Source: Moorella humiferrea
Lineage (GTDB): Bacteria > Bacillota > DSM-521 > Neomoorellales > Neomoorellaceae
Reading direction: 5' to 3'
Assembly: GCF_039233145.1 (NCBI RefSeq)
Contig: NZ_CP136419.1
Coordinates: forward strand, 718,001-782,000
DNA: 64,000 nucleotides
Shown: in pieces, positions 1-64,000 of the stretch
Numbering within the stretch: the first letter of the stretch is position 1
Layout of the letters: each line of letters begins with the position of its first letter
Translations under genes and position numbers: made by a program
The notes under the pieces: generated by a model
Told to the model about the DNA's origin: nothing
Seen by the model: only the letters and a program-made list of their open reading frames with translations
Database searches by the model: none

Positions 1-2
1 TG

Positions 3-139
3 GACCTGGCGGCCATGGCTGGTTACCTGGCGGGGGAAGTGGTCCTGGTTACCGGCGCCGGCGGTTCCATCGGGTGCTGCGCCTGGTCCTGCCGGGCTTT
101 CGGGTAGAGAAAGGGCAGGAAATGGTGCAGGTGGGGTAG
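3..139 (+). pseudogene. capD-like polysaccharide biosynthesis gene, chimeric remnant
   Basis: Frame 3 encodes a stretch ending in the nucleotide-binding motif VTGAGGSIG, typical of the Rossmann start of CapD/UDP-N-acetylglucosamine 4,6-dehydratase-type proteins. At about 74 it runs directly, in another frame, into a C-terminal tail (LRLVLPGFRVEKGQEMVQVG, then TAG at 137-139). Nearly the whole catalytic part is missing, so this is a deletion fusion of the front and back of one gene. Related tails occur at 1495-1797 and 5717-5821, which supports reading it as a CapD C-terminus. The gene may begin before the window. The family assignment rests on short motifs. Confidence 0.55.
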
Positions 140-271
140 GGTGTTAATTGTCAGGCTCCCTTCCTGCAGCCTGGCAGGTTATGAAGTTTATAAACTCAAA
201 ATAGCAGGATTTCTACGGTTAAGCTAGAACCTATTTCCATTAGGTTATCTAACCTATATCGGGGGCATAAT

Positions 272-786
272 ATGGTAAGGGTTTTTATAGGTTTTCATGG
301 TACTAGTAAAGCAAGTGCTGATATGATATTATTGGATAAAAGATTTTTACCTTCAAATAGAGAAGATGAATGGTTGGGGAAGGGTATATACTTTTTTGAG
401 GATGATCCTGACCAGGCTATTGATTGGTGTGTACGCGCCAGGAAATATAAAGAATGGGCTATCTTAAAAACTGTTATTGAAGCCCAGGAGGTTCTTGATT
501 TAACACGAAAGCGGGAATGGGATATGTTTTTGTCGATAATAAAACAACTACAGGGCAAAATGAAGCAGACAAAGTATAAAGGAAAACGCCTTTTAAATGG
601 TGTGGCTATAAATTTTATCTGCCAACAATTTCCTTATGAGTGGTTAGAGCTGTTTTTCTTGTGCCCGGCCGGAGTTATCCGTACGACATTACTAATATTC
701 CCCCGGTACAAATTCAAATATGCGTAAAAGAAGAGCGGTGTATAAAATCTATTGAACAATGGAGGTGCAGTAACGGTGGATTTTAA
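272..786 (+). pseudogene. ADP-ribosyltransferase-like toxin (CmdT/DUF3990-like), frameshifted
   Basis: The N-terminus has the pattern of small bacterial ADP-ribosyltransferase-fold toxins: FHGTS near residue 8 (NAD-binding His), then GKGIYFF with the conserved Tyr, then QAIDW. The ATG at 272 follows a GGGGG ribosome site. The uninterrupted frame stops at 727, but its last ~30 residues look non-native. Adding one base near 640 (GAG^TGG) gives a family-like end (VFLVPGRSYPYDI, then VQIQICVK) that runs to TAA at 784-786 and overlaps the next start at 776, as expected for a coupled operon. Neighbours are a small antitoxin-like gene and a SecB-like gene, the order of CmdTAC, an anti-phage toxin-antitoxin-chaperone system whose toxin ADP-ribosylates mRNA. 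The fold is inferred from motifs; the target is unknown. It is inactive if the lesion is real. Confidence 0.6.
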
Positions 787-1009
787 AGAAGTAGTTGAGC
801 AGATAAACCAATATCTTGCCCAGGTAACTATTGAACAATTTGAAAGGGATTTACAGAGGGCTGGGATTGAGCAATGTCCCGATATTGGGGAGGAAGCAGA
901 TAGTGAATGGCAACCAGAAAGGTTAATCGTTGAATATAGTATTCTTGAGGAACCATATAGCGACTTAACAAATGGTTATATTGCTATTGCAAATGGTGAG
1001 GCGGCATGA
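776..1009 (+). CDS. small antitoxin-like protein of a toxin-antitoxin-chaperone locus
   Basis: The GTG at 776 is chosen because GGAGGTG (761-767) sits nine bases upstream; an earlier in-frame ATG at 752 lacks this. The product is about 77 residues, acidic, with a predicted helical start (KEVVEQINQYLAQ) and a C-terminal segment with hydrophobic patches (YIAIANGEAA). No DNA-binding domain is recognisable. Its start lies inside the restored toxin frame, and its stop overlaps the next ATG (ATGA at 1006-1009), so all three genes look translationally coupled. In TAC systems the antitoxin carries a C-terminal chaperone-addiction segment recognised by the SecB-like partner; that role is inferred from position, not seen directly. 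Confidence 0.6.
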   Translation: MDFKEVVEQINQYLAQVTIEQFERDLQRAGIEQCPDIGEEADSEWQPERLIVEYSILEEPYSDLTNGYIAIANGEAA

Positions 1010-1436
1010 TAGACAAGTCTATAGAGAGCAATTTGATTTTTCGGGGGTATAAAGTTTTACATTTATCTTATAAGTTGAATCAGAACTTTAAATCACAGAA
1101 GAATAAGTCTATACCGCTTGACTTCAAAGTACGGACTGAATCAACTGTTGATGAAACAAATAATGAGATTACCGTTGATTTATTTTGTAATATATTTGAA
1201 GAAAGCCCCGAAAAAGATAATCCATTTCACTTAGAAGTTAATTTACGGGGCTGGTTTAAAACTAACTCTGCTGTTGAAAAGAATGAGTTGTATCGTTATG
1301 CAGAAATTAACGCTCCGGCTATTCTTTTTCCTTCTTGAGAACAGTTGTTTCGAGTATTACTATGGCTGCAAATGTTCCACCCGTAATACTTCCATTAGTT
1401 AACATCAATCGTTTAAATGAGCTTCAAAAACAATAA
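1006..1436 (+). pseudogene. SecB-like chaperone of a TAC system, frameshifted near its end
   Basis: The first 110 residues resemble SecB-like chaperones, with a beta-strand-rich core, the strand FHLEVNLRGWF, and the conserved NAPAILFP before the last helices. Translation then stops at 1336-1338. Shifting frame by one base around 1327-1333 (CTTTTTCCTTC, one T short) continues into LRTVVSSITMAANVPPVILP and on to TAA at 1434-1436, a typical SecB C-terminus (PxLRxxxxxxT, PPVxLPxxN). Gram-positive bacteria normally lack housekeeping SecB, so a solitary SecB-like gene beside a toxin and small gene points to a toxin-antitoxin-chaperone function, protecting the antitoxin. A sequencing error in the T run would explain the break equally well. 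Confidence 0.65.
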
Positions 1437-1494
1437 TAATCGCGCAATGGTCACTGAGTTAAAGCATGCTATCGCCGGATGGAGAGGCGTAAAG

Positions 1495-1797
1495 CGCAAC
1501 GTCCTGGGCAGCCGCGGCAGCGTCGTGCCCCTTTTTCAGCGCCAGATTGCCGCCGGGGGGCCGGTGACAGTGACCCACCCGGAGATGACCCGCTACTTTA
1601 TGACAATCCCCGAGGCAGTGCAGCTGGTCATCCAGGCCGGCGCCCTTGTCCTAATGCCACTTCCCGCGAGAGCATCTTTATTGCCCGGCCGGAGGAATTC
1701 GACGCCGCCAAGCTGGAGCACTTCCTGGCGCTGGTCTCCCAGCCCGGCTGGCGGGCCGACATGGCCGGGGTGGAAGAACTGCTGCGCCTGGTCTGTC
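1495..1797 (+). pseudogene. capD-like gene, internal and C-terminal fragments
   Basis: The first part encodes [16 protein letters not shown] and then [16 protein letters not shown], a hallmark of CapD/FlaA1-type nucleoside-sugar 4,6-dehydratases. After about 1650 the frame changes and the sequence continues as [19 protein letters not shown] and VEELLRLV, which matches a C-terminal tail like that at 74-139. There is no start and the catalytic core is missing. The upstream sequence (1437-1494) does not resemble the family. The piece is fused at its 3' end to a YdcF-like fragment. Confidence 0.65.
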
Positions 1798-2084
1798 TTT
1801 TAATTATTACCGCAGGTCTCTTTTTATTTTTGTGGACAACGAAAAGTTTCTGGTTACCGTTTGCTGCCCGCTGGCTGATGGTAGGAGACAAAGATTTACA
1901 TCCTGACGATGTGATTATTGTCCTCTCGGGTGAACAGGGCGAGCTGGTGGCAACGGGGGTAAAGCTCTACCAGGAAGGCCTGGCTCTAAGGCTTCTGATG
2001 ACTAGCGGTCCAGTAAAATGGAAGAGGAATGAGCGTCCTGGCGGCGAGCAGATACGGCGGGATCTGGCTGCCTGGCAAGGGTAG
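1797..2084 (+). pseudogene. YdcF/ElyC-like (DUF218) protein, N-terminal fragment
   Basis: The frame encodes a membrane-spanning start ([13 protein letters not shown]), then LMVGDKDLHPDDVIIVLSG and YQEGLALRLLMTSGP. This is the usual beginning of DUF218 envelope proteins: a transmembrane helix, then the Asp-Ala/Val-Ile-Val-Leu-Ser-Gly core. The conserved second half is absent; the frame ends at 2084 in unrelated sequence. It is joined at its front to the capD-like tail without an own start codon. It is most likely a deletion remnant from a former envelope-polysaccharide locus. Confidence 0.5.
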
Positions 2085-2381
2085 TTGGGGAAAATAGGGT
2101 AGGTGCTTAAATATAGCTTTATGGTTGCTACGTTCATTAAACGGAGTGGGTACGGCGATGGTACGGTGATGTTCGTCCTGGCCGGTTAAGTGCAATTTAA
2201 TAGCCGGGGTAAGTTCTACCGGCAGCCAGCCGTACATCCCGCTGCCTTACTGCTGTACCAACTTTATTACTTTCTCGCGATACGGGAAACTTTTTTCAGG
2301 GAGGGAACTTAGACTGGCAGGTAGTCCTTCGCATCCTGCCGGGAACGTTGATCGGCAGTCAGGTTCCTCGCCGGTTACGAA
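2085..2381. other. gene-poor stretch, no recognisable feature
   Basis: About 300 bases without a convincing frame, RNA gene or promoter. Short open frames exist on both strands, but none has a ribosome site or family motif. It is probably the decayed remainder of neighbouring genes. Confidence 0.5.
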
Positions 2382-2413
2382 ATTAGCCACTTCCTTTAGC
2401 CCCTGGTAGAATG
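2382..2413 (+). repeat. 32-base direct repeat, copy 1
   Basis: The block ATTAGCCACTTCCTTTAGCC plus the following CCTGG-AGAATG recurs at 3613-3644 with one mismatch. This copy ends just before the ribosome site of the 2436 gene. The other sits exactly where a truncated pRiA4b-type gene begins, so the repeat may mark a recombination junction. Confidence 0.8.
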
Positions 2414-2435
2414 GGGGCGAAAGGAGGTGAGCATC

Positions 2436-2780
2436 ATGGCCAAAGTGACGGCGCCCCTGATGTCCCTGGATGCCAGCGGCGCCCTGGGGAAGGCCCTGGT
2501 CTTTGCCAAATGGAAGGGGCTCAATTATGCCCGGCGCTATTTTGTGCCCATGAACCCCAATACGGAGAACCAGGAAAGGGTCCGCAGCTACTTCACCCGG
2601 GCGGTGACGAGCTGGCGGGGGGAGAGCCCTGAGACCAGGGCCATGTGGAACGCGGCCGTGCGCGGCCGGCCGCTGACGGGGATGAATTACTACCTAGCCC
2701 AGTATATCAAGTATCTATCCAGTCACAACGGCGAAGCCCCAGCCACGCCCTTCCTGCCCCCGGGCCAGCAGCAGTCCTAA
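2436..2780 (+). CDS. phage-like small hypothetical protein
   Basis: The ATG at 2436 lies eight bases after AAGGAGG (2421-2427), a very strong site; the in-frame GTG at 2427 overlaps that site and is rejected. The 114-residue product has the pattern APLMSLDASGALGKALVFAK, then YFVPMNPNTENQERVR and YFTRAVTSWRG, with a Trp/Asn-rich middle and a low-complexity Pro/Gln tail. Similar short proteins are common beside phage-derived genes in Firmicutes, but no role is established and no other phage gene is seen here. A decayed relative of the YFTRAVTS...TRAMWNAAV part lies at 6343-6440, so the gene family has been copied locally. Confidence 0.6.
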   Translation: MAKVTAPLMSLDASGALGKALVFAKWKGLNYARRYFVPMNPNTENQERVRSYFTRAVTSWRGESPETRAMWNAAVRGRPLTGMNYYLAQYIKYLSSHNGEAPATPFLPPGQQQS

Positions 2781-2794
2781 AAGATTAAGCTATG

Positions 2795-2825
2795 GAAGCG
2801 GCAGGGCCAGATGTCTTGCCGCTTC
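2795..2825 (+). terminator. hairpin after the 2436 gene, no clear T tract
   Basis: Perfect 9-base arms GAAGCGGCA (2795-2803) and TGCCGCTTC (2817-2825) with a 13-base loop. Only CTCCCC follows, so termination would be weak; it may also protect the transcript end. Confidence 0.4.
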
Positions 2826-2858
2826 TCCCCACTGCAGCCTACCAGCCTCCCTTATGCT

Positions 2859-3218
2859 CTATTTGCCACAAAGATGATTATTAATCACAGCTAAAACATC
2901 AGCTAAAGTGTTTTCGTAAGAACAAAGTACTTCTTTTTTGTGCTTTGTATGTTTATGATGAGGAAACGTGGCTATTTCCCTGTGGTGTTCCTTGTTATCC
3001 CAGCCCATAATAACAGTATCTCCATCCAGCCAGTAGTAATTATAACGTTCCAGTTTATCGTCCTGCCAGCGATCATAAATTTCTAAAAAAGAGCCATCAA
3101 TAAAATAAATCCTACCGGAGATAATGGTACGATTCCGGCGGGTTAGTGTAGTAAAATCTTCGATGGTTGCAATAATAGTTTTATGTTTGTCCAGTGCACC
3201 CGTATAATATTGCTTCAT
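2859..3218 (-). CDS. TumE-family (DUF6516) toxin
   Basis: The 119-residue protein carries the family pattern: a strand-rich N-terminus, GSFLEIYDRW, a Tyr-rich YNYYWLDGD, then WDNKEHHREIATFPHHKH and a C-terminal helix (ENTLADVLAVINNHL). The His cluster (HHREI...FPHHKH) is the conserved signature of the TumE/DUF6516 group, annotated as toxins of two-gene TA systems. The start ATG shares one base with the stop of the upstream gene (TAATG), so the pair is translationally coupled. The gene order, putative antitoxin first, fits. The biochemical activity of the family is not evident from sequence. Confidence 0.7.
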   Translation of the reverse strand: MKQYYTGALDKHKTIIATIEDFTTLTRRNRTIISGRIYFIDGSFLEIYDRWQDDKLERYNYYWLDGDTVIMGWDNKEHHREIATFPHHKHTKHKKEVLCSYENTLADVLAVINNHLCGK

Positions 3219-3535
3219 TATTGCTGGCCCTCTAATGCTGCTAAAAGCGTTTTAGCTTCCCTGATAATATCGAGCCACATTTCCCATTCGGTATCGTCTC
3301 TGTGGGTTTCGAAGTCTGTCATAGTAGGAACTACTTTTTTTTGGAATTCTTCATAGTTCATGTTATATTTTGCTTCTAGCCTTTTGATTTGTTCCTCGGC
3401 CTCTTTGATTTGATGTTTTAACTGGATGGTTTTCCTTTTAGCTGTAAGGTCAATGGCGTCCACGATTAAAGCTTCGCGTTCCCGAGGAGGCAGTTTTACC
3501 AACCACTCGGGTGCTCGTATTTCTATCCGTTCCAC
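3218..3535 (-). CDS. antitoxin partner of the TumE-like toxin
   Basis: GTG at 3535 is preferred because GAGGTGG lies seven bases upstream; a TTG at 3550 overlaps that site. The product (about 105 residues) begins VERIEIRAPEWLVKLPPRER and continues into a long charged coiled-coil-like helix (residues ~35-70: KHQIKEAEEQIKRLEAKY), then YNMNYEEFQKKV and an acidic Trp-rich end. Genes of this shape commonly precede TumE-family toxins; the helical part likely contacts the toxin. It overlaps the toxin start by one base. No classical HTH or RHH domain is visible, so autoregulation is unclear. Confidence 0.6.
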   Translation of the reverse strand: MERIEIRAPEWLVKLPPREREALIVDAIDLTAKRKTIQLKHQIKEAEEQIKRLEAKYNMNYEEFQKKVVPTMTDFETHRDDTEWEMWLDIIREAKTLLAALEGQQ

Positions 3536-3612
3536 TGGTAACCACCTCAATTATTCAGGTATATTCAGTTTAAAGTAGCTTTATCATTAAGTCAAGTAAG
3601 GTCACGATTTAG

Positions 3613-3644
3613 ATTAGCCACTTCCTTTAGCCCCTGGGAGAATG
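3613..3644 (+). repeat. 32-base direct repeat, copy 2
   Basis: Second copy of the block at 2382-2413 (one mismatch). The coding sequence of the truncated pRiA4b-type gene begins inside its last bases, so it coincides with a breakpoint. Confidence 0.8.
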
Positions 3645-3931
3645 AATTTATTTACGAGTATGATTTCGGTGACGGCTGGGAGCATGAAATCGTCGTGGAA
3701 AAGATTCTTCCGCCGGAGCCAGGGAAGCGCTACCCTGTATGTCTGAAAGGTAAACGCGCCTGCCCGCCTGAAGATTGCGGCGGTCCCTGGGGCTATGCCA
3801 GTTTGTTAGACATTCTCCAGGACCCCGGCCATCCCGATTATGAAGATATGCGGATTTTGGCGGGAGAAGATTTCGACCCCGAAGACTTCGATGTGGAGTT
3901 CGTAAACCAGGAGTTAAAAACCATCAAGTAA
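3638..3931 (+). pseudogene. plasmid pRiA4b ORF-3-like protein, C-terminal part
   Basis: The open frame starts within the direct repeat and encodes FIYEYDFGDGWEHEIVVEKI, followed by YPVCLKGKRACPPEDCGG, WGYASLLDIL and FDPEDFDVEFVN. These are the diagnostic C-terminal motifs of the pRiA4b ORF-3 family (PF07929). The N-terminal half of the domain is missing, and there is no start codon before an internal ATG at 3695. It is truncated at the repeat junction. The family has no established biochemical role. The C-terminal part is otherwise undamaged, so the truncation may be recent. Confidence 0.8.
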
Positions 3932-4124
3932 TGCTTTAACCCGGAAACCCACCTCATCCCCCTGGTGTTGAGGGCCATGCTTTATCTGGACAAAATGAAA
4001 AACCGCGCTTGAGTGAAGAAGCCGCCATGGCTTTTGCCGCGCAAGCAATCAGGGCTCTATAGGGTGAACTTCTGCTGACGACATACGGGCAAAGGCAGTG
4101 AGCATACCGAAAAAGGGGGTTATT
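3932..4124 (+). other. degenerate coding traces
   Basis: Short pieces such as NPETHLIPLVLRAMLYLDKM, then in another frame LSEEAAMAFAAQAIRAL before a TAG near 4060, look like a decayed small gene that needs a frameshift. No family is recognised and no ribosome site is present. Confidence 0.3.
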
Positions 4125-4392
4125 ATGCTTATTATGGACGAGGAAGACATGAAAACCGGTTTAACAGAGGCAGATATCCGCCAGTTGGCAGGCCCAGGAT
4201 GAGCCATACAGGGTAAAAGTTGTGTTAGGGGAAAACGGCATCCGTTGTGTGGATAGGTTGAGCGAATGCTTGGACGAAGGCGATTACGACAATGATACAC
4301 GGCAGGTCTGGCTGGCGACCCTTATGGAAGAGAGGAACGCGTCCGGAGGCCAGCCGTCGCCGTGGGGAAAATTACAGTACAAGCAGCTATAA
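4125..4392 (+). pseudogene. unrecognised small gene with one frameshift
   Basis: An ATG at 4125 follows GGGGG and opens a frame (MDEEDMKTGLTEADIRQLAG) that stops near 4201. One base less in the CCC run at 4193-4195 joins it to DEPYRVKVVLGENGIRCVDR and an acidic stretch (LSECLDEGDYDNDTRQVWLA), ending at TAA 4390-4392. The joined product would be about 90 residues, acidic, with a smooth amino-acid pattern across the join, which argues for one former gene. No family is recognised. Confidence 0.4.
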
Positions 4393-4438
4393 AACTGCAA
4401 TAAAAAACCACCGGGTCTCCGGTGGGATAAAGGACCTT

Positions 4439-4996
4439 TTACTGCAGGTAGTCTTCCAATTCGGACAGGTCGTTGATGTCGAAGATGTTGTCGATCACCT
4501 GCTGTAGTACGTACGCGTCCTGCTCCTTGATCCTGGCCACGTACTCCCTGGGAAGCCTGCGGAACTTTTTGCTCAAGAGCCTGATGGTTACGTCTACCAG
4601 AGACTCCTGCCGGCCCTCTTGCCGGCCCTCTTGTCGGCCTTCTTGCCAACCCTCCTGCCGGCCTTTTATCAGACCCTTTTCAAATATCCTCTGGTAACCG
4701 GCGGACTCTTCGATGTTCAGCACTTGTTCCACCTCCCGGAATATAAGCTCGATCACCTGCCGGTCGTAAACCAGGCCGGCGAATATCTCCGCCCGTAGGA
4801 GCACGGCCTTTTTGGTCTCCCGGTCCAGGTCGCTGTTTAAAATATCCTCTGCGCACTGCCGGAGAAATTTCTCCCCCTCTTTCTTGCGCCTCTCCCTGTC
4901 CGCCAGGGGCAGCAAGGAACGCAGCTGCTGCTGCGGGTGGTTTTTTAGCTCCTCATAGGTTATTTTACCCAGGTCGACCAGGCGGTAACGGTAGTC
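4439..4996 (-). pseudogene. Rpn/PD-(D/E)XK transposase-like protein, N-terminally truncated
   Basis: The frame resembles the C-terminal two-thirds of Rpn-type recombination-promoting nuclease/putative transposase proteins: LGKITYEELKNHP, a helical middle (KKAVLLRAEIFAGLVYDRQV), then four QEGR/QEGW repeats encoded by tandem 12-base units (about 4608-4660), and a final acidic helix (LSELEDYLQ). The catalytic nuclease domain should precede it, but coding sequence is lost above about 4996, where a fragment of a galE-like gene takes over. The internal ATG at 4915 is not the native start. It is therefore probably inactive. Confidence 0.7.
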
Positions 4997-5015
4997 CGGT
5001 CAACAACGTCCATCG

Positions 5016-5035
5016 CCTGGCAGTGGGAGCGGAAG
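5016..5035 (+). repeat. 20-base direct repeat shared with a galE-like remnant
   Basis: CCTGGCAGTGGGAGCGGAAG occurs here and at 6298-6317, where it encodes the C-terminal AWQWERK of a GalE-like fragment. It is a small second scrap of that gene at the truncation point of the Rpn-like gene. Confidence 0.75.
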
Positions 5036-5048
5036 CGGTAAAACTGGA

Positions 5049-5276
5049 CTATATTTCTGGAGCAGAGATTTGTATCGCTTTTTCAAGGCTTAAGGTTAAA
5101 GAGGGAGGGAAATCTTTAAGGTTTGATGTGATTACCTTCACACCCTTTATTGCTGCAGTGGCCGCGATAAGACTATCAGCCATACTCATTGTTTTTCCTT
5201 CTGCGGCCCACTCCCGCCTTAGCGTTGCTGCGAATTCAGCAATTGTACTGTCGACGGGGATAAGTTCGACGTCTCC
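5049..5276 (-). pseudogene. VapC (PIN-domain) toxin, C-terminal remnant
   Basis: On the minus strand the frame VELIPVDSTIAEFAATLRRE, MSMADSLIAATAAIKGVKVI and TSNLKDF, ending at a TAG complementary to 5049-5051, is the second half of a PIN domain: the Asp of ADSLIAATA and the TxNxxDF motif are typical VapC active-site regions. The first ~60 residues, including the first catalytic Asp, are missing. It begins immediately after the stop of the antitoxin gene at 5277, so the toxin has been deleted internally and its antitoxin retained. Confidence 0.75.
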
Positions 5277-5525
5277 TTAATCTTTACCGCGCAAGCCTTG
5301 AACCCATTTTGTTCCTCCAGTTTTCGTCCATTCGGGAGCATCCTCATGCGTCAAAGCGCCCCGGGTTTCTCTGAAGGCTTTAACTTGCATTTCCCGGCGC
5401 AGTTTTTCGGTTACAGCTTCGACGATAAAGCTGTTGCGGTTTATGCCGTGCTCTTTAAGATAGACCGTCATTTTATCTATCACTGTTGCAGGAAACCTTA
5501 TATGGATCATTTTTGTTTCGGGCAT
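5277..5525 (-). CDS. ribbon-helix-helix (CopG/VapB-like) antitoxin
   Basis: The ATG at 5525 has AGGAG about eight bases upstream; longer in-frame starts add an unlikely Phe/Tyr-rich leader. The 82-residue product starts MPETKMIHIRFPATVIDKM, then a helix-turn-helix pair (VYLKEHGINRNSFIVEAVTEKL), the ordinary shape of an RHH DNA-binding N-terminus, followed by a charged tail (APEWTKTGGTKWVQ) that would bind the toxin. Its partner toxin at 5049-5276 is truncated, so this is an orphan antitoxin that may still repress its own promoter or protect against related VapC proteins. Confidence 0.75.
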   Translation of the reverse strand: MPETKMIHIRFPATVIDKMTVYLKEHGINRNSFIVEAVTEKLRREMQVKAFRETRGALTHEDAPEWTKTGGTKWVQGLRGKD

Positions 5526-5632
5526 TTTATAACAACTCCTGTTACTATAAAATATAACAGATTTAAAAAATAGAGACAACATGTAATTCAGTCCGTCTGG
5601 CTTAAGGATTACCGGAGTGAGTTGCTGTTTAA

Positions 5633-5649
5633 GCTATCAAAATGATAGC
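5633..5649. promoter_or_regulatory. palindromic operator, orphan copy
   Basis: GCTATCA-AAA-TGATAGC is a perfect 7-base inverted repeat identical in both arms to the one at 8291-8307. The bases after it (GGCTTTGCC) also match the start of the 8323 antitoxin gene, but the sequence then becomes a capD-like fragment. It is a relic of a deleted TA promoter. Confidence 0.65.
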
Positions 5650-5716
5650 ACAGGGGGAGTCGGCTTTGCCCGACGGGTTACCTGAAGGAAAAAGACCGGG
5701 AAAGGGAAGGGGAGAC

Positions 5717-5821
5717 GTCTGGCGGCAGTTCCAGGCGCAGGCCAGGGTGGAAGAGCTTTTGTTCCTGGCGCTGTCGGGCTTCCGGGCGAAGAAGGGACGG
5801 GAACTGGTGCAGGTGGGGTAA
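5717..5821 (+). pseudogene. capD-like C-terminal remnant
   Basis: The frame VWRQFQAQARVEELLFLALS followed by GFRAKKGRELVQVG and TAA (5819-5821) closely matches the tail at 74-139 (GFRVEKGQEMVQVG). There is no upstream catalytic domain; instead the piece is fused to a TA-type operator and antitoxin start at 5633-5670. Confidence 0.55.
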
Positions 5822-5848
5822 ACTACGCCCTGGGAGGAAAAACGCCCG

Positions 5849-6195
5849 GGGAAGGGAAAGATCGTTTGTGAAAAATAGCGTGGCATCTGATGCTAAAGCA
5901 GATGCCAGTTGAATGGCGTCAGGAGTTCGCACCCGGTATTTAGCGCGGATTTCTGCCCCCAGAACGGCTATTTCCAGGTAAAAATCGATCAGCTGCAAAT
6001 TTGGGTAAGATTTTAGTGTGGTAATATACTGCTCGCAGACTTCTTCCAGACCCAGGGATTTGGGTTTGACTAACAGTTCGAGAAGCGTCAAAGTCGAAGT
6101 AACGGCCTGAAACGCACCTCTTCTTTTAATACCAGGGCTCAGGGGTCTGCCTGAAGCATATAAATGAAACAGTTGGTATCCAGGGCGATAACTTG
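5849..6195 (-). pseudogene. VapC-like PIN toxin, frameshifted and truncated
   Basis: Reading on the minus strand from about 6195, ALDTNCFIYMLQADP gives the first PIN motif with catalytic Asp, then a TGA and a frame change. The body continues as AFQAVTSTLTLLELLVKP (second acidic motif, Glu), AEIRAKYRVRTPDAIQLASA (third motif, Asp) and FFTNDLSLPR. After Pro-Arg the sequence turns into unrelated GC-rich DNA, so the last strand is lost. It lies between capD-like and galE-like scraps. No antitoxin gene is adjacent. Confidence 0.75.
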
Positions 6196-6325
6196 CGGCC
6201 GGGCGACCCACCGGTGCTGGTGGCGGATGCTAGAAAATCCGCGTGCGCCTCGGCTGGGTGCCGGTCCACGATGACCTGGAGGGCATCATCTACTCCGCCT
6301 GGCAGTGGGAGCGGAAGAGGAATAG
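6196..6325 (+). pseudogene. galE-like UDP-glucose 4-epimerase, C-terminal remnant
   Basis: RPGDPPVLVADARK, then after a one-base slip in an A run IRVRLGWVPVHDDLEGIIYS and AWQWERKR, reproduces the standard GalE C-terminus (RPGDPxxLVADxxxxxxxLGWxPxxxDL and the final AWxWxxxH/R). Only the last ~45 residues are present. Together with the capD-like pieces it suggests a former exopolysaccharide locus. Confidence 0.75.
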
Positions 6326-6342
6326 CGTCCCGGCTAGGCCCG

Positions 6343-6440
6343 CGACTATTTCACCCAGGCGGTGACCAGCGAGTAAGAGACCAGCGTGTAAGAGGATAGT
6401 CCTGAGATTAGGACCATGTAGAAAGCGACCGTGTGAAGCC
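6343..6440 (+). pseudogene. remnant of the 2436-type phage-like gene
   Basis: YFTQAVTSE followed, with stops and shifts, by EDSPEIRTM and KATV parallels YFTRAVTSWRGESPETRAMW in the intact gene at 2436-2780. The order of motifs and local base identity support a decayed copy. Confidence 0.5.
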
Positions 6441-6510
6441 TGTCGCTCCCGGCTTGCTAGGCCCTGTAGTATTTTTTGGAGATGCCCTCCACAGTAAACT
6501 TGGATTTTGC

Positions 6511-6540
6511 TTGCAATTATAGTGCTAGTAATGGTATACT
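6511..6540 (+). promoter_or_regulatory. probable sigma-A promoter of the AbrB/VapC pair
   Basis: TTGCAA (6511-6516) and TATACT (6535-6540) with an 18-base spacer, 44 bases before the AbrB-type start. Confidence 0.55.
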
Positions 6541-6583
6541 TCTGGTAAGAAAATCTTTCTGGAAGTAAGGAGAAGGATGCTTC

Positions 6584-6856
6584 ATGTCCAACCCCTTAGT
6601 ACGCTTAACTAGTAAAGGGCAGATGACTATTCCCCAAAGTATCAGAGAAACTTTGGGCCTGAAGGCAGGCGATTATTTGACCATCCTGGTTGATGGAGAT
6701 GAGATACGTTTGAAAAAAGTCCAGCCAGTGAAGCCCTTGAGTAAAGAAGACCCTATATGGAAATTAGTTGGTGCCGGCAACAGTGGCCTTAAAGATGTCG
6801 CTGCCAAACATGATCATTACCTGGCTGAAGGTGAAGTAGAAAGATGGAAAAAATAA
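6584..6856 (+). CDS. AbrB/MazE/SpoVT-type antitoxin
   Basis: The first ~45 residues form a swapped-hairpin AbrB domain (LVRLTSKGQMTIPQSIRETL, GLKAGDYLTILVDGDEIRLK). The C-terminal tail (PIWKLVGAGNSGLKDVAAKH) is a typical toxin-binding extension of VapB proteins. The ATG lies behind a GTAAGGAGAAGG ribosome site and a promoter ends at 6540. Its last codons overlap the toxin gene by 13 bases. Expected function: neutralise the PIN toxin and repress the operon. At 90 residues it has normal family length and no defects. Confidence 0.9.
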   Translation: MSNPLVRLTSKGQMTIPQSIRETLGLKAGDYLTILVDGDEIRLKKVQPVKPLSKEDPIWKLVGAGNSGLKDVAAKHDHYLAEGEVERWKK

Positions 6857-7242
6857 TGGTAGATACCAGCGCTATTTACGCTCTTATTGACCGCTCGGAC
6901 GATTGGCATGAGAAGGCTAAGAATCTCTTTAAGAAATTAAGCGAACAGGATGTTGATTTAATATTAACAAACTTTATTTTGGCTGAAACCCATGCTTTAA
7001 TTTTGAGCCGTATAGGTCATGAACTGGCCCGTGAATGGGTAAAAAATTTGGTTTGGAAAATTGAACGTGTTAAAGAAGAAGATGAGAAGCGAGCCAGGGA
7101 AATCATAATTGCATACAAAGATAAGTCTTTTTCTTATACCGATGCTACTACTTTTGCTGTTATGGAACGACTAAAGCTGAATGTAGCTCTGGCCTTTGAT
7201 AATCATTTTACCCAGTTTGGCTGGCAGTGTCTTGACGTTTGA
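6844..7242 (+). CDS. vapC: VapC-type PIN-domain ribonuclease toxin
   Basis: The 132-residue protein has all PIN acidic motifs: MVDTSAIYALID (first Asp), TNFILAETHALI (Glu), SYTDATTFAVME (third Asp) and AFDNHFTQFGW (fourth Asp). VapC enzymes are Mg-dependent RNases that cleave tRNA or rRNA. The gene overlaps its AbrB-type antitoxin, so the pair forms one operon. A partial, decayed copy of this gene lies at 10422-10556. Target RNA cannot be told from sequence. Confidence 0.9.
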   Translation: MEKIMVDTSAIYALIDRSDDWHEKAKNLFKKLSEQDVDLILTNFILAETHALILSRIGHELAREWVKNLVWKIERVKEEDEKRAREIIIAYKDKSFSYTDATTFAVMERLKLNVALAFDNHFTQFGWQCLDV

Positions 7243-7294
7243 GGAAGAGCCAGAACTCATATGTAAGCGACAATCTTTAGCAGGATGTGATATA

Positions 7295-7369
7295 GTGCAA
7301 ATTTACCAGGTTGAAAGAAACGATAATTGTCCCTGCGGCAGCGGCCGTGACGCCAAGAAAAAACGTTGA
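7295..7369 (+). pseudogene. SEC-C motif gene, 5' fragment
   Basis: VQIYQVERNDNCPCGSGRDA matches the start of the intact SEC-C protein at 9091 (MQIYQVERNDFCPCGSGRKY); the frame ends after about 25 codons at TGA 7367-7369. It follows the VapC gene directly, whereas the intact SEC-C gene is itself followed by a VapC scrap. Confidence 0.75.
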
Positions 7370-7481
7370 TTGGACGGATGCCTTTATTGCCGCCGGAATG
7401 GAAGCTGGAAACCGGATGGAGATATATTCTTACGATCGTCATTTTGATAAGTTTCCGGAAATTTAGAGGATTGAGCCCTGA
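7362..7481 (+). pseudogene. PIN-domain toxin, C-terminal remnant
   Basis: DWTDAFIAAGMEAGNRMEIY, SYDRHFDKFPEI, stop, RIEP is the last third of a PIN domain: the DAFIAA Asp motif and the SYDRHFDKFP motif are characteristic. It is fused to the SEC-C fragment. A TAG interrupts it just before RIEP. Confidence 0.7.
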
Positions 7482-7641
7482 TACCTTGTTATATTTATTG
7501 CCTTGAGTTGGATATAACCGGCACCTTTCATGGAGCAAACAAGCTGTAAAAACGTAGGATCAGTTTGTAGTAGCTATCTTTGTACGACCGCTTTTAGCCA
7601 GTGTGGCACCCGTTTTTTGATATTCCCGAGGGGGGGTACTG
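7482..7641. other. short gap without recognised feature
   Basis: No family-like frame is visible. A GGGGGGG run (7631-7637) just before 7642 could serve as ribosome site for the next gene. Confidence 0.4.
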
Positions 7642-8191
7642 ATGGGCATCTATCTGGGGCTGAGGGTTTTGCCAGATGCAATCGGGGCGGTGGAATGGGA
7701 GCGTTTTTATGACGCAGCCAAACAAGTGATCCAGGCCTTTAAACCGCAGCCGGTGCGCCTCACCGAGGAAGAAAAGTTTGGCTTTACGCGGCTTGTTCTT
7801 ACGCGTAGCCCGGAGGGCCAGGATCACAAAGGCCGTTTTCTGGCCGTAGTCGGTGATGCCCAGACGTGGGAGTGTGCTGAGCAATTTCATATCTACCGCG
7901 GATTTACAACGTGGATTAACGGTATCAGACAGGTGGTTAACTATACGTTATCATTATCGAGCAAGCAAGTTAAATCAAGTCATGGAGGAATACAGGCAGT
8001 TTCTAGCCCAGCCGCGTAGCGTAAAACAGTTAAATGCCGAGCTGGAAGCAAAAGTCCAGTTGTTGACAGATTTCAAAACAAATCTGAGCGAAACTCAGGT
8101 GGAACTGGAAGGCATGGTAGGAGTTTTTACCGCCTTTTTCTTGGAAGCGTGGAAGGCACCGGTCTACAGGAAAGGGGAAATTGTTGAATAA
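7642..8191 (+). pseudogene. unrecognised gene, probably frameshifted
   Basis: From an ATG at 7642 behind a G-rich ribosome site, the frame encodes YLGLRVLPDAIGAVEWERFY, FKPQPVRLTEEEKFGFTRLV and FLAVVGDAQTWECAEQFHIY. Around 7895 good coding character passes to another frame: STADLQRGLTVSDRWLTIRY, MEEYRQFLAQPRSVKQLNAE and a coiled-coil-like VQLLTDFKTNLSETQVELEG ending EIVE at 8191. The two halves have similar composition and may be one former protein of ~180 residues. I do not recognise the family. It could alternatively be two overlapping fragments. Confidence 0.35.
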
Positions 8192-8257
8192 AGCCGCCCG
8201 TGTGATGGTAGATACTGAGAATTGCTTTAGTCGTTCGCGCGGTGTTAAAAGCTTATG

Positions 8258-8287
8258 TTAGACTATTACATTGCTTAATGTTATAAT
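8258..8287 (+). promoter_or_regulatory. probable promoter of the FitA-like/VapC pair
   Basis: TTAGAC (8258-8263) and a perfect TATAAT (8282-8287) with an 18-base spacer. The palindrome at 8291-8307 covers the expected start of transcription. Confidence 0.55.
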
Positions 8288-8290
8288 GAT

Positions 8291-8307
8291 GCTATCAGAA
8301 TGATAGC
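8291..8307. promoter_or_regulatory. palindromic operator of the TA operon
   Basis: GCTATCA-GAA-TGATAGC is a perfect 7+7 inverted repeat three bases after the -10 box, the expected site for the VapB/FitA dimer to repress its own operon. An orphan copy with the same arms lies at 5633-5649. Confidence 0.7.
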
Positions 8308-8322
8308 AGAGGGGTGCTGGCT

Positions 8323-8559
8323 TTGCCTGATGTCCTTATCCGTAATGTTTCCAAGGAGGTTTTGGCAACTTTGAAGCAGCGAGCAGCGGCAAAAGGCAGG
8401 TCTTTGCAGGTGGAACTGCATAAAATTCTGGAAGAGGCTGCAGGTGAAAATGATTTGGATGGGGTGAAAATGGCGGCCGATATAAGGAAAAAGCTTTTGG
8501 CGAGAGGAAAAAGTTACAGCGACAGCGTTGAGCTGATCAGAGAGGACAGGGAAAGGTGA
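8323..8559 (+). CDS. FitA/Arc-type antitoxin
   Basis: The TTG at 8323 is chosen because it sits about ten bases after AGAGGGG and gives MPDVLIRNVSKEVLATLKQR, the standard start of FitA-like RHH antitoxins; the GTG at 8314 is inside the ribosome site. The N-terminal ~40 residues (SKEVLATLKQRAAAKGRSLQ) form the ribbon-helix-helix, followed by a toxin-binding tail (MAADIRKKLLARGKSYSD). The stop overlaps the toxin start by four bases. The upstream palindrome is the probable operator. Confidence 0.85.
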   Translation: MPDVLIRNVSKEVLATLKQRAAAKGRSLQVELHKILEEAAGENDLDGVKMAADIRKKLLARGKSYSDSVELIREDRER

Positions 8560-8999
8560 AAATCTTTGTCGTAGACGCCATCGTCGCCGTAAAGTGGTAT
8601 ATCCCGGAACCTCACTGGGAGGCGGCTGTTGAGCTTTTGGAGAGAGCGGGTAAAGGCGAATGCCGTTTGTGGGCACCGGAATTGATTTTTGCGGAAATAG
8701 GGAATGTCCTCTGGAAAAAGTGCACGCGCGGCGAGATCGACACGGAAGACGCACGCAGGATATTGGCGGCGATAACTCAAAAATTCCCTGCAAGGGTCGC
8801 TGAGATCCAGCCTCTTCTTCCTGCCGCTTTTGAGATCGCTAACGGCTACAGGCGTTCTTTATACGACAGCCTCTACATCGCCCTGGCCGTGGCCAAAAAT
8901 GCGGTGTTTATTACGGTAGATAAAAAGCTGGCCAACGCTTTGTTACCCACTTCCCTGGGGCCGTATGTCCGGCTTTTGCAGGATAATGGACTATTATAG
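8556..8999 (+). CDS. vapC: VapC-type PIN-domain toxin
   Basis: The 147-residue protein carries FVVDAIVAVKWYIPE (first Asp; Ile stands where many relatives have Ser), APELIFAEIGNVLWK (Glu), SLYDSLYIALAVAK (third Asp) and FITVDKKLANAL (fourth Asp). These are the complete metal-binding residues of a PIN RNase. It overlaps its FitA-like antitoxin (ATGA-type junction). The target is probably tRNA, by analogy. It is an intact member of the window's otherwise mostly broken VapC set. Confidence 0.9.
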   Translation: MKIFVVDAIVAVKWYIPEPHWEAAVELLERAGKGECRLWAPELIFAEIGNVLWKKCTRGEIDTEDARRILAAITQKFPARVAEIQPLLPAAFEIANGYRRSLYDSLYIALAVAKNAVFITVDKKLANALLPTSLGPYVRLLQDNGLL

Positions 9000-9090
9000 A
9001 GCGATAATATCAGTTATAATTTCCTGGGTGATCATAGCAGTTTGCACCAGCAGCGGCTTGAAAAGACGTTGTAGGAAAAGGGGTATTGGA

Positions 9091-10377
9091 ATGCAGATTT
9101 ATCAGGTTGAAAGAAATGATTTTTGCCCCTGCGGCAGCGGGCGCAAGTACAAGAAATGCTGCCTTCCGGCTGTAGAGGAAGCCACGCGGGCTGTCGGCCG
9201 CGAAGTAGGTCAGGGCCTTACTGCTCACGGCCAAGAGGTTTTGGCTACTGTTGGATTTATCTGCGGCTTAAAATGGGGTGAAGATATAAAACCCCTTGAA
9301 CCCTCACGAGTGGGACGGCTTTTGAAAGAAGCCTGGGAAGAAGAGGATAATATTTCGGAAAAAGCTTTTGGAGATTTTCTGGAAAACATCAGAAATAATT
9401 ATATACGCCTGCTGCAGGAAAAGCCGCGGTTACACATGACGCGCATCCCTCCCGACATCCTCCTTGAAGTCGAAGCCCATCAGGAATCGGAGGAAGAACT
9501 AAAGGAGTGTTTGGCGCAAGTCGTAGCGGAAATGGTTAATGACGATGATTTTATAAGCGGTTGCATCATCGACATAGCCTATTCGCTGCACTACGACAGT
9601 TATACGGACGAGGAAATGAAAACCCTCCTTTCCGGTTTAGGCATGATTATTAACAAAGATACCCGTGAGGGATTTATCGAGGCTATCATGAGCGTCACTA
9701 TGGAAGAATTTGATGCAACCATGGAGAAAATAAAAGCATTGCAAGATTCTACCGGCGAAGAAGATCCGGAGTTTATAAAGAAACTGATGGAGATTTTAGA
9801 AGATCATATAGCCTTTGGCGATTATTTTTACACCAAACTCCTCAGGGGTTCCATAACGGCCATGGAGGCCATTATAAAAAAAGAGATAAAGTTAAACGTT
9901 CCTTTTTATGCTTTGGCCCGCGGTGTCTATACTCTAAAAAAGATTCCGGGCCTGTTTGAAAACGATTGGATAGCAGAGTGCCTGTGGGAAGAGAATGAGG
10001 CCGAACACTTTTTGCCCGCTATTTACCAGGTATTAGAAGAAAACAGGGCGAGTTTAAAAGATGAAGCCCTAGCGGAATCTCTGGAAAAATTCATCTTTGC
10101 TTCGCAGGTTGGCGTGGTCATAAATAATCCGGAATTAATCGAAAAACTTTATCATCTGTGCGTGTATAATTTCCTCAAGAATCCCCTTGAAACAGCTCCG
10201 GATACAGGCGGGGTATTTACCAGTATTGAGGATTTGTACAAGGAAGAAAAGGTTGCCCGCTACGCGGAAGCCCTAAAAGCGAGGGGATTAGAAAAGGAAG
10301 CGGATTACGTGTTGGCCCAGTTTAGGACTTTGGGGAGAGATTACCTTACCACTATAGCGGATGCAAATGAGACTTAA
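9091..10377 (+). CDS. SEC-C metal-binding domain protein of unknown function
   Basis: The ATG at 9091 follows AAAAGGGG; earlier starts lie in the preceding toxin gene. Residues ~9-25 (FCPCGSGRKYKKCC) form a SEC-C zinc motif like the SecA C-terminus (CxCxSGxxxxxCC), which binds Zn and often mediates protein or ribosome contact. The remaining ~400 residues are acidic and predominantly helical (for example KECLAQVVAEMVNDDDF, EFDATMEKIKALQDST), with no recognised catalytic motif. The coding DNA is undamaged. A short 5' duplicate sits at 7295-7369 and a VapC scrap follows it at 10422. No role can be assigned. Confidence 0.8.
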   Translation: MQIYQVERNDFCPCGSGRKYKKCCLPAVEEATRAVGREVGQGLTAHGQEVLATVGFICGLKWGEDIKPLEPSRVGRLLKEAWEEEDNISEKAFGDFLENIRNNYIRLLQEKPRLHMTRIPPDILLEVEAHQESEEELKECLAQVVAEMVNDDDFISGCIIDIAYSLHYDSYTDEEMKTLLSGLGMIINKDTREGFIEAIMSVTMEEFDATMEKIKALQDSTGEEDPEFIKKLMEILEDHIAFGDYFYTKLLRGSITAMEAIIKKEIKLNVPFYALARGVYTLKKIPGLFENDWIAECLWEENEAEHFLPAIYQVLEENRASLKDEALAESLEKFIFASQVGVVINNPELIEKLYHLCVYNFLKNPLETAPDTGGVFTSIEDLYKEEKVARYAEALKARGLEKEADYVLAQFRTLGRDYLTTIADANET

Positions 10378-10421
10378 TGCCATATCAATGTTTAATGGCA
10401 AGGTAGTAATTATAACGTTTC

Positions 10422-10556
10422 CGCGAGTGGATAAAAACCTTGATTTGGAAAATTTAACGTGTTAATGAAGAAGATGAAAAGTTATGGAACGGCTAAAGCT
10501 GAATGTAGCTCTGGCGTTTGATATTTGCCAAGTTTGGATGGCAATGTGTTGAAGAT
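10422..10556 (+). pseudogene. VapC remnant, copy of the 6844 gene
   Basis: Pieces matching NLVWKIERVKEEDEK and VMERLKLNVALAFD...FGWQC of the intact VapC at 6844-7242 occur in order, with an internal deletion and frameshifts. Nucleotide identity is high, so the copy is a fairly recent local duplication. Confidence 0.75.
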
Positions 10557-10658
10557 TAAATTGATTAAATACTTGTTCGTTTCTCCTTCGTATGGATCCA
10601 ATAGTGAACCCGGCCTACAGTCGGCCTTATTTTGTGTCCATTAAGGAAGGCAGACACA

Positions 10659-10859
10659 TTGGTCGGGGAAGAGAACCGGAATTTATGCAATGAACTTCGC
10701 CGCTTGGGATATTATGAATTCCAGATCAAAGAGATTATTACTAGCATTGCCGGCGCCAAAAAAATTAACCAGTTGTCTTTGGAAGACCAGGAGAAAATTA
10801 AAGCCCGCCTTGTCGAACAGATTAACTTTGCCAGCAAATGTATGAAAATAAGGCGCTGA
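10659..10859 (+). CDS. small conserved-looking hypothetical protein
   Basis: TTG at 10659 has AAGGAAGG eight bases upstream; a GTG further up (10632) lacks a site. The ~66-residue product is helical and charged: ENRNLCNELRRLGYYEFQIK, EIITSIAGAKKINQLSLEDQ, then NFASKCMKIRR. Its look (LGYYEFQI, LSLEDQEKI, INFASKC) suggests a small conserved clostridial protein, but no function is known to me. It is the only undamaged frame between the SEC-C gene and the broken XRE-cupin gene. Confidence 0.5.
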   Translation: MVGEENRNLCNELRRLGYYEFQIKEIITSIAGAKKINQLSLEDQEKIKARLVEQINFASKCMKIRR

Positions 10860-10932
10860 GAAATCCGTCCATACTGACGTAAAACCCTGTTTTTCACCTG
10901 CCCCCGCAGGTTGTTATGGAGGCAGCAAAGTC

Positions 10933-11495
10933 GTGGATATTGGCTCGACAATTAGGTTATAGAGAATCGCTAAAGGGATCACTATTCGGGAATTGGTTCG
11001 TATGACTGGCCTCTCACCCAGCGCCATCAGCCAAATTGAAATAGGTAAATCTATTCCAAATATTTTAACGATGAAAGCTATAACTGAAGCGTTAGGCATC
11101 TCAGTTATTTCTTTTTTACTGGAGAATGTCGATACGAAAATAAGTTTAGTTAAACCTGGAGAACGCCTGCGACTTGTACGTAATTCTACGTCTACGGGCG
11201 ATCTTGGCGATCTTATTGAAGAATTTCTTACCCAAGGACGAAATTTTCAAATGGAGCCAGCGATAATTACTGTCCCCCCTAAAGCTGATTCTGGGCGGGC
11301 AATAACCCATCCAGGCGAGGAATTCATCTTTATTCTCAAGGGGGAACTCAGATATATTTTGGAAGGCGTTAATGACTATGATTTAAAAGAGGGAGACTGC
11401 TTATACTACCCCTGCACCATACCCCATCGCTGGCATAACCCGTCTGAACAAATTGAAATAAATTTTTGATTGTTGCTACCCCTTCTCTGTTTTGA
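10933..11495 (+). pseudogene. XRE-cupin transcriptional regulator, broken
   Basis: From GTG 10933 the frame encodes VDIGSTIRL, an in-frame TAG (10957-10959), then RIAKGITIRELVRMTGLSPS and AISQIEIGKSIPN, a clear N-terminal helix-turn-helix of the Xre/Cro type. A C-terminal cupin follows (FIFILKGELRYILEGV, LKEGDCLYYPCTIPHRWHNP). Near 11460 one base appears missing: the alternative frame gives FLIVATPSLF and a stop at 11493-11495, the usual end of these proteins. The TAG removes the first helix and the slip changes the tail, so both ends are damaged. Such proteins sense small ligands through the cupin and repress nearby catabolic genes. Confidence 0.75.
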
Positions 11496-11581
11496 TTTTA
11501 TCTAAAAAATTATCATTTCGCCGGCAGAAAAAAATTAGAAAGCGGCGAATTTATTTTGTGTTCGCTATAAATGACAATGTA

Positions 11582-12085
11582 CGTTTGCCCGGGTTCCGGA
11601 AATGATTGCTAAAGGTATAACCGTTTCCATTGGGACTGACGGTGCTCCTTCTAATAACCGCATGGATATGTTTGACGAGATGTATCTGGTTTCCCTCATT
11701 CATAAAGGCCGCAACTTGAATCCCAAAACTTTACCTGCGGAAAAGGTCCTGGAAATGGTTACTATAGACGGCGCCCGATGTCTGTTATGGAATGACGAGA
11801 TCGGCTCTATGGAACCCGGCAAAAAGGCCGACTTAATCATCGTTAACCCCAAGAGCCCCCGGCAGTTTGCCTCTTCATGATCCGATTGCTAATCTGGTTT
11901 ATGCCATGCACTCCAGCAATGTAGAGGCTTCCATGTGCGACGGCCGATGGCTGATGCGGGATAAAAAGATTCTTACGGTAAATGAAGAAGAAGTACTCGA
12001 CCAGGTTCAGACCAGGGCGGCCGCCCTGGTAAAAAAGGCCGGCATTGTTTTGCCGCACCGTTTTCCGGTAGTAAAAGTTAGATAA
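11582..12085 (+). pseudogene. amidohydrolase (TrzA/AtzB-type deaminase), C-terminal remnant
   Basis: The first frame has the metal-dependent hydrolase signature GITVSIGTDGAPSNNRMDMF (metal-binding Asp) and ARCLLWNDEIGSMEPGKKAD (the usual LGxxxxIGSxExGKxADL). A one-base slip near 11865 joins it to LHDPIANLVYAMHSSNVEAS, CDGRWLMRDKKIL and a helical end at 12085. Only the last ~165 of about 450 residues exist, and the N-terminal His-x-His is lost. Relatives include 5-methylthioadenosine/S-adenosylhomocysteine deaminases and chlorohydrolases; the substrate cannot be told. Confidence 0.8.
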
Positions 12086-12150
12086 GTTGCTTTAGTTGAT
12101 GGCAAGACCGATCGGGCACACCGGTTGATCATAAATTTTTTTGGGAAAGC

Positions 12151-12179
12151 TTGACATATATTAAACTAAAATGTATAAT
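12151..12179 (+). promoter_or_regulatory. consensus sigma-A promoter for the GntR regulator
   Basis: TTGACA (12151-12156), a 17-base spacer and TATAAT (12174-12179): both hexamers and the spacing match the consensus exactly. Confidence 0.85.
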
Positions 12180-12197
12180 AATTTCCAAACATCAATC

Positions 12198-12213
12198 TTA
12201 GTATATTTACTAA
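12198..12213. promoter_or_regulatory. palindromic operator candidate for GntR
   Basis: TTAGTA-TATT-TACTAA is a perfect inverted repeat, followed at once by another half-site TTACTAA (12215-12221). It lies about 20 bases after the -10 box and before the regulator's ribosome site, so binding would block transcription: likely autoregulation. Confidence 0.65.
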
Positions 12214-12242
12214 ATTACTAACATAAACTGGAGGCACTTGAA

Positions 12243-13010
12243 TTGCAAATTGATCGCAACAACCCTTTGCCACTTCATTCGCAGATTACTCAATATTTAA
12301 AACAACAGTTTAGTGAAGGCAAATGGAAAGTAGGCGATCCCTTTCCTACAGATAAACAACTTATGGAACAATTCGGTGTAAGCATTACTACGGTACGCCA
12401 AGCTTTAAGTGAACTTGTGCGCGAAGGTTTAATTGAACGTAGGGCCGGAAAGGGAACTTTTGTTATTAAAACAGCCCAGGAGAATCTTGATAAATTGCGC
12501 GGTTTTTTTGAAGAAATGCATGCTCAAGGGTTAAAGCCGAGCGCAGAAATTTTAAATTTAAGCGAGGTAAACGTTAATAGTGCTCTCTTAATTAAATATC
12601 CTCAAATAGCAATATTTAATGCTAATCAACTTTTTCGTATTGATAAAATACAAAAAGCCAATGATTTACCGCTTACTTATATACAAACTTTTTTACCCTT
12701 GGCTGAAGGTCGTAAATTAGCAACATATGATTTAGTTTCTCATGGTATTTATGAATGGTTGGAAAATGAATTGGGGATAAAAATTGTAAGAGCAGAACAA
12801 ATTATTACAGCTGCTGCTGCCGGCCGCAAAGAAGCAGAAATATTAGGTGTGAAAATAGGTTCTCCTTTATTAGTAACCCAACGAATAATGTTTACCGAAG
12901 GCGATCGGCCAATTGAAGTACATTATAATTATGCGCGTCCAGATCGTTATAAATTCCGCGTCGAGATGTACCGCAATGGAGCAAGTAAGAATGAAGGCAT
13001 ATTTTTTTAA
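12243..13010 (+). CDS. GntR/HutC-family transcriptional regulator
   Basis: TTG 12243 is preceded by GGAGG (12230-12234). Residues 1-70 form the GntR winged helix (PLPLHSQITQYLKQQFSEGK, FGVSITTVRQALSELVREGL, RRAGKGTFV). Residues ~90-245 form a UTRA effector domain, ending in the characteristic PIEVHYNYARPDRYKFRVEM. Proteins of this type sense a small metabolite and control adjacent catabolic or transport genes. Here those are the ABC importer and the dehydrogenase/AOR genes that follow on the same strand. A consensus promoter and a palindrome lie just upstream. The gene is intact; the AT-rich codon use matches its downstream neighbours rather than the GC-rich remnants before it. Confidence 0.9.
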   Translation: MQIDRNNPLPLHSQITQYLKQQFSEGKWKVGDPFPTDKQLMEQFGVSITTVRQALSELVREGLIERRAGKGTFVIKTAQENLDKLRGFFEEMHAQGLKPSAEILNLSEVNVNSALLIKYPQIAIFNANQLFRIDKIQKANDLPLTYIQTFLPLAEGRKLATYDLVSHGIYEWLENELGIKIVRAEQIITAAAAGRKEAEILGVKIGSPLLVTQRIMFTEGDRPIEVHYNYARPDRYKFRVEMYRNGASKNEGIFF

Positions 13011-13144
13011 ATAATGGATAAGCATAAGCGTTTTACTTAGGGGGTGATATATTTATATTAAAAAATATTTAAGTATAACCATAATTAATTAAAAATGAAA
13101 GGAGAGAAGAAAATGAAGTACAAAAAGATAGCTATTTTATTGGT

Positions 13145-13153
13145 ATTTGCTTT
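13145..13153 (+). repeat. 9-base target duplication, IS4 copy 1 (left)
   Basis: ATTTGCTTT occurs immediately before (13145-13153) and immediately after (14730-14738) the element, as expected for a 9-base IS4-family duplication. Confidence 0.9.
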
Positions 13154-14729
13154 CACTAGCGTTGCATAAAGAAAAAATAAACTTGTCAAGGGAAATAACG
13201 CCCAAAAAACAGCCAAATTCCTGAAATAACCTAGCCTTGCAAGAAAAAACTCCTTATACTAGAGATTGAGGGTAGTCCTTGCCCCAACTTCTAACATAAG
13301 GAGGCCCAAATGCAAGGTAAGGATACCACATTATCCACATTTCATCAACTGTTTGCTCCAGTTTCTAACGACTATTTTTGGCAGTTAACCGCCGGTATGG
13401 GGGTCGATAAGTACGCTAAGAAGCTAAATTCCCTTCAACTCATTAAACTAATAGCCTTCGCTCAGCTGGAACAACTTAATGGCTTGCGGGATATCAGCAA
13501 TAGCTTCAATGACCCGCAATTTAGCCTGGCTATCAATTTAGAGAGTATCAGTTTCTCCCAGATAGCGCGCCGTTTAAGGGATTTATCGCCGCAATTCATC
13601 CGGCTATTATTCAGCCATCTCACCACCCGGATAGGCCGGGAAATCGGCTTTGAAAACTTAAGAAATACCGCAGGACGTATTTACCTCATCGATTCCACTA
13701 TCATTAGTCTCTGTTTTACCCAGTACCTCTGGGCCGAGTTTCGTAGGACTAAAAGCGGGATAAAACTCCACCTGCGCTTAAAGTTCTGTGAAGAAGAGGT
13801 TCTACCTGATAAAGCAATTGTCACCCCGGCCCGGAAGGCAGATAAAACCCAGATGGATACCCTCGTAGTAGAGGAAGAAGAAGCCTTAAACGTCTTTGAC
13901 CGCGGCTATGTCGATTACAAGAAGTTTGACAGATACTGTGAAGAAGGCGTCCGCTTTGCCAGCCGCTTAAAGGGTAATGCTCTGGTAGAAATAATCGCCG
14001 AGTTGCCGGTAAACCCTGACAGCAAGGTTAAAAAGGAACAGCTTGTTTACCTTGGCAAAGATGGAGTTACCAAAATGAAGCACCCTTTACGGCTGATAAC
14101 AACCGAAGATACCCAAGGGCAACCGGTAATTATAGTCACCAATGATTTCGAGTTACCGGCGGAAGAATTAAGCGAGATTTATCGTAAGCGCTGGCAGATA
14201 GAACTCTTCTTCAAATGGATGAAACAACACCTGCAGGTGAAACATTTTTATGGTAAAAGCGAACAGGCTGTAGAAAACCAGCTCTTCATAGCGCTAATAA
14301 CCTACTGCCTGATGGTTATGCTGCAATTAAAGGCCGGCTATCAAGGACCATTGCTCACTATTAAACGTTTAATACGCACCTGTCTATATGAGCCCTTTAC
14401 CTTCTTCGTCCAAAGCCTGCACCGTAAACCCAAACGAAGGTCTTATGGGCGGCACAAGATAGACTATGAAGGCATCTATCAGGATTTAGTAAAGCAAGTT
14501 TTAGCTGGCGAAGCTGATTATTTAAACGACGTAACTTATGACCCCTTAGTTCTTTAAGCAACTTTATATGGCAATATGTGGATAAGGACTACCCCTGATA
14601 ACCTAAGTCCTTTGGCCAGTGAAGGAAGAAAATGCATGGTTGTATACACCATTAATGTTATTATATAACATATTCTGCCTTCCATATATTGCCTTGCACT
14701 GTGCTAAAAATTTTTATGCAACGCTAGTG
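13154..14729 (+). mobile_element. IS4-family insertion sequence, copy 1
   Basis: 1576 bases bounded by inverted ends CACTAGCGTTGCATAAA and its complement, flanked by the 9-base duplication ATTTGCTTT. It contains one transposase gene and no passenger. A second copy with the same length, ends and protein, in the opposite orientation, is at 16037-17612. Intact frames and identical proteins indicate recent activity. Confidence 0.93.
13310..14557 (+). CDS. IS4-family DDE transposase
   Basis: The 415-residue protein has an N-terminal DUF4372-like region (FHQLFAPVSNDYFWQLTAGM), then the DDE catalytic triad: YLIDSTIISL (first Asp), LNVFDRGYVDYKKF (second Asp, DRG motif) and YRKRWQIELFFKWMKQHLQV (the YREK-type motif with catalytic Glu). 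A helical tail follows with basic SLHRKPKRRSYG. The ATG is preceded by AAGGAGG. It catalyses cut-and-paste or related transposition of the surrounding element. It is identical to the copy at 16209-17456. Confidence 0.95.
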   Translation: MQGKDTTLSTFHQLFAPVSNDYFWQLTAGMGVDKYAKKLNSLQLIKLIAFAQLEQLNGLRDISNSFNDPQFSLAINLESISFSQIARRLRDLSPQFIRLLFSHLTTRIGREIGFENLRNTAGRIYLIDSTIISLCFTQYLWAEFRRTKSGIKLHLRLKFCEEEVLPDKAIVTPARKADKTQMDTLVVEEEEALNVFDRGYVDYKKFDRYCEEGVRFASRLKGNALVEIIAELPVNPDSKVKKEQLVYLGKDGVTKMKHPLRLITTEDTQGQPVIIVTNDFELPAEELSEIYRKRWQIELFFKWMKQHLQVKHFYGKSEQAVENQLFIALITYCLMVMLQLKAGYQGPLLTIKRLIRTCLYEPFTFFVQSLHRKPKRRSYGRHKIDYEGIYQDLVKQVLAGEADYLNDVTYDPLVL

Positions 14730-15850
14730 ATTTGCTTTATTTATGAGCATTGTTTTAGCTGGCTGCGGCACCGGCAAACAAGCAGAGCAAAAGGGCGGTA
14801 CTAGTAATGCTAAAAGCGACAGTGCATCGTCTAAACTAACAACTGTTCATGTCAGCCACCAGCCCTGCCTCCATGCTCTACCGACCTATATGGCCATGAA
14901 AAAAGGTTGGGATAAAGAGGAAGGTTTAGAAATCGATTTTCAGTTCTATCCTTCCGGTCCACCGCAAAATGAAGCCCTAGCCTCCAATAAATGGGAAGTA
15001 GGAGCTGAAGGAACAGTACCGGCCATGCTGGCGGCTATTCGGTATGGGGCTTATATAATTGCTATATCTAATGATGAATCGGAAACGAATGATTTGTGGG
15101 TGCGGCCGGACAGTCCTATTCTCAAAGTAAAAGGATATAACCCTAAATATCCCGAGATTTATGGCTCACCTGAAACGGTAAAAGGGAAAACCGTTCTTTT
15201 AACTACAGCTTCTACTGGACATTATGCCGTCATAGCCACTCTAAGAGCTCTAGGTTTAGATGAAAAGGATGTCAAAATGGTTCACATGGAGCAGTCCCAG
15301 GCATTAGCTGCCTTTGAAGCTGGTCAGGGGGATATTGTCCAGTTATGGGCCCCTTATGACTATATTGCTGAAAGCAAAGGCTGGGTTAAAATGTCTTCTG
15401 GCTTGCGCGCTGGTGTTAAAATCCCCGGGGCGGTTGTGGCCAGCAAAAAAGCTGTAGAGGAAAACCCCGAAAAGGTGGCCAAGTGGCTTAAATTATATAT
15501 GAGAGGCATACAGGAGATGAAGTCTAACCCTGTAGAATCGGCCAAACTTTTGGGGGAGTATTACAAGGAAAAAGGTTTAACATTGGATGATAATGCATTG
15601 GCTAAGGAGTTTTCGCTGCGTCCGCTATTTAATACCAAAGAACAATTAGCGCTTTTTGCCAAAAAAGATGGAAATATGAGCGAAGTCGAACAATGGATGT
15701 CTGGGCTGGCAGATTTCTTCGTTAAGCAAGGTAGAATTACAGAAGCCGAAAAAGAACAACTTTTTAAAGGTGGATATATCACAGACAAAATTTTAAAGAT
15801 GGTAGCTGCTGAAGAAGAAAAGAAGAAGTAAGAGAACATATAAAAAACCT

Positions 15851-15887
15851 ATATCCGGCTGCCGTTAAAATTCCGGCAGCCGGATAT
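15851..15887 (+). promoter_or_regulatory. strong hairpin between binding-protein and permease genes
   Basis: Perfect 14-base arms ATATCCGGCTGCCG and CGGCAGCCGGATAT with a 9-base loop and no following T tract. Such structures after binding-protein genes often act as partial terminators or RNA-stabilising elements that keep the binding protein in excess over the permease. Confidence 0.65.
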
Positions 15888-16036
15888 ACGTAAGGGGATG
15901 GGAGATATTTATGAATACACCAATTCAGACCTCTTCTAAAAGTGAGTTGAAGGCTAAAAGTGTTCGGCCCCAAAAGAATAGTTCCTATGCATGGCTTTCG
16001 TTGTTGAGTCTTTTGGTATTTTTTCTTCTGTGGTAT

Positions 16037-17612
16037 CACTAGCGTTGCATAAAAATTTTTAGCACAGTGCAAGGCAATATATGGAAGGCAGAATATGTTA
16101 TATAATAACATTAATGGTGTATACAACCATGCATTTTCTTCCTTCACTGGCCAAAGGACTTAGGTTATCAGGGGTAGTCCTTATCCACATATTGCCATAT
16201 AAAGTTGCTTAAAGAACTAAGGGGTCATAAGTTACGTCGTTTAAATAATCAGCTTCGCCAGCTAAAACTTGCTTTACTAAATCCTGATAGATGCCTTCAT
16301 AGTCTATCTTGTGCCGCCCATAAGACCTTCGTTTGGGTTTACGGTGCAGGCTTTGGACGAAGAAGGTAAAGGGCTCATATAGACAGGTGCGGATTAAACG
16401 TTTAATAGTGAGCAATGGTCCTTGATAGCCGGCCTTTAATTGCAGCATAACCATCAGGCAGTAGGTTATTAGCGCTATGAAGAGCTGGTTTTCTACAGCC
16501 TGTTCGCTTTTACCATAAAAATGTTTCACCTGCAGGTGTTGTTTCATCCATTTGAAGAAGAGTTCTATCTGCCAGCGCTTACGATAAATCTCGCTTAATT
16601 CTTCCGCCGGTAACTCGAAATCATTGGTGACTATAATTACCGGTTGCCCTTGGGTATCTTCGGTTGTTATCAGCCGTAAAGGGTGCTTCATTTTGGTAAC
16701 TCCATCTTTGCCAAGGTAAACAAGCTGTTCCTTTTTAACCTTGCTGTCAGGGTTTACCGGCAACTCGGCGATTATTTCTACCAGAGCATTACCCTTTAAG
16801 CGGCTGGCAAAGCGGACGCCTTCTTCACAGTATCTGTCAAACTTCTTGTAATCGACATAGCCGCGGTCAAAGACGTTTAAGGCTTCTTCTTCCTCTACTA
16901 CGAGGGTATCCATCTGGGTTTTATCTGCCTTCCGGGCCGGGGTGACAATTGCTTTATCAGGTAGAACCTCTTCTTCACAGAACTTTAAGCGCAGGTGGAG
17001 TTTTATCCCGCTTTTAGTCCTACGAAACTCGGCCCAGAGGTACTGGGTAAAACAGAGACTAATGATAGTGGAATCGATGAGGTAAATACGTCCTGCGGTA
17101 TTTCTTAAGTTTTCAAAGCCGATTTCCCGGCCTATCCGGGTGGTGAGATGGCTGAATAATAGCCGGATGAATTGCGGCGATAAATCCCTTAAACGGCGCG
17201 CTATCTGGGAGAAACTGATACTCTCTAAATTGATAGCCAGGCTAAATTGCGGGTCATTGAAGCTATTGCTGATATCCCGCAAGCCATTAAGTTGTTCCAG
17301 CTGAGCGAAGGCTATTAGTTTAATGAGTTGAAGGGAATTTAGCTTCTTAGCGTACTTATCGACCCCCATACCGGCGGTTAACTGCCAAAAATAGTCGTTA
17401 GAAACTGGAGCAAACAGTTGATGAAATGTGGATAATGTGGTATCCTTACCTTGCATTTGGGCCTCCTTATGTTAGAGGTTGGGGCAAGGACTACCCTCAA
17501 TCTCTAGTATAAGGAGTTTTTTCTTGCAAGGCTAGGTTATTTCAGGAATTTGGCTGTTTTTTGGGCGTTATTTCCCTTGACAAGTTTATTTTTTCTTTAT
17601 GCAACGCTAGTG
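16037..17612 (-). mobile_element. IS4-family insertion sequence, copy 2
   Basis: 1576 bases with the same ends as the 13154 element but inverted. It is flanked by its own 9-base duplication CTGTGGTAT (16028-16036 and 17613-17621). Because each copy has its own repeats, the two are independent insertions, not the arms of a composite transposon. Confidence 0.93.
16209..17456 (-). CDS. IS4-family DDE transposase, copy 2
   Basis: The translated protein is identical to the 13310-14557 transposase, with all three catalytic motifs (LIDSTI, VFDRGY, YRKRWQIELFFKWMKQ). It reads against the direction of the host operon, so in addition to breaking permease 1 it could give antisense transcription into the binding-protein gene. 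Confidence 0.95.
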   Translation of the reverse strand: MQGKDTTLSTFHQLFAPVSNDYFWQLTAGMGVDKYAKKLNSLQLIKLIAFAQLEQLNGLRDISNSFNDPQFSLAINLESISFSQIARRLRDLSPQFIRLLFSHLTTRIGREIGFENLRNTAGRIYLIDSTIISLCFTQYLWAEFRRTKSGIKLHLRLKFCEEEVLPDKAIVTPARKADKTQMDTLVVEEEEALNVFDRGYVDYKKFDRYCEEGVRFASRLKGNALVEIIAELPVNPDSKVKKEQLVYLGKDGVTKMKHPLRLITTEDTQGQPVIIVTNDFELPAEELSEIYRKRWQIELFFKWMKQHLQVKHFYGKSEQAVENQLFIALITYCLMVMLQLKAGYQGPLLTIKRLIRTCLYEPFTFFVQSLHRKPKRRSYGRHKIDYEGIYQDLVKQVLAGEADYLNDVTYDPLVL

Positions 17613-18329
17613 CTGTGGTATACTGTTGTTCATTTTGAAATTATATCTAAAACTTTACTAGCTTCACCAACCGAAGTTATTACCACTTTCTGGTCAAAAC
17701 TTTCTAACCGTGCTCCGGATGGGGCTACTTTAGGAACACATTTTAAGACGAGCCTTACATTGGCTTTAACCGGTTATATTTCTGCGGTGGTGATTGGGGT
17801 TCCCCTTGGCCTGCTGATGGGCTGGTATAAAAAAGTAGACGATATAGTAAAACCTATATTTGAAGTTATTCGGCCCATACCACCTATTGCTTGGATCCCT
17901 TTAGCAATACTCTGGTTTGGTATTGGGTTGCCGGCAAAAGCATTTATTATCTGGCTATCAGCTTTTGTTCCTAGTGTTATTAACTCTTATGCGGGAATTA
18001 AATTGACAGAACCGGTATTAATCAATGTTGCGCGTACTTTTGGGGCTACCAACTGGGAGACTTTTTTAAGAATAGGTGTACCTTCAGCCTTACCAATGGT
18101 TTTCACAGGCTTACGCCTTTCTTTAAGCTCTGCCTGGATGACTCTTGTTGCGGCGGAATTGTTAGCTGCCACTGAAGGTTTGGGATATATGATCCAAATG
18201 GGCCGTACTTTATCCAGGCCGGACGTTATAATTGTTGGCATGCTAACTATAGGTTTTACCGGTGCAATTATGGCCTATGTATTGGAAAGGTTTGAAGTCA
18301 AATTGGCTCCCTGGAGGAGGTCCTAAAAG

Positions 18330-19121
18330 ATGATTGCTAAAGTTTCCTTACGTAATATAACATCGCGATTTTTGCCATTTATTTCTTTGGCAGCAATTAT
18401 AATTATTTGGCAAATAATTGCAATTAGTGGTTATTTTGGGAAATCATTACCTGCCCCGACGGCTGTGGCAGCTCAATTTATGACCATGCTTGTAGAGCCT
18501 GTTGGGAAAACAAGCATCTTTGGTCATATATGGGCTAGTATGCGTCGGGTATTAACTGCCTTTATTGTAGCTGTAGTCATTGGTATACCCTTAGGCCTCT
18601 TTATGGGATGGAATAAGAAGATTGAAGCTATAGTTAAACCCATATTCGAGATTTTTCGGCCCATCCCGCCTATTGCCTGGATACCCCTGGCCATTCTCTG
18701 GTTTGGAATTGATGAGACGCCAAAGGTTTTCATTTGTTTTATCGGTGCTTTTGTTCCAGCAGTGATGAATGCTTATACTGGGATACGTTTTACCGAACCA
18801 TTGCTTTTAAATGCGGCTCGGACATTGGGGGCCAATAAGCGTCAGTTATTTATTGAAGTTGCGGTTCCCTCTGCATTGCCAGCCATTTTTGCCGGTCTGC
18901 AAAACGGTCTTAGCTTAAGTTGGATGTGTGTTTTAGCAGCTGAAATGGTAGGCGCACAGGAAGGGGTCGGTTATCTGATCTTGCGAGGGATGGATATGCT
19001 TAATCCGGCCATGATTATTACTGGTATGTTGATTATCGGGGCTGTAGGTGCCTTAATCGCAGTGGTTTTACGTTATGTTGAAAGGTGGGTTTGCCCGTGG
19101 AAACGCGAAATATCGGTATAA
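18330..19121 (+). CDS. ABC importer permease 2 (NitT/TauT type)
   Basis: The 263-residue membrane protein is homologous to permease 1: FLPFISLAAIIIIWQIIAIS as first helix, then PPIAWIPLAILWFGIDETPK and the cytoplasmic EAA loop (ARTLGANKRQLFIEVAVPSA) that contacts the ATPases, with about six transmembrane segments. It starts three bases after permease 1 and overlaps the next ATPase by 25 bases. Two different permease subunits suggest a heterodimeric channel, which would match the two different ATPases. It is intact, but its partner and the binding protein are interrupted. Confidence 0.9.
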   Translation: MIAKVSLRNITSRFLPFISLAAIIIIWQIIAISGYFGKSLPAPTAVAAQFMTMLVEPVGKTSIFGHIWASMRRVLTAFIVAVVIGIPLGLFMGWNKKIEAIVKPIFEIFRPIPPIAWIPLAILWFGIDETPKVFICFIGAFVPAVMNAYTGIRFTEPLLLNAARTLGANKRQLFIEVAVPSALPAIFAGLQNGLSLSWMCVLAAEMVGAQEGVGYLILRGMDMLNPAMIITGMLIIGAVGALIAVVLRYVERWVCPWKREISV

Positions 19122-19873
19122 AGGATAAAATTTGTTGCAAGCATGTTTTTAAATCTTTTACAGACTTAAATGGAAATATGACGGAAGTATTGCGGGATAT
19201 TAATTTGACTGTTGCCGAAAATGAATTTTTGGTAATCCTTGGACCGGGACAGTGTGGCAAAACAACATTTCTCAATATTATGGCCGGATTGGAACCTCCT
19301 ACTTCTGGAGAAATTTTGCTAGACGGGGAACCTATTGAGGGGCCTAGTCCGAAACGGGGGATGGTTTTTCAGCGAATAGCCCTTTTCCCATGGAAAACGG
19401 TAATGGAAAATGTAGCCATGGGCCCCAAACTTCGGGGTATACCTAAAAAGGAGAGGGAAGAAAAGGCTGCCTATTATATTAAACTAGTTGGCTTGGCTGG
19501 CTTTGAAAAAGCTTATCCCCACCAATTATCAGGTGGTATGAAGCAGAGGGTAGGTATTGCCCGGGCATATGCCAATGATCCTGAAGTATTGCTTATGGAT
19601 GAACCATTTGGTCATTTAGATGCTCAAACAAGGTACCAAATGGAACATGAGGTCTTGCGTATCTGGGAACAGGCACGGCGAACGGTAATATTTGTAACTA
19701 ATAATATTGAAGAAGCAGTCTATTTAGGCGATCGTATTGTTCTTTTCAGCCGTTGTCCTGCAACAGTTAAAGCCGAGTATATTATCGATCTGCCGCGGCC
19801 GCGTCAATATACTGATCCCAAATTTTTAGAACTGCGACAGGAGATTGCCGGCAAAACAGATTTAGCTCTTTAA
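19097..19873 (+). CDS. ABC importer ATPase 1, canonical signature but Asn in the H-loop
   Basis: GTG 19097 with AGGTGG upstream is preferred to the GTG at 19085. Motifs: Walker A GPGQCGKTT (~residue 50), Q-loop FQRIALFPWKT, signature LSGGMKQRV, Walker B VLLMDEPFG with catalytic Glu, D-loop GHLDAQ. The switch position that is normally His (VTHDIEEA) reads VTNNIEEA, so the H-loop His is replaced by Asn. The second ATPase shows the opposite defect. Subfamily: SsuB/TauB-like. It overlaps permease 2. Confidence 0.88.
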   Translation: METRNIGIKDKICCKHVFKSFTDLNGNMTEVLRDINLTVAENEFLVILGPGQCGKTTFLNIMAGLEPPTSGEILLDGEPIEGPSPKRGMVFQRIALFPWKTVMENVAMGPKLRGIPKKEREEKAAYYIKLVGLAGFEKAYPHQLSGGMKQRVGIARAYANDPEVLLMDEPFGHLDAQTRYQMEHEVLRIWEQARRTVIFVTNNIEEAVYLGDRIVLFSRCPATVKAEYIIDLPRPRQYTDPKFLELRQEIAGKTDLAL

Positions 19874-19894
19874 GCAAAAGGAAGGGATTTTATA

Positions 19895-20650
19895 ATGACT
19901 ACTAACAACCAGCGCAAGGCGAAAGTAGAGGTGCGAAATTTAACAAAGCGTTTTGACGATCTGTTAGTGCTTAATGATATCTCTTTTAATGTATATCAAG
20001 GAGAATTTCTATGTATCGTTGGACCGACAGGTTGTGGCAAAACCACATTTCTTAATGTTCTTTGCAAACTAATACCAGCAACTGCGGGAGAAATTCTTAT
20101 TGATGGTGAACCGGCTAATCCGCGCAAACATAATCTTGCTTTTGTTTTTCAGGAACCTTCTACAATGCCCTGGAAAACCGTAGAACAAAATATACGTTTT
20201 GGATTGGAGGTGAAAAAACTCCCTGAGGAAGAGATAAAAAAGAGAGTAGAGCGAATGCTGGAATTAGTGGGATTAAAAGATTTTCGCCATTATTACCCCC
20301 GCCAGCTGTCGGCCAGTATGGACCAGAGGGTTGTGATTGCCAGGGCCTTTGCTATGAATCCAGATTTATTACTTATGGATGAGCCGTACGGCCAACTTGA
20401 TATTAAGTTGCGTTATTACCTCGAAGATGAAGTTATCCGTATATGGAGAGAACTTAAAAGTACTGTGATTTTTGTAACACATAACATTGAAGAAGCCGTT
20501 TATGTCGCAGAGCGCATACTTGTTCTGACGCCGAAACCGACAACTATTAAGGCGGAAATAAAAGTCGATTTACCCAGGCCACGTAATTTTGCCGATCCAG
20601 AATTTGTTCGTATTCGTGAACAAGTTACAGAGATGATCAAGTGGTGGTAA
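19895..20650 (+). CDS. ABC importer ATPase 2, degenerate signature motif
   Basis: The 251-residue protein has Walker A GPTGCGKTT, Q-loop FQEPSTMPWKT, Walker B LLLMDEPYG, D-loop GQLDIK and a normal H-loop His (VTHNIEEA). The signature, however, reads LSASMDQRV instead of LSGGQ. It is homologous to ATPase 1 throughout (DLPRPRNFADPEFV near the end matches DLPRPRQYTDPKFL). A strong ribosome site (AAGGAAGGG) precedes the ATG. Combined with ATPase 1, one ATP site would be fully consensus and the other doubly degenerate. Confidence 0.88.
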   Translation: MTTNNQRKAKVEVRNLTKRFDDLLVLNDISFNVYQGEFLCIVGPTGCGKTTFLNVLCKLIPATAGEILIDGEPANPRKHNLAFVFQEPSTMPWKTVEQNIRFGLEVKKLPEEEIKKRVERMLELVGLKDFRHYYPRQLSASMDQRVVIARAFAMNPDLLLMDEPYGQLDIKLRYYLEDEVIRIWRELKSTVIFVTHNIEEAVYVAERILVLTPKPTTIKAEIKVDLPRPRNFADPEFVRIREQVTEMIKWW

Positions 20651-20665
20651 AAAAGGGGGAGACAA

Positions 20666-21013
20666 ATGGAGGGTAAGCGTATAGCTTCTCAAGAAGTGGA
20701 GGCAGTTTTGGTGGATGGCGGTAAACGTCAGGTGCGCATTCTTTTGGATGGATTTAATACCACAGGCATGCCTCTTGCTTTAGCTAAATACAGTTACCAG
20801 CCAGAAACTACTGGTCCGCGACACACTCACGACGTTGAAACAGAGGTTTATTACTGTCTAACCGGTTCAGGTTTTGTAAAGGTAGGAGAAAACATATTTA
20901 CATTAAGTCCAGGAGTAGTTGTTTATATTCCACCTGGGTTGGAACATCAAACGACAAGCGGTTCAGAGGGGCTGGAATTTCTTGCTATATTTACGCCGCC
21001 GATAAAATTTTAA
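20666..21013 (+). CDS. small cupin-domain protein
   Basis: The 115-residue protein is a single cupin_2 barrel. Motif 1 is GPRHTHDVETEVYYCLTGSG, with His-x-His and Glu metal ligands. Motif 2 is PGVVVYIPPGLEHQT, with the fourth His. It follows ATPase 2 by fifteen bases with GGGGGAG as ribosome site. Such proteins are isomerases, epimerases, dioxygenase-like enzymes or ligand sensors; nothing in the sequence decides. Its place between the importer and a hydroxyacid dehydrogenase suggests a role in converting the imported compound. Confidence 0.8.
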   Translation: MEGKRIASQEVEAVLVDGGKRQVRILLDGFNTTGMPLALAKYSYQPETTGPRHTHDVETEVYYCLTGSGFVKVGENIFTLSPGVVVYIPPGLEHQTTSGSEGLEFLAIFTPPIKF

Positions 21014-21384
21014 AAATGGAGGGTTGTTATGCTATGAAATTCGGATTTATCGGATTAGGTAAAATGGGAGGAGGATTAGCACGCAATTTAATCCGCTCTG
21101 GCTATGAGGTTAAGCTCTACGACCTTAACCCTGCGGCTATAGAAGCTTCTCTAAAAGTGGGCGGAAAAAAGGCAGATTCAGCTGCAGAAGCTGCAAGTGA
21201 TGTAGATGCACTTTTTACCAGTTTACCTTTACCTCAAGATCTTAAGAACCTTCTTTTAGGTGAAAATGGCCTTTATAATGTTATGAAGGTCGGTTCTACG
21301 CTTATTGATGTAAGTACTATTGTGACCCTCCCCCGATTTGTAGGACACAGAGTTAAGAGTGTATAATCAGAGTAAGGAGGCGTT

Positions 21385-21696
21385 GTGTCCATGGGGGAGC
21401 AAAGAAGAAAATATGACGAAGAGTTCAAGCGCAATGCCGTCGAGCTATGCCGCACCAGCGACAAAACCGCCAGCCAGATTGCTTATGACCTGGGTATCAA
21501 CAGCAGCATGCTCAACAGATGGCGCAGAGAACAAGAAAAGTATGGAGAACGAGCTTTTCCCGGGTTAGGGAAACAGATGCGCGGCACCGAACTTGAAGAA
21601 GAAAACCGCCGCCTGAAAAAAGAACTGGCCATCGTCCAGGAGGAACGAGACATCTTAAAAAAAGCAGTGGCCATCTTCTCCAAAACACCGAGATGA
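21385..21696 (+). CDS. IS3-family OrfA (HTH transposase subunit)
   Basis: The 103-residue protein has an N-terminal helix-turn-helix ([35 protein letters not shown]) for binding the IS ends and a leucine-zipper-like C-terminus ([20 protein letters not shown]). A run of seven A (21657-21663) in the sequence [10 protein letters not shown] fits the slippery site A AAA AAA used for -1 frameshifting in IS3 elements. That would fuse OrfA to OrfB as the active transposase. The last codons overlap the orfB ATG. Confidence 0.9.
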
Positions 21697-22568
21697 AATA
21701 TCGGTTTATCCGGGAGCACACGGGAACTTTCCGTGTCGAGACGATGTGCCGCGTATTAAAGGTGTCCCGGACAGGATATTACCGCTGGTTAAAAAAGCCC
21801 GTAAGCCAGCGTAAAATCCAGGATGAAATTATCAAAGAAAAAGCAGAGCATATCTACAACAAGAGCCGCAAAACCTATGGCAGTCCCCGTATTCATAAAC
21901 AGCTCGGCAAGGAAGGTATTCATTGCGGCAAAAAGAGGGTAGAGCGGCTGATGCGCGAAGCGGGCATCCAGGCCATCCAAAAACGCCAATTCAAGGTGAC
22001 TACCGACTCCAGGCATAATCTGCCGGTAGCCGAAAACATCTTAAACAGGGAGTTTACCGCCAGTAGCCCTAATAAGAGATGGGTAACGGATATAACGTAT
22101 ATCCCTACCGAAGAAGGCTGGCTGTACCTGGCGGCGGTTATGGACCTCTATTCCAGAAGGATTGCAGGTTATTCAATGCAGAAATATCTAACCCGGGAAT
22201 TGGCGATTGAGGCCTTAAACAATGCCGTCACCAACCGCCGGCCGGGCCGGGGACTAATAATCCACTCCGACCGCGGCAGCCAGTATGCGAGCCATGATTA
22301 TCAGCAATTGCTGCAGCAATATGGCTTTATCTGTTCCATGAGCCGAAAGGGAGATTGCTGGGACAACTCCCCTATGGAAAGTTTCTTCAAGACATTGAAG
22401 ACGGAACTCGTCTACCATCGCCGTTTTAAAACCCGGGCAGAAGCCAGAGTGGAAATCTTTGAGTACATTGAGGTTTTTTATAACCGGTTCAGGTTACATT
22501 CTTCCCTTGGGTATGCGACACCGGAAGAATTCGAGAAAAACTATGAGAACCTGAGAAATGTGGCTTAA
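21693..22568 (+). CDS. IS3-family OrfB (DDE integrase-type transposase)
   Basis: The 291-residue product begins with an HTH_21-type region ([10 protein letters not shown]) and carries the rve catalytic core: [10 protein letters not shown] (first Asp), [14 protein letters not shown] (second Asp) and [14 protein letters not shown] (Glu), ending [23 protein letters not shown] 21693 overlaps orfA, and the -1 frame is also open from the A7 slip site, so both a free OrfB and an OrfAB fusion are possible. Confidence 0.93.
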
Positions 22569-23191
22569 GTTGGTGTCCTATTTATCGGGGGAAGTCCATT
22601 GATCCTACTACCGCCCGGGAGCTGGCAAATGAAGCAAATCAAAAAGGGATAAGTTTCCTGGCGTGCCCTCTTGGTAAAGGGCCTGCCCAAGCCGAACAAG
22701 CTACTGAACCTATTTTTGCAGGGGGCCAAAAGGAAATCTTTGAAAAATGGCTGCCGGTATTAGAAAAAATAGGAAATCCGGTATATTATTTAGGAGATGT
22801 AGAGCAATCTACAGCTTTTAAGCTAATAAGCAATCTTATTGGGATGACAAATATGGTAGTTTTGAGCGAGTGTTTGCATTTAGGCGTTAAGGCAGGCATT
22901 GATCTAGCTCAGCTCATAGATTTGTTAAAAGATACGGGAGCGGATTCTTTCCAGCTGCGGGTACGTGGACCATGGGTTCTAAATAATGATTTTGCACCGC
23001 GGTTTGCCGTAAATCTTGCATTAAAAGATGTACGTTTGGGCGTAGAAATGGCCGAGAAATGGGGATGTGATGTTGAATTTTGCAGCAGAGCTTTAAGTAA
23101 ATATAAAGAAGCTCAAGATGAAGGCTTAGGCGAAGAGGATTGTGCTGCTGTTTATAAGGTTTTGGGTTGTAAATGAGAGGGGAGTTGTTTT

Positions 23192-23707
23192 ATGAACGTC
23201 CTGGTAACTTATCCCGAACGCTGTGTAGGATGCCGCATATGCGAGCAGTGGTGCTCCTGGAAGCATGAAGGACAGGTTAATCCCACCAAATCCCGGATAC
23301 GGGTCCACAGGGTGCACAGCAAGTATCTAAATATCCCGGTTACCTGTATGCAGTGCGCCAAAAGCCCGTGTATTGCCGCCTGCCGGGAGGGGGCCCTGAG
23401 AAAAGATTCTGCTACAGGGGCCGTTATAGTGGACGAAGAAAAATGCATCGGCTGTCGTCGCTGCGTCCGCGCCTGCCCTTATGGCGCCGTGGCCATCGAT
23501 AAGGATAAAAGGATCGTTCTCATATGCGATCTTTGTGGCGGTGAACCGCAGTGCGTGGCCCATTGCCGCGAGGGAGCCATCGAATACGTGTCCCTGGCCT
23601 TAGCCGATCGGGGCCACAGGGCCGCCTATGTGGAAACGGTTGTCGCCACCATGGCGGCAGAAACAAAGGACGGTATAAAAGCTACAGGGGAAGGGGGTTG
23701 CCAGTAA
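23192..23707 (+). CDS. multi-cluster [4Fe-4S] ferredoxin, AOR-associated
   Basis: The 171-residue protein contains four Cys groups in dicluster (HycB/NrfC-like) order: CVGCRICEQWC, CMQCAKSPCIAAC, CIGCRRCVRAC and CDLCGGEPQCVAHC, enough for four [4Fe-4S] clusters. It starts behind GAGAGGGGAG, right after the dehydrogenase, and its TAA overlaps the AOR start ATG by one base (TAATG). Adjacent to an aldehyde ferredoxin oxidoreductase, it is most likely the electron-transfer subunit that carries electrons from aldehyde oxidation or to acid reduction. It is cytoplasmic: no signal peptide. Confidence 0.9.
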   Translation: MNVLVTYPERCVGCRICEQWCSWKHEGQVNPTKSRIRVHRVHSKYLNIPVTCMQCAKSPCIAACREGALRKDSATGAVIVDEEKCIGCRRCVRACPYGAVAIDKDKRIVLICDLCGGEPQCVAHCREGAIEYVSLALADRGHRAAYVETVVATMAAETKDGIKATGEGGCQ

Positions 23708-25536
23708 TGGCCTTAAAAGGGCTGGCCGGAAAGATCTTAAGGGTAAATTTGACCAGTGGCAGCATTACCAAAGAGCCGACGCCTGATGATGTATTTGCCG
23801 GTTATATCGGCGCCCGCGGCGTAGGAGCTTACCTGTTACTTAAAGAACTCAAGGCCCATACTGACCCTTTGGGGCCCGACAACAAACTGATTTTCCTCAC
23901 TGGACCCGTGGAAGGCACCCTGGCGCCGGGGGCCAATAAGATTACCGTGACCTTCCGTTCGCCCCTGACCGGGACCTATTCCTTTTCCCTGTGCGGCGGT
24001 CACCTGGCGCCGGAAGTGAAGTTTGCTGGTTATGACGGCATTATCATTGAAGGTCGGGCCGACCGCCCGGTTTACCTGTGGATTGACGACGACAGGGTGT
24101 CTTTAAAGGATGCCTCCCATCTATGGGGGAAACTCACCCATGCCACCGAGGACGCCATCCGGGCGGAATTAAAGGACGACGCCATCCGCGTAGCCTGCAT
24201 CGGCCCTGCCGGGGAAAAACTAAGCCGCTTTGCATGTATACAGAGCGATTACCACCGGGAATTCGGCCGCGGCGGCGCCGGGGCCGTGATGGGTGCCAAA
24301 AACTTAAAGGCCATAGCCGTACGCGGCACAGGAAGCGTTGAGGTAGCCGACCCGGAAGCCCTGGAAGCCCTGACGGAAAAGGTCTACGGCATCCTGGCCG
24401 CAAATCTTAAAGCCAGGGCTCGGCGTTATTACGGCACACCGGAGATGGTAGACGGGACAAACGGCCTGGGCTACTGGGGCACCCGCAATTTCAGTACCGG
24501 CTATTTTGAAGAGGGACATAATATAAATGCGGCAAATATGAAAGAAAAAATATTCGTCGGCAGTATGTCCTGTTATGCCTGTCCCATCGCCTGCGGCAAA
24601 GTAAGTTTAATAAGAAGCGGTCCCTACGCCGGCACCATGATTGAAGGGCCCGAGTTTGAATCGACCGGCCTCCTGGGAGCCAACTGCGGCGTCTCCGACC
24701 TGGAGGCCCTGGTGAAGGCAGTGGAGATCTGTGATATCTACGGTCTGGATACCATGTCCGCCGGGGCTGTAGCCTCCCTGGCCATGGAGTGTTATGAAAA
24801 AGGAATAATTACCAAAGAAGATACCGACGGGCTGGAGCTTAATTTTGGCAACGGAGAAGCCTTGGTAGCCTTAATGGAAAAGATCGCCCGCAGAGAGGGT
24901 ATCGGCGACCTCTTTGCTGAAGGGGCGAAACGGGCGGCGGAGAAGCTGGGCGTACCGGAGCTGGCCATGCAGGTCAAGGGGCAGGAATTCGCCACTTATG
25001 AACCGCGGGGCTGCAAGGGCATGGGCTTGGGTTACGCCATTTCACCTAAAGGAGCCCACCATATGATCGCGCCCACTATGGGGCCAGAGACAGCCGGCGA
25101 CGGTAGTAAGCGCTTTGAATACAAAGGCAAGGCCGCCCTGGTGCGGGAAACCCAGTTTCTTATGGCGGTTGTCGACTCCCTTTCCCTGTGTTCCTCCATG
25201 CGTTTCGCCCTGGGATTGAAGGAACAGATAGATTTGTATTGCGCCGTTACGGGTTTGGCTTTGGACGAAGCGGGGGCCATGTTAATTGGCGAAAAGATAA
25301 CCAACCTTGAGCGCCTATTTAATCTGCGGGAAGGTTTCGACCGCAAGGACGACTATCTACCATCGCGGATGCTCAAAGAAAAGATGCCCACCGGTCCCAG
25401 TCAGGGTCACCTGGTAGAGTTAGATCCTATGTTGGATGAATACTACGACCTCATGGGCTGGGACCATGAGGGCCGGCCGACGGAAAATAGGCTGGCTGAA
25501 CTCGGTTTGGCCGAACTATGGCGGGAAGTTAGATAA
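23707..25536 (+). CDS. aor: aldehyde ferredoxin oxidoreductase (tungsten/molybdopterin enzyme)
   Basis: ATG 23707 (an upstream extension to 23551 lies inside the ferredoxin gene). The 609-residue length and MALKGLAGKILRVNLTSGSI start are typical. The [4Fe-4S] ligands are CYACPIAC near residue 288 and a fourth Cys (SLCSSM) near 495. Pterin-binding regions include GARGVGAYLLLKEL, GPAGE, DYHREFGRGGAGAVMGAKNL and CDIYGLDTMSAG. AOR enzymes oxidise aldehydes to acids, or reduce acids, with ferredoxin as partner. In this operon it would act on an aldehyde formed by the dehydrogenase from the imported substrate. It is intact, and its higher GC than the importer genes may reflect a different origin. 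Confidence 0.93.
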   Translation: MALKGLAGKILRVNLTSGSITKEPTPDDVFAGYIGARGVGAYLLLKELKAHTDPLGPDNKLIFLTGPVEGTLAPGANKITVTFRSPLTGTYSFSLCGGHLAPEVKFAGYDGIIIEGRADRPVYLWIDDDRVSLKDASHLWGKLTHATEDAIRAELKDDAIRVACIGPAGEKLSRFACIQSDYHREFGRGGAGAVMGAKNLKAIAVRGTGSVEVADPEALEALTEKVYGILAANLKARARRYYGTPEMVDGTNGLGYWGTRNFSTGYFEEGHNINAANMKEKIFVGSMSCYACPIACGKVSLIRSGPYAGTMIEGPEFESTGLLGANCGVSDLEALVKAVEICDIYGLDTMSAGAVASLAMECYEKGIITKEDTDGLELNFGNGEALVALMEKIARREGIGDLFAEGAKRAAEKLGVPELAMQVKGQEFATYEPRGCKGMGLGYAISPKGAHHMIAPTMGPETAGDGSKRFEYKGKAALVRETQFLMAVVDSLSLCSSMRFALGLKEQIDLYCAVTGLALDEAGAMLIGEKITNLERLFNLREGFDRKDDYLPSRMLKEKMPTGPSQGHLVELDPMLDEYYDLMGWDHEGRPTENRLAELGLAELWREVR

Positions 25537-25566
25537 GCCCAATTCCTCCCTTATTTTATATAACAG

Positions 25567-25592
25567 GGAAGGCGCGATGCCTTCCTTTTTTT
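25567..25592 (+). terminator. rho-independent terminator after the AOR gene
   Basis: Arms GGAAGGC and GCCTTCC with loop GCGAT, followed by seven T. It closes the operon that starts with the importer. Confidence 0.9.
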
Positions 25593-25673
25593 ACTCGTTG
25601 AGAAGGGTATATTTTCTTAGTGTCAAAATAAATATTAAAACGGTTAGCACGATAAAATAAGGAGCAAATCTAA

Positions 25674-27326
25674 ATGGTCAAAAAAATAAAGGTTCGGTTA
25701 CCCGAAGGTAAAGAAAAAGTATGTGTTGCGGGGACAACAATCTTAGAAATTCTGGTTACAGGAAAAGGTCCGGGAGAACCCCTTTTAGCTTTGGTTAAGG
25801 GTGAGGAAGTAGAACTAACGGAAAGATTACACGATGATGTAATTTTAGTTCCCATAACCCTAAAGGACCCACAGGGAGCTGCCGCTTATCTCAGGGGTTT
25901 AAGTTTTTTATTGATTAAAGCAGTAAAAGATATTTTTCCCGAGGCCGGGGTGACAATTGAACATTCTCTGGGTAAGGGTATTTACGGTGAGATTCATTAC
26001 ACCAGAAAGATAAATGAACGGGATATTGCTGTGATTAAAGAAAGAATGCAGCAAATAGTTACGGCCGATGAAAAAATAGAAAGGATAGAAGTAAAAAAGG
26101 AAGAGGCTGTAAGGATATTTACTTTGCAGGGCATGACCGATAAGCTCAGGTTATTAAAGTATATAAATCTTCCCCGCATCAATCTTTATCGATGCGGCGA
26201 TTTATATGATTATTTTTACGGGCCTATGGTGCCGTCCATGGGTTATTTAAAAGTATTCGACCTGCTTTATTATGACCCCGGCTTTATTTTGATGTATCCC
26301 CAGGCCGGAGACCCTTTTCACATACCACCCTTTCATGACCTCCCCAAGCTCGCCAGGATTTTTAAAGAGGCCGAGGAATGGGCTAACATCCTGGACGTTG
26401 GCGATGTTGGAGCGTTGAACGATAAAGTTGTGTCGGGAGAAATCAATGAAATAATCCTGGTAAATGAAGGCCTGCATGAAAAAAAGATTGCCAATATCGC
26501 CGACATGATATACGCGGGCAAAGATAAAATAAAAATTGTGCTTATTGCCGGCCCGTCTTCTTCAGGTAAGACTACTTTTGCCAGGAGGTTGTCAATACAG
26601 CTAAGAGTTTTAGGATTAAAACCTTACCCGCTGTCTTTGGACGATTACTTTGTCGACAGGGAACATACGCCAAAAGATGAAAGTGGGAATTACGATTTTG
26701 AGTCTATCAGGGCGCTGGACCTGGAGCTCTTTAACCAGCACCTTGCGGCCCTTTTAAATGGCGAAGAAGTAGAAATACCGCGGTTTAATTTTCGCACGGG
26801 ATTGAGGGAATGGATCGGCAGGAAATATAAAATGGAAAAGGATTCCGTACTTGTGATTGAAGGCATTCACGGGCTAAATGAAATTTTGACTTCATCCGTG
26901 CCGCGCGAAAACAAATATAAAATCTACATCAGTGCCCTGACCCAGTTAAATATAGATAACCATAACCGCATACCCACTACTGACAGCAGGCTGATGAGGA
27001 GAATTGTTAGGGATTACCTGTACCGGGGCCGTGATGCCGCAACGACCATCCTTACCTGGCCGCAGGTCAGGGCAGGGGAAGAGAAAAATATTTTTCCTTA
27101 CCAGGAAGAAGCCGACATTATGTTTAATTCTGCCCTGGTATATGAAATGTGTATTTTAAAGAAATATGCTGCACCTCTCCTGAGGGAGATACCCGTGAGC
27201 AGCCCGGCCTATCTGGAGGCTAAAAGGTTATTGACTTTTTTAAGTTATTTCCTGGAAGCCGAAGAAAATGCGATACCCAACAACTCGATTATAAGGGAGT
27301 TTATCGGCGGCAGCTGTTTTGAGTAA
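25674..27326 (+). CDS. TGS-domain uridine/nucleoside kinase-like protein
   Basis: The 550-residue protein starts with a TGS-like region (residues ~1-65: KIKVRLPEGKEKVCVAGTTI), then a threonyl-tRNA-synthetase-like second domain (EHSLGKGIYGEIHY) and a C-terminal uridine kinase/PRK P-loop domain. Walker A is GPSSSGKTTFARRL at about residue 293, with DDYFVDREHTP and an EGIHGLNE motif. This fusion is widespread in clostridia, where it is called nucleoside or uridine kinase; it probably phosphorylates a nucleoside, but its in vivo substrate is uncertain. It stands alone after a terminator with AAGGAG before the ATG, and the sigma-28 promoter of flgL follows. Confidence 0.88.
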   Translation: MVKKIKVRLPEGKEKVCVAGTTILEILVTGKGPGEPLLALVKGEEVELTERLHDDVILVPITLKDPQGAAAYLRGLSFLLIKAVKDIFPEAGVTIEHSLGKGIYGEIHYTRKINERDIAVIKERMQQIVTADEKIERIEVKKEEAVRIFTLQGMTDKLRLLKYINLPRINLYRCGDLYDYFYGPMVPSMGYLKVFDLLYYDPGFILMYPQAGDPFHIPPFHDLPKLARIFKEAEEWANILDVGDVGALNDKVVSGEINEIILVNEGLHEKKIANIADMIYAGKDKIKIVLIAGPSSSGKTTFARRLSIQLRVLGLKPYPLSLDDYFVDREHTPKDESGNYDFESIRALDLELFNQHLAALLNGEEVEIPRFNFRTGLREWIGRKYKMEKDSVLVIEGIHGLNEILTSSVPRENKYKIYISALTQLNIDNHNRIPTTDSRLMRRIVRDYLYRGRDAATTILTWPQVRAGEEKNIFPYQEEADIMFNSALVYEMCILKKYAAPLLREIPVSSPAYLEAKRLLTFLSYFLEAEENAIPNNSIIREFIGGSCFE

Positions 27327-27366
27327 CGTAAGGGGCTTTGTGCGTAACGGTTCATTGCACGGCCGG

Positions 27367-27393
27367 TAAAGTTCACCCCCTTGGTGCCGATAT
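27367..27393 (+). promoter_or_regulatory. consensus sigma-28 (SigD/FliA) promoter of flgL
   Basis: TAAA (27367-27370), exactly 15 bases, GCCGATAT (27386-27393): a perfect match to the flagellar sigma-28 consensus. Transcription should start about 27 bases before flgL. Confidence 0.9.
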
Positions 27394-27426
27394 ATTGGGA
27401 TGAGGATATTTTATGGGGTGAATTAG

Positions 27427-28353
27427 GTGCGCATCACCAACCGCATGCTCGGCCAAAACGTCGTTAACAACATCAACCGCAACCTGGAATACATGTATCG
27501 AGTGCAAGAGCAGATGTCCACCGGCAAGAGGGTCAACCGCCCTTCCGACGACCCCATCGTCGTGGCCCGGGTCCTCGCCTTTAAAACCTCCATTGCCGCC
27601 AATGACCAGTATAAAAAGAACATGGAAGACGCCAAGGGCTGGATCGACGCCTCGGAAAGCGCCCTGGGCATGGCCACCGATGTGCTCCAGCGGGCTAGGG
27701 AATTGGCGGTCTACGGAGCCAACGGCACCATGCCAGAGGAGTCTATGCAGGCCCTGGGCGAGGAGGTCGAACAGCTCCTCGACGAGATGGTGCAGGTCGC
27801 TAACACTTCTTACGGTGGCCGTTACTTGTTTGGCGGCACCGTCACCACGAAGGTTCCTTTCAATAAAATTAGCGACACTAACAACCTGCAGTATCCAGTG
27901 GCGTATCAAGGCGATACGGGGAGTCTTAATTGGGAGATCGCTCCGGGGGTGGTGCTACCCGTCAACGAGAACGGGCGCAAAGTTTTTGTGGAGGCGGTAG
28001 ACGACGGGTCCGGCGGAAACCTTTCCCTCTTTAAACTTTTAAGCGATTTGAGCGGGGCGTTGAAAAGCGGCGATTACGGCCAGGTGGAGGCCAGCCTCGG
28101 TAAATTCGACCAGGCCATCGACCACTTGTTAAACATCCGCGCCGCCTTGGGCGCCAAGAGCAACCGCATGGAGATGGCCATGTCCCGCCTTAACGACACC
28201 CAGATCGGCCTTACCACCACCATGTCCAAGCTGGAAGACGTGGACCTGGCCGAAACGGTAATGAACTACAAAAACCGGGAGAACGTCTACCTGGCTTCCC
28301 TGGCTACCGGGGCCATGGTCCTGCAGCCGAGCCTCATCGACTACCTGCGCTGA
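27427..28353 (+). CDS. flgL: flagellar hook-filament junction protein FlgL (HAP3)
   Basis: GTG 27427 with GGGGTG upstream. The 308-residue product has the flagellin-like N-terminus (MRITNRMLGQNVVNNINRNL, QMSTGKRVNRPSDDP, ASESALGMATDVLQRARELA) and C-terminal helix (VDLAETVMNYKNRENVYLAS) that pair in the coiled-coil core of HAP3. It is exported by the flagellar type III system and links hook to filament. Unusually it is separated from flgK by three surface-protein genes and the fliW-csrA-flgM-flgN block, and has its own sigma-28 promoter. Confidence 0.95.
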   Translation: MRITNRMLGQNVVNNINRNLEYMYRVQEQMSTGKRVNRPSDDPIVVARVLAFKTSIAANDQYKKNMEDAKGWIDASESALGMATDVLQRARELAVYGANGTMPEESMQALGEEVEQLLDEMVQVANTSYGGRYLFGGTVTTKVPFNKISDTNNLQYPVAYQGDTGSLNWEIAPGVVLPVNENGRKVFVEAVDDGSGGNLSLFKLLSDLSGALKSGDYGQVEASLGKFDQAIDHLLNIRAALGAKSNRMEMAMSRLNDTQIGLTTTMSKLEDVDLAETVMNYKNRENVYLASLATGAMVLQPSLIDYLR

Positions 28354-28372
28354 TTCGGGGAGGGGAGCCGGG

Positions 28373-31300
28373 TTGGGCGTCAAACTATTGCGCGTAAAAA
28401 TAAAGCCTCTGTTTGTTGTGCTACTGGCGGCGGTAGCCGTCTTTTTTTCCTGGGGGAATAATGCGGCGGCGGCCGCAGCGCCGCTGATAACCAGCATTAC
28501 CCCGGCGAACGGGCCGATGACCGGCGGGACGTGGGTGACCGTCAACGGCTCCTACTTTGCCCCAGGGGCCCAAGTCTATTTTGACGACGAACCGGCTTTA
28601 GAAGTAACCTTCAGCAGCTCTAGTAAATTGCTGGTCAAGACGCCGCCGCGGGCGACGTCGGGTAAAGTGGACGTCAAAGTGGTCAACCCCGACGGCCAGC
28701 AGTACATGAAGGTGGCTGCCTTTCTTTACGACCCGGTGGTCACGGAAGTCATCACCGGGGAAGAAGGGCGTACCGGCAGCACCACCGGCGGCCAGTGGAT
28801 AACCGTCAAAGGCAGTGGCTTTCAGAACAATCTTATTCTCTACATCGGCAGCAACCCGGCCACGCAAGTCACCGTCTCCGCCGACGGCCAGACCATTACC
28901 GCCCTGACGCCGCCGGGTACGGTGGGCAAAGTAGCGGTGAAGGTGGTCAACCCCGACGGGGGCACGGGGATTCTTCCGGCGACGGATGCCAATACCTTCA
29001 CTTACCGTTTGAGCCAGCCGGAGATAACCGCTGTTTCTCCCGCCAGCGGCACCTGGCTGGGGGGCACGGAAGTCACGATTTCCGGTAAGGAGCTGAGCCC
29101 CTCCGGCGTCGTGCGCTTTGGCGGGGTGCCGGCAACAATCAAGCAGGCCAACGACATCACTTCCCTGGTGGTTATTACCCCGCGCGGTTCTGTGGGCCTG
29201 CAGGACGTGACCATCACCAACCCCGACGGCCAGACCAGCCCAGTTACCAGCGCGACGAAATTTGAATTCATCGCCACCCCTGTCATCGATGCCGTGACGC
29301 CCAATTACGGCAGCCCCCAGGGGGGCACGGAAGTGACCATAACGGGCAGCAACTTCCCGCCCGCTGGGCAGATCGGGGTCACCTTCGGCGGCAGGGCGGC
29401 CGTTGTCCAAGAGGTGGGCGCGGGCTATATCAAGGTTATCACCCCGGAAAACGCCCCCGGCACGGTGGCCGTGACTGTTTACGATACCAGCAATCCCGAA
29501 AAATCTTATACGGTGCTTAAGGGTTTTACCTATATTACCGAAAAGAGCAGCCCCGTCATTACCGCCATCACCCCCAACGCCGGCAGTAAAGACGGGGGTA
29601 CGGAAGTGACCATCACGGGGAGCGATTTTCGTTCCGGTGTCGACGTGCCGCTAAAGGTGAAATTCGGCAGCGTCTACGCCGCCCAGGTGACGGTCAAGAG
29701 CACGACCGAGCTGTTAGTCGTCGCCCCGCCCAGCACCGTGACCGGGCCCGTGGACGTGACGGTGGAAAACCCCGACGGCGGTAAGGCTACATACCCTTAC
29801 GGTTTTACCTATCTAGCGCCGGAGCGTGTCCTTTTAATCACCGGTATCACCCCCAACCGGGGGTCCATGGAAGGCGGTACTCCGGTGGTGGTTAACGGCG
29901 CCAACTTCCTCGACCCGGCGGATCCTTCCGTGGCAGATATAGAGCTCACCATCGGCGGCAATCCGGTGAAAAACCTTACATGGGACGCGGCGAGCAAAGC
30001 GTACCGGGGCGTCACTCCCGCCGGATACGGCACCCAGGATGTTGTTTTATTGATTAAACGCTGGCAGGATGGCATTTTAATAACGGAAAAGGCCCTACTT
30101 CCCGGCGGCTTTACCTATGTCGTGCCCCAGAGCAAACCGCAAATCACGGCCATCGATCCGGCGGGCGGACCATTATCAGGCGGGACACTTATCCACATTT
30201 ACGGCAGCGACTTCCGGGCGCCCCAGGCTGGGGAGACGGTCCAGGTCTACATCGGCAGCCTGCCGGCAAGCGGCGTTCAGGTAGTTAGCTCTACGGAGAT
30301 CACCGCCGTTACGCCCAAAGCGACCAGTACCGGACTTTACGACGTTACGGTCATCAACCCCGACCTGGCCACGGCCGTTTTGCCCAACGCCTTTACCTAT
30401 GTGTCCAGCACCATGACCATCGTCAGCGTGACCCCCGATAAAGGCCCGGTTGATAGGGAGACCATGATTACCATTACCGGCGCCAATTTCAACCAGGACA
30501 GGGACGAAACCGGCATGGTTTACCTCGTAGTAGAACTGGGCACCGCGGAAGAAGGGTACCTGCCAGCTACGGGTGTAGTCGTGAGCGATGATGGTGCCAC
30601 CATCACGGCTTTAACGCCCAGATTTACCGCCGGCACCAAAGACGTAGTGGTACGTAACCATTTCGGCAGCGTTACCCTCCCCGGGGCTTTTACCTATTAC
30701 GTACCGTCCAGCAAGCCAGAAATCGCCGGGGTGTATCCGGCCACGGGACCAACCACCGGCGGCACGCCCATAACTATTTACGGCGACAGGTTCCAATCTA
30801 AAGCCAGTGTCACTATCGGCGGCAGGATGGCTACCGGGGTAGAAGTGGTGAGCCCGGCGGAAATCCGCGCCGTAACGCCTGCCGGGCAGCCGGGCCGGCA
30901 GGACATCGTGGTCACAAATCCCGACGGCGGTACGGCGGCCCTGGCGGCAGGGTTCACCTACGTCAGCCACCCGGTGGTAAAAAACGTCACCCCATCCCGG
31001 GGAAGCGTTGCCGGCGGCACCATCGTCACCCTCCAGGGCGCGGACTTTTATCCGGGCATGCAGGTTTACTTTGGCAGCATAACGGAAGTGGTCTACGGTA
31101 ACGTCGGCGGCAGCATGGTCTGGCAGGTGCCGGCCTCCGACGTCCAGGTGATTGACACGCAGACGGCCAGAGTCCGCCTGCCGGCGTGGTCGGAAAGCGT
31201 CGCATTTCAAAACGGCGCCAGGGTAGACATCGCGGTGGTAAACAGCGATGCCGTTTTAACCTCTGACGGCGGTAGCTTTATCGCCCACGACATCTTTACA

Positions 31301-34300
31301 TATTACCAGCCCCTGACCTCCCCGCGGGTGGACGAGGTGACACCCAATTTCGGACCCGTCCAGGGTGGCAATGAAGTCCTTTTGAGCGGCGACGGCTTCC
31401 AGCCCGATGTGAAGGTCTACTTCGGCTGGGAAGAGGCCCGTGTACTGGAGGTGACCCCCAACTTTATCCGGGTGAGTGCCCCGACGAATGAAGCGGGCCT
31501 GTACGACATCACGGTGGTAAACGTCTACGACACGGGCGTTTTTATAAAAGAAGACGCATACGAGTACCGCCAGCCCCTGACCGCACCCAAGATCACCGGC
31601 GTTTTCCCATCCATGGGCCCGGCCGGGGGCGGGACCCTTCTGACCATCAGCGGCGCCTACTTCTGGCCCGGGGTGCGGGTATTTATCGGCAACAACGAGG
31701 CCTTCCTTTACGTCGACGCCGCGGGCCAGATTGTGCCAAAAGAGCAGGGGGTGCAGAGCGTCGTTCCCCTAGTGACCGCAGGGGGAACCATCATTTACGT
31801 ACATACCCCGGAAGGACCGAAGGTTGGTGAAAACTACATCGCCGGGCCGGTGGACGTGATTGTCGTCAATCCCGACGGCGGCAGCGCCATCCTGAAGGGA
31901 GGCTTCACCTATAAGCTGCCCGACAGCCGCCCGGTTATTACCGGCGTCAGTCCGGACCGCGGTACAGTAAAGGGCGGTACGCCCGTGACCATTACCGGCA
32001 GCGATTTCCGCGAAGAACTTAAAGTCTATTTCGGCGGTAAGGAGGCCGTCGTCAACAAAATCGATCCAGGGGCCATCGAGGTGGTAACGCCGGCCCACGA
32101 CGCCGGTACGGTGGACGTGACGGTGGTCAACAAGGACGGCGGCGTGGCTACGGCCTATCGAGCCTTTACCTACCTTGTGCCGGGCAGCGAGCCGGTAGTA
32201 AAGAGCATAGACCCCGGTGCGGGCAGCGTCCTGGGCGGCACTAGGGTGACCATCGGCGGCGAGGATTTCCGTGAGGGTGTCAAAGTCTACTTCGGCGGCA
32301 CGGAAGCTTTAGAAGTGGTCCGGGTCGATTACAAGACCGTTACGGCCGTCACCCCGCCCCACGTAGCAGGGACGGTCGACGTGACGGTGGTCAACCCCGA
32401 CGCTGGCTCTTATACCCTGCGCCGGGCCTTTACCTATCAGGGCACGGTGCCCCGCATCGACGCCGTGGCGCCGGAGCGCGGGCCCCAGGAAGGCGGCATC
32501 AAGGTGGTCATCCGCGGCGCCGACTTCTTGGCACCTGTGCAGGTCTATTTCGGTACGGCAGCGGCCGCAAGCGCTACGGTGGTGGAGAACGGCACCATGA
32601 TCGAGGTGACCCTTCCGGCCGCGCCCCAGGGACGTCTTGGGGCAGTGGATGTTAAGGTGGTCAACGGCGACGGCGCGGAAGCCGTAAAGGAAAAGGCCTT
32701 TACCTATGTGGTGCCCGACAGCCGGCCGGTCATCACCGGGATTGAACCGTCCAGTGGCAGCACCCTGGGTGGCAACTGGGTCACCATCACCGGTGAGGAC
32801 TTCCGCGAGGGCCCCCAGGTGTTCATCGGCGGCCAACCGGTTCTGGAAGTAAAGCTAATCGACGGGCGGACGCTGCGGGTGAAGATGCCGCCCCACAGCG
32901 AAGGACCCAAGGACGTTACCGTGACAAATTACGACGGCGGTACCTGCACCCTGGCGGCGGCCTATACCTATAAAACCCCGGAGAGCCAGCCCGTGATTAA
33001 TAAAGTGGAACCGGCCCGCGGTCCCCATGTTGGCGGCACGGCCATCACCGTTACCGGCCTAGACTTCCGCCAGGGGGTAAAGCTCTACATCGGCGGGGCG
33101 CCGGCTCTAAACGTGGTGCGGGTGGATTATAAAACCATCACGGCGGTGACTCCGGCGGGCAGCGTCGGCCCGGCCGACGTGACGGTGGTCAATCCCGATG
33201 AAGGCACCTTCACCCTGCCCAAAGGCTTTACCTTCTATTATGTGGAGGCCCCGGTAGTTACCGCCGTGACACCCAACGAGGGCCCGGCCACCGGCGGCAC
33301 GGCCATCCAGATCAGCGGCCAAAAGTTTGCCAAAGGGGCCATGGTCAGCATCGGCGGCGTTTTGGCACCGGATGTAAAATGGGTTAACGACTCTTTGATT
33401 ACCGCCACAACCCCTCCCGGCAGCATCGGCTGGCAGGAGGTCCGGGTGGTAAACCCCGACGGCGGTTGGGGCGCTCTGGCGAACGGCTTTCACTACCTCA
33501 AACCCCGGGGGGTGCCGGCGACGCCCACGGGCTTTAGGGCCTGGTCCATAAACGACGGCCAGGGTCTTGAATTAACCTGGGACGCGGCGGAGTTCGCCAA
33601 TTACTACGAGATCTGGGCGGCGGAATCCCCCGGCGGGCCCTACAGGTTTTTTGCCCGCACAAAGGATACGACCTTTTACAGCGATGACCTGCCCGGAGAA
33701 AGGGAGTTATACTTCCGCGTTAGGGCGGTTAACGAGTTCGGCTACTCGGAATTCAGCGAAGATGACTATGCTGCGACGGCAGAAAGTACCGATGAAGAAA
33801 GCGGCGGCTATTATGAGGACTTAAAAATCACAAGCGGACGCGACGGTGTTGAGGCGGTCATAAAAGAGGCGGCCCTTTTGGCCGGGGATTACCGCGTGGA
33901 CCTTTCCACTTACGGCGGCTCCCGCCCCAGATACGTAGTCAGGGTGGCGGCGGCTGCGGCCACCGCGGCCAAGGGCAGCCTTAGCATCGGCATGGGTGAA
34001 ATCAACCTGACGGTTCCGGCCGCGGCTTTAAGAGAGGTCTACCGCAGCACCCTGGGTGGTGCCGCTCAAGATGATGCCTGGGTGGAAATAGTCGTTGAGG
34101 ACCGGGGACAGGGCGAGGCGGAAGCCCTTTTAAAGGGCCTGCCGGCCGGAGGTCGGGTGGCGTCCCGGGTATGGGGCGTCCAAATGCAGGGAAGAATGGG
34201 CGCCCGGCTTTATTCCTTGAACTATTTCCCCGGCGGCGGCCTGCTCATCTTCAATACCCCCGGCGTCCTCAGTCCCGCTATATATGCCAGCACGGCCTTT

Positions 34301-34399
34301 AGCGCCGCTTGGCAGCCCGTGACGAGCGCCTATACGCCGCGGGCGGCACGTATCCTCTTAGCCGGCAAATACGCCCTGATCGATTTGGGGGGTAAATGA
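28373..34399 (+). CDS. giant secreted protein with 18 IPT/TIG repeats
   Basis: Residues 1-35 are a signal peptide (LLRVKIKPLFVVLLAAVAVF, cut after AAAAA). I count 18 IPT/TIG immunoglobulin-like repeats of about 85-110 residues between ~36 and ~1711, each opening like ITAITPNAGSKDGGTEVTITG shortened to I-T-x-I-x-P-x-x-G-x-x-x-GGT and closing with DVTVVNPDGG and FTY. An Fn3-like domain (PTGFRAWSINDGQGLELTWD) follows to ~1800, then a ~200-residue beta-rich C-terminus without a recognised anchor. It overlaps the next SLH gene (ATGA). It is probably a long surface fibre or adhesin; its place between flgL and fliW suggests co-expression with the flagellum. No sortase motif is seen. Confidence 0.88.
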   Translation: MGVKLLRVKIKPLFVVLLAAVAVFFSWGNNAAAAAAPLITSITPANGPMTGGTWVTVNGSYFAPGAQVYFDDEPALEVTFSSSSKLLVKTPPRATSGKVDVKVVNPDGQQYMKVAAFLYDPVVTEVITGEEGRTGSTTGGQWITVKGSGFQNNLILYIGSNPATQVTVSADGQTITALTPPGTVGKVAVKVVNPDGGTGILPATDANTFTYRLSQPEITAVSPASGTWLGGTEVTISGKELSPSGVVRFGGVPATIKQANDITSLVVITPRGSVGLQDVTITNPDGQTSPVTSATKFEFIATPVIDAVTPNYGSPQGGTEVTITGSNFPPAGQIGVTFGGRAAVVQEVGAGYIKVITPENAPGTVAVTVYDTSNPEKSYTVLKGFTYITEKSSPVITAITPNAGSKDGGTEVTITGSDFRSGVDVPLKVKFGSVYAAQVTVKSTTELLVVAPPSTVTGPVDVTVENPDGGKATYPYGFTYLAPERVLLITGITPNRGSMEGGTPVVVNGANFLDPADPSVADIELTIGGNPVKNLTWDAASKAYRGVTPAGYGTQDVVLLIKRWQDGILITEKALLPGGFTYVVPQSKPQITAIDPAGGPLSGGTLIHIYGSDFRAPQAGETVQVYIGSLPASGVQVVSSTEITAVTPKATSTGLYDVTVINPDLATAVLPNAFTYVSSTMTIVSVTPDKGPVDRETMITITGANFNQDRDETGMVYLVVELGTAEEGYLPATGVVVSDDGATITALTPRFTAGTKDVVVRNHFGSVTLPGAFTYYVPSSKPEIAGVYPATGPTTGGTPITIYGDRFQSKASVTIGGRMATGVEVVSPAEIRAVTPAGQPGRQDIVVTNPDGGTAALAAGFTYVSHPVVKNVTPSRGSVAGGTIVTLQGADFYPGMQVYFGSITEVVYGNVGGSMVWQVPASDVQVIDTQTARVRLPAWSESVAFQNGARVDIAVVNSDAVLTSDGGSFIAHDIFTYYQPLTSPRVDEVTPNFGPVQGGNEVLLSGDGFQPDVKVYFGWEEARVLEVTPNFIRVSAPTNEAGLYDITVVNVYDTGVFIKEDAYEYRQPLTAPKITGVFPSMGPAGGGTLLTISGAYFWPGVRVFIGNNEAFLYVDAAGQIVPKEQGVQSVVPLVTAGGTIIYVHTPEGPKVGENYIAGPVDVIVVNPDGGSAILKGGFTYKLPDSRPVITGVSPDRGTVKGGTPVTITGSDFREELKVYFGGKEAVVNKIDPGAIEVVTPAHDAGTVDVTVVNKDGGVATAYRAFTYLVPGSEPVVKSIDPGAGSVLGGTRVTIGGEDFREGVKVYFGGTEALEVVRVDYKTVTAVTPPHVAGTVDVTVVNPDAGSYTLRRAFTYQGTVPRIDAVAPERGPQEGGIKVVIRGADFLAPVQVYFGTAAAASATVVENGTMIEVTLPAAPQGRLGAVDVKVVNGDGAEAVKEKAFTYVVPDSRPVITGIEPSSGSTLGGNWVTITGEDFREGPQVFIGGQPVLEVKLIDGRTLRVKMPPHSEGPKDVTVTNYDGGTCTLAAAYTYKTPESQPVINKVEPARGPHVGGTAITVTGLDFRQGVKLYIGGAPALNVVRVDYKTITAVTPAGSVGPADVTVVNPDEGTFTLPKGFTFYYVEAPVVTAVTPNEGPATGGTAIQISGQKFAKGAMVSIGGVLAPDVKWVNDSLITATTPPGSIGWQEVRVVNPDGGWGALANGFHYLKPRGVPATPTGFRAWSINDGQGLELTWDAAEFANYYEIWAAESPGGPYRFFARTKDTTFYSDDLPGERELYFRVRAVNEFGYSEFSEDDYAATAESTDEESGGYYEDLKITSGRDGVEAVIKEAALLAGDYRVDLSTYGGSRPRYVVRVAAAAATAAKGSLSIGMGEINLTVPAAALREVYRSTLGGAAQDDAWVEIVVEDRGQGEAEALLKGLPAGGRVASRVWGVQMQGRMGARLYSLNYFPGGGLLIFNTPGVLSPAIYASTAFSAAWQPVTSAYTPRAARILLAGKYALIDLGGK

Positions 34400-36699
34400 T
34401 GGCTTGGCCCAGAATGACGCTCCTTTTTACTTGGCTCACTCTTCTTCTCGCCACTGTCTTCTGCGGGGAGACAACAGGGCAACCGTTAAACAGTCAGACC
34501 CTGGGCGGGCAGGCGGGGGCTGAAGGACGCCTTATGGCGGTGCAGTTTGCCGATATGGAAGGCCACTGGGCCCGCGTGCCCGTAATGCGCCTGGCGGGCC
34601 AGGGTATTATAAGCGGCCGCGGCGACGGCCGCTTCGATCCCGAAGCGCCGGTGACCCGCATCGAGGCCCTGAACCTTTTGGGGCGGGCCGCGGGCTGGGA
34701 GGCTTCAACTACAGGCACCGGCCAGAACAGGCAGGGGGCTAGCTACTTACCGGCAGCCGCCCAGAAATTTTTAACGACGAAAGAAAAGGCCTACACTTTA
34801 GCCGACTGGCAGGCTCCGGCCGCCCGGCAGGAAGTGGCGGCCTGGGTGGGCAGGGCTTTAGGCCTTGCCCCGGCGGGCACCGCTTTCTTGCCCGCCCTGG
34901 CGTCCTTTCAGGACAGCGGCGAGGTGGATGGCGAACTAGCACCCATGGTGGAGGCCGTGCTCCAGGAGAGCCTCATGGCCGGAGTGCAGGCAGGCATCTT
35001 CGCTCCCCGGCAGGCGATGACCAGGGCGGAAATGGCGGCCCTCCTCGACCGCCTCGACGGCCGCCTGGCTTCCCTGCGGGGCGCCTCTCGTCTGGAAGGC
35101 CAGGTAGTGGACCGGGTGGAAACCTGGACGGATGGGGGCGGGAGGATTGTAACCCTGCGGGTGGCGACCTTTGGCGGACCCGTCGTGGGCCTGCAGATTG
35201 AACTGGGGGCAAATGGGGAATCCCTTGTAGATTTCCTTCTATATAAAAACGGGGCCCTTACCCTGGGCCGCGGGTTGAATGTGGGGGATACGGTAAAGCT
35301 CTTCCTCCAGGGGGAAAAGGTTTTGTACGCCGAAGCTTCCCCGGGGGCTTTTAATATAGGCGGCAGCGCCGCCAGCGCCATTAACGGACCCACCGCCACC
35401 CCGGCCTACAATCAGGGCGATATCCGTATGGTAAACGGATACCTGCGGGAAATAAACGATGACAAGCTAGTCGTCGTCGACGGTGCCGGGAACGAAAGAA
35501 GCGTCGCCATCACAGGGACGACGACCATCATCCGTTCCGGCCATATTCTCCTGCCTGATGATTTAAAAACCGGCGACCAGGTCAAAGTCCAGATGGACGG
35601 CAGGGGGCGGGCCCTGACGGTCCAGGTGGGTAACGACACCAACCGCCTGGGAAGGGTCCTGCGGGGGAAGGTCGACCGGGTGAATCCTTTGGACGGCAAG
35701 ATCGTCCTCCGCGATACAGGCGAGTTTTTCTACGGCACCTGGCTACCGGGGGATTCCTTAAAGACCCTGAAACTTTCCCGGGATGCGGTTGCTTCCCTGT
35801 TCGGGTCGGGCGGCAGCCTTGGGGTGGCGGCGGGCGGTTTCAACGGGGAAGTCTTGACCGTCCTGGAGGATGGTACCGGCAGCGATACCGCTACGGCAGT
35901 GACAAAGGCGGGGGCTTCCATGCGTCTTTATGAAGGAACCCTCGAAGACCTCTACCTGGGCAGCGGCGAGATGTTTTTAGAAGGCGAAGATAAGCCGTTG
36001 CTCTTAACAAATGATACCATATTTATTAAAAACGGCCAAAAAGTTGCGGCGGCGGATTTCAAAGCAGGCGACTATGTATTCATGGTGGCGGCGGGTCCCG
36101 GCACCGGCCAGGCCCTCATGGTTTACGGTACCGACGTGCTGCCTGCGTCGTGGCGCCTGTACCGGGGAGAGATTGAAGAGGTAAAAAAAGAAGGGTTTAC
36201 CCTGTACGACGTTGAGGTTATGGGATATGGGTCCGGACGGCCTTTCGACTGGGAGGAGACGGAGGATGATAAGGATTTCAACCTGGATTGGGAGCCGGTC
36301 ATCATGGGACAAGGCGGAGAGATGAGCAGGGACGACTTTACCGCCGGACGTTTTACCGGCGATTATGAAGGCGATTATGCCTATGTCCTGGCCCGGGGGA
36401 ATACAGCCCACGGCCTCTTGGTCCTGCCGGACGATGCGGTGGGTCCTACCATGACCAGCCTCGGCCGCCTTAAGGGAATCGACCGCGATGATGGAACGGT
36501 TACTTTGACGGCCGTACGCGACTGGAGTACAGGCTATGGGCGCTGGCAGGACCGGGATGAAGATTTAGAGTTAGACGCCCGAAGGGCTCTGGTGCTGAAA
36601 GGAAGAAAAATAGGGGCGCCGGAAGAACTGGTACCCGGCGACGTCTTATACGTCGTTCATGACGGCAGGCAGGCCCTGGTATTAATGGTTGCCGATTAA
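34396..36699 (+). CDS. S-layer-homology (SLH) domain surface protein
   Basis: A signal peptide (RMTLLFTWLTLLLATVFC) precedes N-terminal SLH modules: FADMEGHWARVPVMRLAGQG (residues ~50-100), a degenerate second, and FAPRQAMTRAEMAALLDRLD (~195-225). SLH trios bind secondary cell-wall polymers and anchor the protein. The remaining ~540 residues are beta-rich repeats with acidic loops (for example VNGYLREINDDKLVVVDG, VFMVAAGPGTGQALMVYG), which may form small barrel-like modules. No catalytic motif is seen. It overlaps the IPT/TIG gene by four bases, so they are made together; it may anchor that protein. Confidence 0.85.
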   Translation: MMAWPRMTLLFTWLTLLLATVFCGETTGQPLNSQTLGGQAGAEGRLMAVQFADMEGHWARVPVMRLAGQGIISGRGDGRFDPEAPVTRIEALNLLGRAAGWEASTTGTGQNRQGASYLPAAAQKFLTTKEKAYTLADWQAPAARQEVAAWVGRALGLAPAGTAFLPALASFQDSGEVDGELAPMVEAVLQESLMAGVQAGIFAPRQAMTRAEMAALLDRLDGRLASLRGASRLEGQVVDRVETWTDGGGRIVTLRVATFGGPVVGLQIELGANGESLVDFLLYKNGALTLGRGLNVGDTVKLFLQGEKVLYAEASPGAFNIGGSAASAINGPTATPAYNQGDIRMVNGYLREINDDKLVVVDGAGNERSVAITGTTTIIRSGHILLPDDLKTGDQVKVQMDGRGRALTVQVGNDTNRLGRVLRGKVDRVNPLDGKIVLRDTGEFFYGTWLPGDSLKTLKLSRDAVASLFGSGGSLGVAAGGFNGEVLTVLEDGTGSDTATAVTKAGASMRLYEGTLEDLYLGSGEMFLEGEDKPLLLTNDTIFIKNGQKVAAADFKAGDYVFMVAAGPGTGQALMVYGTDVLPASWRLYRGEIEEVKKEGFTLYDVEVMGYGSGRPFDWEETEDDKDFNLDWEPVIMGQGGEMSRDDFTAGRFTGDYEGDYAYVLARGNTAHGLLVLPDDAVGPTMTSLGRLKGIDRDDGTVTLTAVRDWSTGYGRWQDRDEDLELDARRALVLKGRKIGAPEELVPGDVLYVVHDGRQALVLMVAD

Positions 36700-36721
36700 C
36701 ATTAAGGTTGAGGTGGTACAA

Positions 36722-38290
36722 GTGAGCGCTAGATGGGGGGCCCTGGTTTTCCTGGCGACGTTTTTATCCATGGTTTTTATACCTGCCACCTCGGCCGCAG
36801 CCCTCGATTACTACCGTTTCCACGGCGGTATAAAGAATGAAAAGGATTACGCCGAGGTCCTCTATATAACCGGCGAGCCGGTAATCCTCCGGGGCACGAT
36901 CCAGGAGAGCTTCGGCCAGGCCAGGGATGGGCGCATAACCGGCAGGGTGACCTACCGGTTGGGGAATACAGATAAAGGCATTACATTGACCCGTACCGTG
37001 AGCTTCGTCACCTCCGTAGAGAAAAACGGTCGCCAGGAGGTAAATACCACCACGGTGGACCGCTTCAGCGAGACGATCACGGTTGGGAAGAACCGGTATG
37101 CCCTGCAGGATTTTCAATTTTCTCGTTCCGACCTCATCGATCACCAGCCGGCTGTGGATTATAAAAGCGGGAACTGGTCGGCGCGCAAGGTCTATAGCTT
37201 AAACAACGGCCAAGCTACCGTTGTTGTTGAAACCTGGGGCGATACGGTGGGCTACAACCACGCCTGGGGCAGCACCGAAACCGCCCGGGAAGAAGGTACC
37301 GTATCCTTCAGCGGCAAGGTGGCCCTGGATAAAACCAACCTTGTCGCCACCTCCTGGAACTGCAGCTTTAGCCAGGGCGTTTCTTACCACCGTACCCGTT
37401 ACCTGGAATACCAGGCCAACGAACCGCAGAACATCAGCTTTGCCGGGGGCTACGTCGAGAACAGCCGTACCACGGAAACCCTGCAATATCAGGGCAGCTT
37501 TCCTGATCTTGATAACGGCGTGCTGGCAAGCACAAAATTGATAAAGCGGGAAGGAGACTGCGAACTCCAGGGGCTGGCCGATAAAAACCGTTTGTGGGTG
37601 GCACAACTGGCCGACGTCCGCGGCCACTGGGCCGAAGGCGATATCCGCCAGATGTACGGACTGGGAGCCTTCGAAGAAACTGGGGATTATTTCTACCCCA
37701 CGCTGCCCTTCTACCGTGGTCAATTTGCTCGGGCCCTGGTGGCGGTCCTCGACCTGCCTTTGCCGGTTGAAGATACGGGAGGTTCCCGGTTGGCGGCAGG
37801 GCCTCCCGCCGTTCGCTCCCTGGCTGGAACTTCTGGCCTGGCCGGCAGGACGCCCCAGACCTCACAGGCCCAGGAAAAGCCCCTCTTTACCGATGTTGCC
37901 GTCACCGATCCCGCCTACAAATACTATCGGGCCGTTTATGAGGCCGGAGTGATGACGGGCACGGGACCCGGATTATTTAATCCTACCAGGCCTTTGACCC
38001 GCGCCGAAGCCCTGGTCATCCTGGTGCGGGCCCTGGGGTTGGAGGGAAGGGGGCCGGCGGGTTATGTAACTACCTCCTTCATGGACGACGCGGAAATACC
38101 CTCATGGGCCCGCCCGGCCATTTATGTAGCAGAGAAGATCGGCCTGGCCCGGGGCGATGAATACGGGTTTTTAAAGCCCAACGAAGTGTTGAGCAGGGCC
38201 GAAGCGGCGGTTTTCCTCAACCGGTTCGTCCGTTACCTCCAGGAAGAGATGACCGCCGACTACCGGGAACGGTTGCTGGGGTTTAACTAG
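36722..38290 (+). CDS. secreted protein with three C-terminal SLH domains
   Basis: GTG 36722 is chosen because GAGGTGG lies just upstream; a longer frame reaches 36689. Signal peptide: ALVFLATFLSMVFIPATSAA. Residues ~30-300 are an unrecognised beta-rich domain (TVSFVTSVEKNGRQEVNTTT, VVVETWGDTVGYNHAW), then three SLH modules: LADVRGHWAEGDIRQMYGLG, FTDVAVTDPAYKYYRAVYEA and FMDDAEIPSWARPAIYVAEK, each ending in an RAEA/RGQF type motif. It is anchored to the cell wall. It follows the other SLH gene by about 22 bases and may belong to the same surface apparatus. Confidence 0.87.
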   Translation: MSARWGALVFLATFLSMVFIPATSAAALDYYRFHGGIKNEKDYAEVLYITGEPVILRGTIQESFGQARDGRITGRVTYRLGNTDKGITLTRTVSFVTSVEKNGRQEVNTTTVDRFSETITVGKNRYALQDFQFSRSDLIDHQPAVDYKSGNWSARKVYSLNNGQATVVVETWGDTVGYNHAWGSTETAREEGTVSFSGKVALDKTNLVATSWNCSFSQGVSYHRTRYLEYQANEPQNISFAGGYVENSRTTETLQYQGSFPDLDNGVLASTKLIKREGDCELQGLADKNRLWVAQLADVRGHWAEGDIRQMYGLGAFEETGDYFYPTLPFYRGQFARALVAVLDLPLPVEDTGGSRLAAGPPAVRSLAGTSGLAGRTPQTSQAQEKPLFTDVAVTDPAYKYYRAVYEAGVMTGTGPGLFNPTRPLTRAEALVILVRALGLEGRGPAGYVTTSFMDDAEIPSWARPAIYVAEKIGLARGDEYGFLKPNEVLSRAEAAVFLNRFVRYLQEEMTADYRERLLGFN

Positions 38291-38309
38291 CGTCTACTTC
38301 CGGCGATAT
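38283..38309 (+). promoter_or_regulatory. possible sigma-28 promoter for fliW
   Basis: TTAA, 15 bases, GGCGATAT: two mismatches to TAAA-N15-GCCGATAT. It lies 44 bases before the fliW start. Weaker than the sites at 27367 and 39145. Confidence 0.4.
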
Positions 38310-38352
38310 ATATCCTTAAATCAATTAAGCCTTATGAAAGGCGGGTTTGTGA

Positions 38353-38787
38353 GTGAAGGTACCGACGTCGCGTTTCGGAGTCATAGAGATCGGGCCGGCG
38401 GATGTGCTGAACTTCCCGGAAGGCGTTCCGGCCTTTGAACAATTGCGCGAGTTTTTCCTGCACCCCATACCGGACAACCCGGCTTTCATTTGGCTCCAAG
38501 CCATAGCCGATCCGGACGTGGCCTTCCTGCTGGTGGACCCCTTTCTCTTTTTCCCCGGTTACGAAGTGGAGATTCCGGAAGGACTGCAGCAGGAGCTGAA
38601 GATCAAAGAGGCCGCCGACGTCCTGGTCCTGGCGGTAGTGACGGTGCCGGACGGCGACGTCCGGCGTATGACGGCCAATCTGGTGGCGCCGGTGATCATC
38701 AACAGGGCCGCCCGCCTGGGAAGGCAGTATGTAATGGAAGGTACGAAGTATACAACCCGGCATCCCCTGTTTCGTGACAAAGGGTGA
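38353..38787 (+). CDS. fliW: flagellar assembly factor FliW
   Basis: GTG 38353 with AAGGCGGG upstream. The 144-residue protein shows the family start (RFGVIEIGPADVLNFPEGVP), FEQLREFFL and the conserved NLVAPVIINRAARLGRQYV ending. FliW binds the global RNA-binding regulator CsrA and is displaced by free flagellin, forming a switch that couples flagellin translation to secretion. csrA lies 127 bases downstream, the standard arrangement. Length and motifs are normal. A weak sigma-28 site may serve it. Confidence 0.95.
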   Translation: MKVPTSRFGVIEIGPADVLNFPEGVPAFEQLREFFLHPIPDNPAFIWLQAIADPDVAFLLVDPFLFFPGYEVEIPEGLQQELKIKEAADVLVLAVVTVPDGDVRRMTANLVAPVIINRAARLGRQYVMEGTKYTTRHPLFRDKG

Positions 38788-38914
38788 AGGGCGCCGGTGG
38801 ACACAGGGGGAGCGGCAGGCACGCAGGTGGAAGGCGGCTGCCGGGAAAGGGAAGACTAATGCAGGGCGGGGGGCGTTACACCCACTTGAGGCCATAATAA
38901 AGGGGCGATAGATC

Positions 38915-39175
38915 GTGCTCGTTTTGACCCGGCGGGTCAACGAAACCATAATTATCGACGGCAAGATCAAAGTAACCGTCGTGGCTATCGAAGACGACAA
39001 AATCCGCATCGGCATCGACGCCCCGCCGGAGGTGGGAATTGTCCGCGAGGAGCTTTTGAACGCCGTGCGCGATGAAAATAAAGCAGCCGCCCGTACCGCT
39101 TTGGTGCCGGGGGATTTGCCTAAAAATTTCCTCTCGCGACCAGGTAAAGATCGCGGCGACCGTACCGATATGTAA
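38915..39175 (+). CDS. csrA: carbon storage/translation regulator CsrA
   Basis: GTG 38915 behind AGGGGCG. The first ~60 residues are a standard CsrA dimer fold: MLVLTRRVNETIIIDGKIKV, DDKIRIGIDAPPEVGIVREE. CsrA binds GGA-containing hairpins in mRNA leaders, classically that of flagellin, and FliW relieves this. The C-terminal ~25 residues (VPGDLPKNFLSRPGKDRGDR) are longer than usual and basic, and contain the DNA for the flgM promoter, so extra residues may partly reflect that overlap. Confidence 0.95.
   Translation: MLVLTRRVNETIIIDGKIKVTVVAIEDDKIRIGIDAPPEVGIVREELLNAVRDENKAAARTALVPGDLPKNFLSRPGKDRGDRTDM
39145..39171 (+). promoter_or_regulatory. sigma-28 promoter inside the end of csrA, for flgM
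   Basis: TAAA (39145-39148), 15 bases, ACCGATAT (39164-39171): one mismatch to consensus. It lies about 45 bases before the flgM start. Confidence 0.85.
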
Positions 39176-39216
39176 TTTACATAGCGCAGGTAGAAGCCTT
39201 AAGGAGGGCACGGACT

Positions 39217-39507
39217 TTGAAGATAACTGGAGAGGGAACAACGTACTGGAACCGGGTGCGTGCGGTCTACAAGCAGAATGAAGTAGCCCGGCCCGGGGAA
39301 GGGGCCGGCCGGCCGCGTTGGGATGGCGACAGCGTCCAGCTTTCCGCCACCGGTAGGCTGGTGGGCGAGCTGAAGGCCCGCCTGGCAGAGGCGGATGACG
39401 TCCGCCACGGGCGGGTAGAGACCCTGCAGGCCGCCGTGGCCGCCGGCACGTATAAAGTACCCCTGGAAGACGTGGCCGACGCCATCTTGAAGGAGATGAG
39501 CCGTTGA
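39217..39507 (+). CDS. flgM: anti-sigma-28 factor FlgM
   Basis: TTG 39217, ten bases after AAGGAGG (39201-39207). The 96-residue protein is basic at its start, then has the family core DGDSVQLSATGRLVGELKAR and the C-terminal sigma-binding helices (VETLQAAVAAGTYKVPLEDV, ADAILKEM). It holds SigD inactive until the hook is complete and FlgM is exported. It has a sigma-28 promoter of its own, so the loop is autoregulated. The stop overlaps flgN. Confidence 0.92.
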   Translation: MKITGEGTTYWNRVRAVYKQNEVARPGEGAGRPRWDGDSVQLSATGRLVGELKARLAEADDVRHGRVETLQAAVAAGTYKVPLEDVADAILKEMSR

Positions 39508-39890
39508 AGAAACTGGCAGAAATCCTGCAGGCAGAGCTGGAAGTGGTGCGGGACCTTTTGACGGTGTGCCGTTGGGAGCAGGAAGCCCTGGTGGCCGACG
39601 ATATAGAGGCGCTCCGCGCGGCCGTGGAAAAAAAGGGGGACCTGTCCCGAGCGTTGGCGGCCCTGGAGGAAGAACGCCGGCAAGCGGCACGATTTGAGGA
39701 AGCCGACGGCACCGCCCCGGATGTCCTAGAGGAACTGCTGGACCTTTTGCGGCAGGCAGTGCGGGACCTCCAGGAAGTAAACGAAACGAACCGCCTTCTG
39801 GCGCGCCAGTCCCTGGCTTACACGCGTAAAGTGCTTGCCCTCCTTGTACCGGAAGACAAGTCCCCGGTTCTCATGGACCAGTTGGTTTAG
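39504..39890 (+). CDS. flgN: FlgN-like flagellar export chaperone
   Basis: TTG 39504 overlaps the flgM stop (TTGA). The 128-residue protein is almost entirely helical: LAEILQAELEVVRDLLTVCR, EALRAAVEKKGDLSRALAAL, LLDLLRQAVRDLQEVNETNR. This is the FlgN pattern (an N-terminal hairpin, then a long helix ending NxxLLxxSLxYTxKVL). FlgN protects FlgK and FlgL and delivers them to the export gate. flgK follows six bases later. Sequence conservation in the family is low, so position is a main support. Confidence 0.85.
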   Translation: MKKLAEILQAELEVVRDLLTVCRWEQEALVADDIEALRAAVEKKGDLSRALAALEEERRQAARFEEADGTAPDVLEELLDLLRQAVRDLQEVNETNRLLARQSLAYTRKVLALLVPEDKSPVLMDQLV

Positions 39891-39904
39891 GAAGGGTGAA
39901 AACA

Positions 39905-41440
39905 GTGCCGGGAACTTTTTTCGGCTTTAACACCGCCCTGCGCGGTATGCAGGCCGCCCAGCGCAGCATCTATACTACCGCCCACAACATCGCCAACGCC
40001 AACACCGAGGGCTATACCCGCCAGCAGGTGGTGCTGGCCACAACACCAGCCTATCCCGTTCCGGCCATGAACCGGCCCGGGGGTACGGGCTGGCAGATCG
40101 GCACCGGCGTCGACAGCCAGGAAACCCGCCGTATGCGGGACGAATTCTTAGATACTCAGATCCGCCGCGAAACCGGGTCTTTAGGCATGTGGGAACAAAT
40201 CCAGGACGTCTTACAGCAGGTAGAGATTGTTTTTAACGAGCCTTCGGACACGGGTTTAAGCACCCTGATGAGCCAGTTCTGGGCCGCGTGGCAGGAGCTC
40301 TCGAAGAACGCGGAAAGCTCCCCCGTGCGGACCACCGTCGTCGAGACAGCCAGCGCCCTGGCGGAAGCCTTTAACCACAGCGCCCAGCAGCTGGAGACGA
40401 TCATCAATGATATCGACCAATCCATAGAGCTGAAGGTAACTGAAATCAACTCCCTGGCTCGGCAGATAGCTGACCTGAACGTCCAGATTAAAAATGTAGT
40501 CGCCGCCGGTGACCAGCCCAATGATCTCCTGGATCAGCGGGATATGTTGCTGGATAGGCTCAGCAAGATAATCGATTTTGAGGTGGAATACAATAAAGTA
40601 GACGTCAACGGCGAAGCTCTCTATGACGGGCAGATTAAGATAAAGATCGGCGGTGCCTATTTGGTTGAGATAAATAATGGTAGTAATATAATCCATGAAG
40701 TGACGGATAATGGTCCGGAAAGTGGCAAGATTTACTGGGAAGAAAATGGGACGGAGATTAATCCCGTCCGCGGGGAGATAAAGGGTCTTCAGCAGGCGCG
40801 GGAAGACGTCCAGCTGTACCTTGACAGGCTCGATGTTTTAGCTAGGGGGCTGGCAGAAAACATCAATGACCTTCACGGGAAGGGATTGGATTTGAGCGGG
40901 CAGCCTGTAAGCGGAACTAGTTATGAAAACTTTTTCGTGGTTTTAAGTAATCCACCATCTACAGGGGATATCAGCGACAGCGGCATTACTGCAAAAAACA
41001 TCGGCGTCAACCTCAATATCCGCAATGACGTGACGAAAATCGCCGCAGCCGATGTTAGCGGCGGCGCCGGAAACGGTGCCAACGCATTAAAAATAGCCCA
41101 GCTGCAGTCTAAGTTATTCCAGGAAAACGATACCGACGGCGACGGCAGCATTGATACTCTCGTTGCAGATACAAGCGGCGTCACCTTCGATGACTACTAC
41201 AAAAACTTCACTGCCAAACTGGGCGTCGACGCCCATGAAGCCGAACGCATGACCACCAACCAGGGCGTCCTGGTGGACCAGCTTACCAACCGCAAAGAAT
41301 CCATTTCCGGCGTTTCCCTGGACGAAGAAATGGCCAACATGCTCCAGTACCAGCGGGCTTATGAAGCCGCGGCCAGAATGATTACCACCCTAGACGCTAT
41401 GCTCGATAAAATCATCAACGGCATGGGCGTGATCCGGTAG
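39905..41440 (+). CDS. flgK: flagellar hook-associated protein FlgK (HAP1)
   Basis: GTG 39905 is preferred because GGAAGGGTG lies directly upstream; GTG 39896 is inside it. The 511-residue protein starts FFGFNTALRGMQAAQRSIYT, AHNIANANTEGYTRQQV, the classical FlgK N-terminus. It has helical D1 segments (LIDLDQSIELKV-like DIDQSIELKVTEINSLARQI) and the conserved C-terminal SGVSLDEEMANMLQYQRAYE, AAARMITTLDAMLDKII. It forms the first hook-filament junction ring. A terminator follows, ending this block; the partner FlgL is 11 kb upstream. Confidence 0.95.
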   Translation: MPGTFFGFNTALRGMQAAQRSIYTTAHNIANANTEGYTRQQVVLATTPAYPVPAMNRPGGTGWQIGTGVDSQETRRMRDEFLDTQIRRETGSLGMWEQIQDVLQQVEIVFNEPSDTGLSTLMSQFWAAWQELSKNAESSPVRTTVVETASALAEAFNHSAQQLETIINDIDQSIELKVTEINSLARQIADLNVQIKNVVAAGDQPNDLLDQRDMLLDRLSKIIDFEVEYNKVDVNGEALYDGQIKIKIGGAYLVEINNGSNIIHEVTDNGPESGKIYWEENGTEINPVRGEIKGLQQAREDVQLYLDRLDVLARGLAENINDLHGKGLDLSGQPVSGTSYENFFVVLSNPPSTGDISDSGITAKNIGVNLNIRNDVTKIAAADVSGGAGNGANALKIAQLQSKLFQENDTDGDGSIDTLVADTSGVTFDDYYKNFTAKLGVDAHEAERMTTNQGVLVDQLTNRKESISGVSLDEEMANMLQYQRAYEAAARMITTLDAMLDKIINGMGVIR

Positions 41441-41466
41441 AATAAATTATGGGAGGAGATACAATG

Positions 41467-41493
41467 ACCCCGGTCAAACCGGGGTGTTTTATT
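41467..41493 (+). terminator. terminator after flgK
   Basis: ACCCCGG-TCAAA-CCGGGGT hairpin followed by GTTTTATT; an adequate though short T tract. Confidence 0.75.
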
Positions 41494-41647
41494 AGCCCGC
41501 AAAAGAAGAAAATCTTACTTTCGCCTCTATAGCTCTGAACTAAGATGTCGATATAATTCTTTAGGGATAAAACAAAAAGTTTAAAGAGAAGAAGGAAAAT
41601 AAAAGTCACGCTAAATACCAATTTATGTAATAAAGGAAGGTCCTATT

Positions 41648-42619
41648 TTGCGTATTTTAGTAACCGGTGCCGGCGGCTTTATCGGCTCTCACCTTACGGA
41701 AAGACTCGTCAAGGAAGGGCACAAAGTCCGGGCCTTTGTTCATTATAATTCCAGTAATACCTGGGGTTGGCTGGAAGAAAGCGAAGTTAAAGACGATATT
41801 GAAGTCTTTGCCGGTGATATCCGCGATTATGACAGCGTCCGGGCTGCCATGCGGGGAATAGAAGTAGTATTCCACCTTGCAGCCCTGATAGGGATACCCT
41901 ATTCTTACGTCACGCCGGTCGCTTATATCAGGACGAACATCGAAGGCACATATAATATTTGCCAGGCTGCCCGTGAAGAAGGCGTGAGAAGGGTGATCCA
42001 CACTTCTACGTCCGAGGTTTACGGGACGGCCCGGTATGTTCCTATTGATGAAGAGCATCCCCTCCAGGCCCAGTCACCCTATGCCGCCAGCAAGATAGGC
42101 GCCGACCAGCTGTCCCTGAGTTTTTACCGGTCTTTTGACCTGCCGGTAACCGTCGTCCGCCCCTTCAACACCTACGGCCCGCGCCAGTCGGCCAGAGCCG
42201 TTATCCCGGCAATAATCACCCAGCTACTAAGCGGGCAGGAAGAGATCAAGCTGGGCAACCTGGCACCGACGCGGGATTTTAATTTCGTTGCAGACACAGT
42301 TAACGGTTTTATCACAGCCGGGATGGCAACAAATACGGTGGGCGAAGTGGTTAATATCGGCAGCGGCCGGGAAATAAGCATCGGCGATCTGGTTGAGCTG
42401 ATAGGACAACTGATGGGGATAAAGGTAAGAGTACAGGCCGATGCGGAGCGATACCGCCCTGAAGCGAGCGAAGTGGAGCGTTTATGCTGCGATAACCGCA
42501 AAGCCGCTCGGATGGTAGGATGGCGGCCGGAATTCTCTTTAAATGAAGGTCTGGCAATAACAATCGATTGGTTTAAAAATCACCTGGCTTTATATAAAGC
42601 CGGGCAATATAACGTCTAA
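41648..42619 (+). CDS. legB: NAD-dependent 4,6-dehydratase LegB (extended SDR)
   Basis: TTG 41648 with AAGGAAGG eight bases upstream. The 323-residue SDR has NAD motif VTGAGGFIGSHL at the start, STSEVYGTARYVPIDEEHPL with catalytic Ser, and the YxxxK pair (SPYAASKIGADQ). LegB removes water from C4/C6 of a UDP- or GDP-linked N-acetylglucosamine, the first committed step of legionaminic acid synthesis. It starts a run of pathway genes, and LegC follows eleven bases later. Length and active-site residues are complete. UDP versus GDP substrate cannot be read off, but the PtmE-like gene downstream favours GDP. Confidence 0.88.
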   Translation: MRILVTGAGGFIGSHLTERLVKEGHKVRAFVHYNSSNTWGWLEESEVKDDIEVFAGDIRDYDSVRAAMRGIEVVFHLAALIGIPYSYVTPVAYIRTNIEGTYNICQAAREEGVRRVIHTSTSEVYGTARYVPIDEEHPLQAQSPYAASKIGADQLSLSFYRSFDLPVTVVRPFNTYGPRQSARAVIPAIITQLLSGQEEIKLGNLAPTRDFNFVADTVNGFITAGMATNTVGEVVNIGSGREISIGDLVELIGQLMGIKVRVQADAERYRPEASEVERLCCDNRKAARMVGWRPEFSLNEGLAITIDWFKNHLALYKAGQYNV

Positions 42620-42630
42620 GGCGGCGCCTT

Positions 42631-43749
42631 ATGATGCAGGAAGTTAAGATACCCCTGGACTGGCCCGATATCGGCGAGTTAGAAAAGGAGTATGTATTAA
42701 AAGCTCTAGAAAGCGGCTATGTTTCGTCGGCAGGCCCTATGGTGAGGGAGTTTGAAGAACGTTTTGCCGATTATTTGGGCATCAATCATGCAGTGGCCGT
42801 TGTCAACGGCACGGCCGGCCTGCACCTTGCCTTGAAACTACTGGGGATTGGACCAGGGGACGAAGTTATTGTACCCGCCCTTACCTTCATTGCCACGGTG
42901 AATCCGGTCGTATACGTTGGGGCCAGGCCGGTAGTGGTCGACGTTGATCCCTGTACGTGGAACATCGATCCCGCAGCGATAGAAAGAGCGATTACCAAAC
43001 ATACCCGGGCGATAATACCCGTCCACCTCTACGGCAACCCGGCCGATATGGACGCCATCATAGGATTGGCCCGCAAATACGGCTTGTATGTGATCGAAGA
43101 CGCCACCGAAGCTTTAGGTTCGACTTATAAAGGAAAGAAAGCAGGTACTTTCGGCCACATAGGCGTTTTTAGCTTCAACGGCAATAAAATTATCACTACC
43201 GGCGGCGGGGGGATGCTGGTAACAGAGGACCCGGAACTGGCTCGCAGAGCCAGAATCCTGGTCAACCAGGGCAGGGAACCGGGGGAAACCGAGTACGAGC
43301 ATAAAGAGATAGGCTTCAATTACCGCCTGACCAACCTCCAGGCTGCCCTGGGCCTGGCCCAGCTGGAACGCCTGCCGGAATTTTTGGCGGCTAAAAGACG
43401 CAATGCGGCGATTTATCGCCGGGAATTGCGCAATATATCAGGTATTGGCTGGCAGGAGGAGACGCCTGGGGCGGAAAGCAATTGGTGGCTTTTTTCCATA
43501 ACTATTGATGAAGAAGAATACGGGCAGGGTAGACAGAAATTAATGAATCGGTTGCATGAGCAGGGTATTCAAGTTCGTCCCCTATTTAAACCCCTATTCC
43601 GGCAACCATGTTACCATGGTTACACCTTTAATTTATGTCCGGTGGCAGACGAATTGTATCAGAAAGGGATAAACTTGCCAAGTGCAAGTTTCTTAACAGT
43701 TGAGGATATAAATGTTGTTGCTCGAGCTTTGAAAAGCGGGGCGTGCTGA
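42631..43749 (+). CDS. legC: PLP-dependent aminotransferase LegC
   Basis: The 372-residue DegT/DnrJ/EryC1 enzyme has the PLP pocket motifs VVNGTAGLHLALKLLGIGPG, VHLYGNPADMDAIIGLARK, YVIEDATEALGSTYKGKKAG and the Schiff-base Lys in FSFNGNKIITTGGGGML (residue ~185). It aminates the 4-keto sugar made by LegB, giving the 4-amino intermediate for acetylation. The family match is strongest to LegC/PglE-like enzymes, and it is placed immediately after legB. Two tandem start Met codons (MMQE) are present; the first follows a weak site. Confidence 0.88.
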   Translation: MMQEVKIPLDWPDIGELEKEYVLKALESGYVSSAGPMVREFEERFADYLGINHAVAVVNGTAGLHLALKLLGIGPGDEVIVPALTFIATVNPVVYVGARPVVVDVDPCTWNIDPAAIERAITKHTRAIIPVHLYGNPADMDAIIGLARKYGLYVIEDATEALGSTYKGKKAGTFGHIGVFSFNGNKIITTGGGGMLVTEDPELARRARILVNQGREPGETEYEHKEIGFNYRLTNLQAALGLAQLERLPEFLAAKRRNAAIYRRELRNISGIGWQEETPGAESNWWLFSITIDEEEYGQGRQKLMNRLHEQGIQVRPLFKPLFRQPCYHGYTFNLCPVADELYQKGINLPSASFLTVEDINVVARALKSGAC

Positions 43750-43755
43750 TTAATT

Positions 43756-44391
43756 ATGCCTTTACCGATCGTACTTATTGGGGCAGGAGGCCACGCCAAA
43801 GTTGTTGCTGATATAATCAGGAAAACGAGAGCCTATGAAATAATAGGTTGTACAGACCCCTGCAAAGATAATGCCCTGATTTCGTGGGGTATAAAGTATT
43901 TGGGTACGGACGAGATTTTGCCCGATCTACTGCAGACAGGGGTAAACCGGGCGGCTATGGGTATAGCCGGTTTTAATAATACTATTCGCAGAAGGTTATA
44001 TGAAAAAATCCGGGAGTTGGGGTTTAATTTTCCAGTACTTTGTCATCCGGCTGCTAATATAGCTCCGGGAGTAAGGCTGAGCGAGGCATCGATTATTATG
44101 GCTGCCGCTGTAATTAATCCAGATGTCACTATTGGTGAAAACGTGATTATTAATACAGGAGCAATAATCGAGCACGATTGTATAATAGGACATTCGGCAC
44201 AAATTGGTCCCGGGGCGATCCTGTGTGGTGGTGTTATAATCGAGGAAGGAGCTTTTATTGGTGCTGGGGCTTGTATCATCCAGGGTAAAAGAATTGGGCG
44301 GGGTGCCATAATAGGGAGCGGGGCAATAGTAATCCAAGATGTGCCTGCAGGTGTGACTGTGGTTGGCAATCCGGCCAGGATCAAACCTTAA
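43756..44391 (+). CDS. NeuD/LegH-type sugar O/N-acyltransferase
   Basis: The 211-residue protein opens with PIVLIGAGGHAKVVADIIRK (the PglD_N nucleotide-sugar-binding motif) and ends in about ten left-handed beta-helix hexapeptide repeats (IIMAAAVINPDVTIGENVII, GAIIEHDCIIGHSAQIGPGA, GAIVIQDVPAGVTVVGNPAR). Such enzymes use acetyl-CoA (or another acyl-CoA) to acylate the 4-amino sugar, giving UDP- or GDP-diNAcBac-type sugar. It lies six bases after legC, so it is very probably the LegH step. The transferred acyl group is inferred. Confidence 0.85.
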   Translation: MPLPIVLIGAGGHAKVVADIIRKTRAYEIIGCTDPCKDNALISWGIKYLGTDEILPDLLQTGVNRAAMGIAGFNNTIRRRLYEKIRELGFNFPVLCHPAANIAPGVRLSEASIIMAAAVINPDVTIGENVIINTGAIIEHDCIIGHSAQIGPGAILCGGVIIEEGAFIGAGACIIQGKRIGRGAIIGSGAIVIQDVPAGVTVVGNPARIKP

Positions 44392-44412
44392 ATTTTAGAG
44401 GTGAGGCTATTA

Positions 44413-45081
44413 ATGGGAGCTAAAGTTCTTGTTATAGCACCCCACCCTGATGATGAAACCCTGGGAGCCGGTGGTACGTTACTGCGCCATATTGCCAGCG
44501 GGGATGAAGTTTACTGGTGTGTAGTCACCCATGCCTTTGCCGACTCTACTGAAGCCTATTGTAAAGAAAGGATGTTGATGATTGAAAAGGTGAGCCGGGC
44601 TTATGGCTTTGCTAAATATTTCCTCCTTGGTTTTCCGGCTGCGGCTTTAGAAACCGTACCTATGCGGCGCATTATCGATGCGTTATCGAAAGTTATTCAA
44701 GAAATAAAGCCGGAGATAGTCTATAGCGTGGGGGATAGCGACGTTAATACAGATCACGATGTAGTTTATCGCGCCCTTATGGTAGCCACCAAGCCGGTTT
44801 ATACGCCTTTCATCCAAGAAATTCTGCTTTACGAAGTTCCATCAAGTACAAACTGGGCGTTCCCAGAAAAGAGTGTTCGCTTTCAACCTAATATATTTGT
44901 TGATATTTCTAGATTTATAGAGAGAAAGATAACAATAATGCGCTATTTTGGGGAAGAAATAAAAACATTTCCGCATGCGCGCAGTGAAGAAGGTGTAACA
45001 GCTTTAGCTATATTTCGTGGTGTTCAAGTAGGTATAACCCAAGCTGAGGGGTTTAGATTAATTAGGAAGATGATTCGGTAA
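44413..45081 (+). CDS. PIG-L/LmbE-family deacetylase
   Basis: ATG 44413 is chosen over GTG 44401, which overlaps the GAGGTGAG ribosome site. The 222-residue protein starts with the Zn-binding PHPDDETLGAGGTLLRH (His-x-x-Asp-Asp), with a further motif NTDHDVVYRALMVATKP carrying His ligands. PIG-L enzymes remove acetyl groups from N-acetylated sugars. It lies just after the acyltransferase and before the AT-rich tailoring genes, so it may expose an amine for another substituent on the nonulosonate or its precursor. Confidence 0.85.
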   Translation: MGAKVLVIAPHPDDETLGAGGTLLRHIASGDEVYWCVVTHAFADSTEAYCKERMLMIEKVSRAYGFAKYFLLGFPAAALETVPMRRIIDALSKVIQEIKPEIVYSVGDSDVNTDHDVVYRALMVATKPVYTPFIQEILLYEVPSSTNWAFPEKSVRFQPNIFVDISRFIERKITIMRYFGEEIKTFPHARSEEGVTALAIFRGVQVGITQAEGFRLIRKMIR

Positions 45082-45110
45082 GATTCATATATGGGGGTAA
45101 ATAACCAGCC

Positions 45111-46106
45111 ATGTATGATGTAACAGAGGAAGTTTTATGGGCAGATAAACTCGAGGTTTCATTATTACCGCGTACGATCAATCTTGAGTTTACTAATAGA
45201 TGCAATTTAAGATGTGATTTTTGCATAAACCATCAACCAACGTTTAGGGAAAAGGGGGATTTGCCGGAGCATATTTTAGATAATCTTATTATAGAATTAC
45301 CACCAAGCACTGAAATTTCTATATGTGGTGTAGGGGAGCCGACCCTCCACCCAAAGTTTAGTAGATACTTAGAAAAACTAAGTTCTCATTTCACTAACCT
45401 CTCGTTAGTGACCAATGGTCAAAACCTTACACCAGCAATCATTGATAGTGTTATAGCTTCCAATATTAATAAAGTGATTGTTTCCCTTGACTATTTTTCC
45501 GAAGAAACGTATAAAATGCGTAAAGGTGGAGACCTCGAACATGTTTGTCAGGGAATTAAAGAGTTATTTGCTGCTAGAAAAAATATTAAAAATAAGTTAT
45601 CTATCCAAATAAACATGTTAGCACAAAAAAACCAAGAATCGGAAATTGAGAGGGCGATTTCATTCTTTAATCAATTTTTAGGACCAAAAGATTGCATATA
45701 TACAAGGTCAATTAAGACTTTAGCTGGGCAGGTTAAAGTATCAACTATGACTGAGGATTCTTGGCTGGGATTAGAAAAATTTAAAGAAGATTTATCTAAA
45801 CGGATAGATACTTCTAAGTTTGTTGTGGAAAATTGGTGTAGGTTGTTAAAACTAAAGGGACCCATTGAAAAAAGGAAAGCATGTCGGCATCCATATAAAT
45901 ACTGTATGATCTTATGGGATGGTACAGTTGTCGGATGTTGTATTGATTTTAATGGCCACTTAAAGATGGGAAACCTTAACAATGAAAGTCTATATGAGAT
46001 TTGGACAGGTGAAAGGTATAATCGTTTTAGACGCGCTATGGAAAAGTTGGATTTCAGAAAATATAAGTTATGCGAAAGCTGCGAGGAATGGTATAAATGC
46101 ATATAA
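45111..46106 (+). CDS. radical SAM/SPASM-type protein
   Basis: The 331-residue protein has the radical SAM cluster NRCNLRCDFCINH (Cys-x3-Cys-x2-Cys) near residue 30 and the usual ICGVGEPTLHPKF and SLVTNGQNLT motifs. The C-terminus carries a SPASM-like auxiliary cluster: CRHPYKYCMILWDGTVVGCC and CESCEEWYKC. Radical SAM enzymes with this extension modify peptides or act as radical-based epimerases, dehydrogenases or amino-sugar enzymes. The codon use is strikingly AT-rich. It overlaps the next gene by ten bases. Substrate unknown; the setting suggests a sugar of the nonulosonate route. Confidence 0.85.
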   Translation: MYDVTEEVLWADKLEVSLLPRTINLEFTNRCNLRCDFCINHQPTFREKGDLPEHILDNLIIELPPSTEISICGVGEPTLHPKFSRYLEKLSSHFTNLSLVTNGQNLTPAIIDSVIASNINKVIVSLDYFSEETYKMRKGGDLEHVCQGIKELFAARKNIKNKLSIQINMLAQKNQESEIERAISFFNQFLGPKDCIYTRSIKTLAGQVKVSTMTEDSWLGLEKFKEDLSKRIDTSKFVVENWCRLLKLKGPIEKRKACRHPYKYCMILWDGTVVGCCIDFNGHLKMGNLNNESLYEIWTGERYNRFRRAMEKLDFRKYKLCESCEEWYKCI

Positions 46107-47602
46107 GCCCAAAACAGATATATATATACATTTTAAGTAATCCAGATGAAAATAATTGGCGAGGGGTACCTTCTCCTTTTTGGAATCAAATAGGTAGTTT
46201 GTGGCAAATTGAATTATTGCTTCATAGATTAGCTTTAATAAAGTTTAGTCATCGTGTTATAATTTCATTACCCAATGGGTATACCGATGCGCGATTAGGA
46301 GAATTAATTCCAAAATATAATTGCCAAATTAAATTTGGAACGCGCTCTTTGTTAGAAAGAGAAAAAGAAATTATAGACTCCTTAAACCCTCAAGATCTAG
46401 CATTATTTTTTAAAGTTGAACACGCTTTAGTAGATTATATAGAGATAAATGACCTATTATCGATCCTAGCTAATGATAGTTGTAAAGAAATCCAATTATG
46501 TGGGTTTATACCTGGCACAATGCCATATAAAATTGTGTATGGTTCGGGTAACGGTATGAAGCTTATTGAGAGTAATAAATTAGATAATATGAGATTTGGG
46601 GCAGAAATATCCGATAATGATAAAATACGAAGTTTCTCATGGATTGCAAGCAAATTGGGTTCGCGAATTTTAGATATAACAATTGAACAGTTGAGTTCAT
46701 TTCTTCAAGAAAATAGAATAAGTATTATGTTTTTCGGTGAAGAAATAGATTATGAAACTATAGATCGATGTGATTTTTGTGGAGGGGGTCTAGATTATCT
46801 TCCGATATCCAACACATTACCTATAAACTCTTTCATTCCATGTGATAGATCATATTACATGAATTGTAGAAATTGTGGGTTAGTACATCTTAACCCACGT
46901 CCTTCAAAAAATTATCTGAGTCTCTTATATAACTCAAATTATGCTGTGGAACGTTCAGGGAAAGCTCTTTTATCAAGGCATAAAAATTGGCAATGGGTCT
47001 TAAAAAAGTTACCTCGAAAACAGAATTTTAGCTTACTGGACGTCGGCGGTAACAGTGGTGAATTCGGAGAATTTTTGGATAAAAAAATTTGTGAATATCA
47101 TTTAACAGATATAAGTGATTCAGCATGTTCATTAGCGAGTGCCAAGGGTATATTAGCTTTTCAAGGAAGATTTGATGAGATTGATTTCCCTAGAAAATAT
47201 GATTTTATAACTATGTTCGAGTTACTGGAACACCTTCCTCTTGCAAACATAAAAAAATACTTATATAAAGCGGCTTCATTGGTTAAACCCGGCGGTAGTA
47301 TTTTCATCAGTACGCCAAATCACGATAGTTTACTTAATAAACATTTTGGATTAGCTTATGCAGCCGTTCCTTACCATTACTATTTATTTTCAGCCAGTAC
47401 ATTGAAACGGATAGTAGAAAGGTCAATAGGGTGTAAGACTTCAATAGAAGAAACATGTTGTAATTTAGTGAACCTGTGGGGGTGGAAAGAACATTGGGAA
47501 CATTTTGTTTTAGGGAAGGATAAAAGGAAATTAGCTTCAAACCTCAATGTAAACAATTATCAATTTTTAGATGATGATTTATTGCTACAAATAAAATTGT
47601 AA
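46097..47602 (+). CDS. nucleotidyltransferase-like / methyltransferase fusion
   Basis: Two parts. Residues ~1-200 resemble a degenerate GT-A or cytidylyltransferase-type fold (IGSLWQIELLLHRLALIKFS, LEREKEIIDSL, LALFFKVEHALVDYIEINDL) but lack the usual start motif LPGK. Residues ~220-500 hold a zinc-ribbon-like CDFCGG and NCRNCGLVHLNPRPS, then a class I SAM methyltransferase: SLLDVGGNSGEFGEFLDKK, MFELLEHLPLANIKKYL, LVKPGGSIFISTPNHD. Such CxxC-methyltransferase modules are common in O-antigen clusters. The fusion could methylate a nucleotide-activated sugar. It overlaps the radical SAM gene. Confidence 0.75.
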   Translation: MHISPKQIYIYILSNPDENNWRGVPSPFWNQIGSLWQIELLLHRLALIKFSHRVIISLPNGYTDARLGELIPKYNCQIKFGTRSLLEREKEIIDSLNPQDLALFFKVEHALVDYIEINDLLSILANDSCKEIQLCGFIPGTMPYKIVYGSGNGMKLIESNKLDNMRFGAEISDNDKIRSFSWIASKLGSRILDITIEQLSSFLQENRISIMFFGEEIDYETIDRCDFCGGGLDYLPISNTLPINSFIPCDRSYYMNCRNCGLVHLNPRPSKNYLSLLYNSNYAVERSGKALLSRHKNWQWVLKKLPRKQNFSLLDVGGNSGEFGEFLDKKICEYHLTDISDSACSLASAKGILAFQGRFDEIDFPRKYDFITMFELLEHLPLANIKKYLYKAASLVKPGGSIFISTPNHDSLLNKHFGLAYAAVPYHYYLFSASTLKRIVERSIGCKTSIEETCCNLVNLWGWKEHWEHFVLGKDKRKLASNLNVNNYQFLDDDLLLQIKL

Positions 47603-47620
47603 ACATCAAGGGATAAAAAG

Positions 47621-48664
47621 ATGAATAACCGGGTGAGGATACTTCTCACAGCCACAGGTGGGTTGGCGGGATATTCCCACTACCATCTTCTTAAGCGCAT
47701 CCAGGCTTTTCAAGTAGAGGTAGTAGCAGCCGATATAAATAATAGTTTCAACTATACGACCTTTACTGGCGAAACCCTGGAGATTATTCCAAGAGGGGAA
47801 GAGGAAGGGTTTATTGATGCCCTGCTTAAAATCTGTATCAAAAAAGGAGTCAATGTCGTCTTCCCGTGTAGCTCCAATGAACTTGTGCCTCTAGCGAGAA
47901 ATAGGGATCTTTTTAAACGTCATGGAGTTGTTGCAGCCGTTCCCCATAATCCCATAGAATTAGCGGTGGCTTGCGATAAGCTGAGTGCCTTGGACAGAGT
48001 AGCTCAACAACCAGTGCTTGCCAACTTTGTCCCTAGATACTGTCGTCTAAGTAACAAAGTTGACTTGTACCATGCTGCCTATAAGCTAGGCTACCCCCAC
48101 GAAAAAGTAGTATTTAAATCCCGTTTTGCCCAGGGAGGCCGGGGGATGATCTTGTTGGGAAAGCCAACAAAGGACGAGTGGCTGAGCAGCAAACATGGGG
48201 GAGCGATGCCCTTAGAATGGCTGGACTTGCTTGTAGAAAAGAACGACCTCGCACAATATTTTGTTATGGAATACCTGCCAGGTAAAGAGTACAGCGTTGA
48301 CGTATTGTGTTATGAAGGGAAGGCGGAGATTATTATACCCAGGGAGCGAAAAGTGGTTGTGGATGGCAAGGCGGCTGTCAGCAGGCTGGTATGGCATGAG
48401 GGATTGCTAGCCTGTGTAAGGGAATTAATCAAACTGTTCAATCTGTCCTACATTGTGAACCTCCAGTTTAAAGAAGATAAATGTGGACAACCCAAGCTTT
48501 TAGAAATAAATGCGCGGGTCCCTGGTACTCTGGCTGCCGACCTAGCGGGAGGCATCAATATGTTCGAGGAAGCCCTAAATTTAATCTACTATGGGCGAGT
48601 TAAAAACCGTGAGGTGCGTTGGGGAACAGAATGCGGTCGCTTTTTCCAGGAGCTTTACCGGTAA
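47621..48664 (+). CDS. ATP-grasp ligase
   Basis: The 347-residue protein has the carbamoyl-phosphate-synthase-like N-domain (RILLTATGGLAGYSHYHLLK) and the ATP-grasp fold: VVFKSRFAQGGRGMILL (glycine-rich ATP loop), QYFVMEYLPGKEYSVDVLCY and the Mg-binding LLEINARVPGTL near the end. ATP-grasp enzymes join a carboxylate to an amine through an acyl-phosphate. Here it may attach an amino acid or acyl unit to an amino group of the sugar, perhaps the amine exposed by the PIG-L enzyme. It overlaps the PHP gene. Confidence 0.82.
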   Translation: MNNRVRILLTATGGLAGYSHYHLLKRIQAFQVEVVAADINNSFNYTTFTGETLEIIPRGEEEGFIDALLKICIKKGVNVVFPCSSNELVPLARNRDLFKRHGVVAAVPHNPIELAVACDKLSALDRVAQQPVLANFVPRYCRLSNKVDLYHAAYKLGYPHEKVVFKSRFAQGGRGMILLGKPTKDEWLSSKHGGAMPLEWLDLLVEKNDLAQYFVMEYLPGKEYSVDVLCYEGKAEIIIPRERKVVVDGKAAVSRLVWHEGLLACVRELIKLFNLSYIVNLQFKEDKCGQPKLLEINARVPGTLAADLAGGINMFEEALNLIYYGRVKNREVRWGTECGRFFQELYR

Positions 48665-49383
48665 TAGCAGATAACCACATACATTCAACTTTTTCCGATG
48701 GCCAAGATGAGCCGGAGGATATGATACGAGCCGCTTTATCTCTAGGAATAAGATGTCTTTGCTTTACTGATCATGCACGCAAAGAAAGTGATTATATTCC
48801 AACCTATTTGGAAGAACTTGAAAAGTTAAAGAAAAAGTATAGAGATAGGGATATCACAATTGGAAAGGGACTGGAAGTAAAGTTTATTGACGAGCAAGGA
48901 AATATCGATTTTAATTTATTGTGGGCTCATAGAATCGATAATTTAATTATTTCCTTCCATGAATTTCCTGGCGAAGTTTATCAAAATAAAGGACAGCTTG
49001 AATTTAAAAAAACATGGTTTGAAACTTTAAGAGGCTTTACTAGAAAGCATTTAATTATACTTAAACAAGAAAATCCCAAGCTAAGAGTAATTCTGGGTCA
49101 TCCTTTTAGTATGTGGTTAAAGCTCGGGTTATTTCCAGAACAGAATGAAGTTAGCAGATTAATAGCGCTTGCTAACCAGGCGGGCTTTGGATTGGAAATC
49201 AATGTTAACCCAAAGCATCGTTTAAATGATGAATATATCCAGCTTATTGTTAACTCATGTTCTATTATTAGCTGGGGCACAGACTCTCATTCTTGCCTGG
49301 AACTAGCAAATAATTCGTCTAGCTTGCTAGAAGCCAGACAATTATATGGAGGTATAAAATCAGGTTATTATGACCCGGCGTAA
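48631..49383 (+). CDS. PHP-domain hydrolase
   Basis: ATG 48631 (GGGG upstream); earlier TTG at 48619 lacks a clear site. The 250-residue protein shows the PHP metal motifs: DNHIHSTFSDG (His-x-His and Asp), LCFTDHARKES (Asp-His), LEVKFIDEQ, VILGHPFSMW (His) and GTDSHSCLEL (Asp-x-His). PHP proteins are trinuclear metal phosphoesterases, such as histidinol-phosphatase. A phosphatase step would fit removal of a phosphate from a sugar intermediate. The ATP-grasp gene overlaps its start, and its end overlaps neuC by 14 bases. Confidence 0.83.
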   Translation: MRSLFPGALPVIADNHIHSTFSDGQDEPEDMIRAALSLGIRCLCFTDHARKESDYIPTYLEELEKLKKKYRDRDITIGKGLEVKFIDEQGNIDFNLLWAHRIDNLIISFHEFPGEVYQNKGQLEFKKTWFETLRGFTRKHLIILKQENPKLRVILGHPFSMWLKLGLFPEQNEVSRLIALANQAGFGLEINVNPKHRLNDEYIQLIVNSCSIISWGTDSHSCLELANNSSSLLEARQLYGGIKSGYYDPA

Positions 49384-50599
49384 GGTAATGGTAGTAACAG
49401 GTATTCGATCTGAGTATTTTTTGTTAGAGCCTTTATTAGAGGGAATTGAAGCCTCATCTAAACTAGAACTTATAATTGTGGCAACAGGAGCTCATCTTAG
49501 TCCCCGCTATGGTTATACATTAGATCAAATTAAGAATAGGTTCAATGATGTAGAAACTATACTATCCCTATTTGATACAGATGAATTGATAGGAAGAGTA
49601 AAAGGGCTGGGGTTAATTACAATGGAGCTTGCTGAAATTGTAAGGCGACGGAAGCCTGACTTTTTACTTGTGCTGGGTGACCGCGAGGAATCCCTTGCAG
49701 TGGCTACCGTAGGTAATTATTTGAATATTCCTGTCGTACATCTGGGCGGAGGGGATCGGGTAATAGGAAATGTAGACGACCATGTACGCCATGCGGTTAC
49801 TAAAATGGCTCATTTACATTGCCCTTTTACGGTTCAGAGCGGACGGCGTATCCTGCAGATGGGCGAGGAAAAATGGCGCGTAACTGTAACTGGCTCTCCA
49901 GGGCTTGATGCCATAAAATCACTACCCGACCTTTCTTTAGAGGAACTGGAAACCAGTTTAGGTATCTCTTTGGGTGCCAAGTATTTTGTTTTACTCCAGC
50001 ATCCTATCTCTTCTGAGTTTAGTGAAGGAGCCTCCCAGATAGATGTTACCTTACAAGCTATAGTTAAGGTAGGGCTACCAACTGTAATTATCAAGCCAAA
50101 TTCCGATCCCGGAACTCGACGGATGATAGAGGTTATTGATGAATATGTACGTAAATATACTTTTTTGCGGGCATATACTAATTTACCGCGCCTACAATTT
50201 GTAAATCTTTTGCGTCATGCTGTTGCTTTAGTTGGTAACTCCAGTGCAGGTATCCATGAAGCCCCTTTTCTTCATTTGCCAGCAGTAAATATCGGTAACC
50301 GGCAAAAAGAGCGAGAACATTCTAACAACATTATATTTGTACCTTTTGATGTTGACACAATTGCTATGGTGCTAGAAAAGCTTGCGTTTGACACTGAATA
50401 CCGTTTACAATTTTCCAAGTGCATTTCTATTTATGGGGACGGGAATGCGGTTCCACGTATTGTCCACTTATTAGAGAGTGTAGAGATAGATCGCAAATTG
50501 CTTTATAAAGATTTTATTGATCTTCCTGAAGATAACTGGGAGTGGGGAAATGGGGAACCAGAATGTTTTTATAATAGCCGAAGCGGGCATCAACCATAA
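49370..50599 (+). CDS. neuC: hydrolysing UDP-GlcNAc-type 2-epimerase NeuC/LegG
   Basis: The 409-residue protein has the family motifs: VTGIRSEYFLLEPLLEGI, LVLGDREESLAVATVGNYL, VVHLGGGDRVIGNVDDHVRH, then the UDP-binding VGNSSAGIHEAPFLHLPAVN, IGNRQKEREHSNNI. It inverts C2 of the acylated sugar and releases the nucleotide, giving the free 6-deoxy-mannosamine-type sugar for NeuB. The stop lies inside the neuB coding region. Its codon use is AT-rich like the tailoring genes, so it may have been imported with them. Confidence 0.88.
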   Translation: MTRRKVMVVTGIRSEYFLLEPLLEGIEASSKLELIIVATGAHLSPRYGYTLDQIKNRFNDVETILSLFDTDELIGRVKGLGLITMELAEIVRRRKPDFLLVLGDREESLAVATVGNYLNIPVVHLGGGDRVIGNVDDHVRHAVTKMAHLHCPFTVQSGRRILQMGEEKWRVTVTGSPGLDAIKSLPDLSLEELETSLGISLGAKYFVLLQHPISSEFSEGASQIDVTLQAIVKVGLPTVIIKPNSDPGTRRMIEVIDEYVRKYTFLRAYTNLPRLQFVNLLRHAVALVGNSSAGIHEAPFLHLPAVNIGNRQKEREHSNNIIFVPFDVDTIAMVLEKLAFDTEYRLQFSKCISIYGDGNAVPRIVHLLESVEIDRKLLYKDFIDLPEDNWEWGNGEPECFYNSRSGHQP

Positions 50600-51566
50600 T
50601 GGCGATTTGCAGCTGGCCAGGAAACTGGTAGATGCGGCAGTAGAAGCGGGGGCAGACGCCGTAAAGTTTCAGACTTTCAAAGCTGAAGAAGTAGTTACCC
50701 CCGGCGCCGAGAGGGCCCAATATCAAAAGGATAACATGCCTGAAAAAGACGAAAGCCAGCTGGAAATGATTAAAAGGCTGGAATTGAGCTACGCCCAATT
50801 TCGGGAGCTTTATGCTTATTGCCGGCAGAAGGGAATTATTTTTCTCTCCTCTCCTTTTGACCAGGAAAGCATTGATTTTCTGGCCGAACTGGGAGTGCCA
50901 TATTTTAAGATCCCTTCGGGAGAAATAACCAACTATCCTTTTTTGCGTCGGATCGCCGGGAAAAAGCGGCCGGTTATCCTTTCCACCGGCATGGCGACCC
51001 TGGGTGAAGTAGAGGGAGCATTACAGGTTTTACGGGAAGCCGGGGCGAAGGACATCACCCTGCTGCATTGCACCACCAATTACCCGGCCCTGCCGGAGGA
51101 GGTAAATTTAAGGGCTATGCTTACCATGAAGCAGGCCTTCGCTCTTCCGGTGGGCTATTCAGATCACACTATGGGTATCGCCGTACCCATAGCGGCAGCG
51201 GCCCTGGGAGCAGAAGTGATTGAGAAGCACTTAACCTTGGATCGCAATCTTCCCGGCCCGGACCATCGCTCCTCTCTGGAGCCGGGAGAATTTAAAGAAA
51301 TGGTCGCGGCCATCCGCCAGGTGGAGAAAAGCTTGGGAGACGGCATCAAACGGCCCGCCCCGGGCGAGCTGGCCGTCATGCCGGCGGCTAGGCGCAGCCT
51401 GGTGGCTACCAGGGACATAGCCGCCGGGGAAATAATCACGGAATCTTGCCTGACCGCCAAAAGGCCGGGGACGGGCATCCCGCCGAATTTCTGGGACGTG
51501 GTGGTGGGCCGGCAGGCCCGCCGGGATATTGCCTCCGGGAGTATTTTAAGCTGGGATATGATTTGA
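50550..51566 (+). CDS. neuB: nonulosonic acid synthase NeuB/LegI
   Basis: ATG 50550 overlaps neuC and lies after GGAGTGGGG; it gives MGNQNVFIIAEAGINHNGDL, the family start. The 338-residue protein has the PEP-aldolase barrel (GADAVKFQTFKAEEV, YFKIPSGEITNYPFLRRIAG, ILSTGMATLGEVEGAL, LLHCTTNYP, GYSDHTMG) and a C-terminal antifreeze-like SAF domain (RRSLVATRDIAAGEIITESC). It condenses PEP with the 6-deoxy-diacylamino-mannose sugar to make legionaminic acid or a derivative. All active-site residues visible are conserved. Confidence 0.93.
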   Translation: MGNQNVFIIAEAGINHNGDLQLARKLVDAAVEAGADAVKFQTFKAEEVVTPGAERAQYQKDNMPEKDESQLEMIKRLELSYAQFRELYAYCRQKGIIFLSSPFDQESIDFLAELGVPYFKIPSGEITNYPFLRRIAGKKRPVILSTGMATLGEVEGALQVLREAGAKDITLLHCTTNYPALPEEVNLRAMLTMKQAFALPVGYSDHTMGIAVPIAAAALGAEVIEKHLTLDRNLPGPDHRSSLEPGEFKEMVAAIRQVEKSLGDGIKRPAPGELAVMPAARRSLVATRDIAAGEIITESCLTAKRPGTGIPPNFWDVVVGRQARRDIASGSILSWDMI

Positions 51567-51584
51567 AAGGACAAGGGATTAACC

Positions 51585-52649
51585 ATGGGCTGGCACGATG
51601 ATAAACTCGGGGAAATCTGGGCCCTGCCCGGGGAGAGCTTGAAGCTGGCCCTGCCGCGGATGGACAGGGCCGGCCTCCAGGTGCTTTTAGTAGGAGATGC
51701 CGAAAGGCATCTTTTCGGCATCATCACCGACGGCGACATTCGCCGGGCACTGTTGCGGGGTGAAAGCCTGGACGTGCCCGTCGAGCAGGTCATGCAGGCG
51801 CAGCCCAAGGTCCTGTCGGCCGGTGTGTCTTTAGATGTGGCGAGAAGGTTGATGTTGAACCATAATATTCGCCATATTCCCCTGGTAAATAATGAACATC
51901 AGGTAGTGGATTTGCTCCTATGGATAGATTTATTTGGGAGCAAGGTGGAGGCGAGGCCCGAACCGGTGGTTATTATGGCTGGCGGCAAAGGTACCCGGCT
52001 GGACCCTTTTACCAAGATTTTACCCAAACCGATGATCCCCCTTGGCGATAAACCAATAGTAGAAGTTTTAATGGATAGATTTTATGACCACGGATTTTCG
52101 CAGTTTATTCTTTCAGTGGGCTATAAAGCTGAAGTAGTAAAGTTATATTTTAACGATAGCAACGGCCGGCCGTACAAAGTAAGCTTTGTCCAGGAAGATG
52201 AACCCCTGGGTACCGCCGGCGCCCTGGGGCTCCTGCGGCAGCAGCTGCAGAGAACCTTCCTGGTGACCAACTGCGACGTCATCATTGAGATGAATTACGG
52301 GGAATTGCTGCGTTACCATCATGAGAAAGGGAATGCCCTGACTATAGTGGGAGCCCTGCGGGATTTTACCATTCCATACGGCGTTTTGCGTACCGAGGCC
52401 GGGGAATTTCACCAGATAGAAGAGAAGCCTAGTTTTCATTTTCTGGTCAACATCGGCCTGTATGTGCTGGAACCCGAGGTTTTAGAGGGCCTTGAGAATG
52501 GATCTTTTATCCATATGACGGATTTGATTATGGCCGCTAAGGATAAAGGCCTGCGGGTGGGGGTATACCCCCACCATGGTCGCTGGTTCGACATCGGCCA
52601 GTGGGACGAGTACCGCCAGACTCTGCGGGCCTTTGAAGGCCTGGTATAA
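51585..52649 (+). CDS. ptmE: CBS-domain nucleotidyltransferase (PtmE-like)
   Basis: The 354-residue protein begins with a pair of CBS modules (VLLVGDAERHLFGIITDGDI, NHNIRHIPLVNNEHQVVDLL), then an NTP_transferase domain: VVIMAGGKGTRLDPFTKILP, KPMIPLGDKPIVEVLMDR, VTNCDVIIEMNYGELLRY and FDIGQWDEYRQTLRAF. This CBS plus sugar-1-phosphate nucleotidyltransferase combination is that of PtmE, glucosamine-1-phosphate guanylyltransferase in the GDP-sugar legionaminic acid route of Campylobacter. That would make the LegB substrate GDP-linked. The activated nucleotide is inferred from the family. Confidence 0.82.
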   Translation: MGWHDDKLGEIWALPGESLKLALPRMDRAGLQVLLVGDAERHLFGIITDGDIRRALLRGESLDVPVEQVMQAQPKVLSAGVSLDVARRLMLNHNIRHIPLVNNEHQVVDLLLWIDLFGSKVEARPEPVVIMAGGKGTRLDPFTKILPKPMIPLGDKPIVEVLMDRFYDHGFSQFILSVGYKAEVVKLYFNDSNGRPYKVSFVQEDEPLGTAGALGLLRQQLQRTFLVTNCDVIIEMNYGELLRYHHEKGNALTIVGALRDFTIPYGVLRTEAGEFHQIEEKPSFHFLVNIGLYVLEPEVLEGLENGSFIHMTDLIMAAKDKGLRVGVYPHHGRWFDIGQWDEYRQTLRAFEGLV

Positions 52650-52680
52650 GATAACTGCCGTTCGCCATTGCGAATCGACC

Positions 52681-52706
52681 GGCCAATGTTTCTGAAAACA
52701 TTGGCC
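52681..52706 (+). terminator. hairpin between ptmE-like and neuA genes
   Basis: Perfect 11-base arms GGCCAATGTTT and AAACATTGGCC with loop CTGA, but no T tract. It may be a weak terminator or attenuator in the 217-base gap, otherwise empty. Confidence 0.45.
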
Positions 52707-52866
52707 AGATCAAGTTCTAATTGCCGCAGTGAATACGGGAGTCATTGAGTTCAGCCGGTATCCCGAGACAGTTCCAATTTGCAATTAAGTTCTCTCTCAT
52801 GAGTGAAGACAGCCAGGTTCGAGGTCGTTTAGGCATCCGTGTGCGCAAGCGAAAGGGGAGAAACTG

Positions 52867-53565
52867 TTGTATCAAGGTAAAACCATCCTCGGTTTTATCC
52901 CCGCCCGGGCCGGGTCTAAAGGCGTGCCGGGGAAAAACATCAGGCCCCTGGCGGGGAAACCTTTGATCGTCCACACCATCGAGACCGCCAGGGCAAGCGG
53001 TGTTTTCGACTGCCTGCTGGTATCGACTGACGGCGAAGAGATCGCCAGGATAGCCAGGGAAGCCGGGGCGGAAGTGCCGTTTATGCGCCCGGCGGAACTG
53101 GCCACCGATACGGCTCGCGGAATCGATGCCCTGACCCACGCCATGGCCTGGTGTGAAGAACACGGGAGCCTTTATGATTGGGTAATGGTCTTGCAGCCAA
53201 CCAGCCCGTTACGCTCCGTTGACGATATCCTGGGAGCATGCCGGTTGATGCTGGAACGCGATGCTCAAGCAGTCGTTTCGGTATGCCAGGTTGACCACCA
53301 CCCCTGGTGGTGTAACACTCTTCCCGAAGATTTAAACATGGAAAACTTTATCCGGCCTGAGGCTTTGAATTTAAACCGGCAGGAATTGCCTGTCTTTTAT
53401 CGCTTGAATGGGGCGATATATATGGGCGAATGGGAATTTTTTAAAAAGGGAAGCTCCTTTTATGGCCCGCGTACTTATGCTTATATTATGCCATGGGTGC
53501 GGTCAGTAGATATAGATAGTGAAATTGATTTTACCCTTGCAGAAATATTACTAAAGGGCAGTTAA
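52867..53565 (+). CDS. neuA: CMP-nonulosonic acid cytidylyltransferase NeuA/LegF
   Basis: TTG 52867 follows AGGGGAG. The 232-residue protein begins ILGFIPARAGSKGVPGKNIR, the CTP-binding loop of CMP-sugar synthetases, then LVSTDGEEIARIAREAGAEV, LQPTSPLRSVDDILGACRLM and the metal-binding DIDSEIDF near the end. It charges the nonulosonic acid as CMP-sugar, the donor for the Maf glycosyltransferase. It is the last gene of the pathway and is followed by remnants up to the flagellin gene. Confidence 0.9.
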   Translation: MYQGKTILGFIPARAGSKGVPGKNIRPLAGKPLIVHTIETARASGVFDCLLVSTDGEEIARIAREAGAEVPFMRPAELATDTARGIDALTHAMAWCEEHGSLYDWVMVLQPTSPLRSVDDILGACRLMLERDAQAVVSVCQVDHHPWWCNTLPEDLNMENFIRPEALNLNRQELPVFYRLNGAIYMGEWEFFKKGSSFYGPRTYAYIMPWVRSVDIDSEIDFTLAEILLKGS

Positions 53566-53682
53566 TATAATTCACTTTTTTTATGTTTTATTCCAACAGT
53601 AGCTTTATATTTTGAGGTAACAATTTAGAAAACATCGTTTCTATTAAGACCGTATGCGCAGGCAATACGGGGTGATTTATAA
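53566..53682. other. intergenic, AT-rich
   Basis: No coding frame. A small hairpin CCGTAT...ATACGG (about 53650-53670) is the only structure noticed. Confidence 0.4.
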
Positions 53683-53945
53683 TGGACCCAGGATTTTAGA
53701 CACGAAAAATGGGGGTCCTAAGCGTCAACATGGGTACTAGGAAACATTATCCAGCCGAGCTTAAGGCTAAAATCGTACTGGAAATTTTCAAGGAAGAAAA
53801 ATCCATCGCCCAAATCGCCTCCGAATATGGTATCCACCCCTCTGTCCTAAACCGGTGGAGAAATACGGCAGTAGAGAAACTGCCTTCCCTCTTCATCGAT
53901 GAAACGAAAAATCTGGAGAACATGAAATCCGAATACGAGAAAAAA
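53683..53945 (+). mobile_element. IS3-family element remnant (orfA only)
   Basis: Begins TGGACCCAGGATTTTAGACA, a typical IS3-type end, and encodes an OrfA (53709-53963 as open frame): RKHYPAELKAKIVLEIFKEE, IAQIASEYGIHPSVLNRWRN, ENMKSEYEKKS. The sequence ends about 53945 and orfB and the right end are absent. A different subgroup from the IS at 21323. Confidence 0.8.
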
Positions 53946-53960
53946 TCCAAATATATTTTA

Positions 53961-54121
53961 TAATACATACAGCGGATTATATTGGAGAAGCATTTATTGT
54001 CTTTGAACCATGGTTCTTAGGACGTGGGTCGATGATGTGTGGGAGCTGGAATCCGTACAAACTAGAAGAAGCAACTAATCATTTTCTGGATATGTTAAAC
54101 TATATTTTAACCGAAAAGTAG
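53961..54121 (+). pseudogene. C-terminal remnant of an unrecognised protein
   Basis: An open frame without start: TADYIGEAFIVFEPWFLGRG, SMMCGSWNPYKLEEATNHFL, DMLNYILTEK, TAG at about 54119-54121. It has convincing composition and a natural C-terminal helix, so it is the end of a real gene truncated by the IS3 remnant. Family unknown. It may have belonged to the glycosylation locus. Confidence 0.5.
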
Positions 54122-54386
54122 CTATAGTTGATGAGCAAGCGGCAATTAATTAACGGTCTGGGCGCTTTAAGGGTAGGATAAACTATTTTAAATTTTACAT
54201 GGACATCTGAGTGAACACCTAAAACTCTAATAAGGAACTAAATAATTTTGTCCGATTGACGATATTAAAAGATGCGAGAACGGAAGTCATGAAAGATCCT
54301 TTTTAGGGGGTGGTGGGTGACCTAAAGCAAAAGGACACTTATTATTAGAGCATTTTTTGTTGTGGATCCAGAAGTTATTGCTGAAC
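54122..54386. other. non-coding stretch before flagellin
   Basis: AT-rich, no ribosome-site-backed frame. It contains only the flagellin promoter at its end. Confidence 0.5.
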
Positions 54387-54413
54387 TAAAGTTTACGGCA
54401 GGGAAGCCGAACC
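54387..54413 (+). promoter_or_regulatory. sigma-28 promoter of the flagellin gene
   Basis: TAAA (54387-54390), 15 bases, GCCGAACC (54406-54413): matches TAAA and GCCGA, not the final TAT. The AAGGAGG ribosome site at 54421-54427 lies almost at the predicted transcript start. Confidence 0.7.
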
Positions 54414-54437
54414 AAAAATCAAGGAGGATGAAGCAGG

Positions 54438-55391
54438 TTGATTATCAATCACAACGTTTTTGCCCTCAACGCTTATCGCAATTTAACGGTCACGAATAGT
54501 AACATGGCTAAAGCTATGGAAAAACTGTCTTCGGGCCTGCGGATCAACCGGGCCGCCGATGATGCTGCTGGTCTGGCCATCAGCGAAAAGATGCGCGGTC
54601 AGATCCGGGGTTTAAATCAGGCGGTGCGCAATGCCCAGGACGGCATCTCTATGATCCAGACGGCTGAAGGTGCGTTAAATGAAACCCACGCCATTTTACA
54701 GAGGATGCGAGAGCTGGCGGCTCAGGCGGCAAATGATACTTTAACCGCTGATGATCGCACGCAGATCCAAAAGGAGATCAATCAGCTGACAGAAGAAATC
54801 GACCGCATCGGCCGGACAACGGAGTTTAACACCCAGGCTTTGTTGGACGGGAGCTTTACTGGTAAAAAGATTCAAATTGGTGCCAATCCCAATCAAGATC
54901 TTACAGTTGATATTAACAGTATGAGAGCAGCAAAAGTATCAGGTACTACCGTAACAGCAGGCGGCTTGGACGTTGTCCAAAATAAAGGCGTAAAAGTAAG
55001 CGGTACTGTGGTAACATCTGCTACAGGAAACTCAGCAGTTAATTATATTAAACTTATAAATGCTAATGGTACTGCCGTAACCGCCTATGCAGTCAGCGTA
55101 ATGACCAACTCCGCTGCCAATGCGGCAATAAAAATTTTCCAAGATGCAATTGATAAGGTTTCAACCGAGCGCTCCAAGCTTGGCGCCATTCAGAACCGCC
55201 TGGAGCATACTATTGCCAATCTGAGTGTTGCTTCAGAAAACCTGACGGCAGCCGAATCCCGTATCAGGGATGTCGATATGGCCCAGGAAATGATGAACTT
55301 TACCAGGAGCCAGATCTTAAGCCAGGCAGGCACGGCTATGCTCGCCCAATCGAATCAGATCCCGGCGACGGTTTTGCAGTTACTCAGGTAA
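54438..55391 (+). CDS. fliC: flagellin
   Basis: TTG 54438, ten bases after AAGGAGG. The 317-residue protein has conserved D0/D1 ends: MIINHNVFALNAYRNLTVTN, KLSSGLRINRAADDAAGLAI and C-terminal NLTAAESRIRDVDMAQEMMN, ARSQILSQAGTAMLAQ-like end. The middle is short (~90 residues), Thr/Ser/Val-rich (VSGTTVTAGGLDVVQNKGVK), the likely surface for glycosylation. It forms the filament. The nonulosonate cluster upstream and the Maf enzyme downstream suggest modification of Ser/Thr residues. A terminator follows. Confidence 0.95.
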   Translation: MIINHNVFALNAYRNLTVTNSNMAKAMEKLSSGLRINRAADDAAGLAISEKMRGQIRGLNQAVRNAQDGISMIQTAEGALNETHAILQRMRELAAQAANDTLTADDRTQIQKEINQLTEEIDRIGRTTEFNTQALLDGSFTGKKIQIGANPNQDLTVDINSMRAAKVSGTTVTAGGLDVVQNKGVKVSGTVVTSATGNSAVNYIKLINANGTAVTAYAVSVMTNSAANAAIKIFQDAIDKVSTERSKLGAIQNRLEHTIANLSVASENLTAAESRIRDVDMAQEMMNFTRSQILSQAGTAMLAQSNQIPATVLQLLR

Positions 55392-55405
55392 ATATATTTC
55401 ACCTC

Positions 55406-55430
55406 GGCCGGCCGGCAAATCCGGCCGGCC
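55406..55430 (+). terminator. GC-rich terminator after flagellin
   Basis: GGCCGGCCGG-CAAAT-CCGGCCGGCC, a perfect 10-base stem, followed by CTGCAATTTT. It limits read-through into the Maf gene. Confidence 0.8.
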
Positions 55431-55453
55431 CTGCAATTTTAATGGTGGTGTAG

Positions 55454-57229
55454 ATGATAGCAGGAGAAAATTCAACCTTTGAAATAATTATGGCTAAAAA
55501 CGGTTTGATCACCCTGAAATATCATGGCGACCGGGAAGTTTTTTTACATAGCAGTTTTGACCCGGAAATGGAAGGCAGGAGGTGGGCCGAAGGGGTAGAC
55601 TGTCAACCAGATGATACAGTTATTGTTTTAGGTATAGGCCTGGGCTACCATATAAAGGCTTTGGCCAGGAGGTTGACTTCAGGCAAAATTATTGCCATCG
55701 AACCCCATGAGGAACTAATCGCCAGTTGCAGTAACTACTGGGTATTTAAAGACCTTATTACCAAAAACAAAGTTATTATTTTGTCAAGCGAACAGCCCTC
55801 AAAGAATTTTTTGGCCGGACTTGTTGATCCCTTTCACCTTGAGAAGGTAAAAATCGCGGAATATCATCCCTTACGGTATTATTTCTCGAGGGAATTTATC
55901 GATATCCTCAGGGAAATTAATAACTCTTTATCTCATCTATTTGTTTCGGCTAATACCGTTCTTTACTTCTCTCGCACCTGGACCCAGAACTTTTTTGCTA
56001 ATCTAGATAAAATCTTAACGGCTGTTCCGGCCGATTTATTCAAAGATGTTTTTCCGAACAGACCGGGGATTATTGTTTCGGCAGGCCCCTCACTAAATAA
56101 AAATATTCATTTATTAAAAAAAGCTAAAGGTAAAGCCGTAATCATCGTCGTTGGCACGGCCCTCAGGCCTGTAACGGCTATAGATGTAAAACCAGATATA
56201 GCTGTCTCACTGGACGGAAGCGAGGCTAATTACCGTCATTTTCAGGAATTGAGCATTTCCGGTTTTCCTTTGTTATTTGACGCCATCATTTATCCCCAGA
56301 TTTTAAGGGAGCATCAGGGACCCCTTATAGGCAGCGTTTTTTATGATACTTTCAGCCGCTGGCTGATTAACTCTGGCCTACAGGTCCCGGGACAAATTAG
56401 TATAGGCCCTTCCGTAGCCAATATGGCCTTTGATTTTGCCGTGAAATTAGGCCTGGATCCCATTATTTTTATCGGCCAGGATCTGGCCTTTAGTGATGGT
56501 CACACCCATGCCAGGGGGACAGTTTACGAAAAAAATAAACCGACAGATGATGAAGTTAATCTTCTCGAGATAGAAAGTTTTGACGGGGGCAAGGTGCTGA
56601 CAAGTCGTTCCCTGCATTCCATGCTACTATATCTGGAAACGCAAATTGCCCTGACGGCAAGCGGTAGGAATATAATAAACGCTACGGAAGGTGGGGCTAA
56701 GATAGCTGGTACTAGAGCCATGACCCTGAACGAAGCAATTAATCTTTATTGCAAGGATAAATTTGATCCCGAAGAAAAAATACAGGCGATTTGTTCGGCT
56801 TATAATCCACCTGGACCGGATACACTGGGAAAACTGGTGCAGAAAATAAAGGCAGAAGCAAGTAATTTAGAAAAAGCAACAAAGATAGCCAGAAGTGGTT
56901 TGAGACTGGCTAATAATTTGGAACTGTTACTGAGGGCCAAAGAGCCCCTACAGCATAAGATTAATAAATTACTAAAACGGCTGGACGCTGTTGATAAGGA
57001 GTTGAAAAATTTAAGTGCAGGATTATTACCGGTGGATATGGCTTTCCAACCGGTATGGTTTTACTTGAATAAAGGGGCTTTCGATAAAGAGGCAGAAGAT
57101 CAGCATACTGAGGGTATAAGACTCGCCAAAAAGACCCAGTTCTTATACCATGGTTTGATTGAAAGCATTAACATTGTAAAAGAATCCATGCTTCAGGCGG
57201 CGAAGAATATTGATAAGGGAAGTGAATAA
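55454..57229 (+). CDS. motility accessory factor Maf, flagellin glycosyltransferase (DUF115)
   Basis: The 591-residue protein has the Maf/6-hydroxymethylpterin pyrophosphokinase-like core (PF01973): GIIVSAGPSLNKNIHLLKKA, IIVVGTALRPVTAIDVKPDI, AVSLDGSEANYRHFQELS, FIGQDLAFSDGHTHARGT. The N-terminus (EIIMAKNGLITLKYHGDRE) and C-terminal helical region are family-typical. Maf proteins transfer pseudaminic, legionaminic or similar acids from CMP-sugars onto flagellin Ser/Thr residues. It lies directly downstream of the flagellin gene, consistent with that role. The next gene overlaps by none but begins two bases later. Confidence 0.88.
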   Translation: MIAGENSTFEIIMAKNGLITLKYHGDREVFLHSSFDPEMEGRRWAEGVDCQPDDTVIVLGIGLGYHIKALARRLTSGKIIAIEPHEELIASCSNYWVFKDLITKNKVIILSSEQPSKNFLAGLVDPFHLEKVKIAEYHPLRYYFSREFIDILREINNSLSHLFVSANTVLYFSRTWTQNFFANLDKILTAVPADLFKDVFPNRPGIIVSAGPSLNKNIHLLKKAKGKAVIIVVGTALRPVTAIDVKPDIAVSLDGSEANYRHFQELSISGFPLLFDAIIYPQILREHQGPLIGSVFYDTFSRWLINSGLQVPGQISIGPSVANMAFDFAVKLGLDPIIFIGQDLAFSDGHTHARGTVYEKNKPTDDEVNLLEIESFDGGKVLTSRSLHSMLLYLETQIALTASGRNIINATEGGAKIAGTRAMTLNEAINLYCKDKFDPEEKIQAICSAYNPPGPDTLGKLVQKIKAEASNLEKATKIARSGLRLANNLELLLRAKEPLQHKINKLLKRLDAVDKELKNLSAGLLPVDMAFQPVWFYLNKGAFDKEAEDQHTEGIRLAKKTQFLYHGLIESINIVKESMLQAAKNIDKGSE

Positions 57230-57230
57230 A

Positions 57231-57770
57231 TTGCTGTTATATATTGATGGTATCCAGTGGGAAGGGGAGGGGGATCCCTTGAAAGGGATTATCGAGAGGG
57301 GCCAGGTTATAAGTAAGGTTAGCATTGACGGTAAAGAGTACAAAGGTTCTTTCGAAGAAGCTTTGAAAGTAAAAGGAGCAGATGAAATTAGAATAGAGAC
57401 TACTTCTCTGGCTCAATTGATGGCCGAAACCCAGGCTACAGTCGAGAACTATTTAATAAAACTAATGGAAGGGATAAAACAGGTTGCTTATTTGTTTCAA
57501 TCCGGGCAGGAGGCAAAGGCATGCAGTCTGTCCGCAGATATAATTACCGGCCTGGATTGGTTAGTTCAGGCGGTAGCTGCAATTAATAATATAAAACAAG
57601 ATTATCTGCCGGGTATAGAAATCCATACTTTTTTAGACAAAACAAAGGAACTTTTAAAGGCCTGGGAAAGCAAGGATTTCATTCTTATTAGCGATCTATT
57701 TGAATATGAATTTTTGCCGTTATTGGAGCGATGGGGAACGTTAATAAAAAGATCGAGTTTGCTCGGATAA
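57231..57770 (+). CDS. unrecognised flagellar-locus protein
   Basis: TTG 57231 starts two bases after the maf stop; the AAGGGA site at 57215 supports it. The ~179-residue protein has a strand-like start (LLYIDGIQWEGEGDPLKGII), then long helices (SLAQLMAETQATVENYLIKL, EGIKQVAYLFQSGQEAKACS, LDWLVQAVAAINNIKQDYL). It ends with an acidic helix (LEYEFLPLLERWGTLI-like). I recognise no family; it is likely helical and cytoplasmic. Its position suggests a chaperone or accessory role in flagellin glycosylation, an inference. Confidence 0.65.
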   Translation: MLLYIDGIQWEGEGDPLKGIIERGQVISKVSIDGKEYKGSFEEALKVKGADEIRIETTSLAQLMAETQATVENYLIKLMEGIKQVAYLFQSGQEAKACSLSADIITGLDWLVQAVAAINNIKQDYLPGIEIHTFLDKTKELLKAWESKDFILISDLFEYEFLPLLERWGTLIKRSSLLG

Positions 57771-57883
57771 TTTTAGATTTTAAGGTAAGGAGTGTTTGGT
57801 AAGTGATTATTCAACACAGGGAGGAGAAGTTGCCGGAAAGCTTTAAAGCGCACTTAACATACGAACAAATATACACCATTTAA

Positions 57884-58289
57884 TCAAGTTTTTCTCAACA
57901 GGTGCACAAAATTAAGAACATGCAATACTGCATTGTATATACGCTCGTCTAAAAGGCGTGTATCCTTTCAGCCGGGCGGCGGCTACGATGTAAGCGGCGT
58001 CGTAAGCGCTTATCTGCTATTTGCGGCTTAAAGAAAAGTTTGTTTCCACCTTTTCTTCGATTTCTACCCACCGGATCTGGAGGGCAGAAATTTCTTTTGC
58101 TATTTCGCTAATCCTGCCACGTCTGGCAGCCACCGAACAGGCGTTGATGAGTTCTATGACCAAGAGACATGGACCGCAGAGGGTGATCCGGCCTATAGCA
58201 TAGTCAAGCATTAATTTTTTGGCCCTGGGGGAAAGCTCATCGGGGAAATAGGCGCAAAGGATGGCGCTAGCGTCTGCTACGATATCCAA
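57884..58289 (-). pseudogene. VapC-type PIN toxin with in-frame TAG and frameshift
   Basis: The open part (58017-58289) reads MDIVADASAILCAYFPDELS, ITLCGPCLLVIELINACS, then stops at TAG after SLSRK. In the same frame the sequence continues QISAYDAAYIVAAARLKGYT (the third PIN Asp motif). After one further base shift it gives LDERIYNAVLHVLN and a stop near 57884. The total, ~135 residues, is normal for VapC. The first Asp, Glu and third Asp motifs are all recognisable, so two separate lesions destroy one former toxin. The antitoxin is intact upstream. Confidence 0.8.
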
Positions 58290-58293
58290 TGTG

Positions 58294-58548
58294 CTACCTC
58301 TTTTCCAATTCTTGAAGAGAGTTTTGATATATTTCTTTCGCCGTTATCCCTGCATACTTCATAACCGCGGAGAGCTCCTGCATAACGAGAAAATTTTTGA
58401 GGCGGCGCAGGCTGGCATACTCCTCATAAGGAAGGAGAGTGGCTACCGATTTGCCTTTTTTCTCCAGAATTACGCTTTCCCAATATTCTATCTGGCGTAT
58501 TATTTCAAGAAATTGTTCTTTAGCCTGGTTAATATTCATGGTTAGCAT
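58294..58548 (-). CDS. Phd/YefM-type antitoxin
   Basis: ATG 58548 has GGAGGTG eight bases upstream. The 84-residue product begins MLTMNINQAKEQFLEIIRQI and continues VILEKKGKSVATLLPYEEYA, the usual Phd/YefM domain (the N-terminal pattern INxxxAKxxFxxxxxxVxxGExVxIxxxGKPVAxLxP). The C-terminal helices (MKYAGITAKEIYQNSL) would bind toxin. The partner VapC five bases downstream is broken, so it is an orphan antitoxin. The family is more often paired with Doc or RelE toxins than PIN, but Phd-VapC pairs exist. Confidence 0.8.
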   Translation of the reverse strand: MLTMNINQAKEQFLEIIRQIEYWESVILEKKGKSVATLLPYEEYASLRRLKNFLVMQELSAVMKYAGITAKEIYQNSLQELEKR

Positions 58549-58660
58549 AATTGGACACCTCCATTAACCATATTATATGACTATTAGAATATTAGAAAAT
58601 GAAATTAACCTATATGGGTCCATTGTACAAGTTCATGGTTGGCGGGATAAATCTCTGGCG

Positions 58661-59230
58661 CTAATCTCCCGGTAAAATATCACGGACGGAGATGTTCATC
58701 CCGGGGAAGGCCACGGGTGCAATGCTATCGTCGCGCCCGTATTCTTTTATCTCTTTATAACTGTTGGAGGATGGCTGTCGATATACAGTTATCTGCTGTG
58801 CTTGGAGATCAATTAGCCATACTTCATTTATACCTGCCCGGGCATAAAGGTTTATTTTTACTTCCCGGTCGTAGGTGACGGAACTGTCGGCCACTTCTAT
58901 TAATAAAAGCACGTCCTCCGGTCGGGGGTGGAAGGTGCCGTAATAGTCATCACGAGGTTTAAGCAACATCAGGTCTGGTTGGGGTTCTGAGTATTCATCA
59001 ATGCGTAATGGGTTCTGGGTATCTACCAAAGCTTTATCTCCTACTAGATTGTTAAAAATCCTGTCCAATCGTCTCACACATGCAGCGTGTTTGACCCCTA
59101 TGGGTACCATCTCTATAATCTCCCCCTCGATCAATTCCACCCGGTCGTCTTCTCCCAGGATGCCTGCATATGCCATCTGGTAATATTCGTCAACGGTAAA
59201 GCGCCGGCGGGTAACCTCAACTGCGGCCAT
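58661..59230 (-). CDS. Uma2-family restriction endonuclease-like protein (DUF820)
   Basis: The 189-residue protein has the Uma2 pattern: RRRFTVDEYYQMAYAGILGE, DDRVELIEGEIIEMVPIG, HAACVRRLDRIFNNLV, the PD-(D/E)XK-like core SEPQPDLMLLKPRDDYYG and VLLLIEVADSSVTYDREVKI (catalytic Asp, Glu-x-Lys-like), and EVWLIDLQAQQITVYR. Members are annotated as putative restriction-like nucleases of unknown role, often near mobile regions in cyanobacteria and thermophilic Firmicutes. It stands alone between two TA modules and is intact. Confidence 0.87.
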   Translation of the reverse strand: MAAVEVTRRRFTVDEYYQMAYAGILGEDDRVELIEGEIIEMVPIGVKHAACVRRLDRIFNNLVGDKALVDTQNPLRIDEYSEPQPDLMLLKPRDDYYGTFHPRPEDVLLLIEVADSSVTYDREVKINLYARAGINEVWLIDLQAQQITVYRQPSSNSYKEIKEYGRDDSIAPVAFPGMNISVRDILPGD

Positions 59231-59250
59231 TATTTAGCCCTCCTTTCTTC

Positions 59251-59712
59251 CTAGCTACTTAAACCCGGCAGCACGGTTTTTCCAAAAATGGCCAGATGGC
59301 TATCGAAACCGAATATCTGGGGGATATTGAATTCGTTGACGATAACACCGGTAGCGGCATCAGGATATGATAATACCACATCCCGATATTGACGTAAGAA
59401 CTGATTGATTTTATCCTCCATGTCCTGGCTGGCGTAGATTAAGGTTAAGCGATTTTTTAACTGCAGCTTTTTTATAATTTCCAGGAAATGAAGGGCGTGA
59501 AAAGAAGAAGTGTGGTATCGCAACCAGGTGTATGTTTCGGCTATGATATAGTTACTTGTGAACATTCGCCATTTATTACGATGAAAACGGTAAAAGTTGA
59601 CTGCTATTTCATGGTACGGATCTTTTTCCCAGCCAAGGGCGATAAAGGCGCCGGTATCGACAAAAATTTTTACTTTAGTAGTTAGAGGGGTCGCCGTATA
59701 AATCTTTTTCAT
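59251..59712 (-). CDS. vapC: VapC-type PIN-domain toxin
   Basis: ATG 59712 is used; the alternative at 59724 is weaker. The product begins near VKIFVDTGAFIALGWEKDPY (first Asp), then SNYIIAETYTWLRY (Glu), VLSYPDAATGVIVNEF (third Asp) and FGFDSHLAIFGK (fourth Asp), a complete PIN active site. The start lies inside the antitoxin gene, as usual for vapBC. It is the last gene of a two-gene minus-strand operon with the antitoxin at 59675-59890. The GFDSHLAIFGK end is typical of VapC families that cut tRNA or rRNA. Confidence 0.88.
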   Translation of the reverse strand: MKKIYTATPLTTKVKIFVDTGAFIALGWEKDPYHEIAVNFYRFHRNKWRMFTSNYIIAETYTWLRYHTSSFHALHFLEIIKKLQLKNRLTLIYASQDMEDKINQFLRQYRDVVLSYPDAATGVIVNEFNIPQIFGFDSHLAIFGKTVLPGLSS

Positions 59713-59890
59713 ATCCAGATGCACCTTTAGATGATTTCGATAGTTTCTTTATGGAGCCAATAAAGTCTTCCATGGGATCTTCTTCTCTGCGGTCTTTTTT
59801 TATAAGCTCCGCTTCAAGAAATCGTAATAGCCTGGCCTTTTCCTTACGGTTTAGATGTTGAATTTCTTTAATAATTTTTTTTACGGCCAT
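59675..59890 (-). CDS. small VapB-like antitoxin
   Basis: ATG 59890 follows GAGGTGAG; longer frames start at 59923 without a site. The 71-residue product is basic and helical (AVKKIIKEIQHLNRKEKARL, LRFLEAELIKKD) with a toxin-binding acidic tail (MEDFIGSIKKLSKS, GYEKDLYGDPSNY). The tail ending in YGDPSNY resembles that of antitoxins paired with PIN toxins of this type. It overlaps the toxin. No HTH or RHH fold is obvious, so the DNA-binding mode is unknown. Confidence 0.75.
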   Translation of the reverse strand: MAVKKIIKEIQHLNRKEKARLLRFLEAELIKKDRREEDPMEDFIGSIKKLSKSSKGASGYEKDLYGDPSNY

Positions 59891-60052
59891 ATTCTCACCT
59901 CTTTCATGCCCATATAAAACCAAAGTAAATATTGCAGAACTATTATGAGAGAAGTATTCATTATAGTTTAGAATACGATAATATTATACCACAATGAGGG
60001 GAATTACTTGTTATATTTGAAGGCCTGCCTGGTTTTAATTTCCCTCAATAAC

Positions 60053-60079
60053 TCAAGCACAGCGATAATCTGTCGATAT
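60053..60079 (+). promoter_or_regulatory. sigma-28-type promoter for flaG-fliD
   Basis: TCAA (60053-60056), 15 bases, GTCGATAT (60072-60079): two mismatches to consensus. It lies just before flaG and after the TA island. Confidence 0.6.
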
Positions 60080-60113
60080 AAAGGAATAGCGAAACACCGT
60101 GGGGGTGGCAGCA

Positions 60114-60476
60114 GTGCGGGTCGAAGGAGTCGATCCTTTAGTCCTAAACCAGGTCCAGAGCCAGACGCAGAAACCGGCAGTGCAGGATGCCAAAAGGATC
60201 AACGTTGACGGCGAGCAGGAAAAATACCGCCGGGAAAAGGAAACCGGTTATTCCCGGGACGAATTGCAGCAGGCGGTGGAAAAGTTAAATGCGGCAACGG
60301 ACCTCTTTAATATAAAATTGCGCTTTAAACTTGACCATGAGAAGGGCGAGTTATATGTCCTTGTCATCGACGCCAGAGAGGGTAAGATTATCCGTCGCAT
60401 CCCACCGGAGAATGTGCTGAAGGTGACTAGCGAGATGCAGTACATGGTAGGCCTGCTCTTGGATGAATTAATCTAA
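60114..60476 (+). CDS. flaG: FlaG family flagellar protein
   Basis: GTG 60114 is preferred to GTG 60099 because GGGGGTGG lies just upstream and the product begins VRVEGVDPLVLNQVQSQTQK like other FlaG proteins. The C-terminal FlaG core is LQQAVEKLNAATDLFNIKLR, FKLDHEKGELYVLVIDAREG, KIIRRIPPENVLKVTSEMQY. FlaG is found before fliD in many flagellar clusters and influences filament length. Function is poorly known. ~120 residues, the normal size. Confidence 0.88.
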   Translation: MRVEGVDPLVLNQVQSQTQKPAVQDAKRINVDGEQEKYRREKETGYSRDELQQAVEKLNAATDLFNIKLRFKLDHEKGELYVLVIDAREGKIIRRIPPENVLKVTSEMQYMVGLLLDELI

Positions 60477-60612
60477 AGCAAAAATGTAGCAAGTTGTCGC
60501 AAAGGCTTGGAGGCAAATGGGTGAAAGGGAGTATCCGACCCGATTTGTATGGTATAAGGCAAGAAGTGTTTTGCAGGAAGGTATTAGTGCTAGAATAGGG
60601 AGGGCTTTATAA

Positions 60613-62505
60613 ATGGCCAGCGGCATTTATTTTTCTGGGCTGGCTTCAGGAATTGACACGGAATCGATTATTACGCAATTAATGAATCTTGAAAGGGTCC
60701 CTTTGACCAAACTACAGCAACGCAAAAACCAGTACAACGTTGAAAAAAATGCCTGGCACGATATTTATACGCGGCTGAGTAACTTGCAAAGTAAACTCGC
60801 AAGCCTCAAGCTCTCCTCTACTTTTACGGGTATGAAGGCAACTTCTAGCAACACGGCGGTGTTGACGGCCACGGCCAGCAGTAGCGCCGTCGCCGGCAGA
60901 TATCGTATAGGTATCGTTCAGTTGGCTCAGGCCCATAAGGTAGCTAGCCAACAACCCCTGGTTTATGGTACGGAAACGCAGATTTTAACGGACACTTTTA
61001 ACGACGCTACTTACACCGCTGGCGTAGCTACTTTGAGCAATTTAACCCAGGATACGACAAACGGCATCATTCGCCTGTCGTCAGGGACTTCAGGAAGCAT
61101 TACCTCAAATGCCATCAGCATTAACGCCGCAAATGGCGGCCGCCTTACTTTGACGGTTAGCCAGCAGGAGCGGTTAAATACGAATTACGTGTATCAGTAT
61201 CGAACCTTTGATGGAACTACGTGGAGCGATTGGCAGACGTTAGGAAGTTTGAATGGCGACGGTTTTCTTGGTTACAAAACCCACACCTTAACGGCAACGT
61301 TAAACGGCAACGTACAACAAATACAATTAAGAGCGACTTTAAACGGAGATAGTACTTCTATCCCCATGCTTGCCGATTGGACGGCAAACTTTCAACCAGC
61401 CACGCCTGTGACCTCTGACACCCAGGCGCTAGGTTTAAGCGGTTCCTTCAGCATAACCGTGGGCGGACAAACCCGCAACATCACCGTCAGCGCGAGCGAC
61501 TCCCTGCAGTCCATTGCCGCCCTCATCAATACCGTACCGGCTTCAGGACAGACCAGCGGGGCGGGGGACATCGTAACCGCCGCCGTCATCGACCACCGCC
61601 TGGTGCTTACCAGCAAAACTAGCGGTGCAGCCGGAGCTATGTCCTTTACCGATTCTAACGGCGTTCTCAACAGTTTGGGGCTGGTAGATGGGAGCGGAAA
61701 AATCCTTTCCGGTGCCGTGGTCCAGGATGCCCGGGACGCCGTTTTCACTGTCGACGGTCTCACCATAAGCCGTCCTACAAATACCATCACCGACGTTATC
61801 ACCGGCGTCACCTTGAACCTTTTGGGAGTAACCGACGCCGACGGCAACAAAGCAATAAGTGATGCGGAAACCATTAACCTCGAGGTAGGCCATGATATCC
61901 AGAAAGCCATAGACGCCGTTAAAGAGTTGGTCGATCAGTATAACTCGGTTATGGACTTTATCAGCACCAAAGGTGGTAAGGACGGCGACCTCCAGGGTGA
62001 TCCCACTTTAGCGCGAATAGGCAGTTCCCTGTGGCGCTTGATGACCGATACCGTTTCCGGGCTGACGGGCAACTATAGGACGCCATGGAGTATCGGTATT
62101 TCAACCGGCGAGGTGGCGGGAAGCGGTGCATTGACCTTCGACCGCAGCGGTAAAATCACCCTGGACACGGATAAATTGACCGCCGCTTTGCAGGCCGACC
62201 CCCAGGCCGTGATGGCTATCTTCACCAATGACGGCAAAACCGGGCTGGCAGACAGGCTGGATACATATCTTACCTCCCTTGTCCGTTCGGGGGATGGTCT
62301 TATCCCCTCCCGGGAGAAGTCCCTGCAGGACATTATGGACGACATCGACGACCAGATCTCTCGCATGGAAGACCGGCTGGCTATTAAGGAAGAGCAACTA
62401 CGGCGGCAATTCACGGCCATGGAGCAGGCCCTGGCGGCTTTGCAGAGCCAGGGCAACTGGCTGGCCGGGCAGATTGCCGGATTGGGGGCCTACCAGAAAA
62501 AGTAG
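60613..62505 (+). CDS. fliD: flagellar filament cap protein FliD (HAP2)
   Basis: ATG 60613 behind AGGGAGGG. The 630-residue protein starts ASGIYFSGLASGIDTESIIT, QLMNLERVPLTKLQQRKNQY, the FliD_N signature, and ends with the C-terminal helices MDDIDDQISRMEDRLAIKEE, QLRRQFTAMEQALAALQSQ that form the cap leg. The middle (residues ~150-450) is beta-rich (DSLQSIAALINTVPASG, SFSITVGGQTRNITVSASD) with a length typical of large FliD. FliD caps the filament and folds flagellin subunits. fliS follows. Confidence 0.95.
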   Translation: MASGIYFSGLASGIDTESIITQLMNLERVPLTKLQQRKNQYNVEKNAWHDIYTRLSNLQSKLASLKLSSTFTGMKATSSNTAVLTATASSSAVAGRYRIGIVQLAQAHKVASQQPLVYGTETQILTDTFNDATYTAGVATLSNLTQDTTNGIIRLSSGTSGSITSNAISINAANGGRLTLTVSQQERLNTNYVYQYRTFDGTTWSDWQTLGSLNGDGFLGYKTHTLTATLNGNVQQIQLRATLNGDSTSIPMLADWTANFQPATPVTSDTQALGLSGSFSITVGGQTRNITVSASDSLQSIAALINTVPASGQTSGAGDIVTAAVIDHRLVLTSKTSGAAGAMSFTDSNGVLNSLGLVDGSGKILSGAVVQDARDAVFTVDGLTISRPTNTITDVITGVTLNLLGVTDADGNKAISDAETINLEVGHDIQKAIDAVKELVDQYNSVMDFISTKGGKDGDLQGDPTLARIGSSLWRLMTDTVSGLTGNYRTPWSIGISTGEVAGSGALTFDRSGKITLDTDKLTAALQADPQAVMAIFTNDGKTGLADRLDTYLTSLVRSGDGLIPSREKSLQDIMDDIDDQISRMEDRLAIKEEQLRRQFTAMEQALAALQSQGNWLAGQIAGLGAYQKK

Positions 62506-62648
62506 CGTATAGGTCAACAAATTTACGTTCATAAAACGGAGAGGAAACGGCGATGAAGTGGTGAGGGTGAAGATAAACCCATTAAGCAATGTTTAACTAG
62601 GCGAGTTGATGGCTGGAAAATGTTGTAGAACAAATCGAGGTGTAAGCC

Positions 62649-63065
62649 ATGTCCATTACCGACCCCTATCAGGCTTACCGGCAGAACCAGGTCCAGACTC
62701 TATCCCAGGAAAAGCTGGTGCTGATGCTCTACGACGGCGCCCTGCGTTTCTGCCGTCAGGGCCTGGCGGCCATGGAGAAAAAGGATTATGCCGGGGCCAA
62801 CGGCAGCCTGTGCCGTGCCCAGGATATTTTGAGCGAGTTGATGGTCAATTTGAATAGAGACGTGGGCGAGATTGCCGACAACCTTTATAAATTATACGAT
62901 TTCATGTACCGTCATCTGGTGCAGGCAAACGTGAAAAAGAGCGCAGTTATGGTTCAAGAAGTAATGGACCTGCTGCAGCAGCTGCGCGATACCTGGGAAG
63001 AAGCTACAAGGATATATCATTCCCATGATTATCGAACCCGGGTCGGGATGAATCGGCAGGGTTAA
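62649..63065 (+). CDS. fliS: flagellin chaperone FliS
   Basis: The 138-residue protein has the classical FliS start MSITDPYQAYRQNQVQTLSQ, EKLVLMLYDGALRFCRQGLA, then LCRAQDILSELMVNLNRDVG, EIADNLYKLYDFMYRHLVQA, a four-helix bundle that binds the flagellin C-terminus to prevent early polymerisation. GAGGTG is present before the ATG. It is in the expected place after fliD and before a FliT-like gene. Length and motifs are normal. The 143-base gap before it contains only short stop-rich frames. Confidence 0.95.
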   Translation: MSITDPYQAYRQNQVQTLSQEKLVLMLYDGALRFCRQGLAAMEKKDYAGANGSLCRAQDILSELMVNLNRDVGEIADNLYKLYDFMYRHLVQANVKKSAVMVQEVMDLLQQLRDTWEEATRIYHSHDYRTRVGMNRQG

Positions 63066-63067
63066 AA

Positions 63068-63559
63068 ATGGACAAAGAAAAAGAAAAGGCCGCGAAGGAG
63101 CTCCTGCGCGCTTATTTACATGAAATAGAACTGGTGCAGGCGTGGCGGCGTAGTTTGCAGCAGCAGCGTCAATACATACAGACCGGCGCGTGGGAAGCCT
63201 TGAATAACTTTCTGGAAGAGTCGTTATCCATGAGGGTACTGTTGTCCGAGGCACGGCAGACTACCCGGCAGTTGGAAAAAAATCTCGCTTTAGTTGCAGA
63301 AAAAGAAGTTTCGTCATGGGAAAAAATTGAGCTCCTAACGCCGGAAACCCGTTGGGAACTGGCTAGCGCCTCCCGGCATCTGCGGACCCTATGGGAAGAA
63401 TGCCGGGAACTGCAGGAAGCTAATCTGAAAATTATGCAGGAAAACATGGTAAAGATTAAACTAGAGCTGGAACAGGTACAAACAGCCCGACAGATGGCCA
63501 GGGCTTACCGCCGTGAGTATAGAACCGCGGCGCCCCGGTGCCTGGACCGGCGATTATGA
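63068..63559 (+). CDS. FliT/FlgN-like flagellar chaperone
   Basis: Two bases after fliS. The 163-residue protein is almost all helix with a heptad character: LLRAYLHEIELVQAWRRSLQ, NFLEESLSMRVLLSEARQTT, LWEECRELQEANLKIMQENM, and a basic end (YRREYRTAAP). The NxxILxxNxxxV-like element LQEANLKIMQENMVKIKLEL resembles the FlgN family. The position after fliS is where FliT or an equivalent is found. Assignment rests on position and helical pattern, as family conservation is low. Confidence 0.65.
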   Translation: MDKEKEKAAKELLRAYLHEIELVQAWRRSLQQQRQYIQTGAWEALNNFLEESLSMRVLLSEARQTTRQLEKNLALVAEKEVSSWEKIELLTPETRWELASASRHLRTLWEECRELQEANLKIMQENMVKIKLELEQVQTARQMARAYRREYRTAAPRCLDRRL

Positions 63560-63593
63560 CATAGAGAGAACCTATCATGGGCAGGGGGAGTCG

Positions 63594-63797
63594 ATGGGCG
63601 AACATATAGAGATAACCAAGATATCGAGCCGGGGCCAGGTGGTCATACCTAAAGAGATCCGGGAACACCTGGGTTGGGAGGCAGGGGACCATCTGGCCGT
63701 GGAACTGGATGGAGAAACCGTCATTCTGCGGCGCCTGCAGTTGGAAAGCCTGCGGCCGGAGAGAAGACGGCCGTTGAAGGTAGGTTTAATCAAATAA
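63594..63797 (+). CDS. AbrB/SpoVT-type DNA-binding protein
   Basis: ATG 63594 follows GGGGGAG. The 67-residue protein is an AbrB-type swapped hairpin: IEITKISSRGQVVIPKEIRE, HLGWEAGDHLAVELDGETVI, LRRLQLESL. It is either an antitoxin or a global transition-state-like regulator. No PIN toxin follows before the window end, so an orphan is possible; the toxin could also have been lost. It starts 34 bases after the FliT-like gene and could be co-transcribed with fliD-fliS. Confidence 0.82.
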   Translation: MGEHIEITKISSRGQVVIPKEIREHLGWEAGDHLAVELDGETVILRRLQLESLRPERRRPLKVGLIK

Positions 63798-64000
63798 CCT
63801 CGACTGCCGCCATTCTTTGGCCTCATTTTCAGTAATGCGCATTCCTGACAGGATGGTTGTTAGGTCCCACATGCTTCCAAAGGTGGCTATGGCTATATTA
63901 TACCACGGTTGGCCAGCGAAATTTTTAAAGATTGGGAAGCCGTTCCCCAAGGGGGGGCGGTTTATTTTTTTTGGAGGAATTTTACCCAACCTGCAGGAAT
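63798..64000. other. window end, no convincing gene
   Basis: A minus-strand frame (about 63786-63872) encodes a 28-residue MWDLTTILSGMRITENEAKE, with TGGTATAAT upstream, possibly a micro-gene. On the plus strand a C/G-rich hairpin around 63941-63962 followed by ATTTTTTTT looks like a terminator. Neither is strong. Confidence 0.35.

What the first reader, a model, noticed from the sequence alone, without database searches (positions are those of the whole stretch)
272..1436. CmdTAC-like toxin-antitoxin-chaperone locus with two single-base breaks
Seen: three coupled genes, an ART-fold-like toxin (FHGTS, GKGIYFF), a 77-residue small protein, and a SecB-like protein, linked by overlapping starts and stops. 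The toxin end and chaperone end each need one base restored (near 640 and 1327-1333), after which both give family-like C-termini and a toxin stop overlapping the antitoxin. Known: CmdTAC in Escherichia coli is an anti-phage system of an mRNA ADP-ribosyltransferase, antitoxin and SecB-like chaperone. Inference: this is a diverged relative in a Gram-positive thermophile lineage. The two lesions could be decay, phase variation or sequencing error.
Basis: partly seen in the sequence, partly recalled or inferred. Interest (0 to 1): 0.8.

Follow-up and report, generated by a model that had tools for sequence, protein, structure and literature searches.

The report
Broken phage-defence toxin operon in Moorella
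This is a three-gene bacterial defence module (a toxin, its antidote and a chaperone) of an already described kind that has recently spread between species of a heat-loving bacterium, and in this genome both the toxin and the chaperone genes are broken.

Summary
At 272-1436 lie a toxin, a 77-residue antitoxin and a SecB-like chaperone, coupled by overlapping ends; toxin and chaperone each carry one frame break. Five congeneric copies align and none shares either break; both genes are open in four of the five, including Moorella mulderi. Intact copies match the CmdTAC (PD-T4-9) models for toxin (E 1e-6) and chaperone (E 5e-36). The intact toxin is confidently predicted as an ADP-ribosyltransferase-like fold, with invariant H9 and Y40 and a probable third residue Q149. 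The antitoxin has two helices, a disordered tail and an -AA end, as described for CmdA. All 14 toxin-bearing genomes among 398 of the phylum carry the chaperone beside it. The cassette is 96-99% identical in four of five congeners, while genes shared with two of them are about 84% identical, so it moved recently. Only 2 of 167 other conserved genes checked show a frame change, so decay is likelier than sequencing error. It is a decayed new member of a known system already reported from Gram-positives. The functional steps are inferred from E. coli.

The parts
272..727 (+). CmdT-like ADP-ribosyltransferase toxin gene, frame as it stands (151 aa); the last ~28 residues are off-frame
   Evidence: PD-T4-9_A 1.1e-6; phrog_14664 1.7e-18
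640..786 (+). rest of the toxin reading frame after the break; holds the last three predicted strands and the codon of the probable third triad residue (Q149, 715-717)
   Evidence: (own genome matched in two pieces)
776..1009 (+). CmdA-like antitoxin, 77 aa, intact, ends in -GEAA
1006..1338 (+). CmdC/SecB-like chaperone gene, frame as it stands (110 aa)
   Evidence: SecB 4.9e-4, below its cut-off; PD-T4-9_C 1.5e-18
1326..1436 (+). rest of the chaperone reading frame after the break (C-terminal ~34 residues)
   Evidence: PD-T4-9_C 1.4e-12; second piece in own genome
75..1435 (+). stretch shared at 97.2% with G009, taken as the smallest exchanged unit
   Evidence: G000 718075-719435 against G009
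1..140 (+). remnant of the 3' part of a capD-like polysaccharide biosynthesis gene upstream of the cassette (by likeness, read by eye, to L005, where that gene is nearly whole; no Pfam hit of its own)
1479..1803 (+). second, frame-disrupted remnant of the same kind of gene downstream of the cassette
   Evidence: open counterpart in L002 2793-3374: Polysacc_synt_2 7e-55; the window ORF 1479-2081 itself has no Pfam hit

Best explanation
This is a CmdTAC (PD-T4-9) toxin-antitoxin-chaperone operon that recently moved between Moorella species and then decayed in this genome. In intact copies, by analogy with E. coli (inferred, not shown here): the SecB-like chaperone holds the disordered tail of the antitoxin and shields its -AA end from ClpXP; the antitoxin folds and silences the toxin; when a phage protein draws the chaperone away, the antitoxin is degraded and the toxin ADP-ribosylates mRNA, so translation and phage growth stop. 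In this genome the toxin frame ends before the last three strands of its fold, so the probable third triad residue is not made. The chaperone lacks the C-terminal segment that holds three of its seven invariant residues. The system is therefore most likely dead, with only the antitoxin intact.
For: Family: PD-T4-9_A and PD-T4-9_C hits, SecB Pfam 1.8e-12 above its cut-off for an intact copy. Linkage: 14 of 14 toxin-bearing genomes, of 398 searched, have PD-T4-9_C next to the toxin, while only 26 of 398 have PD-T4-9_C at all. All nine of these genomes outside the genus have an ORF of 71-121 aa between the two. Fold: model of the intact toxin with mean pLDDT 91, pTM 0.86; nearly all of the 50 rows shown by VIA-align are PARPs, ADP-ribosyltransferase toxins or RES-type NAD-using toxins, best Z 10.2 over 134 residues, rmsd 3.6. 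Y40 and Q149 are invariant in 10 of 10 toxins from nine genera, H9 in all but one frame-broken copy; in a wider set H9 and Y40 are in 30 of 30 and Q149 in 23 of 30. Antitoxin (M. mulderi copy): helices 3-16 and 19-28, residues 33-77 under pLDDT 50, as CmdA is described (PMC11618068 section 6). ClpX and ClpP genes are present. Purifying selection between intact copies L002 and L005: dN/dS 0.21, 0.24 and 0.14 for T, A and C. Recent transfer: third-position difference 0.7-2.3% for the three genes against a median of 29% over 98 ORFs, G000 against G005. Real decay: 2 frame changes in 167 other conserved genes (54,635 aa), which gives about 0.012 expected in T plus C where 2 are seen (arithmetic mine).
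Against: The toxin match to the CmdT models is modest (26 bits at best) and Foldseek alone gave no PDB match at E <= 0.001 (best 7.5e-3). No E. coli CmdTAC sequence was compared directly. The third triad residue is not settled: 7 of 30 related toxins, two of them chaperone-linked (L104, L125), lack Q at that place. Among CmdT-like toxins of viral contigs the chaperone is the minority case, 23 of 67 (several contigs end too early). The antitoxin of G009 ends -EAT, not -AA. No activity, phage effect or expression was measured, and a local sequence error cannot be excluded without reads.
Confidence: 0.82

Rival explanations
1. Sequencing or assembly error: the strain carries an intact, working CmdTAC and both breaks are single-base errors.
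For: Both are one-base gaps, the commonest error of some long-read assemblies (recalled); the rest of the aligned stretch differs from G005 by only 8 substitutions in 1203 columns.
Against: Only 2 of 167 other conserved genes show a frame change, so two in one operon is more than a hundredfold excess. Other genomes show lesions of the same genes at other places: G004 (toxin and chaperone), G089 and G211 (toxin).
Confidence: 0.12
2. Phase variation: the genes are switched on and off by slippage at short repeats.
For: Two single-base differences, with intact versions in near-identical copies.
Against: No run at either site exceeds five bases, shorter than known slipping tracts (recalled); lesions in other genomes lie elsewhere in the genes.
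Confidence: 0.02
3. A selfish addiction module rather than phage defence: the operon keeps itself in mobile or variable DNA, and its loss of function is neutral.
For: It sits in a variable region with other toxin-antitoxin pairs, has moved between species, and lesions recur.
Against: The same architecture in E. coli defends against phages (PMC11618068, PMC9519451). The two roles are not exclusive.
Confidence: 0.2

Closest known systems
CmdTAC (PD-T4-9) of E. coli ECOR22
   Same: Gene order toxin, small antitoxin, SecB-like chaperone; H and Y of the HY-[E,D,Q] triad with a probable Q; antitoxin of two helices plus a disordered tail with a ClpXP-type end.
   Different: Diverged toxin sequence (26 bits to the model); in this window toxin and chaperone are frame-broken; trigger and target untested. 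Compared through family models and the published description only.
MqsRAC and HigBAC toxin-antitoxin-chaperone systems
   Same: A SecB-like chaperone guarding an antitoxin with a C-terminal chaperone-addiction tail.
   Different: Their toxins are RNases (recalled; PMC11618068 section 12 speaks of endoribonucleases in such systems); the toxin here has an ADP-ribosyltransferase-like fold and the antitoxin has no Pfam hit.
NatRT, MbcTA, ParST and RES-type NAD-using toxin-antitoxin pairs
   Same: Toxin fold: VIA-align Z 10.2 to 8.5 over 122-138 residues.
   Different: Two-gene systems without a SecB-like chaperone (recalled); 6-12% sequence identity.

Membership tests
CmdTAC / PD-T4-9 | CmdT homologue as first gene | tested here: met
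   PADLOC PD-T4-9_A 1.1e-6 (window frame) and 1e-6 (intact copy); modest scores
CmdTAC / PD-T4-9 | second small ORF downstream of the toxin (sequence variable) | tested here: met
   776-1009; also in all nine toxin-bearing genomes outside the genus. This rule for calling the system is in PMC9519451, passage seen
CmdTAC / PD-T4-9 | SecB-like chaperone as third gene | tested here: met
   PD-T4-9_C 4.8e-36 and SecB 1.8e-12 for an intact copy; both pieces hit in the window
CmdTAC / PD-T4-9 | H and Y of the catalytic triad | tested here: met
   H9 and Y40 are in the window frame, in 30 of 30 toxins; H9 is missing from 1 of 10, a frame-broken copy
CmdTAC / PD-T4-9 | third triad residue (E, D or Q) | tested here: inconclusive
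   Q149 is invariant in 10 of 10 but present in 23 of 30; its role is inferred from conservation and its place in a late strand. In the window the codon is in the DNA but not in the toxin's open frame
CmdTAC / PD-T4-9 | toxin and chaperone frames whole, as needed for a working system | tested here: not met
   both frames broken in the window; hence a member by descent, not a working system, unless reads show otherwise
CmdTAC / PD-T4-9 | antitoxin with two N-terminal helices and a long disordered tail | tested here: met
   M. mulderi copy: helices 3-16 and 19-28; residues 33-77 with pLDDT under 50; alignment of only 9 rows, mean pLDDT 54
CmdTAC / PD-T4-9 | antitoxin C-terminus of ClpXP type (LAA in E. 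coli) | tested here: met
   -EAA in the window and 4 of 5 congeners, -EAT in G009; AA or VA in 7 of 9 genomes outside the genus and in 22 of 23 chaperone-linked viral-contig loci, against 0 of 22 toxin and 0 of 23 chaperone ends
CmdTAC / PD-T4-9 | NAD-dependent ADP-ribosylation of mRNA; chaperone-controlled antitoxin; phage defence | not testable with these tools
   needs experiments
MqsRAC / HigBAC | RNase toxin of MqsR or HigB family | tested here: not met
   no such Pfam family listed for the toxin at E <= 10; ADP-ribosyltransferase-like fold instead
DUF3990 | match to the DUF3990 Pfam model | tested here: inconclusive
   not among hits at E <= 10; HMMER filters drop weak matches

The most novel reading that the evidence does not exclude
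The wiring of CmdTAC imposes an order of decay: the chaperone can be lost safely only after the toxin has died, so wild copies should pass through toxin-dead states and end with the antitoxin alone. This window (toxin and chaperone broken, antitoxin whole) and G004 (the same end state by different lesions) would be two independent ends of that path, G089 and G211 (toxin broken, chaperone whole) the middle. One genome, G377, speaks against it.
Probability: 0.25. Interest if true: 0.5.

Novelty: new member of a known kind. Interest (0 to 1): 0.32.

Why it matters
It adds a thermophilic genus to the range of a recently described mRNA-targeting defence system, suggests that the three genes travel between species on a unit that can be as short as about 1.4 kb, and points to intact thermophile copies that could be good material for biochemistry. 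The repeated lesions offer a natural test of the idea that chaperone loss is tolerated only after toxin loss.

Tried and rejected
Programmed frameshifting was considered and rejected: four congeners carry whole frames, and I saw no canonical slippery heptamer at either break (by eye). Chance similarity was rejected by the two-gene linkage. DUF3990 gave no hit. No PDB sequence matched the toxin at E <= 10; the chaperone matched SecB only weakly by phmmer (best E 0.056). No plasmid record matched the window chaperone piece. The phage collection gave six partial toxin matches, none covering 80% of the query, best E 5e-9. Promoter and terminator scans were at chance level. NCBIfam gave no toxin or antitoxin family.

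Results against my reading. Ordered decay: G377, a genome of 94% completeness and 6% contamination in 510 contigs, has a whole toxin frame but a chaperone that ends early; with 14 genomes and 3 broken chaperones the idea is not tested statistically. Triad: Q149 is missing in 7 of 30 related toxins. Tail: L018 (G089) ends -KK and L022 (G165) -VG among the nine genomes outside the genus, L103 ends -SV, and G009 ends -EAT. The VIA-align rows also include a cyanophage ejectosome protein (rank 4) and an insecticidal protein (rank 5) that I did not look into.

Counts and dropped rows. The 28 conserved genes of the G009-G000 comparison of the window region were not added to the 167, because they overlap the G005 set; the two cassette genes were left out of the 167. 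Of the 23 antitoxin tails, two pairs of loci carry identical antitoxins (L107/L108, L157/L159), so distinct proteins are 21, of which 20 end in AA or VA; the middle ORF was picked automatically as the longest. The toxin end of L126 was not read. The third-position counts used the window's ORFs as they stand, so the part of the toxin after the break was counted in a shifted frame. Of the 67 viral loci 28 gave toxins to the fold alignment, chosen by me.

Papers: PMC11618068: abstract, outline, sections 6, 7, 9, 12, 34, part 1 of 2 of section 41, and passages. PMC9519451 and PMC4257090: passages only. Listings only: eight papers with CmdTAC, seven with toxin-antitoxin-chaperone, SecB-like and Firmicutes, seven with Moorella and toxin-antitoxin. 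No paper holding both CmdTAC and Moorella or both PD-T4-9 and Moorella was found in this library.

Full report
What is there. The window is bases 718001-782000 of a single-contig 2.67 Mb genome. The nearest named relatives at this locus are Moorella mulderi DSM 14980 and Moorella sp. UBA4076. Three genes lie head to tail on the + strand: 272-727 (toxin, broken), 776-1009 (77 aa), and 1006-1338 (SecB-like, broken). A search of 11 genomes of the genus, the window's own included, found the locus in 6. The five other copies align over 877 to 1203 columns; the window has a one-base gap at two places where none of the five has one. Toxin and chaperone are each one open frame in four of these five (for L002, L004 and L005; for G002). 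The fifth, in G004, has lost the toxin's first ~100 codons and has an early stop in the chaperone.

What it is. Intact congeneric proteins match the PADLOC models of the PD-T4-9 (CmdTAC) toxin (1e-6 and 4e-6 for the two models) and chaperone (4.8e-36), and the Pfam SecB model above its cut-off. The window's toxin frame also matches a phage-protein family of unknown function, phrog_14664 (1.7e-18). AlphaFold2 on the M. mulderi toxin with 29 related toxins gives mean pLDDT 91. Foldseek's best PDB rows are the NatRT toxin and PARP catalytic domains, at E 7.5e-3 or worse. In the VIA-align second look the 50 rows shown are mostly PARPs and tankyrases, with MbcT, NatT, ParT, RES-type toxins and diphtheria toxin, at Z 10.2 down to 8.3. 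Among ten toxins from nine genera Y40 and Q149 are invariant, and H9 is missing only in a copy (G211) whose own frame is broken upstream. In a wider set of 30, H9 and Y40 are in 30 and Q149 in 23. I read H9-Y40-Q149 as the HY-[E,D,Q] triad of CmdT (PMC11618068 section 6); the third residue is inferred and less sure than the other two.

The antitoxin. It has no hit in Pfam, PADLOC or NCBIfam and only a chance-level one in PHROGs (0.22). The model of the M. mulderi copy has helices at 3-16 and 19-28 and nothing ordered after residue 32, which is how CmdA is described. It ends in -EAA in the window; CmdA ends in LAA, a ClpXP signal. Among 23 viral-contig loci with toxin and chaperone, the gene between them ends in AA or VA in 22, against 0 of 22 toxins and 0 of 23 chaperones. 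In nine genomes outside the genus it is 7 of 9. One Moorella copy ends -EAT. This genome has clpX and clpP.

Linkage. Of 398 genomes drawn across the phylum, 14 have the toxin at E <= 1e-4 and 26 have the chaperone at E <= 1e-6. All 14 toxin genomes are among the 26, with the chaperone on the same contig and strand within 1 kb. In viral contigs the toxin family is wider: 67 loci, of which 23 have a chaperone on the same strand; some of the others end before a chaperone could be seen, and others have unrelated neighbours.

History. The cassette is 99, 99, 97, 96 and 87% identical in the five congeners. Between this genome and G005 the three genes differ at 0.7-2.3% of third codon positions, while the median of 98 shared ORFs in the surrounding 200 kb is 29% (identity 84%). 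Against G009 it is 0.7-5.5% compared with a median of 25% over 39 ORFs (identity 84%). So the cassette crossed species lines recently. Of the 98 ORFs 21, the cassette's included, are 96% or more identical, many in the same variable region, so it may not have moved alone. The shortest shared stretch, with G009, runs from window 75 to 1435, within a base of the chaperone stop. It lies between remnants of a capD-like polysaccharide gene. Intact copies L002 and L005 show purifying selection (dN/dS 0.14-0.24).

Are the breaks real? In 167 other conserved genes of this genome (54,635 aa, three regions) the same method found 2 frame changes. At that rate about 0.012 are expected in toxin plus chaperone; 2 are seen, Poisson probability about 7e-5 (my arithmetic). 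One of the 2 lies in the same variable region (window 7530-8016). Error at the genome's general rate is thus unlikely; a local error cannot be excluded without reads. Toxin lesions recur: 4 of 14 toxin-bearing genomes have a broken toxin (G000, G004, G089, G211), and the genus of G211 has two members with whole toxins. Two of 67 viral-contig toxins were also matched in two frames (L097, L126). Chaperone lesions are seen in 3 of 14: G000 and G004, with the toxin also broken, and G377, with the toxin whole.

How it works, step by step. Shown here: gene order, fold prediction, conserved residues, antitoxin architecture, presence of ClpXP genes, recent transfer, broken frames. Inferred from the E. 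coli work (abstract and sections read): chaperone protects antitoxin, phage capsid protein diverts the chaperone, ClpXP removes the antitoxin, the toxin ADP-ribosylates mRNA. Whether Moorella phages trigger it, and whether mRNA is the target here, is unknown. In this strain the toxin frame stops short of the last three predicted strands (124-130, 146-152, 158-166) and the chaperone frame short of the segment with R112, P130 and N133, three of the seven residues invariant in ten chaperones, so I expect no activity.

Compared with what is known. CmdTAC homologues in Gram-positive species are already reported (PMC11618068, passage), so this is a new, decayed member of a known kind. What is added is the genus, the evidence of recent exchange between its species, and the recurrent lesions. 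I found no paper that names both CmdTAC and Moorella in the library searched.

Noticed in passing
window 2862-3550 (- strand): TumE-like toxin (PF20126, 3.3e-18) with an overlapping partner gene at 3221-3550; both about 99% identical to G005: a second toxin-antitoxin pair that seems to have moved recently.
   Followed up: partly
window 6584-7242: MazE/AbrB-type antitoxin and PIN-domain toxin pair (VapBC-like); Pfam 1.9e-12 and 8.4e-12.
   Followed up: partly
window 7530-8016: Gene with a frame change relative to its 162-aa counterpart in G005; the only one besides the cassette among the 67 conserved genes of that comparison.
   Followed up: no
window 13310-14557 (+) and 16209-17456 (-): Two 415-aa ORFs, identical over the 110 residues shown, in opposite orientation, transposase-like by eye, about 1.65 kb apart.
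   Followed up: no
L058 14605-15123 (about 3 kb upstream of the window start): 172-aa protein with a match to the C-terminal part of the PADLOC DarG model (3.3e-12); a DarT partner was not looked for.
   Followed up: no
L093-L159 (viral contigs): 44 of 67 CmdT-like toxins in viral contigs have no SecB-like chaperone on the same strand of the fetched stretch; some stand before unrelated genes, so the toxin family may be wider than CmdTAC. 7 of the 30 toxins aligned lack Q149, five of them with V.
   Followed up: partly
L004 2028-2261: Antitoxin of G009 ends -EAT instead of -EAA, although its toxin and chaperone frames are whole.
   Followed up: no

Follow-up and report, generated by a model that had tools for sequence, protein, structure and literature searches.

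Which chemistry do five genes lodged between neuD and neuC bring to a legionaminic acid operon, and on which position of the sugar would it act? The question is raised by the genome of Moorella humiferrea, in which open reading frames and profile matches locate these genes in a full operon adjoining flagellin and maf genes (positions are those of the window, the whole stretch of 64,000 nucleotides analysed). LegB, LegC, an acetyltransferase, NeuC, NeuB and NeuA are all encoded in this one operon, so that the set for legionaminic acid biosynthesis is complete, and its neuD is the sole one above cut-off in the genome. The features are the following:

41648..42619, + strand: legB, NDP-GlcNAc 4,6-dehydratase (TIGR04180, 510 bits, above cut-off)
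42631..43749, + strand: legC, aminotransferase for the amine at C4, the future N7 (TIGR04181, 456 bits, above cut-off)
43756..44391, + strand: neuD, acetyltransferase, proposed N7 acetylation (TIGR03570, 218 bits)
44401..45081, + strand: PIG-L/LmbE de-N-acetylase, which would expose the amine at C2, the future N5 (PF02585, 77 bits)
45111..46106, + strand: radical SAM/SPASM protein, accessory (PF04055, 69 bits, and PF13186, 65 bits)
46097..47602, + strand: SAM methyltransferase with an N-terminal domain of about 220 residues (PF13489, 76 bits, residues 305-442)
47621..48664, + strand: ATP-grasp ligase, proposed to attach a new acyl group to the freed amine (PF15632, 97.8 bits; PylC-like_N, 36 bits)
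48619..49383, + strand: PHP-type hydrolase, putative phosphatase working with the ligase (PF02811, 57.6 bits)
49370..50599, + strand: neuC/legG, hydrolysing 2-epimerase (TIGR03568, 375 bits)
about 50550..51566, + strand: neuB/legI, nonulosonate synthase (PF03102, 351 bits)
51585..52649, + strand: ptmE-like gene with CBS and nucleotidyltransferase parts, proposed GDP-GlcNAc supply (PF00483 and PF00571)
52867..53565, + strand: neuA/legF, CMP-nonulosonate synthetase (PF02348, 88 bits)
54438..55391, + strand: flagellin by reading, with homologues beside other nonulosonate loci
55454..57229, + strand: Maf-type flagellin glycosyltransferase by reading, with homologues beside flagellin in related loci

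The first-pass annotation had placed five genes between NeuD and NeuC in a legionaminic-type pathway, as the reading frames and the Pfam and NCBIfam matches bear out. The families that it named hold as well, PF02585, PF04055 with PF13186, PF13489, PF15632 and PF02811 all being matched above gathering threshold. The PIG-L gene starts at 44401, the 44413 given earlier being an internal ATG. The overlaps then described exist between the radical SAM and methyltransferase genes (about 10 nt), ATP-grasp and PHP (about 34-46 nt), and PHP and neuC (14 nt), whereas short gaps separate PIG-L from radical SAM and the methyltransferase from ATP-grasp. An Rfam scan of the operon gave no match.

We consider it fairly likely, from the sequences and their comparison, that these genes constitute an N-acyl exchange cassette within a GDP-type legionaminic acid operon serving flagellin. 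The ptmE-like gene displays the CBS+NTP_transferase architecture, and GDP-GlcNAc is the candidate starting sugar. It would be converted by LegB and LegC into a 4-amino-4,6-dideoxy sugar, of which NeuD would acetylate the C4 amine (future N7). Then, PIG-L would take off the original C2 N-acetyl group (future N5), and the ATP-grasp ligase would couple a carboxylic acid to the freed C2 amine, while PHP, standing in for a HAD phosphatase, probably dephosphorylates either the coupled acid or a precursor of it. The new group would be methylated by the methyltransferase, and a dedicated NeuC clade would epimerise and release the altered sugar, from which NeuB and NeuA would make a CMP-activated nonulosonate to be transferred to flagellin by Maf. 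We infer this order of steps, N5 as the site, the phosphatase role and the target of methylation. One argument against the exchange scheme is that it leaves both the radical SAM and the methyltransferase gene without a settled position, and one against the phosphatase step is that a glutamyl group as in Clostridium botulinum would need no phosphatase.

The five genes had been regarded as an insert, partly AT-rich unlike legB-legC. Base composition agrees, with a GC content of 0.347 in the radical SAM gene and 0.327 in the methyltransferase gene versus 0.525 in legB and 0.548 in neuB. Strong AT-richness is limited to these two genes, with a weaker one across the whole neuD-neuC block (PHP 0.367, neuC 0.416, PIG-L 0.435, NeuD 0.464, ATP-grasp 0.470). 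The five genes as the unit were given up because blastn edges and congener loci place neuD and a distinct neuC within a larger exchanged block:

43691..50565, no strand: block from neuD to neuC that is exchanged in comparison with plain Moorella loci (blastn edges versus L032, L034 and L035)

By blastn, plain Moorella loci align to about 43.7 kb, with a recombination edge within legC near 43,691, and resume at 50,565, from where nucleotide identity to other Moorella loci is 91-93%, neuB being the conserved flank of the block. Related loci retain PIG-L, ATP-grasp and PHP, and often miss the radical SAM or the methyltransferase gene. The ATP-grasp, PHP and NeuC genes are common to another family as one block, at 81.8% nucleotide identity.

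NeuC travels together with ATP-grasp and PHP across families, and the NeuCs from loci with PIG-L and ATP-grasp form a single clade (support 100/99). This clade and its movement with both enzymes fit a substituent that would be present before C2 epimerisation. They bear on the rival idea that PIG-L, ATP-grasp and PHP act after synthesis, on Leg or CMP-Leg, in the manner of the PtmG-type acetamidino modification. PtmG, named CMP-Leg5Am7Ac synthase, is a precedent for such a late step, and gene order alone leaves the step unfixed; however, a NeuC clade moving with ATP-grasp and PHP would be pointless if the change followed NeuB, and NeuB and NeuA lie outside the exchange in Moorella, so that we judge late modification unlikely.

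The enzymes proposed to carry the exchange before epimerisation have intact catalytic motifs. The PIG-L metal motif H-x-DDE...DH is present and its residues are invariant in 10 orthologues, while the match to the bacillithiol deacetylase BshB1 (TIGR04001) reaches 54.8 bits, below the cut-off of 182.5. In the ATP-grasp protein, a proposed carboxylate-amine ligase of an aminosugar, the candidate Mg- and ATP-binding residues E295, N297 and K166 and the QGGRG motif are invariant. The candidate metal ligands of PHP (H20, H22, D27, H52, E86, H114, H161, D222 and H224) are invariant in 5 orthologues, and its score against the histidinol-phosphatase HisJ (TIGR01856) is 63.4 bits, below the cut-off of 90.2. 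PHP occupies the slot beside the ligase that is held elsewhere by a HAD: a phosphatase-type gene is adjacent or fused in all 13 legionaminic-type loci with a ligase (5 PHP and 8 HAD, the fused case being assigned by motif reading).

The two AT-rich genes are dispensable to the cassette. The radical SAM gene is deleted in UBA4076, absent from L013 and L014, and missing in most relatives. Its product includes a CX3CX2C motif and matches both PF04055 and PF13186; against NCBIfam equivalogs, including the tungsten-oxidoreductase maturase, the best score is 122.9 for TIGR04317, with a cut-off of 380. An oxidation by this protein is possible because its nearest solved chain, matched over the SPASM part only, is BtrN, an aminocyclitol dehydrogenase. 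The remodelling of the carbon skeleton once suggested finds no support beyond the presence of this gene. The methyltransferase scores 34.2 bits against the UbiG O-methyltransferase (TIGR01983), below the cut-off of 102.95. The nucleotidyltransferase-like character that the first-pass annotation gave to its N-terminal domain did not find confirmation. This domain, also carried by the orthologue in L014, has no Pfam match in the window protein and, in an orthologue, a weak best match to NTP_transf_3 (E=0.12); an hhalign comparison of this domain with the NeuA profile gave no significant match, a profile search against the PDB gave chance matches only, and an AlphaFold model of the methyltransferase from a three-row alignment has a pLDDT of 31.

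The earlier suggestion that the set could deacylate an amine, ligate another group and methylate it is supported by comparison of 66 neuC loci, 16 with PIG-L and 50 without. A second acyl-installing enzyme occurs in all 16 PIG-L loci (10 ATP-grasp and 6 formyltransferase) versus 3 of the 50 others. Chance co-occurrence is rejected by these counts (Fisher 1e-12, and 3e-10 after thinning), with the caveat that independent gains are few: 5 independent pairs agree with the association, giving p=0.06 by pairs. The association recurs in plasmid records, with PIG-L, ATP-grasp and HAD in Ensifer adhaerens, PIG-L and formyltransferases in the archaeon Halorussus, and PIG-L and GNAT in Sinorhizobium mexicanum. 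NeuD is kept in 15 of the 16 PIG-L loci, the exception, G217, having none above cut-off anywhere in its genome. Among the 3 loci with a second acyl enzyme and no PIG-L, NeuD is absent nearby in 2, neither genome having one above cut-off, the exception being L037, which carries ATP-grasp and NeuD on a short contig. Both G217 and L037 speak against the exchange scheme.

This pattern also weighs on the site. Deacylation and ligation might instead act on N7, PIG-L removing the acetyl of NeuD from the C4 amine before its replacement, with N5 staying acetylated. Action of such a ligase on the C4 amine is plausible, as G013 has an ATP-grasp and HAD pair in the position held by NeuD in other Moorella loci, but the same locus shows that dropping NeuD is the simpler route, whereas NeuD and PIG-L together would form a futile pair. 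Where the function of a PIG-L relative is known, its target is the N-acetyl group at C2 of GlcNAc, and the changed NeuC clade fits a change at C2, which makes exchange at N7 rather improbable. That the five genes are chance neighbours serving another surface glycan or metabolite is very improbable. In its favour, two of them, radical SAM and methyltransferase, are AT-rich and patchy, and distant PIG-L and ATP-grasp pairs (about 30% identity) stand in two loci without a NeuB match (L015 and L016). Against it, ATP-grasp and PHP orthologues are confined to neuB loci among 398 genomes, so that the set is not widespread away from neuB for close relatives; moreover, both genes are embedded among the others of this operon, and from family to family they go with NeuC.

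For exchange at N5, described systems offer partial parallels. The view that no described nonulosonate has this combination overlooked Leg5GluNMe7Ac of the C. botulinum flagellin glycan, in which an N-methylated amino acid replaces the N5 acetyl (Twine 2008, cited in PMC5207245, PMC2674064 and PMC13317340). This sugar fits the chemistry proposed in Moorella by analogy. Both cases involve legionaminic acid on flagellin, and C. botulinum has a PtmH-type methyltransferase located among its Leg genes; in the portions of these sources consulted, PHP and radical SAM are not reported there, and the likeness is drawn from sugar chemistry. Every core step of the Campylobacter GDP-legionaminic acid pathway (LegB, LegC, LegH, LegG, LegI, LegF and PtmE, with PtmG/PtmH decoration) has a counterpart in the window, except that NeuD replaces LegH, the acetamidino synthase is absent, and decoration would go through PIG-L, ATP-grasp, PHP, the methyltransferase and radical SAM instead of PtmG/PtmH. 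In Shewanella oneidensis, compared by description, a single-acetyl flagellar nonulosonate (274 Da) bears a further methylated moiety affected by the ATP-grasp gene sfmE and the methyltransferase gene sfmD of sfmABCDE, whereas the ligase belongs to the ATP-grasp_4 family and PIG-L and PHP are not described there (PMC3765264). In the Campylobacter jejuni capsule, the amide ligase Cj1438C forms an amide with a phosphorylated partner before the phosphatase Cj1435 removes the phosphate, but, by the described chemistry, the carboxylate comes from the sugar and the amine from its partner, the reverse of what is proposed in Moorella (PMC12409886). The deacetylases BshB and MshB of bacillithiol and mycothiol synthesis share the PIG-L fold and, although on other substrates, unmask the amine at C2 of GlcNAc so that a new substituent can be attached (PMC4101496). 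This gene set is not described in the literature on PIG-L or ATP-grasp with nonulosonates, as surveyed mostly in papers outside subscription.

More tentatively, a general module may diversify nonulosonic acids at N5, in which PIG-L is combined with one of several interchangeable re-acylating partners: ATP-grasp together with a phosphatase, a formyltransferase, or a GNAT enzyme. Its ATP-grasp form would use phosphorylated acids as donors and may have driven a separate NeuC clade. In Moorella, the module would pass from strain to strain and from family to family as a cassette, and would yield an undescribed nonulosonate. For genome reading, PIG-L with NeuD would predict a replaced N5 acyl group, and an alternative acyl enzyme without NeuD a replaced N7 group. 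Such a rule gives a proposed role to unannotated genes across many flagellar and surface glycan loci, with the NeuC clade as a marker and glycan masses predicted that are checkable by mass spectrometry. It may also provide a gene basis for the C. botulinum sugar, which is known but has no assigned genes.

The five genes (44401-49383, forward strand) belong to a single co-directional operon, legB-legC-neuD-PIG-L-rSAM-MT-ATP-grasp-PHP-neuC-neuB-ptmE-neuA, followed in the window by a flagellin gene and that of a Maf glycosyltransferase; the host genome, of the genus Moorella, is a single 2.67-Mb contig. The families proposed for all five in the first-pass annotation were borne out, and the catalytic residues of the PIG-L deacetylase, ATP-grasp ligase and PHP hydrolase are intact and invariant across orthologues. 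The partial AT-richness it ascribed to the insert holds for the radical SAM (rSAM) and methyltransferase (MT) genes (GC 0.33-0.35), the only two with GC that low.

At the same flagellar site, two Moorella relatives (L034 and L035) carry the plain operon legB-legC-neuD-neuC-neuB-ptmE-neuA. Their DNA matches the window at ~83% identity up to 43,691 and again at 92-93% from 50,565, whereas in between neuD aligns partially (~70%) and nothing aligns over 44,381-50,565; NeuB is 94-95% identical and NeuC only ~39%. The break in alignment between these edges shows a joint exchange of neuD, the five genes and neuC, so that the insert first described as a five-gene unit lies inside a block that also takes in neuD and neuC. 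In L013/L021 (a Clostridia MAG, family DTU068), ATP-grasp, PHP and neuC match the window at 81.8% over 2,964 bases against 66% for legB-legC, so the three genes moved as a block. The locus varies across the genus, a radical SAM gene sitting between neuB and ptmE in genome G401. Three Moorella genomes (G237, G212, G098; L054, L055, L052/L053) gave no neuC match; in these, the stretch from the flgL-like flagellin gene to fliC, a flagellar glycan island, is hypervariable, spanning just ~4-5 kb in the first two and ~20 kb in G098.

Related loci all keep PIG-L, ATP-grasp and PHP, along with the same type of NeuC. Moorella sulfitireducens holds all five genes (84-97% identical to those of the window), Moorella sp. 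UBA4076 retains four of them but only a short C-terminal piece of rSAM, from which ~924 bases are gone, L014 (same order as Moorella) lacks rSAM, and the DTU068 locus lacks rSAM and MT. Across 398 genomes from the phylum, an orthologue of PHP (>=40% identical) occurs in the same four as the ATP-grasp orthologue (>=50% identical) and in no others. The PHP gene of UBA4076 (L020 10993-11757) stops about eight codons ahead of the usual end, with its metal-ligand residues retained. Further radical SAM genes lie in or beside other legionaminic loci (L033 7222-8292; L154; L127 12021-13049, SPASM type; L171). Those that were compared share ~24% identity with the rSAM of the window, and the decoration of nonulosonates by radical SAM enzymes may be recurrent.

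The precursor sugar of legionaminic acid (Leg) has two amines: LegC creates the one at C4, which NeuD normally acetylates and which becomes N7, and the one at C2, the site where NeuC acts, arrives pre-acetylated from GlcNAc and becomes N5. An altered N7 group needs just another enzyme replacing NeuD, whereas an altered N5 group needs a prior deacetylase; the surveyed loci conform to this book-keeping. The survey covered neuC matches in the 398 genomes and two further Moorella genomes (66 loci), up to 20 kb being read around each neuC and partner genes sought with profiles built for this analysis; absence means absence within 8.5 kb of neuC. PIG-L occurs in 16 loci, each of which also has another enzyme that could attach an acyl group (ATP-grasp in ten, formyltransferase, Pfam Formyl_trans_N and _C, in six), against just 3/50 loci without PIG-L. 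Fisher p is 1e-12 (3e-10 once near-copies are thinned); since loci share ancestry, phylogenetically independent contrasts (n=5, all agreeing; 4.9/5 on average) give the safer statement. NeuD is retained in 15/16 PIG-L loci, and no recognisable NeuD was found in G217, which has PIG-L. The three loci with a second acyl enzyme and no PIG-L are L032, L171 and L037. NeuD is absent near the first two, and none scored above cut-off across either genome (G013 for L032); L037, on a contig of only 10.8 kb, has NeuD. In L032 (7335-8964; Moorella), ATP-grasp and phosphatase-type HAD genes lie between legC and neuC, the position held by NeuD in related strains. Outside the phylum, plasmid records hold three more PIG-L loci:

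Ensifer adhaerens plasmid record: PIG-L with ATP-grasp and HAD
Halorussus caseinilyticus (archaeon) plasmid record: PIG-L with formyltransferases
Sinorhizobium mexicanum plasmid record: PIG-L with a GNAT

The NeuCs of PIG-L plus ATP-grasp loci form one clade (support 100/99) from bacteria of at least seven families; the clade's sole other member, L180, sits on a 3-kb contig with a neighbourhood too short to read. PIG-L relatives with known function target the C2 acetyl of GlcNAc (PMC4101496). Together with the fit of the loci to the amine book-keeping, this sequence evidence points to N5 as the modified amine. NeuCs of PIG-L plus formyltransferase loci form no separate clade, as would be expected if the formyl group is small enough for an ordinary NeuC.

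All 13 legionaminic-type loci that have the ligase also have a phosphatase-type gene next to it or fused with it (PHP in five, HAD in eight, the fused case by motif). That fusion is a single ATP-grasp/HAD-type protein inside a nonulosonate locus (L037 4099-5412). In the Campylobacter jejuni capsule, ligase Cj1438C joins a phosphorylated partner and phosphatase Cj1435 then strips the phosphate (PMC12409886). By analogy with this precedent, and because a phosphatase-type gene so regularly accompanies the ligase, the acid coupled in Moorella may be used in phosphorylated form, e.g., a phosphohydroxy acid or phosphoserine, the least secure step of the core scheme. Often seen next to sugar aminotransferase genes where NeuB is missing, the ATP-grasp plus HAD pair forms a widespread two-gene unit that may serve to make amides on amino sugars; the literature search found no description of it. 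It adjoins a LegC-like aminotransferase, with no neuB, in L093, L094, L095, L110, L112 and L114. Distant PIG-L and ATP-grasp genes also lie close together, with no NeuB match, in L015 (8921-10858; glycosyltransferase- and sugar-kinase-like neighbours) and L016 (7852-11460).

The product logic proposed for the Moorella cassette is matched by Leg5GluNMe7Ac on Clostridium botulinum flagellin (PMC5207245), a likeness of product; this sugar is written Leg5Ac7NMeGlu, m/z 418, in PMC2674064, and PMC13317340 places a PtmH-type methyltransferase among the C. botulinum Leg genes. A literature search, with most subscription papers outside its reach, found no paper that treats PIG-L, ATP-grasp and a phosphatase together as a module for nonulosonates. 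The individual parts are of known kinds; apparently new are the way they are combined, the rule for their co-occurrence and the NeuC clade. Formyltransferase adjoins PIG-L in six legionaminic-type loci (e.g., L148 10363-11268, L155 8507-9394, L168 8519-9409, L170 12450-13451). Such loci predict N-formyl nonulosonates, the G013 arrangement predicts a non-acetyl group on N7, and the L015 and L016 pairs hint that deacetylation followed by ligation may reach more widely among amino sugars.
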